Assembly (NCBI GenBank): GCA_963082975.1
Contig: OY720344.1
Coordinates: 9,535,580-9,599,579 of the forward strand
Source of the DNA: Labia minor
Lineage: Eukaryota > Arthropoda > Insecta > Dermaptera > Spongiphoridae
DNA: 64,000 nucleotides
Direction of reading: 5' to 3'
The translations under genes and the position numbers were made by a program. Below, one piece after another: positions 1 through 64,000 of this stretch (position 1 is its first letter; each line of letters opens with the position of its first letter). Under the pieces are notes generated by a model. It had not been told where the DNA came from. It saw nothing but the letters and a program-made list of their open reading frames with translations, and searched no databases.

Positions 1-1363
1 AATTTTCCTCTGGTTTAAAATCTCTAAAATAATAAGACAATAGGTGACTTTTTTTAAACTTATTTTTTGAATATTTATTATAATTTATTATAAAGTTCTA
101 TTTTCAAAACATGAATATCGCCATCAGTGAATAAAAAATATAAAATAAAAATAGATTTATTATAATAGATACTTATCGATTAATGGATTATCATTGGAGA
201 ATTTATATAATATAATCTATAAGAATAATAAATATAAAAATATATCAATATAAATATATATACTTACCTATAGATAAAATTTATTAGCAAAGTTTTTACG
301 TCATCTCTCTCTCTTTCAAAATTAATAATATTAATTTATAAAAAAAATTAATTAATCATCATTATTCCACCTATCTAAGAAATCATTTGCAATGTTTTTA
401 GTGACGACTGCCAGCCCTTCAATCTATTTTATTCCATCTTTTCTTTGAAAACACTTGACTGATTCTTAATTAATTTCAGTGGTACACCAGTAATTCAATT
501 TTTTTTTTATAAAGGGGAAAAAGTAAAATGAAACTTTTAATTAGATTTCTTTTCTTTTTTAATAAATAATTGTTTTTTTTTTTAGTTTTATTTATCCATT
601 AATATTGATATATTATGTGTGAATTCAATAAAAAAAAATCTCAAATATAATAATAAAATCACTTTAGTAGTTTTTGTTAGAGAATCATATGGAGAACTTG
701 CTACTTGAAACTTAAATTTTAAATATTTAAGTAACTTATTTCAATTGTGTAAATAGAGGTATATATAAATTAATTTAAAAATTTTATTTAATAAATATAT
801 ATTTAATATATAATATACCATAATATAATATTTATTAAGATATTTTTTTTATTTATTAATTACTATATAACAAATCAGTCTAAATCTAAGTTATTTTAGT
901 CATTTTATAATTTTACATTCAAAAAATTTGTCTTTAATCAATCTTACAAATTTATTATATTATTAAACGAATGTGTACTTTTTAAATAATTTTAACCATT
1001 GAGTTTTAATTTTTTTTATTTTATTTGAGGCATGATGGAATGATAAATTAATTTTTCAAAAGAAATTGATATAATTGATGTACACACAAACATATTATTT
1101 AAAACTTAACTTTTTATTCATATTTCATTTAGAATTACAAACATATTATGATTTAACAAAAATAGTTGTTAGCAATCTTATTATTAATCTTAAAAAACAA
1201 CTTGTATATTTATTAATACAATAAATAAAACAAAAGAGTTATACAAGTAGTAATCAAAAATATTATTCATTTTTAAATACCAATTCTTAATTGAGATAAT
1301 TAATTGAATTATACTTGTGACATCAACTATAACTGTGGTAAATTTTTAGTGATTTTTTATAAA
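1..1363. other. AT-rich intergenic stretch, no gene seen
   Basis: Very AT-rich sequence with homopolymer runs. I see no coding potential, repeat family or RNA gene in it. Confidence 0.6.
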
Positions 1364-1983
1364 CGAGGTCTGTGCAAAAGAAAAGGTGAATTTTGAATTT
1401 TCGCGGACTGTGTACATTCAATTATCAAAATTTCTTTTTGTTCTGTTGTTACCAATATGTTTCTTATATGTTGACATTATCAGCCATTTTGGATTAGTGG
1501 TTTGTTTTTGACAACTGAAAAATTTAATCACATTTTTGTGTTTTTTGATTTTTTACTTAAAAAAGAATATGTATTAAATTTTGAATATCTCAAAAAAATG
1601 TTTATAAGTGGTACAAGCGCACCGAAAAAAAAGCACGCGCGATCAAGTTCGATCAAATGTGAAGGTTTTACTCACTGTTTTCTTCGATTACAATGGCGTG
1701 GTGTATCATGAGTTCTTGTCAATAGGTCGTACTGTTAATAAGGAATACTACAAGGAAGTTATGCATCGTTTGCATGAAGCAATACGGCTCAAAAGATTGG
1801 AATTGTGGAAAAACAAATAATGGATTCTGCATCACGATAATGCAACAGCGATTGGGAGAAGCGTTGGATAGGTGCATTATATTTGAGGGGGATTACTTTG
1901 AGGGGGACAAAATGGATATTGATGAATAAATAAATACTTGTACAAATAATTCAAAATTCACCTTTTCTTTTTCAAAAACCACT
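1364..1983 (+). mobile_element. mariner element, internally deleted copy
   Basis: Ends are inverted repeats: CGAGGTCTGTGCAAAAGAAA on the left and, on the right, the reverse complement of a diverged form. TA follows the right end; on the left the duplicate has decayed to AA. The + strand keeps pieces of a mariner transposase: VFFDYNGVVYHEFLS, then KEYYKEVMHRLHEAIRLKR, then a WILHHDNA stretch holding the second catalytic Asp, and near the end EGDYFEGDKMDI. About 620 bp against roughly 1.3 kb for a full mariner, so most of the N-terminal region and the SPDLAPCDFFLFPKLK block are deleted. It cannot make transposase but retains both ends. The copy at 60936-61572 belongs to the same family. Confidence 0.88.
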
Positions 1984-3189
1984 TATGATGTCTTAGAAAG
2001 TATTAAACATAATTAATTTAAATAAAACAAAAAAATATTTCAATGTTACCTATAAAAAAATTAAGTTATATTTTCATTAAATTATATATAATATCTTCTT
2101 TTCTTCTTTTGAACAAACATAGCTATATATTATATAATAAATAAATTGAAAAAAAAACTTACTTATGAATAGGACAATGAGGTATACAGATATTAAACAA
2201 ATAATAAAAAGTGCTGTTGGATTAGAGCCATTAAATAGTGGTGGATTCATATGTGTGAATTCTGAAATTCTATAATTTAAAATATTCATTTTATTTATTT
2301 TTTTCGATTTAATTATTATTATTATTATTATTATTTTATAAAACATTTTAAGTTTTTATAAAATACACATATAAAAATTGAAATACCTTATTTATATAAA
2401 AATAATTTTTTTAGTTAATAATCTTATATAAAATGTACTATTTTCAATATTTAATCATTGAGTTATTATGTAGTTGCTAAGCAACTTTATATATATACGA
2501 ATATATATAGAAATTATGGAAATATCTATTATCAAATTTCCCTCTTATCATTGTATTTATTAATATAGTAATTCTTTTATTTTCAATAATCATCTTGAGT
2601 GATGAATTCAATTTGTTTTACTAAGTTCGAATATCTTATTAGGTCTTTCGGTTAAGTAATATCTATTGATGACCTTAAATGTTTAATGACTCTTGATTGA
2701 TATCAAATTTTGAAAATAAATAATTTTCGTAATTTCATCCTAACTATTTTTTATCTGTTTTGACTTCATCATATTTTAATTTTTTTCATTATATTTTTAT
2801 TTAATGCAAGAGAGGAATCATATCTTAAATTTCTTAGAGTGAAAATTTTCCAGATAAGTTATTATATCATTATCAATAAAAAATATTTATTTTAATTATA
2901 ACATAATGAAAAAAAAAATGATGCTCTTATACGATTAGAAACTTAATATATAAATTTCGATAAAAACGTCATCCTATGCATACATTTAAAATAATAAATA
3001 ATGACGAAAGAATGAATTCATCTTAAAATAGTAAACAAATATTTATTCAATAAAAAAAAGATGTTTCATTTGAATGATAGTATAAAATTTTATTAGAAAG
3101 GGCAATAGAAGTATTTTTTTAAGTTAAGCTTAATAAACTACACGAAAGAAACATATTACAAGAGTGTTTTATATAGAACAAAATAAGAG
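1984..3189. other. AT-rich intergenic stretch
   Basis: No gene seen. Contains a short ATT microsatellite near 2313-2336, which explains the poly-isoleucine reading frame on the minus strand there. Confidence 0.55.
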
Positions 3190-3255
3190 CCAACTTTTTC
3201 AACGGGTCGGCGGGCGTTCAAAAAGCCCGCGCTTAAAAGAATTTGCCCACCCCTG
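3190..3255. mobile_element. hAT-type transposon end (fragment)
   Basis: Ends with TTTGCCCACCCCTG, the reverse complement of the common hAT terminus CAGGGGTGGGCAAA, after a small hairpin (GCGGGCGTTC...AGCCCGC). No matching left end is seen nearby, so this is a one-sided remnant. Confidence 0.45.
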
Positions 3256-3444
3256 AACTAATGACAAGTACTAAGCCCATGTAAATTGGGCTTTACTGAA
3301 TCCTGGCCGATTCCATTATATTAGACTCAACGGTTCCAGGGTAGAACACTTGGAAAGAATGGATTTTCCTTTTAGACCAAAAACAATCTATTCAATAAAT
3401 ACCCAATTAATGAATACAATAAACAATAAATAAATAAATAAATA

Positions 3445-3950
3445 CTATATTTTGTATAACAATCTAATCCTATGCAGAAACTTAAACAAATTCTCAAAAT
3501 TTTCAATCTTTCCCAATAGATCTCTGATATTCAAATTTTCAATTTCACGACCTTCTTGCCGATGCTTATGATGGACATTCGACAAGAACATGATCCACTG
3601 TGACACTCCTATCGTATATTGTACACTAAGGGGCATTTTCTTTCAGAATCAGATGTCCATGGGAAAAGCAGTGACCTATTCTGGGGCGGGACAGAATGAC
3701 CTGCTCTCTTCTCAATATTGAATGTTTTAAGAGTGGACAAATGATTGGATTGACTCTCTTAAGTAATTCCTCTCCCACTCTTGAGTTCAAATATTATAGA
3801 TTTTACTTTTCATATATTTAAGAGAGTTATTTAAATAAATTTCAATGAAATCGAACTCTATTTTATTAGCTTCTATTTTAGCTAATTGGTCGGCAGCCTC
3901 ATTCCCTTTGATGCCTTTATGCCCAGGGATCCTAATTGTTTTTATAAATT
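3445..3950 (-). mobile_element. LINE remnant: RNase H and C-terminal region
   Basis: Read on the minus strand, 3950 downward encodes IRIPGHKGIKGNEAADQLAK, the last conserved block of a retrotransposon RNase H domain (GHxGxxGNExAD). Further down is a segment containing RPRIGHCFSHGHLIL and DHVLVECP, which resembles the region that follows RNase H in I-supergroup LINEs. The reading frame is interrupted by stops and frameshifts. It may belong to the same element as the reverse-transcriptase piece at 5205-5530, which lies upstream in the same orientation. Confidence 0.75.
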
Positions 3951-4066
3951 TTAATTTTGATTCCTATCGATAAAAATTTTGACGGATTAATCCCCATTAG
4001 TGTATAATAATACTCGATTGTAATCTTAATTTAAATATTTCTCGAATATTATTATATTTTGTGATT

Positions 4067-4475
4067 ATCTATATATATAAAAAAAGGTTTTTGTCTGCAC
4101 ATTGCTCAGAATTTAAAAATTTTTGCATATCTTCGCGTTTCATGACCTCTAGAATCCAAAAGTGACTTTAGAATTTTTCATGTCTGTCTGTCTGTCTGTC
4201 TGTCGGTCTGTCTGTCCGGAAAATTACTATTTTATAGACTCAGAATTGGCTGAACCGATTTCTTTGAAATTACATCACAATATTCTTATATACCCCTAGA
4301 GTAACATAGGCTATAAATTTTATTAATATTTAATCAATAACCGCAGAAATTAATTTTTTAAAGTTTATATAATTCTCCGTGTTGTTCATTCAAGAGCCTG
4401 GCGTGGCCCACTGTCCCTAGCGGAATCATTTCAAACAATGAATTATCATAGCGATTCCCAATTAAAGAATTATTA
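4067..4475 (+). repeat. family D interspersed repeat, copy 1
   Basis: Starts with TATATATATAAAAAAAGG, then a TTTTTGTCTGCACATTGCTC block, a (TCTG)n microsatellite at about 4184-4216 and a GAACCGATTTCTTTGAAATT block. The same order recurs at 4823 and 33050. The microsatellite followed by an AACCGATTT-type motif is shared with family B. The class is uncertain; a non-autonomous rolling-circle-type element is possible. Confidence 0.7.
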
Positions 4476-4822
4476 TAATATTTCACTTTTTATTTTAAAT
4501 TCTAATATTCAAATATCAATGCATTTAAATCATTTATTCTAAAAGTTCTCATTTTAATTAATTTAATAAAATATTTATTAGATCATATTTTTATCATAAA
4601 TTATTTTTTATTTAATTGAATATTTCTTCTTTTCTATAATATATATAATATAATAATAAATAAATTTTATCATTGAATAATAAAAAAAAAATATTATTTA
4701 GTATTTTATGAAGTGAAAATATATAAAAATTAAAATATGATGATATAAAGTTATTTTAAATTTTTGACATTTTTAAATTGGGTATATTTTTTAAATTTAT
4801 TAAAATGTTTTTTATTATTATT

Positions 4823-5150
4823 ATCTATATATATAAAAAAAGGTTTTTGTCTGCACATTGCTCAGAATTTAAAATTTTTTGCAGACCTTTCATGATCTTT
4901 GGAAGCCAAAAGTGAGTTTAGAATTTTTTATATTTGTCTGTCTGACCGAAAAATTTTGACGTTAATTATATCACAGTATTCTTACATATCTCTATGAATG
5001 TTTTATGTAATATACTGATTGAAACAAAATGGATGAAAACCTTTTACTACTGTCAAGCAAATACTATGTACCACTCGGGGGTACAGGGGGCGGAGCCCCC
5101 GTCTAGGTGTGAAGAGCGCCGAAGGCGCTCTGAGCAGCTATAGTACCTAA
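4823..5150 (+). repeat. family D interspersed repeat, copy 2, with two GC hairpins
   Basis: The first 110 bp match copy 1 at 4067 almost exactly. The (TCTG)n tract is short here. The 3' part differs and holds two perfect hairpins, GGGGGCGGAGCCCCC (5086-5100) and GAGCGCCGAAGGCGCTC (5114-5130), in otherwise AT-rich DNA. Confidence 0.65.
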
Positions 5151-5204
5151 ATTCTATATTTTTTGAGTTAATATTTTAAATATAAGTTCTTTTCTTCTCT
5201 GATA

Positions 5205-5530
5205 TTAAATATTTTGTCTTAGCACTATTAATTTCAGGTCCCACCTCTTTTCTTGGGCCTGTAATTTTTCTACCGCATCTTTAATTGCAATTGCCGAATC
5301 CCCTATTAAATTTAAATCGTCTGCGTAACCTAATACTACTTACGTTTTATTTGCTCAATTGGATTTCGTTCGATTTCTCCTCAATTTGTCTAATCACGTA
5401 TTCCAATGTTAAAATTAAATAAAATAAGTGATAATGCGTCTCCTTGTTTTAACCCATTCCGAATTACGAAAATTTCTGATAATTGATTTGTGCATCTTAC
5501 CCTTCCTTTAATACTATTATACTCGAGTCA
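5205..5530 (-). mobile_element. LINE reverse transcriptase fragment
   Basis: Minus-strand translation in pieces gives NGLKQGDALSLILFNF, the palm block before the catalytic box, and GYADDLNLIGDS, the YADD active-site box of non-LTR reverse transcriptases, followed by KDAVEKLQAQEKRWDLKL. The frame is broken several times. It is probably the upstream part of the element whose RNase H piece lies at 3445-3950, with family D repeats between them. Confidence 0.8.
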
Positions 5531-6290
5531 AAATCGAATCATGTGGACAAAATTTAATTAATAATTAATTCTCTAAATTCTCTAAATTCTAAAGATAAAA
5601 GAAAATTTTATCTATATTTGATTTATATTTCAAAGAAATTTTGATAGATATTTATTTTTTATAATAAATAAAATAAATTGAAAATTATATATAATATAAT
5701 TAATTTATTATTTATTTTAAAATTAGATAAATTTAAAAATAAATAAATATTTTTTTTTTAAAATATAAATAAATGTCATTATTAAAAAAAAATATTTTTA
5801 TCGCTTAATTTATTAAATAAATTTTGATTAAATATATATTATAGATGTAGATTATAATAATTATATACTTAGGTAAATATTCAACCGAATAAAGATACAA
5901 CTTTTAAAATTATGAAATATTTTACTAATTTTATTGAATGATTTTTTTTATAAAATTGTGATAAATTATATAAAAGAGGTAATAGTAGATTTTTTGAAAA
6001 TGTGATCAAAAGGATTTGGCAAATAAAGAAATTTCCTTGAGAAAGGGAAATTTTCGTATTTATAAATAAACAATACAATCATTGCTAATATGATAATAAA
6101 ATTATATAATCAAATTTCAAAATCATTGTTCAATTACAAAGTCTTAAAAACTGAATATCTTAATTAATAGAAAAAACTGTTAATAATATTCTAATTTTTG
6201 TTTTTTAATAAATTTTTAAATTTTTTTTTAAACTATATTATTTCTCATCATTTATTTTACTCATTTTTAATTTCATATTGCTCCAAAATA
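5531..6290. other. AT-rich intergenic stretch
   Basis: No gene or repeat family recognised. The 65-codon minus frame at 5881-6078 is a chance frame in AT-rich DNA. Confidence 0.5.
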
Positions 6291-6299
6291 CCGTTGGTT

Positions 6300-6720
6300 A
6301 ACAATAGGGCTTACAATACCGGGATCTCGGGATGATTTTTGTCCGGTATTAAAAACCGGTATTTATGTAAAAATACCGGTATTTTGGTATTACGAATTTA
6401 CGAATTTACAAAATGTGTATGATTTTTTAATGACAATAGTGCCGACAAGTGTAGAATCAGAAAGAGCTTTTTCGGCCGCTGGTTATATTTGTACGAAAAT
6501 TCGGTCCTCGCTTGATGACGTTGTGTTTTTTAAGAGCAAACTTTAATAATTAGTCAATTAAAAAAAGAAATTATCATTAGTTTAATGGAAAAATGATTAC
6601 AAAAAATAAAATATAAAAAAAATATATTTATTAATGTATAACGCATCCAGTGCTTAGCCGGCCTTCTTCACCTAGCTGTCTTTTACTTTTATTTCCACGT
6701 TTGTTCGTGCATCCCTATGC
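6300..6720 (+). mobile_element. hAT transposase remnant (C-terminal dimerisation domain)
   Basis: Positions 6433-6546 encode TIVPTSVESERAFSAAGYI followed by CTKIRSSLDDVVFFKSKL and a stop. This is the hAT C-terminal dimerisation motif (SxxSERxFSxAGxI...R..L). The rest of the transposase is gone. Upstream (6310-6400) lies a palindromic tract built from ACCGGTATT units, typical of subterminal hAT sequence. Exact ends and target duplication could not be fixed. Confidence 0.8.
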
Positions 6721-6764
6721 ATATGCAGAATATGATAATTATTTTTAAAAACTAAAATAAAATA

Positions 6765-6909
6765 TCAACTAGAAAACTACGAATTTTGAATAATGCCAAG
6801 TATACCAAATTTCATGATTCTAGCTCAAACCGTTTTTGAGTAATCTTGTCTACATACATACACAAATTTTCGTGATAGCAATACTCTATCTCTGACGAGA
6901 TAGTAAAAA
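6765..6909 (+). repeat. family A (DINE/Helentron-like) repeat, 3' fragment
   Basis: Matches the 3' part of family A (compare 16700-17254): GAATAATGCC..., CTAGCTCAAACCGTTTTTGA, then the terminal stem-loop CTATCTC-tgac-GAGATAG followed by TAAAAA. Confidence 0.8.
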
Positions 6910-7365
6910 TTGAACATTTCAAACATTTCGTTGAAAACTAGTTAACTTTCAATCGATTGCATAAACCACACCGAGGTTTTTTTTTTTTGAAGAAATGAAG
7001 TTGTGGCTCTTGACTGATCTCTTCAATTATTTATTTTTCTCGCTACTTCATTTCTTGGCTCTGTATTTCTTCTCTGTAATTCTTTTTCTATTAATTCTTT
7101 TCAAAATTTTTCTAAATATCATCTTAATTTAGAGGAAAGTGGGGCAGCTCATTACACATTTAATATATATATCTTAGAGAATTCTCTCGGATATCGATAA
7201 GTATATCGATTCATCAAAAATCAATAGTCATACTATCTGATTTTATATTAAAAACTTGAAATTTGTGTAAATATACTTGAACGTGACTTTTTCTAAGAGT
7301 TAAAAAAAAATTAAAAATGTATGAAAGTACCATGTACATGCGAGACACTTTTATACAGTCTATGG

Positions 7366-7583
7366 CAGTGATTCTCAACCACTGTGCCTCGAGATTACGA
7401 GGCTCTTAAACTTTTTTTCTAAATTTTTTCAATTTGGTTCTAAAAAAAAGGTAAACCGTTTTTGGGACCACTATTTTTCAATATGGTAAACTTTTACACT
7501 TATCTTTTTCTTTGTATGCCGCCAAATTTTTAAACCGTTAAAAGGGTGCCGTGGTAAAAAAAAAAAAAGGTTGAGAATAACTG
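7366..7583. mobile_element. hAT-type MITE with 8-bp target duplication
   Basis: A 218-bp element with ends CAGTGATTCTCAACC and GGTTGAGAATAACTG, flanked on both sides by GTCTATGG (7358-7365 and 7584-7591). The ends and the 8-bp duplication are those of hAT transposons. It has no coding capacity. Confidence 0.88.
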
Positions 7584-7810
7584 GTCTATGGGCCAGATTC
7601 ATACATGTGAAAAAATGCACAAGTTATCCATAAAATGTTTATTTATTTATCAAAATCAAATTACTTATATCAAAACAAAACCATTCATGAAAGAGAATAA
7701 CATAAATATAAGTTTTTGTTTTTATGACACTGAAGGAACTAATTGTAAGTAAAAACGAATTAACTTGAAGAGAATCTTAACAACAATAATATGTTAAGTA
7801 TGTTATAAAA

Positions 7811-7925
7811 GACGCCACGTAGTGGGAGGGTTAACGGCGTTAACTCACATCCCGGATTTAAGTCCCGAGCCTGACAAGGGACAGCCTCCAGGATCAAAAT
7901 AGGGAAGCTTCTTAATAATTGTTTA
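7811..7925 (+). mobile_element. possible tRNA-derived SINE fragment
   Basis: GTAGTGGGAGGGTTAACGG resembles a polymerase III A box. 45 bp on, GGATTTAAGTCCCG resembles a B box. The spacing fits a tRNA-like SINE head, followed by an unrelated body. The acceptor stem does not fold well, so it is not a tRNA gene. Confidence 0.4.
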
Positions 7926-7934
7926 ATTTAACCG

Positions 7935-8045
7935 ATGTATGATGGATTTTGATAAAACTTTACCAGTAGATTCCTTTTTTGATTCAAAAACTTTCCTTAG
8001 GAAGTATATGCGGTCGCTTCTAGTTTACGAGATAAAAATTATTAA
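7935..8045 (+). repeat. dispersed repeat, family E, copy 1
   Basis: GGATTTTGATAAAACTT, then AGATTCCTT, CCTTAGGAAGTATATGCGG, CTTCTAGTTTACGAGATAAA. The same order appears on the opposite strand at 20936-21030, inside the TIR element there. Confidence 0.6.
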
Positions 8046-8059
8046 AATTTGCATATAAA

Positions 8060-8308
8060 TCCATTTCCTCTTCCTAATGAGCTACATTTCTGAAAAGTTG
8101 GTAGAAAACTACGAATTTTGAATAATGCCCGTGTACCAAATTCCATTATTCTAGCTAAAACGGTTTTTCCGTAATCTTGTTTACACACACAGAGAGAGAA
8201 AGATAGACAGACATTTTTGAATTTTAGTGAAAATGACTCAGGGACCTTCAAAACGTATAAAATTATCAATCTCGACTCCAAAAATTTTCGTGATCCCATT
8301 ACTATCTC
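8060..8308 (+). repeat. family A repeat, 3' half
   Basis: Runs from the GAGCTACATTTCT block through CTAGCTAAAACGG and the ACCTTCAAAACGTATAAAA block to ATTACTATCTC, where it merges with the next copy. Confidence 0.8.
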
Positions 8309-8887
8309 TATCTCGCAAATTTGAATTGGAATAAATAACATAATATATTATATTTAAATTAAATTTAATTAATTATAAATTATAAATTAAAATTAATAAA
8401 TCATATTTATGAAACCAGTGCATGTTTGGCTCTTTGTTGATGGCACCACGTCACGTGTTGGCGCGTGAGATTTGCAGTGTTAAAAAATTAATTCTGGTAC
8501 TTTCAAGCTGAAATTATATATATAGCAGTTTTATACAATTTTTAATCATGTGAAAAACTATTACACATACATATTTATTTATTTTTACGGTCACTTTAGA
8601 GGAAAAAAAATCAAATCGTTGTAGGTAATGACCCTCTTCCGGTTGAGCTACATTTCTCAAAAGTTGATAGAAAACTACGAATTTTGAATAATGCCCATGT
8701 AGCAAATTTCATGATTCTAGCTCAAACCGTTTTTGAGTAATCTTGTCTACATACACACACAGATAGACATTTTTCTCAAACTTAGTGAAACTGATTCAGG
8801 AACCTTCAAAACGTATAAAAACATCAAAATCTCAACATCGAAAATTTTCGTGATCGCAATACTATCTCTGGCGAGATAGTAAAAAAG
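8300..8887 (+). repeat. family A repeat, near full-length copy
   Basis: Starts at CTATCTCGCAAATTTGAATT (the extreme 5' TGGAGTGTCTCC is missing) and ends at the stem-loop CTATCTC-tggc-GAGATAG plus TAAAAA. Internally it has a GC-rich CACGTCACGTGTTGGCGCG block (E-box CACGTG at 8452-8457). Confidence 0.85.
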
Positions 8888-9234
8888 ACAACCATATATA
8901 GAATTATTCATAGATCAATTTACAAACTATTTAAATCAAAAAGAACTGAACAATTTATTAGAAAAAGACGTTGAAAGTGAGGTCCTTAAATTACTTAGGC
9001 ATGGTAGAATCACGTTCCGTGTCACATCGATGTGTGTTTTTACACCGACTACTGTCACTCTGTCAACGACCACACTAACATCAGATATACCTAGTATATT
9101 AAGGTTCTCCTTGTATGAATCTGCCCCACTTTCCCCTATAGAATGAAATATTATACAAGTTTCAACCAAAAGAATCAAGTTAAAAAATATTAATAAACTG
9201 AGTAGTGCATTACACTCATTTATAATAATCAATC

Positions 9235-10088
9235 ATAAATTTAATCAATTTAATACAAATCATTCAATGTTTAAAGAGGTCACCACAAGTTACGCTTTTT
9301 CTGAGCTCTAATATTTTACCAATTTAGCAATTATGTTCATTAAAAAATTGAATTTATTTATTATATTATCTGCAAATATACTTTTTGTTTTGTTTATATT
9401 TTTCCACTACTTATTGTAAATATATTTATTTTAACATTTATTATTTAAAGAAATATTTGGATGAATTTATAAATCAGTTCCTTCTTATGGGTCCGATTTC
9501 ATTCTTTGGTTGCTAAGGACCGAATTTGATTAATCTACTTGACAACATTTTGACCTTGACATTGATCTCTAATATTTATTGCTGATAGGAAATCAAAAAT
9601 TTTGAAGAAAAAAAAAGCATTATAAATAATCTATTAAGTCATATCTTGTTTTATCTTCATATAAAGAAAAATTAATTTCCATCCAAGTGAAATTATTTAT
9701 ACCCATAATAATCCATAAAATAAATGCATTGATTTTCAGGATAAGATAATCCATCCGCTGATAAGATAAAACAGTAATTTTTTTTTATAAATACTAGATA
9801 ATCAATTAAGTGTTTTATGTAACTAATACCTTAGAAATTTTGACACATTATTAAAAAGATAGGTAATAATCATTAAAAAATATATATTCTAAATAATACT
9901 CCTGGACAATAGATAAAACTTGAAATGTTCACGAACTTTCGAGTTCAGTAAAGCCAGAGAGATCAAGATTTATATATGTAAATAACATTAACAGTGAAAT
10001 TTTTAATTAATATAATAATTTTATGATAAATATATTTTAAAAACATTACTTCAATAATAACATTTACTTAATATAATTATAATCATTT
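9235..10088. other. AT-rich intergenic stretch
   Basis: No gene, repeat family or RNA gene recognised. Confidence 0.5.
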
Positions 10089-10728
10089 TTAGAAGATTAA
10101 TATTTGCTTTTTGTTTTATTCAATTTGCAAATTTTCATATAACATCATCTTTTCTATTTCTCTTCTTATATTGAATAAATTTATCGAATTAAAATTTCAC
10201 TAAAAAGAATAAAATAACATAAATGTAATGGGCGCTTTTAGTTTTCATTTGTTTTCTATTTTATTTCTGTGCAACTAAATTCTTTTATAGAGCTCTAACG
10301 TATATATATATACTTTCATACCACACTAAAACACTTTATTAACAAGTAACACTATTTCTACTAATATAATCAACTGTTTTGAATTTGATTGATAATATAT
10401 AAATTTAAGAAATTATTTTAAAATATGTTACATACTTTAAGTATATTTTACAATAAAAAAATAAAAAATGATCTATCAATTTTATTTCATAATAAAAAAA
10501 TTTGTCAGTTTATGTGTTTCGTAAAATTTTTATTTATTACAAAATTTGACTTGATGTGTTTCATATAAATAAATAAAACTAAATGTGCCCAACGTTTTTC
10601 GTTGTATATGAACCAATTCATCTATAAACTTTGTCAGGCTGATAGAATAATTATTTTATTCTTTTTAGCCCATGAGAAAAACGTTATTTTTTATAAACTT
10701 TTTTTATATCTATATTATTTATAAAGTG
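10089..10728 (+). repeat. dispersed repeat, family F, copy 1
   Basis: Two conserved blocks, around 10110-10210 (TTTATTCAATTTGCAAATTT and on) and 10576-10700 (GCCCAACGTTTTTCGTTGTA and on), recur in the same order and orientation at 28376-28798. The palindromic ACGTTTTTCGT lies in the second block. No coding capacity and no clear termini. Confidence 0.75.
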
Positions 10729-11157
10729 CTTATGCTACCTTAGGTTCTATGTTATGGTATGGTATGGTAATATCAGTAATAACAAATAGTTTGGAACTTA
10801 TCTATAATCCATAACCTATTCTTGGAAAGATAATTAATTATTCTAAATAGAAGAGATTCTTTCTATATCTGTTCCAAGTTGTGACATCGAAATTGCAGTG
10901 TTGTGCCCATTTAAAATACAATTATCATTAAGAATATTTTTTGTATCGTATTAGTATTTAGTTTCACATATCCATTATTCAAAGATTAATTATAATATAT
11001 TTTACGTCATTCATATTTTTAGAATATAATTGTCGGATTAAAAAATATAATAAAGAAACAAAAGTCGAATAATTTACTCTGATGAAAGGAAGTACATCTT
11101 CCGCTTACGAAACGGAAGTAAATAGTTGGCTGATTGTGAGATTATCCAAAGTCTAGA
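10729..11157. other. AT-rich intergenic stretch
   Basis: No gene seen. A short run of TATGG repeats lies near 10750-10770. Confidence 0.5.
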
Positions 11158-11165
11158 GTCTAGAA

Positions 11166-11473
11166 CATAGGTGCCCAAAGTGGTCTATATAGACCCCTGG
11201 GGGTCCATGAAATGAAAATGGGGGTCTACGTGTTTTCCAAAAAAAGGTAAATTGTTTTCCGACATGGATTTTTTGAATATGTCTCTAAAAAAAAAAATAA
11301 AGGGAAATCGTTTTTCCGAAATGGCTTTTGAAACATTTTTTGATTTTTCAATAAGGCTCTAAAAAAAGGGGTAAAATTTGTTTATAAAAAATCAAAATCA
11401 ATTTAGGCGGCCTACCCAAAACCGAAAAACATGGCAAGGGGTCTACGACACAAAAAAGTGGGAACCTATAATG
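11166..11473. mobile_element. hAT-type MITE with 8-bp target duplication
   Basis: A 308-bp element flanked by perfect GTCTAGAA duplicates (11158-11165 and 11474-11481). Ends are imperfect inverted repeats: CATAGGTGCCCAAAG, and on the other strand CATTATAGGTTCCCAC. Non-coding. Confidence 0.8.
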
Positions 11474-11481
11474 GTCTAGAA

Positions 11482-12258
11482 TATAATTCATAGTTTTAAC
11501 TTTACTTTCTTTTATCAAAATTAAAAGACTAAAATTTATTTTATCATTTATAGAATTTATTTTGAATTCAACCATTTTAGAATTCAATCTATTATTAAAA
11601 AATGTCAATCATAGAAAAGTGTAAAACTGTTTCAATGAAAATTTAATAATAAATTTCATCTTTAAAATTTGTTACAATTAATATTTTAAAAATATATAAT
11701 ATTTATACCAATTTGAAAAAAATACGAAAAAAAACTAAAAATAATTGAATCTAAACATTTTGGGGGCTTCCATAAAATATTAAAAACGAATTACTTATTT
11801 ATTTTGAATAAATATTGTTAAAAACTCTATAGTTTATATCCATATAGTTTTGATGAATAATTTCATAATAAACGATACAGTCAATCTGAAAATTAGAATA
11901 TCGAGGAAAGAAGAACAATCATTTCCGTTCTGTTCTATTCAAATCCATCCAATTACTATACTCCTAAATTCCTTTTCTTTTTTTTGTATCGTTTTTTCAT
12001 CGCACTTATGGTATACTCACCAGTCACGTTTCCCAATTGATCATACAGTTTAAATTCTTATCATTAACATTCATGCCCCAAGACCAATGCTATCTCCTCG
12101 ATTTTATGTATTTAACTATGATCGGTCATCTGTACCATGCCAGGTCAGTCACTCACAAATATTTGATAAATCAATAAAGAAATTCCAAAATAAAAAAAAT
12201 TATAAATTTTTTTATCACTTTTTTTAAAGAAAAAAGAAAGATAATTAAAAACAAAATT
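11482..12258. other. AT-rich intergenic stretch
   Basis: No gene recognised. The 67-codon + frame at 11850-12053 has no family signature and looks like chance. Confidence 0.5.
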
Positions 12259-13272
12259 TGGAGTGTTTCCACTCGACTATCTCGCAAAGTTGAATTGTAT
12301 AATCAAGCTTTTTTCTATATTTGAAAATTAATTAAAATTTTATTCTATCCGATCATAAGATTTAAGGTTTCTCTCTTCTGAATGAACTGCATTTCTCAAA
12401 AGTTGATAGAAAATTACGAATTTTGAATAATGCTGGTGTATCAAATTCCATTATTCTAGCTCAAACCGTTAATCTTGTCTACATACACATATACACACAC
12501 ATAAAGAGAGACATTTTTCTCAACCTTAGTGAAAATGACTCAAGGGCCTTCAAAACGTATTAAAAACATCAAAAATTTTCGTGACCGCAATTGCTTACCT
12601 TCATTTTTACTATCTCGCATTTTCGATGTTGAGATTTTGATGTTTTTATACGTTTTGAAGGTTCCTGAATCATTTTCACTAAGGTTGAGAAAAATGTCTG
12701 TCTGTCTGTGTGTGTGTGTGTGTATGTAGACAAGATTACTCAAAAACGGTTTGAGCTAGAATCATGAAATTTAGTACATGGGCATTATTCAAAATTCGTT
12801 GTTTTCTCTCAACTTTTGAGAAATGTAGCTCAACCGGAAGAGGGTCATTACTTACAACGATTTTCCTCTAAAGTAACCGTAAAAATATGTAACATATATG
12901 GTTGATAATTTTTCACATGATTAAAAATTGTATAAAACTGCTATATATAGAATTTCAGCTTGATTTAATCGCTGAAAGTAGCAGAATTAATTTTTTAACA
13001 CTGCAAATCTCACGCGCCAACACGTGACGTGGTGCCATCAACAAAGAGCCAAACATGCACTGGTTTAATAAATATTATTTATTAATTTTAATTTATAATT
13101 TATAATTAATTAAATTTAATTTAAATATAATATATTATGTTATTTATTCCAATTCAAATTGCGAGATAGTCGAGTGGAGACACTCCAGCTAATTAAGTCA
13201 AAATTTAAAAATTTAATTCCGGTACTTTCAACGATTCAATCAAGCTGAAATTCTGACGAGATAGTAAAAAAT
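12259..13272. repeat. family A repeat nest: a forward copy with an inverted copy inside
   Basis: A forward copy starts at TGGAGTGTTTCCACTCGAC (12259) and runs to about 12604. An inverted full-length copy follows (3' stem-loop end near 12606, 5' end at 13187, complement of TGGAGTG). 13191-13272 is again forward-strand family A tail ending CTGACGAGATAGTAAAAA. The palindromic layout explains the overlapping frames on both strands at 12529-12743. Confidence 0.8.
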
Positions 13273-14770
13273 GTTAAAAATTTTGTTAATTCAAAATAAA
13301 AAAAAATATGATTAAAAAATAAATTCATAAGAATAATATCACCTTAATCATTAAAATACATTCTTGATATATATATAAAATAACAGAAGCATGAAGAGCA
13401 TCCAAATGTTTTAGAGTTAACTCGACAACATCTAATTAAAGAATGGCTGATTATTTGATTCTGGTGGTCTTTCATCAGCCAATAGGTCGATTGAATGCAT
13501 GCTCAACACGAATCAATCATCTCTTCCCGTTTGATTGAATGATCAACTCGTGCACAAATCCAATTCTGGCAAAAGTTAAAACAGGAATCTTATCAGAGAT
13601 TATTAGATGAAGAAATTTTATATGGCCTAGAAAATTTGAACCTGATGCTCTCTATGAACTAATACAAATATTTTATTTCTAATTGATTAAAGATATGTAT
13701 ATTAGTTAATCAAGTTTAATTACTTAATAAAATACATTATCATTATCAGACATGTGAACATATATCATTTCAAGCAATTAATTTTTTTTTTTTAAAAAAA
13801 AAAACATTATTAAATAAGATTTTATATATTTCAAAATTCATTTTTTTAAAGTATTTATATTTACTTATTTGTTTAATAAATGTATTAATAAAATTATATT
13901 AAAGATAATTTGTATTTATTAATGTTGTTTATACTGAAATTTAAATTACCATAAGATTAATTTTATCTTCTCATGAAATGTGACTCATCTTGACAAACAA
14001 TAAAGTGTAGAAACTAATTTTAAATTTTTATCTTTACTAGACTAGTTGGCACTATATATAAGACAAAGTTTATATGACAACAGGTGATAAGTGGAGAGGT
14101 TCATTAAACCAATATAGAGAATAATCTCTTCAATTTATAGAATACTCCTTGGATATTGAATAATTTCAGTATTATTCAAATTATCTGGACATATTTAAAT
14201 CTATTCTATTATAACTTCTCAAATGCTGGTTAATAGTGATATTTTTTAGATGAAAACTATTTTAACCCTTATGTGAGATCTTGTAAATTAATTAAATACC
14301 TAAATAAATTAATAATATTAAAATTGTAATATAAAATAAAAAATAATAAATCAAGATTTATGACATTATTTGATTTAGTTATGAATAGTTATATTAGTCT
14401 ATGATTAGATTAATGTATTTAAATTTTAAAATTTTAAATAAAATTAATACTTAAATTATCAATGACCGATGAAGCTTTTTAATGAAATTAGACAAGTAAA
14501 AATAAATCAAATTTTAATATTTCATATATTAGCAATGTTAAAGACCTAAATTATAAATGATATTTTTGAAAGGATATGAAGAGATAGATTGAATTAAAAT
14601 GATCTTAGTAAATTGATTTAGAAATTTTAAATTTTAGAAGATTATGATATTTTCGATTGACAAAAAATAATTTCACATAAACAATTTTATTTTAAGTAAG
14701 GTTTGTTTTTATTTAATAAAATATCTTATAATTCGAATTAATTTACATTTATTCTTCTCAAATATATAAA
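13273..14770. other. AT-rich intergenic stretch
   Basis: No gene seen. 13440-13570 is slightly less AT-rich (GCCAATAGGTCGATTGAATG) but has no recognisable content. Confidence 0.5.
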
Positions 14771-14772
14771 TA

Positions 14773-14957
14773 CGAGTGCAGGTCAATAAGTCCGTGACTT
14801 TTTGAATTTCCTGTCTCTTAAATGAAATGACAACACTGCTCCTATCAGCAGCCAACTATCAGCTGACTCCTGTCGAAATTTTAACCAGCTGGCTCTTTTT
14901 TGTTTGATAATACAATAGCAGACTACCTCTCGATTTGTGAAGAAAATGGAAATTAGT
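14773..14957 (+). mobile_element. mariner element (second family), left part up to the transposase start
   Basis: Begins after TA with CGAGTG and then CAGGTCAATAAGTCCGTGAC, which recurs inverted at 17530-17554. The segment ends in ATGGAAATTAG (ATG at 14946), the first codons of a mariner transposase (MEIS...). The frame resumes 2.3 kb away at 17256. Confidence 0.85.
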
Positions 14958-15115
14958 TGGAGTGTCTCCACTCGACTATCTCGCAATTTGAATTGGATTA
15001 AATAACATAATATATTATATTTAAATTAAATTTAATTAATTATAAATTAAAATTAATAAATAATATTGGCTCTGTTAATGGCAGCACGTCATGTGTTGGC
15101 GCGTCAAGTTAAAAA
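14958..15115 (+). repeat. family A repeat, 5' part only
   Basis: TGGAGTGTCTCCACTCGAC, CTATCTCGCAATTTGAATTG and on to GTGTTGGCGCGTCAAGTTAA, after which similarity stops. The 3' stem-loop is absent. Confidence 0.85.
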
Positions 15116-15787
15116 TCCGTCCTTGCTTTTATACCCCTTTGTAATCTTCCATTCCCTTTTCAAATATAAATCATTAATAGTTAATTAATAGGAGAGATAA
15201 TAATTTAATTATTATTATTATTCCAAGGTATTCATTGGTGGGCGTTAAGAGGGGTCTTTATACAAGGTTAATTGACAAATTTTTAACATTTATTTTTGCA
15301 AAAATTTTAGTTTTAATTATGCATTTTTTCTAAAACTAAATATAGGCTATTTAAAATCAATGTTAATTGATATATAATTTAATTGAATGTAAATTTTAAT
15401 ATACATATGTTTCCCATATGAAAAAAATAAAAATTAAATTAATTTTATAAAATCTATTTTATAGAAGGATTAAAAAAGTTTATTAATTGCTAGGATATAT
15501 CAAATATATTTTTTAATATTTAAAATTAATATTTTAATTATATATAAATTGTTTTTTTGATAAAGTTAAAATATCCAATAAGGTTGAGGAAAGGAATATA
15601 AGGAGTTTTAATGAAAAATTCAAAAATTAATTTACTTATATACAAAAATATTTATTAAAATATAAAATTAAGAATACAATTATATTAATATAATATAATA
15701 TTTACATAGGATTGGAGAATAGTAATATTATATAGATTTTACATTATTTATAACAAAATAAAAATTAGATATTATATAAAATAATAA

Positions 15788-16102
15788 TTAAATTCTTAAA
15801 TTATAATAGTAATTTCTTTTTCTATGGACTACATTACTTGTTAAGTCCAGATTTCTTCTCCTTGATCTTCGACGATTAATCGGGTGATTGATCACCGTCT
15901 CGATGTCATCCTCGTTCGGCGGAATATTTTCTTTATTTGCCATTATATCTAAAAAATTGATGTCACCACCAACTAATCTTACCGGGGTTTCAATTCTTAT
16001 TGATTCATCGTGGAAAACGTCGAAATGTCTACTATGATGATAGTAATTGAGTCCTTCTTCAATGATATTGTGAAGAACATTCCACTCCTGTTTTAAATCC
16101 AT
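15788..16102 (-). CDS. small KEN-motif protein of unknown family, inside a mobile insertion
   Basis: An open frame of 104 codons on the minus strand. It starts at the ATG at 16102 in the context CAGAATGG and reads MDLKQEWNVLHNIIEEGL at the N-terminus. Around residues 56-64 is NKENIPPNED, a KEN-box-like motif with prolines just downstream, as in APC/C degrons of mitotic regulators. A basic RRRSRRR run follows, then a Tyr-rich end. I see no signal peptide or membrane segment. I do not recognise the family; a cell-cycle or nuclear role is only suggested by the KEN and basic motifs. Real-gene evidence: codon use is less AT-extreme than its surroundings, a TATA box and initiator lie 150-190 bp upstream, and AATAAA (minus) lies at 15651-15656. 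TTTTTTTTTTGATTTCAG just before the ATG looks like a splice acceptor, but I find no good donor, so it may be unspliced. It lies inside an insertion into a mariner. Confidence 0.6.
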   Translation of the reverse strand: MDLKQEWNVLHNIIEEGLNYYHHSRHFDVFHDESIRIETPVRLVGGDINFLDIMANKENIPPNEDDIETVINHPINRRRSRRRNLDLTSNVVHRKRNYYYNLRI

Positions 16103-16251
16103 TCTGAAATCAAAAAAAAAACAAAAATAATTAATGATATAGTAATTATAATAAAATGAAGAGGACCGATGAGGGAATCAATATTCAAGATTGTTTGGTT
16201 GTGTTGGTCAGAAAATTTCTTGAGAGCAACTTCTTGCCAAGAGAACTGAAC

Positions 16252-16288
16252 ACTGAATGAGTCTCAACACAAATTTTCTGTATATATA
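16252..16288 (-). promoter_or_regulatory. TATA box plus initiator for the KEN-motif gene
   Basis: Minus-strand TATATATA at 16288-16281. An arthropod initiator TCATTCAGT (16260-16252) places the start about 30-34 bp downstream of the TATA box. The predicted 5' leader is about 150 nt. The spacing is canonical for a focused RNA polymerase II promoter. Confidence 0.6.
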
Positions 16289-16699
16289 CTCTCTTTTTAA
16301 CAAAGGAATCCAATTTGCATGGGTCATACAGGTACCTTTTGTATTGTTATTTTGTTTTGACCCTTTGAATAGCCAACATTTTCAGGTAAATCTTTTCAAT
16401 TCAAAATAAACAAAAATTTGGAAAAAAAAAATATTTTTTTTCTTTCGTATAATTTCATAAATATAATTGAAAATTGTTTAGGCTATTTTTAAAATTTTGA
16501 CATTTTGTAATATTTATGACTTTGTTCAATTTTTCATCTATTGTTATTTATTTTTTTTTTCTATTACAAATTGTATCTATCCTTTCTAACAAAATACAAA
16601 TAATTTAAAAAACTAAAATTCATTGTTAAATGAACAATCCAAAAGGAATTTCTTAATTAAAATAAAATTTTAAAAATTGACAATGATAAAAAAATTAGC

Positions 16700-17254
16700 T
16701 GGAGAGTCTCCACTCGACTATCTCGCAAATTTGAATTGGATTAAATAACATATATTATATCTAAATTAAATTTAATTAATTAAATTATAAATTAAAATTA
16801 ATAAATCATATTTATTAAACCAGAGCATGTTTGCCTCTTTGTTGATGGCACCACGTCACGTGTTGGCGCGTGAAATTTGCAGGAAATTCTAAATATAGCA
16901 GTTTTATACAATTTTTAATCATGTGAAAAATTATCAAACATATATCTTTATTTTTACGGTCACTTTAGAGGAAAAAAAATCAAATCGTTGTAAGTAATGA
17001 CCCTCTTCCGGTTGAGCTACATTTCTCAAAAGTTGATAGAAAACTACGAATTTTGAATAATGCCCATGTGCCAAATTTCATGATTCTAGCTCAAACCGTT
17101 TTTGAGTAATCTTGTCTACATACACACACAGATAGACATTTTTCTCAAACTTAGTGAAACTGATTCAGGAACCTTCAAAACGTATAAAAACATCAAAATC
17201 TCAACATCCAAAATTTTCGTGATCGCAATACTATCTCTTACGAGATAGTAAAAA
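16700..17254 (+). repeat. family A repeat, complete copy (type copy)
   Basis: A 555-bp copy with every part: 5' TGGAGAGTCTCCACTCGAC, CTATCTCGC sub-terminal motif, AT-rich block, GC-rich CACGTCACGTGTTGGCGCG block (E-box 16857-16862), CTCAAACCGTTTTTGAG, short CA tract, ACCTTCAAAACGTATAAAA, and the 3' stem-loop CTATCTC-ttac-GAGATAG plus TAAAAA. The 3' stem reuses the 5' sub-terminal sequence inverted, the layout of DINE-1/Helentron-associated elements. Confidence 0.85.
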
Positions 17255-17557
17255 GTGAATTTTGTGTGCTCATTAAATTAATTTTTGTATAAAAAAACAT
17301 CACTGAAACTGAGTTTTTGCGCCGTTTCGTAACCGTGGACGAAACCTAGATCTACCAAAACCTAGTCAAAACAGTGGGTTTTTCGGGGTGAATCGGCATC
17401 AAAGATGTCCTCGACAAATATTATTATTTGGATGTGATAAAAAGAGAAACGTTGTACGATGTGTATAGAAGTCAAAGAGACTACATTGAAAAATAAAATA
17501 ATATTTTATTCAAAACCTGTGTTTCATTCAAAAAGTCACGGACTTATTGACCTGTTG
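17255..17557 (+). mobile_element. mariner element (second family), right part
   Basis: Continues the N-terminal frame (EFCVLIKLIFV, stop), then FLRRFVTVDET, the block with the first catalytic Asp (VDET), and remnants towards the C-terminus. It ends with the inverted TIR GTCACGGACTTATTGACCTG and TA at 17558-17559. Internal deletions and stops make it inactive. Confidence 0.85.
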
Positions 17558-17653
17558 TAAATATTTTGCCGTGAGAAAATGATATTTTAATAATAAAGAA
17601 AATTTAATAATTTAAAACTTGTATTTATGTCAGATGAAATAATTTATATCTTA

Positions 17654-17888
17654 GAGTCCGCCCCTTTTTAAGTCCAAAGGGAAAAAGCGGTTTGTTACTC
17701 AAACCATTTTAATTTTAAAATAATATTATTAATATTTAAATCTTAATAAATAAAAATAAAATGATTAAAATCTAGAAATAAGTTCTTATATATGAATTTG
17801 GGTGCGGTCTAGTTGTTATTTTACTCAAAACACATGGATTGACTAAAAAAACGATTTTTGCCTTTGGACTTTAAATAGGAGTGCGCCC
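17654..17888. mobile_element. MITE, possibly PIF/Harbinger-type
   Basis: Sub-terminal inverted repeat AAGTCCAAAGGGAAAAAGCG (17671 on) and, inverted, TTTTTGCCTTTGGACTTTAA. Both flanks carry TTA (17651-17653 and 17889-17891), the usual PIF/Harbinger target duplication. The outer termini match only partly. Non-coding, 235 bp. Confidence 0.55.
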
Positions 17889-17891
17889 TTA

Positions 17892-18872
17892 ATGAGATAC
17901 ATCTTATATGAACAAATTAATATTAAAAACTCCCTAATGTCTGTCCGTTCTTGTGATACTGTGTATTTTTAATTGTGGTTACTTGTTGTTATTTTTATGG
18001 AATTTTTAAAATCAAATTTCTACATAATATATGGTATACTGTATATAGATAACCATAGATCAAATGAATGGTACTTAAAACATGTGGTTAGGGAAGTTAC
18101 TGAATAAAATCATTTAAAGAGTAGTTTATAAGTTTCTTTCCTCTGAAAAATTTCAAATTATTCTTATTAAATAACAATAATAGTTATATTTATATTAAAG
18201 ATAATAGTAAAATCAATTTCTGAAATTGATTAGCTAAAATGTAAAATGGAATTTTTAACTTCTGTTTAATAACTCTTTTCAATAAAATTAATCAACTTTA
18301 GAATTTACAACCTTAATAATTATTTAAAATCCTAAATTATTCTTTTTTCCTTGTTGGTGAGATGCAATCAGCGGAGTATAAAGGGGAAAGAGCGCCAAAT
18401 TTAGAGGAACGCCCATATAAAAATAAAATATTTTTTATATTCATTATTTTTTAGAATTTATTAATTAAAATTGATTATTTTCCATGACACATTGATTTTC
18501 TTAGCAATAAATAAATTATTTTTACTTTAATAATTCCAAATAAAGGCCAGAACGCTAAATATTTTATTATTGACAACAAGAGATTGAATAGTTGTAATAT
18601 TATTTATAGGAAAACTATTTATATAGTCAGAATTCATAATAACTCAAAAAAAAGTTTAATAGACAAAAACAAGAAATTACTAATAAAAATAATGAAACCT
18701 AAGAATTTGTATGAAAGGGTGGCAAATTTTGTTTTGCCAGGGGCGCTTATAACCCTACAATCAGTTCTGGACAAATATGAAAATTAGTGTAAAAATATTC
18801 TCGTATATGAATATTTCTATTTTAACAAATTTTTATGATAATATACAAATAGAAGGTATGGAAGTTGATATA
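17892..18872. other. AT-rich intergenic stretch
   Basis: No gene recognised. Two short GC-richer spots at 18360-18420 and 18715-18765 contain GCGCC in opposite orientations and may be ends of an old element, but I could not align them as TIRs. Confidence 0.4.
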
Positions 18873-18880
18873 ATGTAGAG

Positions 18881-19170
18881 TAGTGGTTCTCAACCTTTTT
18901 GGACCAAACGCCCACTTCGTAAGGCCGGCTTCATAATTCGCACCTCCCCCTATAAATTTTAACAGATAAAAATTGCCTGATAATCCCTAATATAAGGTTG
19001 GTACACTTGGTGATACTTGGTGATATCTTACCGTTTGTTTAGATTTGAAAATGATTTCGCCCCCAAAAAATACTATCGCCCCCAAAAATAACTTATCGCC
19101 CCCCAAAATCGCATAGTCAAATAATCGCCCCCTTTAAGATGTTGATTGCCCCCCAGATTGAGAATCATTA
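18881..19170. mobile_element. hAT-type MITE with 8-bp target duplication
   Basis: A 290-bp element beginning TAGTGGTTCTCAACC and ending GATTGAGAATCATTA, flanked by perfect ATGTAGAG duplicates (18873-18880, 19171-19178). Inside is a row of CGCCCCCAAAA-type units (19058-19155). Confidence 0.88.
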
Positions 19171-19178
19171 ATGTAGAG

Positions 19179-19249
19179 TGCTCTAATATCAAAAAATACA
19201 AAATAGTTATATCAATTTATTTTTATTTATTTATTAAATTATACTATCC

Positions 19250-19293
<44 letters not shown>

Positions 19294-20604
19294 TTAATTA
19301 AAAAGGACAAGTTTATTTAAGAGTGAAAATCCAATATCATAAAATAATAAGGAAATAAAAAAATATGAAAATTATAAACAAAAAAAGTAAGAGACTTTAA
19401 TGCTTTCATTCTTAAATTGGCAAAGGAAAATAAAATTCATTCTTGAAAATATTTTACTATAATAAACCTTTTATACTTTTAGATATATGTAATAAATATA
19501 TTTTTGTTTTGTTTTGCTTATATTATTTTACCTTGAATTATTGGTATTTTTAAAATAATAGATAAGTATTTAATATAATAGATGACTATTGATATCAACT
19601 TGATTAATGATTTGATATCAAAAAAAATATAAAATATTTTTTTATTTTATTTTTAATAAACATAAGAAACATAATACTTTATTCTCAAAAATGAAAATGA
19701 AATATATATTTTTATTATATTTTTTAATAAATTAACCATTTATAGGAAGTATAATGTATGGAATAATAAATTTAAGTATGTATACTAAAATGGTTATATG
19801 ATATTCGAAGGATTTTTTATTTAATAATTTAAAATAGTAAATAAATATGAATGTAAAATTCTTAATTTTGGTTAAATAAAAAAAAAATAAAAACTAAATA
19901 AATAATATATATATATTCTAAATTGACCTTGGCAATTCAAATGAATATATTTAATTTTAAGAGCATCTTAAACACAATTTGATCTTTATAGGTATATTAA
20001 GTGAAATAAAAGTAGGAATATTTTTTTAATAGATTCATTGCTTTCTTTTCAATGATATTTAATATTAAAATAAATAAATCCATTATAATAAATTGATTGA
20101 TATATTCATTTTTTTTTAATAAGTAGTTATATATTTTTAGAAATATCCCATTACTAGAATTGGGTGATTTTTTTTTTCTTTAATATAAATTAAAATGAAA
20201 ATTAATTTTAAGAAATTATAATAAAAAACAAATCAATTCATAAAATCAAATTTTAAATTTAAAATAAATAAAATTAAAGATAAGATCTCTTATAAAGAAT
20301 TTATCTAGAAGATTAATATAATAATTTTGAAAAAGAGACCTTTTCCTTCAAATCAATCATAAATATTTTCTTTCAACAGAAATCGATTTCTTTTGTTTTT
20401 TTAGTATGTTTTTATATTTACATATTAATAAGGAAGTGATGATAAGGTAAAATGGTGGATGTGATGGTGGAAGATTAATAACTATGTTGATGTTGAGAAC
20501 AGAATTAAAACGATTTTTGTTAGAATTTTTCAAGTTCATTCAAGATAAGATATTGCAAAATTGACATAATGTGTTTAAACAGGTGTAAATGAATAATGTT
20601 CTAG

Positions 20605-20643
<39 letters not shown>

Positions 20644-20669
20644 ATTAGAGCGAGAGAGAGAAAGTAAGA
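19179..20669. other. AT-rich intergenic stretch with TA microsatellite
   Basis: Contains (TA)n at 19257-19289, and (TA)n followed by (TG)n at about 20606-20644. No gene seen. Confidence 0.55.
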
Positions 20670-21049
20670 TAATAGTTAAGGATAAATGTCACCTCTCGGA
20701 TTTTGATGTAACTTCGGTTTGGATATAGAAAAATTAAAAGATTAATTAATTAAATAAATTCCCTATATCCAAACCGAACCAAAAAAACCGAAAATTAGTG
20801 AATAAGTGAATAATTAGTGAATTAGTCAATAAAACATTACTTAATGACTTAATGGCTGCACACACACACACACATTTCGACGTTCTTAACCAGCTAATCT
20901 GTCAAACTTAAAAAAAATATTTATTTATCTGGAAAACTAGAAGTTTCCCCGCTATATTGCCTAAGGAAAAAGTTTCTTAGAATTAAACAAGGAATCAACT
21001 GGCGAAGTTTCATCAAAATCCGAGAGGTGACATGTATCGTTAACTATTA
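20670..21049. mobile_element. TIR element with internal perfect hairpin
   Basis: Inverted termini of about 46 bp with few mismatches: TAATAGTTAAGGATAAATGT on the left and the complement of TAATAGTTAACGATACATGT on the right, both continuing into CACCTCTCGGATTTTGATG. TA at both ends suggests a Tc1/mariner-type target. Inside is a perfect 16-bp inverted repeat, TTCGGTTTGGATATAG (20713-20728) against 20763-20778. Its 3' half is family E sequence (compare 7935-8045). Non-coding. Confidence 0.75.
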
Positions 21050-21099
21050 CCAGAAAGTAAAATATGTTGTTTTTTTTAAAGAATATTTGTTTAGTGAAG

Positions 21100-21666
21100 A
21101 AGGATTGTTAGGGTTGGTGTAAGTTTGGCTCGTTTGTGCATGAGGCTTGGTTGTTTGGGAGTCCGTTCTGACCCTAGACACGCTGTCGTATAATGTCGGG
21201 TGTCCGAGGCACATGACTCAGAGCTCCGAGGAGCCGATCAGGTAGGGTGACCGGTGTGATCACGCAGGGTTTCTGGGATCGATCTGCCGGGGCGCGCGCA
21301 TTCGCATGGCAAGACGAGCTCGCCTCCCGTCATTGGTTGCCCCGAGTCACGCCATCAGCTGATATCCTCCTCGCACCCCGCCATCGGCAGTGGCAGCGCC
21401 GGCCATTCCGCAGATTGCAAGCCGAGAGAGGAGTTGATGACGTCCCCACCCGCCAAAGATCGACACATTTGATTTGGACCAAAAGAGACACGGTGAGCCC
21501 ACGTGGGACCCTCCCAGACAGGATACTTAGGAGACGACGTCCAGCCAAGACGACCAGTCGACTACCACCCTGTCAACTGACAACAACAGTTGCTTACCAC
21601 AGTCCGCAACCCTACACTCTTCTCTTGACTTAACTCTTACTCTCAACAAACCAACAACAACAACAA
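21100..21666 (+). promoter_or_regulatory. CpG-rich promoter and candidate non-coding first exon, probably of the fatty acid synthase gene
   Basis: About 560 bp of GC- and CpG-rich DNA in an AT-rich desert, ending in CAACAA followed by a perfect splice donor GTAAGT at 21667-21672. Visible factor motifs: TGACTCA (21214-21220), reversed CCAAT box ATTGG (21332-21336), SRE-like TCACGCCAT (21347-21355), CRE-like TGACGTC (21438-21444) and E-box CACGTG (21500-21505). No TATA box. FAS at 35193 begins with a splice acceptor just before its ATG, so it needs an upstream non-coding exon; this is the best candidate in the window, giving a 13.5-kb intron. In vertebrates FASN promoters use SREBP, NF-Y and USF sites. 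The link to FAS is inference; another gene's exon is possible. Confidence 0.55.
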
Positions 21667-21796
21667 GTAAGTTATTCATGTCCAACAAAAACAAATAAAC
21701 AAATTTTTAAATTTATATCTATATATTTATAATTTTTCAAAAATTGTTTTTTTTTTTAAGCGTTTTATAAAATAAAAAAGAAAAAGACCCCCATTG

Positions 21797-22445
21797 TTTT
21801 CAAAGATATTCTTTAAAAATGGATAGGAATTTTTTTTTTGTTATTTATTAAAATGTGTCTTTATTTATATTATTTTATATTATAATTATTAAATAAAATT
21901 TAAATATTATATATTATTATAATAAAAAAATAAATTATTTTATATTATAATAATAACAATAATAATAATAATTAAATTTCCAAAACTAAACTAAATTATT
22001 TTCAAAGATATTCATTAAAATTGGATAGAAATTTTTTGCGTGATTTTTTTTTATTATTTATTAAAATATTACGATTTTAAATAATATTTTTATTTTATAT
22101 TATAATCATTAAATGAAATTTAAATATTATATCTTATTATTATAATAAAAAATAAATTATTTTATATTATAATAATAATAATAATAATAATAATTAAATT
22201 TCCAAAACTAAACTAAATTATTTTCAAAGATTTTCTTTAAAAATGGATAAAAATTTATTTGTGTGATTTTTTTTTTGATTATTTATTAAAATGTGTGTCT
22301 CTATTAGGATTTTAAATATTTTTATTTTATATTATATAATTATATTAAATAAAAAAAATTTAAATATTATATTTTATTTTTAAAGTAAAAAATAAATCAT
22401 TTTATATTAATTATAATAAAATTTCCAAAACTAAAGTAAATTATT
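21797..22445. repeat. tandem repeat, about three units of 202-222 bp
   Basis: The block TTTTCAAAGATATTCTTTAA starts near 21797, 21999 and 22221, each followed by the same AT-rich body, an (AAT)n tract and AATTTCCAAAACTAAACTAA. It sits directly downstream of the CpG-rich exon candidate. Confidence 0.8.
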
Positions 22446-24859
22446 TAAATACAAAATAAATAAATAGAAATGTTGATTAAATTAAAATGATTTTATTATT
22501 ATTAATATATCTCAATATCATTTTTTTAATTTCTAACATTGTAAGGTTGTAAATTTTATAAATTTATATGAGAAATGACTTGATATTAAAATATTATGTA
22601 GTTGTTTAAATTTTTCATATTTTTTTTTTTTAATTTGAATTTTATTTAAGATAAATTTATTCATGTCTTTTAAAAATTTTTCACTTTTATTTACTATTCT
22701 AAGAGAATGTTCCACCGTTAAAAAAAAGATTTCCTCAATAATAAATTTAATTAAATTTCTGTTTCTTATTCATAATTAATTAATTATTATTATTTGTAAT
22801 TTAATTAAATTTTAATCAAAAAATGTAAAAATTCTCCCTTTATTACTAGGCCATTCATAACATCTCGATGTTGTCCGTTTACTTTTTCATGATCAAGGTC
22901 CTTTTGCAAAAAAAAAAAACTAAAAAACATTTGCAATGGTTGGTTGGCCGTCTGCCCTTTCTCTCTTTCGTTGGTCGTTCCAAATGACGTATTCTCAATG
23001 TTACTAATATTTCCTTTCCTCTATAATCACCTGCCCCTTTTCATATAGAAATAAAAATTTGTATTCCATTCAGCTATAATCAAGAATTTCTAATAGATTT
23101 ATCATATATGTTAATAACATGCCTATTCTATATATTAGTAGTGTTATTTATTAATGCATATTGTCAAGAGAATTCACTTTTATTCCCATTAAATAACAAC
23201 GACATACTAAATAAACTTCAATAGTGTAATATAAACATTAGTTTCAGCACAAACTTTTCAACTTTTTCGAATAATTATTTAATAAAATGAATGTAGAAAA
23301 AGAATACATTTTTAAAAATAAAAATTAATATATAGTATAATTTTTACAATTAAAATAAAATATGTAGTTACAAATTTTATATTCCACTTTGATAAAAATA
23401 AAGAAACCTTATATATTTAATTTTTTATAATTGTATACAATTTACTCTCTTTTTTTATTGAAATACATGATTTCAATTATTTTTTTAATATATGTATATA
23501 TCGAAATTTTTTTTTCTTTTAATTATTTAATAAAATATTATTTCAAAATATTGATATAGATATATTATATTTATTGATTTAAAATAAAAATAACTGATAA
23601 ACGTCAATACGTTAAATATGTACATTTCTTAATTTATTACTTACTTTTATTTATTGACATTAATTTTTATATTTGACATTGATATTTACTTACATTTTTA
23701 TTTTTATAGTATATAAAGAAGACAATTTCTAGGCGTTATAGAGTTGATTTTCGTTAGACTTTTTTTTATGGTTTCTAACTGTAATAAAATAATTTTCAGA
23801 CATTGATTTTTATTCTCTTAGAAACCTTACTTGATTGTATGTGAAACGGGGGCAATTTATAACTTTATAATTAATTAAATTGAAGAAAGTAGGAATTAAA
23901 AAAAAAAATTAATATATTTTTTTTATTGTTTCTCAAAAATTGTTCTTTGGAATGGATGAGGAGGGCTGTGGTGGTGGGGAGAATAATATTTATTTATTTA
24001 TTATATTTAATATTTATTTATTTACTAATATTTTTATATTTTAATTATTAAATTTAAAAATTCATTTCTTACTAACCAAATAGAATTATATCTTCATAAA
24101 TAAGATATTAGATTAAATAATAAATAATTCATTTATTCATTTTAATTTCAATAAATCAATTCATGTGAGGTGAAAATAATAATAATAATAATAATAAATT
24201 ATTGAAAAGATTTTAATGAGGAATTGAACGCTTAGTTTATTTTAGTTTGTTTAATTGATCAATGTCTGTAAAACTTCCTCTATTCTACTTTCGTGGTCAA
24301 TTATTATTACCAATAGGACACATAATTGACAGATCTGAGTTTGAATAATTATTATTTATATTAATCAAGTAGCACAATCAACCTGATGGAGAATATAAAT
24401 TTATTATTTTCTTTGTAAATAATTAGAAAATTATAAACGTGCTTTTTTTGTTATATTTCTACGTTTAAATATGTGCACTTATACCGAAACAATTTTAATT
24501 TAAAAATATAATGACATATCTAACTAATAAATTAATTCAGAAATTTAATTGATTATTTTTTTTATATATACTTACCTAATGTGTTTAATTTTATGGTGAA
24601 TTTAATAATATATTATCTAGGGAATTGTCTATCATCCTCCAACCTTGACCCATTCATGTTACTTTTAGTTAATTTATATATATATATATGTTAGTACTTT
24701 TTTTAATAATTTTTTTTTTTTAAGATAATTATGATTATAATTTGATTATATCTATGTATTTCCAAATAATAATAATAAATCCATTAATTTCTTGCAGTAG
24801 ATGTAAATTTAATGAAAAAAAAAAAAAAAAAAATTGAAATTATTGTCAGAAAAAAAATC
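22446..24859. other. AT-rich stretch, no gene seen
   Basis: Mostly low-complexity AT. 22840-23040 is less AT-rich (GGTTGGTTGGCCGTCTGCCC) and could be regulatory, but nothing specific is visible. It would be intron 1 of FAS if 21666 is its donor. Confidence 0.45.
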
Positions 24860-25096
24860 TGGAGTGTCTCCACTCGACTATCTCGCAAATTTGAATTGAA
24901 TTAATTAACATATATTATATTTAAATTAAATTTAATTATTTATATAAATTATAAATATAAATTAATAAATAATATTTATTAAATCAGCTCGTGTTTGGCC
25001 TTTTGTCGATGACACCACGTCACTTGCTGGCGCGTGATTGGCAGTCAACATGTTAAAAAATTAATTTCGGAACTTTCGCTGGCGAGATATTAAAAA
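24860..25096 (+). repeat. family A repeat, short variant
   Basis: 5' end TGGAGTGTCTCCACTCGAC, CTATCTCGC, the GC block in mutated form (CACGTCACTTGCTGGCGCG), then a direct jump to TTTCGGAACTTTCG and CTGGCGAGATATTAAAAA. The middle of the element is deleted. Confidence 0.85.
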
Positions 25097-25742
25097 GATC
25101 TGTCCCTAATATATGTACATTTGAATAAATCGGTTGCTATTTAAATTCTTATCACAATCTATATTTTTGGTTGGTTAGTAAATTCTATTGATATTAGAAT
25201 TTGTGACTGAATAGATGCGTGGGTGAGCAATGACAATTCTTAATGGACAATAAAGAATTGTAAACTTTTGACGAGTTGAAGGACAACTTCGAGGAATTAA
25301 AAAAGATTAACATCTCGTAATGCTTTATGGTCCCAAGGATTGAAAGGAGTGAGAATTTTATATTATCTTTTCCATTAAGTCCATAAAGTACTCACCTCCC
25401 TTTGCTCCCCTATCATATGATAGATAAGTGGTTTTTCAATTAGATAATAGAAGCGTTTGTAATGAATTCAATTAACGAATCAATATACAAATCAAGTTAA
25501 ATATATATAAATCAAATAACCAAAATTTTAATAAAGGATTATCAATGAAATCTGTAATAAATTTCATTAAATTTCAATTTTACCTATTTATTCACTTTAT
25601 AAAGGGTTAACTAAAAATTAGACAAAGTTTATCTTATCTTATTATACTAACTAAATATTGTATGTATATATATATATATATATATTTGTATTTTTGAAAT
25701 ATTAAAGCGCTCGAAGGATTTTTTTGAAATTCACACCATAGA
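25097..25742. other. AT-rich stretch with TA microsatellite
   Basis: (TA)n at about 25664-25686. No gene seen. Confidence 0.5.
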
Positions 25743-25745
25743 TAA

Positions 25746-26928
25746 CACAGGCCAACAAAATGAAAAAAAAAAATTGGTGCCGGAAGTCTAACATCTGATT
25801 TTAGATGTTTTTAATGTGCTGATTCCAAAAATGCCATCAGATTTTTTCTATCAGCTCTAGTTTGTGAGATACACGTTACAGGTTAAATGATATATTTTCT
25901 TCTGATAAAGGACAACAAATTTGTGTTGATTTAAAAATGACTAACTTCCTCCTTGGACAGCAGAGTGGTTTTACAAAATATCCTTGTTTTTTGTGCCTTT
26001 GGGACAGCAGAGCTAAAAATGAGCACTGGGTTACCAAAAATTGGCCTTCAAGAGATATCATCTTCAAGGAATACAAAACGTGATCAACGAACCTTTGGTT
26101 TCAAGAGAAAAAATCTTACTTCCGCTCTTGCATATCAAGCTAGGCCTAATGAAGCAATTTGTGAAGGCTTTAAATCGAGATGGAAATTGTTTTGGGTATT
26201 TGTCACGTAAATTTCCTGGCATTAGCACGGAAAAACTAAAAGCTGGTATATTTGATGGTCCTCAAATAAGGCAACTTGTTAAAGATCCACAATTCACCAC
26301 ATCGATGAACGAGACTGAATCTAACGCTTGGAGTTCATTTGTTCAAGTAGTACAAAATTTTCTTGGCAATCATAAAGCAGAGAATTACGTAGAATTCGTG
26401 GAAACTATGCTTTCAAATTTTCATATTCTCGGCTGTAACATGAGTATAAAAGTTCACTACCTCCACAGCCACCTAGATCGTTTTCCAGAAAACTTAGGTG
26501 ATTGTAGTGAAGAACAGGGGGAAAGATTCCATCAGGATATTAAAACTATGGAAGATCGTTATCAAGGACGATGGGATAGCCACATGATGGCGGACTACTG
26601 CTGGAGCCTTCAGCGAGACTGCCCTAGTAAACTCCATTCTAGAAAACCGTCTAAAAGAAAATTTTTATGTGATTAGTGACTAATGTAATTATGTAAATTA
26701 AGTTTTTGCAATAAATACTTAAATCCATGTGTCTTTGTTTTTTTAACTGTCAATAGTAATATTATACATTATAACAGTTATAACGTAAATTATATACACA
26801 ATTTTTTTAGAAAATCTCAAAAACTAGATCTGATAGACAAAATCTGAGAACTTTTTTACATTCTGCATCCAAAAATTACTCAGGAACAGTTAAAAAATCG
26901 CAGGCACCAAAATGTGTGTTGGCCTGTG
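25746..26928 (+). mobile_element. DNA transposon of uncertain superfamily, TIRs and TAA duplication
   Basis: A 1,183-bp element with perfect 12-bp termini CACAGGCCAACA and TGTTGGCCTGTG, flanked by TAA (25743-25745, 26929-26931). A second conserved inverted block, TTGGTGCC, lies just inside each end. It carries the coding remnant described separately. The 3-bp TWA duplication suggests a PIF/Harbinger-like target, but the protein does not look like a Harbinger transposase. Confidence 0.75.
25937..26676 (+). pseudogene. transposon-encoded protein of a widespread arthropod family, one frameshift
   Basis: 25937-26083 encodes LGQQSGFTKYPCFLCLWDSR, which has a CxxC, and related sequence. The frame then shifts near 26060-26083 and 26050-26676 continues with KILLPLLHIKLGLMKQFVK, FPGISTEKLKAGIFDGPQIR, HYLHSHLDRFPENLG, SEEQGERFHQDIK, YQGRWDSHMMADYCWSLQRD and a stop. 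These blocks recall uncharacterised proteins I have seen annotated in many arthropod genomes. I cannot assign a catalytic fold: several conserved His, Asp and Glu residues (HSHLD, EEQGERFHQD) could be metal ligands of a nuclease, but that is a guess. The N-terminal part expected of a transposase is missing, so this is a deleted, non-functional copy. Confidence 0.7.
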
Positions 26929-26931
26929 TAA

Positions 26932-28375
26932 TATTTATAAAGAAAAATCGATTATTTCGGCCTCGGGAAAAATCATCTTTCTTAGCTTTTTCTTAATTTA
27001 AAATCGGAATTTTAATAATAAAAAAAATAGCACCCGACAACGCAATACAAAATATTATAAATAAAATAAAATTAAAAATATTTTTTTAATAATATTTTGT
27101 AATCAAATTATGAAATATATATTATATTATATCCACAGGTCATAATTTTCTGTCTTTCAGTGCATTAATACGTACGTTTAAGGGCAGTACTTTTTATTTA
27201 ATTTATGTTCTTTTAAATTAATTGAAATTGTTACATATATTTGGTAGTTTATTTATTTGAAATAATAATCTTAATCTTAAATATTCATAATTCATAAGGA
27301 ATAATTTTTTTTAAAGTACCAAACGAGGTACTTAAATTTAAAAGAACAAGTCTTCTATCACAATATGTTCATATTTAAACAAATTTAGATAAATATTTTA
27401 GTAATTCCTTTTTAATTTTTATCAAACATTAGTCATAGAGATAATCACTTCCAAATTGTTCAATAATTCCATTGAATCAATTGACATCATCTAATCTTTT
27501 AATAAAATTTTTTAATTTTTATCAAACTTAAAATTAATTTATCTTATAATTTTTTTTTTTTTTAGAATAATTTATTAATATTATAATAAAATTAATTTTT
27601 TATATAAAAATTAATTTTCCAAATTTATTAAAAGATTATCCCCTTATTTATATTAGAAATAAACTTACACTTTTAATTCTAATTTGTTTATTATATCATA
27701 TAATCTATTATTATATAAACATTATCAAATAGAATATATAAATTAATAAGAAGATAACTATTTCTTTTTTTAAAGGAAATTAATAATTCTTTTATTTTTA
27801 TTACTTTTATTTATTTTCACCTTAAAATTATTATATTATAAACTATGAACTTATAAATTCACTTTTCATTGGATATTTTTTTATAATAATAATAAAATAT
27901 ATATATATATAATAAAAAATTAACCACAACAGTTATATTTAATGTTGAAAAAATTAATATCAAATATAAAATATAAATAAATTTTTAATTTATAAATTAT
28001 ATTTTATAAATATTGATATCCACTACTTTCTTTGAATATTTAATGCAGTTATACTTAATGAAACTTATTTATTATATATTTGTAAAATAAAAATAATACG
28101 TATTAATTGTGTCATAGATTTGCTTAAAAAAAATTTAATTTGTGAATAATCTTTAAATCTTTAAATATTATACAAGATAAATTAATTTATAATTCTAGAT
28201 AAATTCAATTTGTCATATTTTTTGTTTATTTTTCCATTATTATTTATTTTTTATAACGTTTTTCTTAACTTCACTTGGCGTCTCTCTCTCTCTGTCTGTC
28301 TGTTCGCTCTTTTGACAAATGATCGATTTGTCATCGACTTTTTATTGAGATAGACTTTTGAAAATTTTCAAATCA
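26932..28375. other. AT-rich stretch
   Basis: No gene or repeat family recognised. A CTCTCTCTCTGTCTGTCTG tract lies near 28282-28302. Confidence 0.5.
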
Positions 28376-28798
28376 ATTTTAGAATGTTAATATATTTTTT
28401 TGTTTTATTCAATTTGCAAATTTTCGTATAACTTCATCTTTTCTATTTCTCTTGTTATATTAAATAAATTTATCATATTAAAATTGCACTAAATATAAGT
28501 ATATTACAGTGAAAAATAATAAAAGATTAATTTTTTAGCTCCTTAAACTATCAATTTTATTGCGTGATAAAAAAAAATTTGTCAGTTTATGTGTTTAATA
28601 AAATTTTTATTATTACACAAATTTGACTTGATTGTTCATATAAATAAATAAAACTAAATGCGCCCAACGTTTTTCGTTGTATATGAAGCAATTCATCCAT
28701 AAACTTTGTCAAGCTTATAGAAAAATTATTTTATTCTTTTTAGTCCATTGAAAAACGTTATTTTATAAAATGTTTTTATATTTATATTTCCTATATAA
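28376..28798 (+). repeat. dispersed repeat, family F, copy 2
   Basis: Same two blocks in the same order as 10089-10728, but about 210 bp shorter because the spacer between them is reduced. Confidence 0.75.
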
Positions 28799-30650
28799 AT
28801 TATTAATTTTGGAAATAAAAAAAATCTATGTAATTGAAATAATAAAAAACAAACACATATATTACTATAATACTATTTAAGTATACCAATATGATTTCTA
28901 ATGAATATTTTTTTTATAAAAAAAGAACAAATTCCAAAATAAGTTTTATTTGATATTTAAATTTGACATATATAAAATACATATTTAAAAAATAATTGTT
29001 TGTATGGGTTCGTATCACGTGGTATCGGTTCACAAAGAATTCCTCTCTCCCGCATGATTCCACTCTACTAGGCTATTTATACAATTAAAAAACACAATGC
29101 ACTTATTTGGTCCATTGTTAAACTAATCATTCAACAACAGGAAGTTATTTCTATGAGAATAGTGATTTACAGAGAATTTGAAAACTTCAACGTTTAATCA
29201 ATAATTAAACAATTGCTATTCTTTTAAATCGTGACTTATTTTTTTTTTTTTTTTCGATTTTTCTACTATTGTATTTTTTAATTTATATCGTCAATGTTTT
29301 GAACAAACAAATTTAATTTAATAAGAAAAATTAATATATAGTATATATATTGTCGTATATTGGAGGCTTAGTATGGGATGGGTTATAAAAAAAATGGGTT
29401 TTAAAATTATTAAATTTGATGTTTCATTTAATTGGTGTGTGGTAACATTCTGATAATTATTAATTGAAATTTGTTTAGTGAATTTAACGAAGTTTGATAA
29501 GGGAAAAGGTAAAGTTGAATTCATTCAGAATAAAAATCAAATATTAAATTAAGATCAAATTAATATTTAATAATAAAAGAATTTAATAAATAAGTGATTT
29601 TAAGTTGCAGAAGTAGCAATCGAAACGTTGTGTATACTTAATATTAACTTAAAATCACTTAAAGTGACTAATATTAACTTAATATTAAGTATCATTCGTC
29701 ATTCGTCACTGGACACTCGAACAGTGCAGTCGCTTGATAACGATTGCAGAAGTAGCAATCGAAACATTGTGTATATTTTTGTATTTTTTGAATAAATTTA
29801 CAATAACAAATATCAATATGTGGCTTTATTTACAAAATTTCGTTGTATATAGGTATATATTATACATGAACCAGGAAGGATCCATATTTATTAATACCAA
29901 AAGTTAGGTGACTAATTTTTTAAAAAATGTATCTTTTAATTAATAATTTTATATATAAAGATTAATAATTATAATTATATCTAGAGGTCAAAATGCTTCT
30001 TGATAAGAATATTAGGCAATGAAAAATATATTAAGTAATAATTTTTATACCCACTAACAGTAAGATTAAATATATATTCTATTTTTTTTTTTTTTTTTAA
30101 ATTATACTTAATGTATTATTAAAATTTTTAAATTGAGAGTAATCATAATTCAGATCATATATCAAATATTTAAAAAGTTATTAAATTAATATTTAATTTT
30201 ATAGTTGATCGATAATATGGCATTTGAGTAAAGTCCTATCATCATAAAAGTGAATTACAATGAAATAAAAATACGATTATATTTAATAGAATGAAGATGT
30301 AACATATAAAACTGAAATTGAATGTATTAATATTATGTTAAAGGTCATCGATCATAATGTGGGAGTGAATTAGTTTATTCAGTCGGTCTACTCCATATCG
30401 ATCATTTCTTTTTTCTATACCTTTTATTTGCCCCATTTAGCAAAATAAGATTATTTTTAAGGCTCTCTTTTTCACTAATTTAAAAAAAAACAAACAATTC
30501 AAACCTTATTTATTTAAATTATTTATACTTACACCCAAATTTTACAGAAAACTACTTTCTCATAATTGCTTTTTAATTTTAGTTTAGCTAAAGTTAATTT
30601 GTAATTTAAATAAAATTACTTTGCTTTTTTTCAATCATTTTTACCGACCG
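28799..30650. other. AT-rich stretch with a short duplicated motif
   Basis: GCAGAAGTAGCAATCGAAAC occurs at about 29607-29626 and again at 29745-29764; the second copy sits on a hairpin (CGATTGC...GCAATCG). 29000-29075 is less AT-rich and holds an E-box CACGTG at 29016-29021. No gene seen. Confidence 0.45.
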
Positions 30651-31305
30651 ACGATAGTAAGGGAGGTATTGTTTTCACACCAAATTTCACATGTGGAGAT
30701 TTTTACATATCTCCACGAATCATGCATTTTCTAAACAGAAAAAAGTATTTTTAGCATGATGTCTGTCCGTCCGTCCGTCTGTCCGTCCGTCTGTCCGTCC
30801 GTCTGTCCGTCCGTCCGTCCGTCCGTCCGTCCGTATAGATGTGTACAGCCTGAACGGCTCAACCGATTTTGATGAAATTTGGTATATTTACTTAATGCAT
30901 CAGTGGGATGAATTGATCAACTTTTGGTGCAATTCCGGAAACCGGAAGTGGTAGTATTAGCGATCGACGATAGGAAGGAAAGGGTTATTTTCACACCAAA
31001 GGAGATTTTTTTATATATCACCACGAATCATGCACTTTGTATTGGTTTTATCCTCGAGAAAAATCATATTTATTAGTTTTTTCTTGATTTAAAATTATAT
31101 GACGTCATCCAGCCATTCATGACGTCACAGTCTGGTCTTACATATATATTATAAATAAAATAAAATTAAAAATGTTTATGTTATATGCCTATCTGTTTTT
31201 TATTACATTAATAGATATATTAAAATTATTTGAAATTGTTTCTGTAGCTGGAAATTAACTTATTTCAAACAGTCGGTCGGTTCGGACCTGGCCACAGGTC
31301 AACTT
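30651..31305 (+). repeat. family B (DINE/Helentron-like) repeat, full copy
   Basis: 5' ACCGACCGACGATAGTAAGG; a (GTCC)n microsatellite (about 30767-30832); CTCAACCGATTTTGATGAAA; CATTCATGACGTCACAG; then an inverted copy of the 5' motif (GTCGGTCGGTTCGG) and a terminal stem-loop GACCTG-gcca-CAGGTC followed by AACTT. Sub-terminal inverted repeat plus internal microsatellite plus 3' stem-loop is the DINE-1/Helentron-associated layout. Other copies: 34385 and, inverted and split, 42477/44371. Confidence 0.85.
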
Positions 31306-32406
31306 ATTCTTGATGATGATACTATACATCTAGATATTTTTATTATGTATAATACTATATAAATATTAATTTAATTTTTTTATTATTCAAATTTTTTCCA
31401 ATTTACGGATATTAATCTGATATATTTTTGAATTGCAAATGAACAAATTCTCCGAGTCCGAAAAAAGAATAAAATATAATTTTATTGTTTTTACGTATGA
31501 CATGCTTTTCATCATTTATATACAAAATATAATACTTATTTCATAACTTTGCATACATCTTTAAATTATAATAAAATTTTATTAATTAATCAATACTATG
31601 TTAGTAAATTAATTTTATTACATTTCAATGTTATCAAATACCAAGTTAAAGTGAAAAGTTTATTAATTGATAAAAAAAAAAAGAAATAAATCATATATTT
31701 TATACGTAATTCACAAATAAATTCATTTTTTGTTTTTTTTTTGTTTAATTTATATTTTAGCCGTAAAATACCAGTTTGTTATTTATTTCATAATTTTATT
31801 TATTTATTTTTTTTAGTATAACTAACAATTTTATTATAATAAACTATTATTTAAGTTAATCGTAATTAAATTTAATAAATTTAAATATAAATTTATTTAT
31901 TACGAATATATTGTACAAATTTATTGACAAGTTCAAATATCGATAATAATTATTCAAATAAATAATAGTTCAAAATTTGGATCTAGAAATTAATGACAAA
32001 ATCAATAAGATTAAGGGAGTTATTATGTATAGATATATATATTTGTGCATGTTTTGTTCGAATTAATGCGTAGTTGGGTAGTTTTACATAGAGATGGAAT
32101 ATTAAAGGGATGACGATCAAATATATTCACACATGTCTCTCTCTCTCTATATATATATATACGATATAGGTATACGTATATAAATGAATAAATTATAACA
32201 AGGACATATTCGATTTTTATATTAATCTTTATTTTTGTTTTATACTTTTGAAAATATATCTTGTCCTTTCAATGTATTTTTACATAATATTTACTGGATA
32301 TGTCGATAAATTTATTATATTTAGTATTTTATATATTTATTAAATTAGTCAACTACCTAATATGTCAAACAAATTTTATATCAAATTATTATTGTTTTTC
32401 CCCCGG

Positions 32407-32440
<34 letters not shown>

Positions 32441-33049
32441 AGAATATATGAAATGACGTAAATATTTCTTTAAAAATTGATTATCCAAATAAAACAATTA
32501 CCTTGAAATATTGAAGAAAAACGTATTCAATCTCGTTGATGAGATTTTTCATTTATTACCTTTTTTTATTTACATATTCAATCAAATTTTGAATATTATA
32601 TAATATTGGAATTTTTTTTTTTTTTAATATATAAACGAAAAAAATCAATCAAAGTTTGAATATTAAAGAATATAAAAGGATTCAAATTCGAATATATTAA
32701 TGTCTAAAGATAAATACAAAAAAAATACAAGAATATTTTTTATTGTTTTTCAAATGTAAAAAAAAAAAGAAAAAAAAGAAATAGAAATAATGAAAATTTC
32801 AATTATCGATTTTATTCTCGTTATTGTTGTAAGAATAATTCTCTTTTGTATTGAGAAATTCAAATTGGAGCAAAGTCATTTTCATTTTGCAATTAGTGAC
32901 GAACTAATTGAGAAGTCATCACGATTTGTTTGGCTTGAATCAAAGTCAAGTGTAATCGGGAAAGGTCATAGAATTGACATTGGGTAACGATGGCAACAAC
33001 AAACTGACCCCTCTGAAAAAAAGATAAACCCCATATATATATATATATC
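31306..33049. other. AT-rich stretch
   Basis: Microsatellites at 32136-32162 (CT/TA) and 32408-32438 (TA). A 65-codon frame at 32790-32987 lies in a slightly GC-richer patch, with no recognisable family. Confidence 0.45.
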
Positions 33050-33405
33050 TTAAATCTATTTTTATAAAAACCAAAAGGTTTTTCTCTGCTCAGAATTTAA
33101 AAATTTTTGTATATCTTCGCGTTTCATGTCCTCTAGAATCCAAAAGTGATTTTAGAATTTTTCATGTCTTTCTGTCTGTCTGTCCAGAAAATTCTAATGT
33201 TTTAAGACTCAAATTGGTTGTAACTACATCACAATATTCTTATACCTCTAGTTAAACATTATATCAATTTCTAATCAATAACTGCAGAAATTAAATTAAA
33301 TTTTAAAAATTTATATAATGCCTCTCGTGGCTCAGTGAAGAAGTCGATTCATTTTACACAATGAATATAAATTAATAATTCTAGCAATTCCTAAACAAAG
33401 AATTA
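33050..33405 (+). repeat. family D interspersed repeat, copy 3
   Basis: Same blocks as 4067-4475 in the same order (TTTCATGTCCTCTAGAATCC, TCTGTCTGTCTGTCC, CATCACAATATTCTTATA, ATAACTGCAGAAATTAAATT). Confidence 0.75.
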
Positions 33406-34384
33406 ATATAGTATTTTAATCCTTAAATAAAATACACAATTTGCATTGATTTCAAAAAAAATTTTATTTGTCATTTAAAGTGTATAGTATAAATTGTATT
33501 TAGTTATAATCATTGTTAAAATTTTTCATTTTTTTTTTGTTGTCCAACTTTTAAATTAAATTCCAAAATGATGTATTATAATGAAATAATTATAATAATA
33601 ACCCTTTAAAATAGAAAAATGATTTATTTATGTACATTATTAATATATAAGTATTTAGATATATATGGTAGATTATGTAAAAATATATTTAGTTAATATT
33701 TCCTTCAATTTATACATTGTATCATAAAAGTACCTGAATAAATTCTGGATGTCTTAAAATTTTAAAAATTTAAAACTAATATTTGAATCTACTTTTTCTT
33801 TCTTTTTATTTTTTTGAGAGACAAAATGTCAATTGACTATTTTGAATTATATATTCAAATATCTATCTACCTATTCATGTTCGAGTACAATTTTAAATAA
33901 ATCATAGAATATTTGTCAGATCGATTTCATATCTTCTTTTAGTGGTTTGTTCTTAAATAAATAAATAAATAAATAAATAATGTTTGCATTTCAAAATATT
34001 ATCTTTTTTTTTTACAAATTTTAATGAGCAATAGTAAAAATTTAAATACATAGACAAACTAATTAATCTCAAAAAAAGATTAGATCCGCATTTTAATTTA
34101 AATAATAAAAGAGGAGAAAATTTGGATCAAATTGAGTGAGGTAGATAATTTAATAAATATCTTAAATTATCATTATTATTTATCATGCTTATTTAAAAAT
34201 TTAATAAAAAAAAAAACATCCTTTAATAAATTTATAATAAATCTTCCTCATTGAATAATTCAATACGATTATAAACTCGACAAATATTTCATTATAATTA
34301 TTTTCACTATTTATGTAAATATTTATTCATATTGTAATTTAATGTAAATACTTTTTTAAAAGTTAAAATTTTAATTGATTATTT
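33406..34384. other. AT-rich stretch
   Basis: AAAT microsatellite at 33954-33980. No gene seen. Confidence 0.5.
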
Positions 34385-35022
34385 TTACCGACCGACGATA
34401 GTAAGGGAGGTATTATTTTCACACCAAATTTCACCTATGGATATTTTTAGGTACATATCTCCACGAATCATGCATTTTCTTAACAGAAAAAAGTATTTTT
34501 AGCATGATGTATGTCCGTCCGTCCGTCCTTATAGATGTGTACAGCTTGAACGGCTCAACCGATTTTGATGAAATTTGGTATATTTACTTAATGCATCAGT
34601 GGGATGAATTGATCAACTTTTGGTGCAAATCCGGAAACAGAAAGCGGTAGTGTTAGCGATCGACGATAGGAAGGGAAGGGTTATTTTCACACCAAATTTC
34701 ACATGAGGAGATTTTTTTACATATCACCACGAATGTATTGGTTTTATCCTCGGGAAAAATCATCTTCATTATGTTTTTCTTAATTTAAAATTATATGACG
34801 TCACCCAGCCCTTCATGACGTCACAGCCTTCTTATTATAATCACGGACAACGCCGGCTACTATATTATAAATAAGATAAAATTAAAAATATTTATGTTAT
34901 ATGCCTATCTGTTTTTTATTACATTAATAGATATATTAAAATTATTTGAAATTGTTTCTGTAGCTGGAAATTAATTTATTTCAAACCGTCGGTCGGTTCG
35001 GACCTGGCCACAGGTCAACTTA
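34385..35022 (+). repeat. family B repeat, full copy just upstream of FAS
   Basis: The same parts as 30651-31305 but with a much shorter GTCC tract (about 34513-34528). It ends in the GACCTG-gcca-CAGGTC stem-loop and AACTT. The end lies about 170 bp before the splice acceptor of the first FAS coding exon. Confidence 0.85.
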
Positions 35023-35192
35023 TTTTCTTTATTTCCAATGTTCACAATTTTTTTTAGATAGATATTTTTTAAATTTTCACATTTATGTAAAGACACATTT
35101 ACAATCTGTTTTAAAATTAATTCTTCTTATTATAATATTGTTTTTTTATTATATTATAAAAATCTGTAATTGAATATTTTATATGATTCCAG

Positions 35193-47540
<12,348 letters not shown>

Positions 47541-47820
47541 AAGCTTATTCTTAATCAATTTTTTTATTTATAATAATTATTAATTTATTTAATTTTTTTA
47601 TTTAATTCTATTCTTGATTAGAAAAATAAAGATCTATATTTCTATAGAAATTACAAAAAAAAAAAAAAAAAAATATATATGCCTATATATAATTTTATGT
47701 ATATGTTCTTTTATTTTTATAAGATGGTTAGAATATTTATATTGCCATTTACTTTTCATGTATTAATATTGTTTGAATTATTATTGTTGTTTGGTAGGGT
47801 TAATTTTTTTCAATAAAAAT
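47541..47820 (+). terminator. FAS 3' untranslated region and poly(A) signals
   Basis: AATAAA at 47625-47630, 85 bp after the stop codon, and a second AATAAA at 47812-47817. Either could direct cleavage; an A-run at 47655 is genomic. Confidence 0.55.
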
Positions 47821-48426
47821 TAAGTGGTCGTTTTCTCATTTAATTATTCTTTACTTATTCCAACCTTATAAATCTCGAACATTGTTTTTGAAGTTAAATT
47901 ATTTTGTATTGTATTTAAATATATTGTATATATTATAAATTGGTGAGATACATTGTGTTTATTATTTAAATGATTTTTTTTTTAAATTATTTTTCAACTT
48001 TTAATAGGATAAAATAACATTATAATAAATTATGATAAATAATAAGAGACATTCTTCACATTCAAAGATTATAATTAAATCATTTATGTCATGAGATAAG
48101 TAGCAAATCATTCATTGGTCGCTGTTGTTGAATAAGGGAAGTCATAAGGGAAAATCATAAGTGACCACATAGTTGGTAGAGTTGAATATTGAAGATTGAA
48201 CGGGATACATCGATCTATCCTAATCGAAGAGAAAAAGATATCTTAATTATATTATGTCTCAATGAAGACGTAATTGAAATCAACATTAGAATGGACTTTC
48301 ATTTTTTTTTCTTCAAATAATTACATTATTTAAAAATTAAATGTCTTTAATTTAGTTTTATAATGTAAAGACATTTATGTTATGTTATGACCGTCGATTA
48401 TAGTGTTATGTATTATGTAACTATAT

Positions 48427-48580
48427 TTGAACTTCTTTTCTGGTAGTTTTTAATTCGATCATTATAGAACATTATTCGTTTAGATAATATTTAAATAATA
48501 TTTCATTTTAAAAGATAAATCAGCCCATGGTTGAAGACTGAAATTGTAATTTTCCTGGTGGCAATAATTATTTTAAATTA
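48427..48580 (+). repeat. direct repeat, family G, copy 1
   Basis: TTGAACTTCTTTTCTGGTAG to TTTTCCTGGTGGCAATAATT and TATTTTAAATTA. The same 155-bp sequence recurs 1.34 kb downstream in direct orientation. Confidence 0.8.
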
Positions 48581-49770
48581 TATTTAATTTATTTTTTGAT
48601 GTTTTTGCTTTTTTTTTTGTCACACCCAAAAAGGTGAAATGTATATGTGTATTTCTTAAATAATAATTTTTTTTTTTTTTGTGAATTTTAACTCAATGAA
48701 ACTTTACTTTATGTAAAAAAATAAACTAAACTAATTTTTAATACAACTTATCAAAGTAATTTAACATCTTTAAGTATTTTCTAGTAAAAAAAAAATTATT
48801 TAAATTTTAATTCAAGGGAAAAATTATCTATGTGAAGGTTCTGATGTGAAAATTGTTTTCTTTTTTAGTTATGCCAAGAAGTTAAGGTTTTTTATTTAAA
48901 TATAAATTGAATTTTAATATTTAAATTAATTTATAATTAAAAACAATTATTTTTTTATTTTTAATATAAGGTCTTTTGTAAAATTAATCATTAAAAAAAA
49001 ATAAAATTTATTAATAAAATAATCCTAAAATTTATTAATAAATATTTCTCTATTGATTGATTTTTTTTTCTCTGATTTTTCGAGTCAAATGTGATCTGAG
49101 ATCAGTAAATGTAAGATTATATAGTAATAAATTTCTATGTTCACAAATCGACTTTATTATTTTAATTCATTTATCTTTTAGATAAAGAATTTTTATCATC
49201 AAGTTTAAAAATAGTGAGAACTTTACTTATTAAAAATAACAAAAATCTAAAAAATCCACTATAAAGGAAAGTTTATTCATAATATTTACTAAAATATTAT
49301 ATTCATGTATATAAAATAAATAAACTTGGAAATAAAAAAAAAATTGCAATTTTATTAATAATACTATTATTTTTAGCAATTTATTTCATAAATAGCTTTT
49401 TTTTTTTTTGTTTCAAATTTTTCTCTTTTTTTATAATAGTATATAATATATATTTTATTATATATTATATTTATTTATTTATTTACAGAATTGCTTATTT
49501 TAATTTTTTTATATATGTATAACAATTTATTTATTTAATGATTTTTAATATGCTTTTGAAAACAATTTTATGTTTAATAATAAAACAATTTCGTTGTTTA
49601 AGATTTTCAAATATGTGTATCATGATAATTCTATCTAAAAAATATAAATCAATAATTGACTTTTTCCAGCAAATCGAAATCCGGTTCTTTTTTTATGTTT
49701 AAATACATAATAAACAGATTAAAAATTTTAAAATAAATCATTTTTTTTTATTTATTTATATTTCCGACGA

Positions 49771-49923
49771 TTGAACTTCTTTTCTGGTAGTTTTTAATAG
49801 AACAATAAAGACAAATTATTCGTTTAGATAATATTTAAATAAAATTTCATTTTAAAAGACAAATCAGTCCTGTGGTTGAGTTGAAAGTGTAATTTTCCTG
49901 GTGGCATTAATTATTTTAAATTA
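49771..49923 (+). repeat. direct repeat, family G, copy 2
   Basis: Matches 48427-48580 with scattered substitutions and small indels (ATTCGTTTAGATAATATTTA shared exactly). Confidence 0.8.
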
Positions 49924-50629
49924 AAACGGGGGGGGGGAGAGGATGCTTTATTAATTAAATTATTATTTATTATTGGTATTTTTATGCATTCCGAATAATA
50001 TGAATAAATTTGAGCTCCAAAATTTTAGAAATTTTTAAAAATAATTTTTTATTATTATTTATAAAATTTATAATTAAAATAAATAAACAAAACAATGGAT
50101 TCACATATTAAATTTATAAAATAATGTATTATTATAAAACATTCCATATACTCGTATTATAAATAAAATTATCATTATATTTATACGGAAACTTGGAGGG
50201 GTAATAAAATGAAATATGACTAGAATGATAAAATGTAATCTACGAAGTTCTTACTAATAATTTTAATCAACTTACAAGAAAAGACTCAATCGTCATTAAT
50301 CATTATTCAAAGAACTATTTTAATAATCTTTGCAAATTATTCACATGATAATTTAAGCTTTCGTTAATGCATTTTTTAAATATAATAGTGTGATATGTAG
50401 AATTAAATATAAAGCATTTTTTTTAATTTTTTTTTTTCATTTAAGATGCTTTTGATACTAGAATATTTTATTTTCTCCCTTAAATTTAGAAAATAAAAAA
50501 TCTAATTTTTTACTAAATTTTATATGAATATTACATAATATTTTTACAATATTTATATATTTATAAATGTTTATATACTACTATGAATAATAATAGTAAC
50601 AGCAAAACAATATATATTCTTTAAATATA

Positions 50630-50670
<41 letters not shown>

Positions 50671-53168
50671 TTATCTTTATATTTATATATTTATATCTTT
50701 TTATATTTATATATTATATTTAATTTTAAAATATTGTTTGTTTTTTTTTACTCGTAATTTAATATACCCGTGAATCGATTTATTTGGAATGCTATCAATT
50801 TTTTTGTTCTTTTTTTTTTTACTTCAAATTTTATATATAAATATAAAGATATAATTAAGTTATGTTAATTAATGAAATATTACAAAATATAGAAATTAGA
50901 AATAATTAAAGATTCGCTTTTTCGATTAGAAATCTAATAAGATATATTTTTATCTTTATATATTCAAATTTGTCAACTATAATATAAAGTATTGTCAATA
51001 TATATGTAAGTATATATTTTAATGTGTATTTCTTTTTTTTTAATATTTATTTTATGTTTTTTGAAGTTTCGAAAATATGAAAGATTTTTTTTTATTAATT
51101 AATTAAGGGGTAATTCAAGAAATATTTTGAAAGGTTTTGGGTTCAATTATGAATGATTATGATGAAAAATCAAAAAAAAAATGTAGGTAATAGTTTCATT
51201 GAATGAACGGTAAATATTCCAACCTATTCATAAAACCATTTTGTCACTTTATTCGAAAATACGAATCCAAAAGTGTAATGAAAAATAAAAACAAACGTAA
51301 AGAAATTGAAACAATTTTTTCCTTTTTAAATTATTAAATAATTATTAATCTAAAATGCAAATTGCTCGTTTGCTGTTAATTTGTTAAGAGAACGTTATTA
51401 TCACTTAACTTTAAATTTATAGTGTTGTAAAGTTATATCAGGAAACTAATGAATTTTTCTATTATATCAATTGAAAACATTCAATTGAGATCTGAAACTT
51501 AGTACTCGTTTAGATGTTAACTTTTTTGTTTTTTTTATAAGCGAAAATTATCCCGAATGTTTTCAGTTATCATTTTAATTGAAAATTTAAAACGAATTAA
51601 TTTAACATTTTTATAAGAGAGGATAGTTTTATAAATTCAAAAAATATTTTAATTATTTCAAGTTGATAATTAAATATTTGTATTAAAATTAGATTTTGTT
51701 TAATTAACAAAAATACAAAACTTAAAAAAAAAATTCAAACATGATTTTGTTTGGTTACTTTTTATCTTAAATTAAGTTTTATTATCATTTTAAATTTTCA
51801 TTAAAGTGTATAATTTAATTTAATCAATATTTTATTAATTCCAAGTAAAAATGTAAATTAAGAATATATATATATATATGATTTTACTCTTTCCAATTCA
51901 TGTACTTGAATAAATATATTGTAACATTATACTGGTATATGAAACTATTCACTCGGTATGCAATGTAATCTAAACTAATGAAATTTAATTTAGCTCAATG
52001 AAATAATAGATCCTGTGATGAATTGATATTATAATCATATTCAATTTTTGATATATAAATATACTTGTTGTTTATCAATTGCGGATTATAATAATAATTG
52101 TATATTTGATTGTTTTTACATTCTGGCAGGATAATGATATTCCATTAAATTTATTATTTCGAAAGATTAGGTAAAATCTCTTGATAAAACTATTAATCAA
52201 TTGTGTATAAATGTTAAATATATCGAATGATAGATTATATAAGCTTTTTATGAAATTTTTAAAATGCCGTTGAAAAATATTAAAGCAGATAAAAATATTA
52301 GTTTAATGAATAAATGATTCAAGAATACCTAAATAAAGCATTTATGATGTTGGATTAAATATTCCTTGGTGAAAAATCTTTCTTATTATGTGCTTGAATA
52401 AAAAATATTTATAAAACTTTATATTATAGTGACTAAGAACTTTAAATATTTTACTAATGTAGAATTCAATTTACATTAATTATAATCAACAAAATGTTTC
52501 TAACAGCGTTCATTTAGAGTCATTTTCGTTTATTTTCTTTATTTTTTTTTATTTTTTATTTTTCTTTATAATTTATTTTACAATTTTACATGAATAACTG
52601 ATCAATTAACCTGGTTATAAGAAGATAACCAGCATTTTGAAATAAGCCACAATTTTTTATTTATTTAATTTTCTAATTATTTATATATTTATTGTTTAGA
52701 ATCGAGTTTTTATCTCGAAAGTGTTTTGCAAAATTGTAAATAGTTTTCAAAATAACTAAAAATTAATTTCGTTTATACCTTTTTTTATAAACTATAAATA
52801 CTTATATACAATTTTTAACTGTTATTTTAAATCTTTGTGTTTTTTTTTTAATTTATTATTTTAAATTAATAAAAAAATTATTTATTTTTTTATGATTATA
52901 GGGGAGAGGAAAAAAAGGTATTTTGTATTTTTTTTTATCTTTCTGGTGGAAGATGTATTATTATTATTATTAGGAGGTCAGTAGCCAAGATTAATAGCGT
53001 CAATATCTTGTATAATTTTATTTTTAATTTTCTTTTATTAAAAATAAAATCAATCGAAAAAAAACAATAAATTAAAATTTATTAATTACTTTTTACTTTT
53101 TTTTCTCGTCAAAATTAAATAATAATAAAAACACATTAATTTTTTCACCCATCTCTCTTCTTTTATTT

Positions 53169-53208
<40 letters not shown>

Positions 53209-54021
53209 AATTACTTTTGAAACTTACATAATATAATATATATATATATAAATAATAATAATCTATTTTCAATATAAAAAATGATTATATAATATATATA
53301 ATTAATAAATAATATATAATAAATAAAATTAAAATTTATTTGCCTTTCAAGTAATAAGTGAATGATGACGTCTGGTGAAAATTTTTTTCTTGAAAAGCAA
53401 TAATATACATATACTACTATAGATTTGGATAAAGTTCTTTTTAGAGAACACTTGATAATAATTATAATTAATAATGTTGAAAAAATTTCATTCGAATTTA
53501 AGATATAAAAAAACTTTAAAAATTAATTAAAAATTGATTTAACTAAATTATTATCCCATCTTTGAAAAAATATATTTTGTTTATATTATCCGTATTATTA
53601 ATTTGATTATTAATATAAATTATATATATTATATTATATTACATTTTAAAATTTAATTAATATTTAAATTTATTTATTATAATAGTAATAAAAACTCCAC
53701 AAAAATGTAACAAACAAATTGAAAAAACAAAAAAAAAAAAAAAAATTATGATGCAGTTTCTCTTGGATACCAAATTAGAGACTTAATAAAAAATAAAGAT
53801 AGTAAAAATATCTATCGATTTAAACTAATTTTGTTTGGGCTGTTTTTGAGAAAATTACAAGAAATTATAAAATAACTCGAGATAAAATAAGCATAAAAGT
53901 TTCGATTAAATTCAATTTTAACGCAAATGTTTCTTTAAAATATTACATAAAGTTTGACATAAACGCACACAGGTCAATTCCTAAAAATTAAATAAAACAT
54001 GTATATTAATATGTATTAGAC

Positions 54022-54174
54022 CAGTCATTATTTTTTGTGCCATGCCCCACATAAGCCTTTCTAATATTTTTATGCCCCCTATGTAACATATACATAATTT
54101 TTAATATTAAAAAGGGTTAAACTCTTGTTGAGACCATTTTCGAATTGCCCCCATTACAATCAAATTTCTCCCTG
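54022..54174. mobile_element. probable small hAT-type MITE
   Basis: A 153-bp segment starting CAG and ending CTG with TATTAGAC on both sides (54014-54021, 54175-54182); the match extends to TGTATTAGACCA. GCCATGCCCC and TTGCCCCC lie inside in opposite sense. Terminal inverted repeats are weak, so the call rests mainly on the duplication. Confidence 0.55.
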
Positions 54175-54182
54175 TATTAGAC

Positions 54183-57100
54183 CAAATAGAATTTTCTTTA
54201 TTCAGTATTTTTAGACAATCTTAACACAAGTATACATTTGTAAAGGAAAATAATAAAATGCCTATTATCGTTTCAATTAAATTATAATACTACAAGAAAA
54301 AAATTTTTTTTTTTTTTGGAATGTTAATCTAATAAAAACATCTTCGAAGATTTTTATCATGATAATAATAATCGTGAAACTTAAGAAGATGAGAACAAAA
54401 GAGTATAAACAAAAGTAGGCAATTGTAAAATATCATTGATAAGTGACTTTCGGAGTTTCAGAATTTTTATCAAAAAGTTGCTTTAAATTTTCTTTGAATA
54501 GATTATATTAAATTAATTTTAGGTTTATATGGAAATATTTCATTTGGAAACACTGCGCTTAATTTTTATTTTCTTTTTTTATTTTTCTTATAATTTTATC
54601 TTTAACAAAAACATCTATAAGTAAATATTATATATATAATTTAAAGAGTAGTTTCCTTTATATAACTAAAAAAATATATAAAAATTATATATAAATAATT
54701 ATTTATGAAAAGATTAAATTTTCTAATAAAAAAAAAAATTTTTTAAATAAAAATAGAAAAATAATTTTGAAAAAGTTTATAACTTGATTTGAATTAAAGT
54801 ACAATTAATAGTACCTAATATATTTATTAATACAATTTTTAACTAAAATAAAAAAATATTTATATTTTTTCATATTTTAAAATAAACAAATTTAATAATA
54901 AAAATGTTAAATTAAGGAAATGATGTTAAGGGTTTAAAATAAAAAAAATAGTTTCAATATTTGAAGCTTATATGAATATAATTATTTGAATATGTCTTAA
55001 TAAAAAAATTTCTTTAACTTAAAAAAAAAAAAAAATTATTCAAAAAAATGTATGTATTTCACAAAAAGTAAGAAATCTTATATTTGGTTCTTATTTTAGA
55101 AGTTAAATATTAATTTTAAAAAATAATTATATATATTTACTATATGAATAAATATGTTTATATATTAGATAGAAATTTTTGCTGAGTATAAATAAAAATC
55201 CAATAAAATTAAATATTTTTTTTTTTTATTTATTCTCAAATCAAAATTTTCTATTTTGTATGTTAATTTGAGTTTAATTTATTTACAATTTTGCAAAATT
55301 ATCAAGTTTCAAATTTTAAAGAAAATTTTATTTATTTTTACTATTCATTCAATTGACTCATCTGTTTTGGACGATTTTGTAAATATAATATATATGTATA
55401 TGTAGGTATATGTATATATATACATATATATACTTTTAAGATGAAAATGTAACAAAGTTTTATTGCAAATATTTATAAGGATTTATATTAGTTTTTTATT
55501 TTATATTTTTTTTTTATCAACATTCCAATTTAATAATTGATAGAAAATGTGATTCGATCTCTTCTACTTCCATTATTTTTTAATTCGTTTTGAGTTTCTA
55601 ATAGTATTAAATACATTTTTTTTAGTCTAATTAAATTTTCCAAAATTAATTTGAATAGAAAAAAAAATTGTCACGGCACATAATTGATTCTTTTTTCTTA
55701 AAAATAATATTTAATATTTATCAAATAAAGAAAAAAAAAACAATCAATTTTAATGAAATATATTTTATATATATTTTTTTTTTGTAATTTGAAATGAGTG
55801 GCGTCTATAAGCGATGCAAGCACATTCTTATATGTTATATGTTGTTCATGAATTGATAATATAAGTAAATAAAATGAAAATTTATAAAAAAAAAACTTAA
55901 TAATAATATTTTATAAATCAATCTATCAAATAATAATTTATTATTGAATGTTTTAGTTATTGATTTGATTTGGAAACTTAGGCGAAGTAAGATCACCATA
56001 TTTGTATTTAGGAATGAATTAATGTGTATGAATTAGATAATTTTCCTATTTACTGAATTTATTAAGTAAATATTTTTCATAATTTTTTAAATGTTTTAAT
56101 TTATTTTTTAATAGTACTACTATAATAATTTCTGATTAATTAAAAAGGAATATTTTTTTATTTATTCTATGTAATTTTAATAAATTATGTAAACAAAAAT
56201 GAAAATTTATCGTATTAATGAAAAACACGTAATAAGAATAATTTTAAATTAAGTACTCTGTCAAGTTTTAAGTTTTTTTTTTTTTTTTTTTTTTATATAT
56301 ATATATAATTTTCGGCTTTACCCTTGATAGTGTAGTTAACTCAAGTTGAGATGAAAAAAAACTTCTGATGAAGATCAAATGTTTATAAAGCAAATAATTT
56401 AATAAATTTGAATCTTCATTGGGTAATTAATTCAAAATTATTCTTAATAATTCTTTATATTTTTATAAATTTTAAAATATAATTATTTTTTGTAGGTATC
56501 TCAATATCAGAAAACCATAAAAGTATATGAACAATTTGAGCATTAAATTTTATTGTTATTATAATAAAATTAAATAATTTCTAATATCAATAATCATGAA
56601 CAAATTTTCATCTTAATTTTTGTTGTTTTTCAATCCTAAGTGAAAATAACTTTATATAACTTCTCTTCTAAATTTCATTCTGTGCATTTATAATGATAAT
56701 AATAATTATAATAATACAAACCGTGGTTATTTTATATGTAGAACATCATATTTTATATAATTTTTATTAATAATAATATAAAGATTATTTTCTTATATAT
56801 ATATTTCTCATATCCATAGTTCATTTAGTTTGTCCTGCTTGTAGTAACTAAGACGACGTCTCCTCACCAATTAATAAATAATAAATTAAAATTAAATTAT
56901 ATTTTCACAAAGCAGATGAAACATACTTCAATTTGAACTGGAATTAAAAATTATTATTTAAGTTAATTGCATATTTTTAAATTAATTTTATTGTCTCACT
57001 TTCTTGCTATTTATTTTTGATTTATTAATTCTAATATTGCTTATTTCATGAGAGCTCATACCTCTTTTTGAATGTATTTATTCTAAGTTCAAGAAATTTT

Positions 57101-58601
57101 ATTTAGATTTAGCACCAACAGATAGAAAATTTCATTCCTATTATTAAATTTCAGTTCAAATATCAATATTGCTATGTTCAATTATTTTTTTTTTAACATT
57201 ATTAAAGATCATATCTTCACTGAAACATTTCAATCGTTTTTTTTTTGGTCTAAATAACAATAATATTACAATAACTAATAGAAAAAAAAAAACATATTAA
57301 GCTTTCTTTAAAAAAAAAAAAAAAATTATTAATATTAAAATGATCTATTTTCTTTATGGAAAATAATCGATTAATGGCCAACCTTACATTTTGGAAATAT
57401 TTCATTAACTTGAATAAAAAAATAACAATATTAATATTTTCATCAAATAATTTTTTTTTAAGTTAAAATAATATTTTCATTTTATTTTCAATGTATTCTA
57501 ATAAAAACTGTGCAATTTATATTTTTATGCTTAAAACTTGGTGAACGATAGTAACATTTTATATTCTATTTTTAAAAATATTTTAATTACTTATTTATTT
57601 ATTTATTTTAAATATTTATTGTCAAGAACAATATATAATTCTCTTTATATTTTTTTTATCTCATTTTAATACAAAAAAAAAATGATTAATTGTATTTTAA
57701 TGAATTTTTAATATTTTATTTAGAAAGAGAGAAAAAAATTAAATAAAAAGTTAGAAAATTATGGTTATTCCAATTTAATCAGATTTATTTTTAATTTTTT
57801 TAATTTTTCTTCAAATTCTTGTATCTGTTGGCCCCAATTTTTTTATTTGTTTTTCTAACTTTTTAATTATTTAATTGCACAATTATATTTTTTTGATTTC
57901 AATAAAATCATTAATTTAAAAATCTATTATGAATATATTATATAAATTACACTGTTTTTACTAGATTGAATTGAAAATTGACCAATAATGAGCATTTTAA
58001 TAAGAATATTGTTGTTTTATTTTTTGATTATTCATCTGGAATCTTTTAATAGAACAGATAAAACTAAGAAGAAAGATTTTAGGTAAATAAATATATAAAA
58101 ACTATAAATATAATTTAAATCCTAAAAATATGTAGATAAATAATTAAATCAATATTTAATAATTTTTGTATTAATCATTATAATTAAATGTTTATATTTT
58201 GAAGGATCAAATGTTATGTATTTTTTTTTTTGGGTAATCAATTTCAAAGATTAATAAAGTTATTTCGAATATTGTACAAGACTTGATTTTTTGATCATTT
58301 ATGGAAAAAAACAATCAAATCTTTATTCTTAGTTTCTTATCTTAAAATATTATATATTAAATGTTCTATTACCTTTTACATTTGGTTCAGGTATCTATTA
58401 AAATAATCAAAACCATCGAAAATGAATATTAATTATTATAATTAAATTACATAGGTTGGAATAAAAAATGAGATGCGATATGATATATAAAATGATTGAA
58501 ATTACAAATCAATTATGTGCCTTGTCATTCGTTCATTTTTTATAATAATTTAATTTAATAATTTTATACACTTTTTGATTTTTGTTTGATGTAAGAAAAA
58601 G
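54183..58601. other. AT-rich intergenic stretch downstream of eag
   Basis: No gene or repeat family recognised. A TATATG-rich tract lies at 55386-55434 and a long T tract at 56272-56294. On the minus strand AATAAA at 58327-58322, about 275 bp after the eag stop, is a plausible poly(A) signal. Confidence 0.5.
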
Positions 58602-59363
58602 TTAAAGAAATTCCCTAGTACGTCGAAAGGGCCTTTTGTCCTCTTCAATATGGGAGGGCGATCCCACAATAGGGGTCAGTTCGGTATCCTCTGGTGAGCA
58701 CTTTGGGGCTGGTCCTGGAGGAATTTGTTGAAGGGAGGCGGATATTAAAGATTGCGTTGTCGGTGGAGGTTCCGGCGCTTTCGTTCTCGATTTACTTCTC
58801 CTCTTTCTGCTAACGACTGTCATGGTGGCTGCCGTTGTCGTAGACGGCATCAACGGCTGATCACCTGGATTTGGTGGGGTGCTTGGCGTTGTATTTGTAC
58901 TCGCTAATCGATTGATTATATCGCCAATCATGTCCTCAAGGCGGGTCATTTTTTGATTGAGTTTTTGAACCTCGAGTCGAATGTCCACTTTTAAATCCAT
59001 TAACGTGGAGAGGATTTCTTTATACTCTACAGGAGGGAGATGAGTGGTATGAATATACGTGGAAGATGTGCTTTCACCATCGACACGCACTAAGGCTTTG
59101 GATTCCACAGGAAGAACTTCCGGTGCCGAGGTAGTCGCCGTAGGGACTGTTGTCGTTGCTGTTGTAGTTATTGTCACTTTTTTGTCACTCTCCATAGATT
59201 CATTTATCGTTTCTTGTCGTGTAATACTAGATATGGATGCGGTGGCAGTGGGCATCTTTTGCAATTTTGGAAATACTTTATTGCCTGTGCCATTGGATGA
59301 TACAGACGATGAAGCCATTGACATTGATGGAGTCGTTGAAGAGAGGACAAGAGCTGTTTTCTC
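58602..59363 (-). CDS. eag last exon with tetramerising coiled coil
   Basis: 253 codons plus stop, starting [19 protein letters not shown]. After a Thr/Val/Ala-rich stretch comes the tetramerising coiled coil, [19 protein letters not shown] followed by [17 protein letters not shown], with heptad Leu/Ile/Met spacing. A proline-rich tail ends RRTREFL. The coiled coil sets subfamily-specific subunit assembly. Confidence 0.92.
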   Translation of the reverse strand, partial: EKTALVLSSTTPSMSMASSSVSSNGTGNKVFPKLQKMPTATASISSITRQETINESMESDKKVTITTTATTTVPTATTSAPEVLPVESKALVRVDGESTSSTYIHTTHLPPVEYKEILSTLMDLKVDIRLEVQKLNQKMTRLEDMIGDIINRLASTNTTPSTPPNPGDQPLMPSTTTAATMTVVSRKRRSKSRTKAPEPPPTTQSLISASLQQIPPGPAPKCSPEDTELTPIVGSPSHIEEDKRPFRRTREFL

Positions 59364-61910
59364 CTAAAAAACAAAAACAAAACAAAACAAAAATTATACA
59401 TTTGCAATAATTTTCTATTATAATTATTATTAATTATTAATTAATTGAGTTAAACTTACCTTGTGGTCCCTGGCAGACAAAGAGCGTCCAATTCCAGTAG
59501 CTGTAGTAGACGGTGTTGTTGTTGCAGTAGCCGATTCAGCTCCTGAATCTAAACTCGAACTCCCAAGAAGTCGACCCCATTTACTGGCACCACGTAAACC
59601 AGGACGTGAAGTTCCTCCGCTTGTTCCTTTACCTATGGATGCCGTTGTTGTGGCAATAGCTAACGTGCCAGTACTTGAACCGGCTGCTCCATCTTCAGTC
59701 ACGCATGCTAATTTTGTAGTACTTAAAACCCTAACCACAGATTTTGTCCCAGCATTGAGAGGCACTGCACTCAACAAATGGGGATGGGTTTCACTGTCTG
59801 TATCACTAGTACCCCCTTTCTCCACATCCGGTGGTGCCGGGGCTGAAGAACTTGAAGCGGGTGTCCTGTCACGACGGAATTTGCTAAAAATTTTACGCAC
59901 CAAATGATCTTGATTTTGATCTAACTGAGGTTCGTTTTTCCTCCGTTCCGCCAGCTCTTTTTCACGACGAACATCCGCTACTTTACGAAAAATCAACTGA
60001 AATTATAAAATTGTTCACATAATTAATAAGTAATTAATTTATAGATAAATATATATCATTAGAGATAATTATTTATAGAATGTTTTAAATTATTTTACTC
60101 ACTCTATGTCGTAAATTATATGTAAGAATCAAATTTCTTGCGAATGAATTGGCGAATGCTTGATAGAAGTCTAGTACTTCTAGCAATTTGTCTCGTTTTA
60201 TAGTGTGTAAATCACAATAAGTGAGGGCACGAACATTTGCTGCTGATTGGCCAATGGCAGTGTCTTTCCAAAAAGAATCACCAAATACATCACCTTTTCC
60301 TGATAAAAAAAAAAAAATTAAAGATTTTTTGCTTCATTAGTTAAACTTATATTTATATTTACTAAATAAGAGAATTTAAAATAATTGTAATAAGAAATTG
60401 TTTAATAAACTTAATAAATTAATTATAATAAATGATTTAAAAAAATTTTAATTAATCATTTGCTTTTAAAGATTCATTAAAAATTAAAATTGAACCATTT
60501 AGAGGAAGTTTAAAGCTCTCACGCTCAACCTTCTAATCTTCAATCTTTTAAACTACTACTACTACTACTACTAATTCTTTTTCTGGTACATGTATTGTAT
60601 TTAATGTAATGCAAAACATAATATTTTTTAAATCAACTATTTAACAATTTTCTGAAGATTGTTTTTCTGTTTATTTTAATATTAATTATTTACTAAATTA
60701 ATTATATGTGTTAATTTTATCTGTGTTGCTTGTTGAAGAAAAAAACATTGGCCTGTTTCCGCTTGCGTCCAACTAACATAAAAAACAACTTTTATTTTCA
60801 TAATTACTTTTTTAATGTTATCATCTATAAAATGTTAAGAATTTTATATATTTTCTTATTATTTTATAAAAATACATAATTTATAAAAAATATTATTATT
60901 ATAAGTACTTTTTCTTGTTATTCTATATTTGTGTACGAGGTCTGTTCAAAAGAAAAGGTAAATTTTGAATTATTTCGAAAGTATTTATTTATTCATCAAA
61001 ATTCATTTTGTCCCCTTCAAAGTAATTCCCCTTAGCATCTTCTAATCGTCTAAGCACTTCTGAAATGCACTTTTCGGTATGGCCATCAGCTCGTTCTTCG
61101 ATTCCGACTTTATCTCATCAATTGTGGCAAAACGCTTTCCTTTCATTGATATCTTCAGTTTTGGAAATAGGACAAAGTCGCAGGGAGCCAAATCTGATGA
61201 ATACGGTGGTTGAGGTATAATTACGGTGTTGTTTTTGCCCAAAAATCACCAATAAGCAATGATGTGTGAGCTGGTGCATTATCGTGACCGTGTTTTTTTC
61301 ACAATTTTGATCATTTGAGCCATATTGCTTCACCCAAACGTTGCATAACTTCCTTTTACTATTCCTTATTTTTTTAAGTAAAACAATCGAAGAACACACA
61401 AAACGTGACTAACTTTTTGAGTTGTCAAAAACAAACTACTAATCCAAAATGTCTGATAATGTCAACATATGAGAAACAATTGTGTATCAACATAAAAAGA
61501 AAAAAATTCGATAATCACATTTACACAGCCCGAGAAAATTCAAAATTCTTCTTTTCTTTTAAACAGACATCGTATATTTACTTATTTATTTACTTTATTT
61601 TTCTTTAGAAAAACACTGTACAAATATTGAAATTTGGTAATTGAAATGGAGACTGACCTAGAATTGCAACCACTTCATCATCTTGGATCACCTCGAGGGA
61701 CCCAGTTACAATAAAGCAGAGACTGTCGATTGACTCTCCGGTATGGTAAAGGAGATCGCCGGGGGCGCTATGCGACATGGTGAAATGCATGGCCAGTGCC
61801 CGCAAGCAGCCGTCACTTGCCAGCCGAAACGCCGGATGTTCATTAAATACTTTCCGATTCAGATGCACACAGATGTCAGCTTTCATGTCTTTGGGGCAAT
61901 AATTCAGCAC
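58602..61910 (-). CDS. eag: ether-a-go-go voltage-gated potassium channel, C-terminal part (4 exons; 5' exons beyond the window)
   Basis: Plasma-membrane K+ channel of the KCNH1/5 (Eag) subfamily. Exons on the minus strand: 61910-61658, 60299-60103, 59996-59460 and 59363-58602, with GT-AG junctions and phases 0/1, 1/0, 0/0 and 0/stop. Together they encode 582 residues and a stop. The first exon begins [20 protein letters not shown] and matches Drosophila Eag, as I remember it, nearly residue for residue through the cyclic-nucleotide-binding homology domain, which separates it from the Erg and Elk subfamilies. PAS, voltage-sensor and pore exons (GFG filter) are not found up to 64000, so the preceding intron exceeds 2 kb. 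No break in the frame is seen. Confidence 0.95.
59460..59996 (-). CDS. eag exon with calmodulin-binding region and low-complexity linker
   Basis: 179 codons. [20 protein letters not shown] and [13 protein letters not shown] line up with the two C-terminal calmodulin-binding segments known in mammalian Eag1. The remainder is Ser/Thr/Ala/Gly-rich and probably disordered, ending [10 protein letters not shown] at the donor. The linker is much less AT-biased than the rest of the window. Confidence 0.9.
60103..61910 (-). CDS. eag cyclic-nucleotide-binding homology domain, two exons
   Basis: 61910-61658 carries [39 protein letters not shown] and [16 protein letters not shown]. 60299-60103 continues [40 protein letters not shown], and ends [15 protein letters not shown]. 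In mammalian Eag1 the Tyr-Asn-Leu segment occupies the nucleotide pocket as an intrinsic ligand; YNL is kept here. The intron between the exons holds a mariner remnant. Confidence 0.95.
60304..60935. other. eag intron, AT-rich part
   Basis: Contains an (ACT)n microsatellite at 60551-60572. Nothing else recognised. Confidence 0.5.
60936..61572 (-). mobile_element. mariner element, internally deleted, in an eag intron
   Basis: Flanked by TA (60934-60935, 61573-61574). TIRs CGAGGTCTGTTCAAAAGAAA and, inverted, CGATGTCTGTTTAAAAGAAA. On the minus strand it keeps [19 protein letters not shown], with the third catalytic Asp (D34D type), and [15 protein letters not shown]. The 637-bp length shows a large internal deletion. 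Same family as 1364-1983. It is antisense to + and parallel to eag, and lies wholly within the intron. Confidence 0.88.
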
Positions 61911-64000
61911 CTGGTACATGATCCGACACATCCATCCACAACAGAACACACCCCCAATCACACAGAAGGATACATAGATACAAAGTTTAAGGAAAAATAG
62001 AAAAGCAAACTAAATATTTAAACATAACACACATTACATTTAATATTATCAATGTCAGAGAAAATAATAAAACTAGATAACTAATGAAATAAATAAAAAG
62101 AATATTCCTCTTGATATAAATTAATTTAAGTTTTATTTTAACAAAAAATTTTTAGTACCTCCGGCAGCGTTTTGCATCCTGTGGGGCGCCCCCCCTGGGG
62201 GGGCGCGAGACTGATGTAAGGGGGCGCGAATGTATTAGAACCAATTTTTTTTCTAATATCTATAATAATCTATAATATGTTTTTGCTTAATTGAGTGTGT
62301 GTGGGTGTGTGATTTTGTAGTCCATTAAATAAATTACTATATTATGTGAGTATTTATGAAATTAGAAGAATTAACGAGGGCGCAAGAATTTTTTTTAAAA
62401 AAAGGGGGGCGCCGGTACAGAAAAGTTGGAAACCACTGACTTACGGTATGGAATATTCTTTTAATTATTTACAGAAATAAAAATATATTAATGAAACACT
62501 CAACTAATAAATTTGTTCTTAAAATGCATATTTTATAATACATATTCTTTAAAAAAGTTATTTATTTATTTTTATGAAATTTTGATACAAAATTGTAATT
62601 TCCAACAAAAAAAATGTAGATTCGTTTAAATTTAAAAATATTATATAGCAACCACAAAAAATTTTGGTGATGAAATATTTTAAAATTTTGTAATTTTAAT
62701 ATTTAAAACAAAAAAACAAAAAAAAAACACATATTAGACAAATTAATTAATTATCCAATAATATATTATAATATCACTCAATTTGAAGTCTCTCCAAGAT
62801 TATGCATTTTAAGTTAATTGTATAAAAGTGAATTGGTTACTATCCAACTATCACAGTGTAAGGTTCTAAAGGTGATTTAGAAGCTATGATGCATATATTT
62901 TTAACTTAAGCGAGTTTTTCGTTATTCAAGCTTTTCACAAAGATGATAACATATATTTATATTAAAAGCTATTATATGTAGAATTGTTTTTCAAAACTTG
63001 CAAAAAATAATTTATCTAATGAATAAATTAAAAATATATTATTTTATTAAACTATATTATATATATATTATATATTTTTTAAAAATATAATGCAATGAAC
63101 TTTTTTTCTAATCTAAAAACTTGATATAATATAATAATAAGAAACTACCATGCATTATTTAATTGATTTTATTTCATCTTAATATAAAATTTAAGTTTAT
63201 TTTTTGTTTTAGATTTTTATAAGATATTATATTAAATTGATATTTATTATGGACTATTTATAATTATTAATTTTTTTTTTATATTTTTATTAAATTAAAA
63301 AGATATTCCATATTCTATATTAAAAACTAAAAAACAAAATTTTATATTATATAGTAAAAATATTTGATCTTGTTTTTTAAACGCTAATAGAATTTAATAA
63401 AAAAAAAATTTCAAAATTTTCAAAATAATAAATCAAAACTTTAGTAATTTAGTTTAATATGAATATGTATATCTTAGAATAATATTTATTAAAAATTACT
63501 ATTTAAATGATTTAAAAATTATTTTTTTTAAAAAAAAGAGTAATCAATGTGCAAATGATAACGTTTCATAAACATAAACACTAAAACCAACTAAAACACA
63601 TTTACTATATAAACTAGACATCAATTTTCTTCTTGTTTTTTTTTTAAATATAATATTAAAAAATAAACTTCATGTCGTTCAAGCAAAGAAATTCTATATA
63701 ATTAAAACATATATCACATACATTGAATGCATAAAATTTTTGATTCAATCGGGATTTTAATTCGCTTGAACTTTATTTATACATCCCCTCAAAAATAAAA
63801 AAAATAAATAATTAGAAACAGAGATTACAACTGAAATGAAATCAATATTATTTTGGTAAAAGAAAACTAAAAAGATAAATGATAATGAATGTTGGACAAG
63901 TTGACAAAATATATAATTTAAATTTTAAACTTAAATAATCTCGTTAATTGTTTTTTTTAATTATTTTGTTAATTGTTTTTTTTAATATGTTATTGATTTA
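61911..64000. other. eag intron (incomplete), AT-rich
   Basis: The acceptor TACCAG is at 61916-61911. No upstream eag exon is seen before the window ends. Apart from the MITE at 62165-62438, the sequence is AT-rich and featureless. Confidence 0.6.
62165..62438. mobile_element. hAT-type MITE in an eag intron
   Basis: A 274-bp GC-richer element with ends CAGCGTTTTGCATCCTG and AAAAGTTGGAAACCACTG. The flanking 8-mers ACCTCCGG and ACTTACGG differ at two positions, consistent with an aged duplication. GGGGCGC runs occur in opposite sense near each end. Confidence 0.65.

Follow-up and report, generated by a model that had tools for sequence, protein, structure and literature searches.

A complete small gene in a dispersed Helentron/HINE-like cassette, probably acquired by read-through capture

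The window analysed here is a stretch of 64,000 nucleotides (C1:9535580–9599579) from an AT-rich genome of 604 Mb in 71 contigs. At 14773–17557 it contains an element which, in agreement with the sequence-only reading, we take to be a Tc1/mariner transposon, interrupted by a cassette in which a truncated piece of an abundant repeat (family A), a segment of unrelated DNA and a complete family A copy follow one another in the order that had been noticed from the letters alone. The 104-codon ORF, TATA box, initiator and poly(A) signal ascribed to the unrelated segment are all in place; at the left edge of the segment the join lies closer to 15102 than to 15116. The features of the locus are given below (L060 is a donor-like locus described later in the text).

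14773–14952, no strand assigned: left half of a deleted mariner, including the 29-bp inverted repeat 14779–14807 (comparison of relatives)
14953–17249, minus (proposed polarity): whole captured-gene cassette, non-autonomous, of rolling-circle type (shared joins, mariner empty site)
14953–15101, minus: truncated family A copy, proposed 3' terminus (comparison with family A)
14960–14984, minus: proposed 3' terminal hairpin (14960–14973) and 3' subterminal repeat (14975–14984)
15102–16694, minus: captured host DNA with a complete gene in sense with the proposed element, mostly homologous to L060
15651–15656, minus: poly(A) signal AATAAA, present in L060 too
15788–16102, minus: 104-codon ORF with a KEN box at residues 57–59
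16252–16260, minus: initiator TCATTCAGT, common to L060
16280–16289, minus: TATA box of the captured gene (TATA or a variant in 23 of 23 full copies aligned)
16695–17249, minus: complete family A copy, proposed 5' part of the cassette (comparison with family A)
16695–16726, minus: family A 3' end inside the cassette, which replication is proposed to have bypassed when the gene was captured, with the subterminal repeat at 16717–16726 and a CTAA terminus
17230–17249, minus: proposed 5' terminus adjoining a T-run, formed by the palindrome ACTATCTC-loop-GAGATAGT of the subterminal repeat
17250–17557, no strand assigned: right half of the same mariner, with the inverted repeat 17526–17554 (comparison of relatives)

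Elsewhere in the window exons resembling a fatty-acid-synthase-type gene extend over 36676–46732 (one of them was tested in Pfam), and a weak match below the cut-off points to cyclic-nucleotide-binding-like exon(s) at 61605–62009.

The terminal inverted repeats typical of Tc1/mariner elements are present at both outer ends of the interrupted transposon and are perfectly complementary over their 29 bp. Used as a genome query, its right half found the window and 39 other places with 77–84% identity (40 scored out of 1,776 candidate places), and nine of these relatives (L051–L059) were fetched. In eight of them the insert site is uninterrupted and reads, with small variations, ATGGAAAAAAGTGAATTT, while L057 gave no match at the site. 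When the two halves from the window were joined, the alignment spanned the join in all nine relatives (76–83% identity, not always end to end), so the halves belong together; an origin from different mariner copies had been named as evidence contrary to the capture. The proposal that the mariner was split by a subsequently arrived insert of about 2.3 kb is thus borne out, and the insert-free copy that had been asked for exists. Since the relatives are only about 490 bp long, the mariner of the window was already internally deleted; its frame is indeed split, but most of this frame is deleted and the insert divides its start only. The insert site of the window reads ATGG-AAA-TTAG...GATAGT-AAAAA-GTG, and the relatives carry an A-run at this place, corresponding to a T-run on the minus strand. 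The insert entered this A-run, and therefore its unambiguous core is 14953–17249 with ambiguous A's at each end, rather than 14958–17254 as had been read. Attribution of the motif AAATTAG at the left join to the mariner itself was rejected, the relatives having A-runs there.

Family A is represented in the genome by 10,824 exact copies of a 28-mer, against none in a backward control. Read on the minus strand, it has the T-run with ACTATCTC-loop-GAGATAGT at one end and GCGAGATAGT followed by GAGTG-GAGA-CACTC, CTAA and TTT at the other. Its subterminal inverted repeats are perfect over 10 bp (ACTATCTCGC / GCGAGATAGT) in copies with the loop TGGC and 9 bp long in the copy of the window, where the internal 3' hairpin (16695–16726) is also imperfect; most other copies that were read have GAGTG there. 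The set of canonical Helitron features (5'-TC, 3'-CTRR and insertion between A and T) is not present: the minus-strand 3' end is CTAA followed by T, but there is no TC at the opposite end, TTTTACTATCTC, and in the mariner the insertion went into an A-run. Because of this failure of canonical ends the earlier label "Helitron-like" is best narrowed to Helentron/HINE-like. According to the accessible text of PMC4067079, HINEs have a palindromic subterminal repeat 2–4 nt from the 5' end, a second repeat 38–60 bp from the 3' end and a palindrome 8–35 bp from the 3' end, and occupy T-rich targets flanked by T's; their subterminal inverted repeats are 12–15 bp long in mites and 13 bp in DINE-1. Family A shares with the elements described in those parts of the paper the palindromic repeat a few nucleotides from one end, the second repeat with a hairpin near the other, a T-rich target, no target duplication seen and very high copy number, but its subterminal repeat is shorter (9–10 against 12–15 bp) and its 3' repeat lies closer to the 3' end (approximately 22–25 against 38–60). 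The 3' palindrome is GAGTG-GAGA-CACTC at 14960–14973 on the minus strand, and the T-rich target is the A-run of the mariner relatives seen from that strand. No target duplication was seen at the one empty site examined, that of the mariner, where a 2-base duplication of A's is possible.

Since family A fits the Helentron/HINE anatomy on the minus strand only, the cassette is probably oriented along this strand, as is the gene, and the polarity assigned to it earlier is most likely the reverse of the true one: the terminal hairpin lies in what was called the "5' end", and what was called the "3' stem-loop" corresponds to the palindromic subterminal repeat of the 5' side. The original polarity implies that a plus-strand element which had lost its 3' part took up the gene in antisense and was ended at the next complete family A copy. 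The order of a 5' piece, host DNA and a complete copy is equally compatible with such use of the next terminator, and the palindrome 17230–17249 is the stronger hairpin (z = −4.5, against −2.3 for the proposed 3' hairpin, with 8 of 200 shuffles as good). However, this scheme requires a preceding loss of the 3' end of the starting element, and the HINE anatomy available from PMC4067079 fits the minus strand better, so we regard it as unlikely. As for a possible source of enzymes, 104 matches to the Helitron_like_N profile were found in the genome. No RepHel element with family A ends was found among the two of these 104 for which part of the upstream side, 1.4–1.5 kb, was read. Seven matches had equal E-values, six of them lying in open frames of 1,651–1,652 codons and one in an open frame of 1,537, and the copy that was read, at C9:43365333 (L124), has N-terminal peptide repeats. 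In the window two further family A copies (8067–8885) are fused head-to-tail at the subterminal repeat, as if these repeats had recombined.

With the cassette region as a genome query 40 candidates were scored (the first look gave 10,962, presumably mainly family A) and 30 loci were fetched; with the window itself set aside, 29 best matches remained, and 16 of them begin at one and the same base, position 14950 of the window. Together with L011, L016, L017 and L018 this gave 34 copies read with flanks, 23 of which have the full gene segment. The left join is common to 24 of them and absent in 10, while a right join is common to 30, in a short form in 24 and a long form in six, and was scored in neither form in L017, L039, L042 and L046; both joins are present in 21 copies. 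Since the same composite recurs across the genome, it is far beyond chance. Junction-adjacent flanks differ everywhere, none being shared among the 23 left and 19 right ones compared, and AAATTAG is present at 19 of 23 left junctions. The search for other copies with the same ends, suggested beforehand, has thus been productive, and a single capture followed by mobilisation of the product as a unit is the simplest account of shared joins with differing flanks. Six copies of the long form (L044, L047, L048, L016, L018 and L011) retain about 85 bp more host DNA adjoining the complete family A copy, and therefore the copy of the window represents a derived, shorter subfamily. The proposed capture and the landing in a mariner are both supported, but the capture is older and did not take place here, the window holding one of dozens of descendants.

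Some copies are grouped. Twelve ORF rows are crowded into 4.5 Mb at C1:115.2–119.7 Mb, and seven of the twelve begin with MAFK, which suggests local re-copying, and identical ORFs are found at nearby places in the pairs L022/L045 and L108/L109. A tandem array at C5:46.73–46.77 Mb, mostly of about 9.8-kb units, contains a broken gene copy and, encoded by the same strand, a degenerate Helitron Rep domain. This clustering, the nearby identical pairs, the array with its broken copy and the density of family A in the genome are what one would expect if two family A copies had inserted separately on either side of the gene and the whole had spread by segmental duplication or unequal exchange. Such an origin is highly improbable given that no junction flanks are shared (most clustered copies were, however, read without flanks), that the internal joins are shared and that the empty site in the mariner is clean. 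At two gene copies, L046 and C2:11.45 Mb (L126, L127; 371 bp per side were read at the latter), family B stands where family A was expected, so that family A is possibly not the sole carrier; a second carrier and a later replacement are both possible explanations of these flanks. Family B is an abundant repeat of about 170 bp, present in the window at 31140–31314, 34861–35034 and 42475–42642, and two of these three copies contain the palindrome GACCTGGCCACAGGTC.

A donor locus free of family A flanks had been proposed as a check of the capture, and a donor-like one was found. L060 (C1:48089211–48093540, or C1:48.09 Mb) encodes a 110-codon homologue of the captured gene, and its homology extends over the promoter and both flanks (15127–15173 and 15303–16676 of the window); there is no match to family A within its 4.3 kb. 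Its identity to the cassette, averaged over 40-base windows, is 0.69 and rises to 0.85–0.95 at 16591–16650, at 16331–16410 upstream of the TATA box, at 16231–16270 around the initiator, at 15771–15810 around the stop codon and at 15591–15650 on the poly(A) side. The extra segment of the long form, about 85 bp, also aligns to L060 (Smith-Waterman score of 69, against 43 for the best of 500 shuffles). At the other edge L060 reads GGATTTTTGACG-TGAGC, the cassette TTGACG-CGCCAACAC and family A ACG-CGCCAACAC, with 3–4 bases in common, and the cassette join near 15102 accordingly reads as a microhomology join of 3–4 bp. Comparison of the cassette consensus with L060 gave omega of 0.17 and dS of about 1.1, which points either to a paralogous relation of L060 to the captured gene or to an old capture. 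A near-identical donor gene was not found, and we regard L060 as a donor-like paralogue. L060, the shared joins and the empty mariner site together support the claim that a complete gene was captured with its promoter.

The gene could instead be native to the transposon, family A being its deletion derivative and L060 a domesticated or decayed copy of the element. The long stem that separates the cassette clade in the ORF tree (82 cassette copies, with L060 and L061 set as the outgroup) and the coding constraint in the spreading lineage would agree with it. Nevertheless, L060 has the gene, its promoter and flanks and yet lacks family A within 4.3 kb, a distant paralogue with 35% identity resides in a tandem array of about 6.9-kb units, one side of the gene segment joins the middle of family A, and approximately 100 ORF loci stand against 10,824 family A ends, which makes a transposon-native origin very improbable. 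Several copies on C2 branch near the base of the cassette clade.

In the protein search of the genome with the ORF all 136 candidates at E <= 10 were scored. Counted by eye, 82 rows span at least 100 of the 104 residues with 87–100% identity, and 81 of these 82 near-full-length rows have no internal stop. Altogether 88 loci were read, most of them without flanks, namely 81 of the 82 (C62 was left out) and seven partial rows. Of these 88, 72 retain the 104-codon frame exactly, five are intact with an in-frame indel, two are open with a changed C-terminus and nine are broken, which gives an intact ORF in 77 of 88 loci. More distant relatives have identities of 69, 64, 61, 51 and 35%. The last of them forms the array of about 6.9-kb units at C2:33.10–33.28 Mb (L122, L123), where most rows have an open frame of 247 codons. 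Nine proteins, including four from cassette copies, were aligned; the columns N56, E58, N59, P61, D65, D66, E68, V70, N72, P74, I75 and Y99 are invariant, and eight of the nine, including one 35% paralogue, possess the KEN box, a motif that acts as a degron in APC/C substrates and would be a putative one here. A reading of RRNLDL (RxxL) as a D-box was rejected, as it is absent from L060 and L061. AlphaFold2 predicted the ORF protein with a mean pLDDT of 50, and only the first N-terminal block exceeded 70. Searches of Pfam and PDB with the ORF returned nothing credible (a PDB match with E of 0.067 was taken as noise), Rfam gave no match over 14000–18500, and no relative of the ORF was found in IMG/VR. 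A 20-base pattern of the ends hit one IMG/VR contig, phage-like by eye, with the palindrome alone in common, and this viral link was treated as chance. An intron ending with TTTCAG before the ATG was also considered; no clear donor site is visible by eye, and this ending is absent from L108, L109 and L114.

To estimate selection on the ORF, variants were counted in the 72 intact frames, after removal of 16 loci in which the frame was broken or differed in length. The mutation spectrum seen among the changes in the ORF gave an expected N:S of 3.2 : 1. Variants private to one copy gave 74 N : 26 S (omega of 0.88), while those shared by at least two copies gave 53 N : 47 S (omega of about 0.35), and the difference is significant (Fisher p = 0.003). 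Over the 88 loci together, relative to the consensus, shared variants came to 58 N : 48 S with a binomial p of 1e-6, and private variants to 82 N : 31 S with a p of 0.38. One true private stop was registered versus seven expected, and no true shared nonsense change versus about 11 expected; two shared "stops" that appeared in the count proved to be two-base codon changes read singly, and the frames are open at those loci. Each of the eight frameshifting indels among the 88 loci is confined to one locus. Since shared variants are constrained and private ones nearly neutral, the dispersed copies do not seem to descend from disabled ones. Badly broken copies may have been missed in this analysis because the query was an intact protein. 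A parsimony count on an ORF tree, for which two identical duplicates were removed as well, gave omega of 0.39 for terminal and 0.35 for internal branches; taken literally, the terminal value would mean constraint on each copy, against the 0.88 of private variants. Sharing of variants between copies is mosaic, which suggests recombination, and recombination, inflating the number of terminal changes, could explain this discord.

The copies could also be young neutral cargo with the ORF intact simply for want of time. The near neutrality of private variants, which amount to about 1% per copy, is what such cargo would show, and five rows of the C5:46.73–46.77 Mb array in the search table have a common stop, that is, a broken copy did multiply, although locally. 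The ratio in shared variants, the lack of shared nonsense changes and the failure of any frameshifting indel to appear in two loci contradict it, and we consider this explanation rather unlikely, while retention of the ORF in source copies may have been ensured by its use in the host or by a benefit to the element.

Based on these data we consider it quite probable (about 0.85) that the insert is a copy of a non-autonomous Helentron/HINE-like family that arose by read-through capture of a gene. A complete family A element would have resided in a T-run, with a small host gene downstream of it, and rolling-circle replication, having bypassed the element's own 3' end, would have continued in the sense direction through promoter, ORF and poly(A) signal until it stopped at a truncated family A 3' end (about 150 bp here) beyond the gene, with the join near 15102. 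The product would then have been moved as a unit, presumably by an unseen RepHel element, to dozens of places including the T-run of the deleted mariner. Read-through would be preferred here to template switching; the minus-strand order of a complete element, a bypassed 3' end, a gene in sense and a second 3' end is that of the read-through model in the available text of PMC4778049. There the bat Helitron HelibatN3 carries the NUBPL promoter and Helraiser performs read-through, and the likeness consists in a bypassed 3' end and in downstream host DNA with a promoter, transduced and amplified. HelibatN3, however, has the canonical TC...CTAG ends, which family A lacks, and took the promoter, six codons and a splice donor rather than a whole gene. 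Silkworm Helitrons, in the part of PMC3789558 consulted, are likewise insect rolling-circle elements with pieces of host genes in many copies; they have TC/CTRR ends, their fragments were found by BLASTX, and no selection test was seen in that text. For HINEs the available text of PMC4067079 describes gene fragments, such as those of histones in eight copies in Culex, capture being rare in the paper's own set, and mentions that in Drosophila HINE-like elements occur close to the breakpoints of duplicated functional genes. In the cassette considered here, by contrast with the fragments, the gene is complete, has its promoter and poly(A) signal and is intact at 77 of the 88 loci read.

In the literature searched, as far as its text was accessible, Helitron-type capture concerns mostly fragments and promoters, and among the fragments, promoters and Drosophila duplicate breakpoints found there was no HINE that carried a complete gene and was itself present in numerous copies. 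The gene of the present cassette occupies dozens of loci whole and together with its promoter. It is doubtful, but can be imagined, that the small and probably disordered KEN-box protein, expressed in a cell-cycle-timed manner, favours copying of the element, the cassette then being a two-part selfish unit of which only gene-intact copies become founders. A single genome offers a donor-like paralogue, the joins left by the capture in two subfamilies of the cassette, an empty site and the means to test selection within the family, and since all of these can be read together, the feedback of a captured gene on the success of its carrier becomes directly askable. It matters in this respect that, judging by the variants of the ORF, the lineages that spread seem to have kept the gene working.
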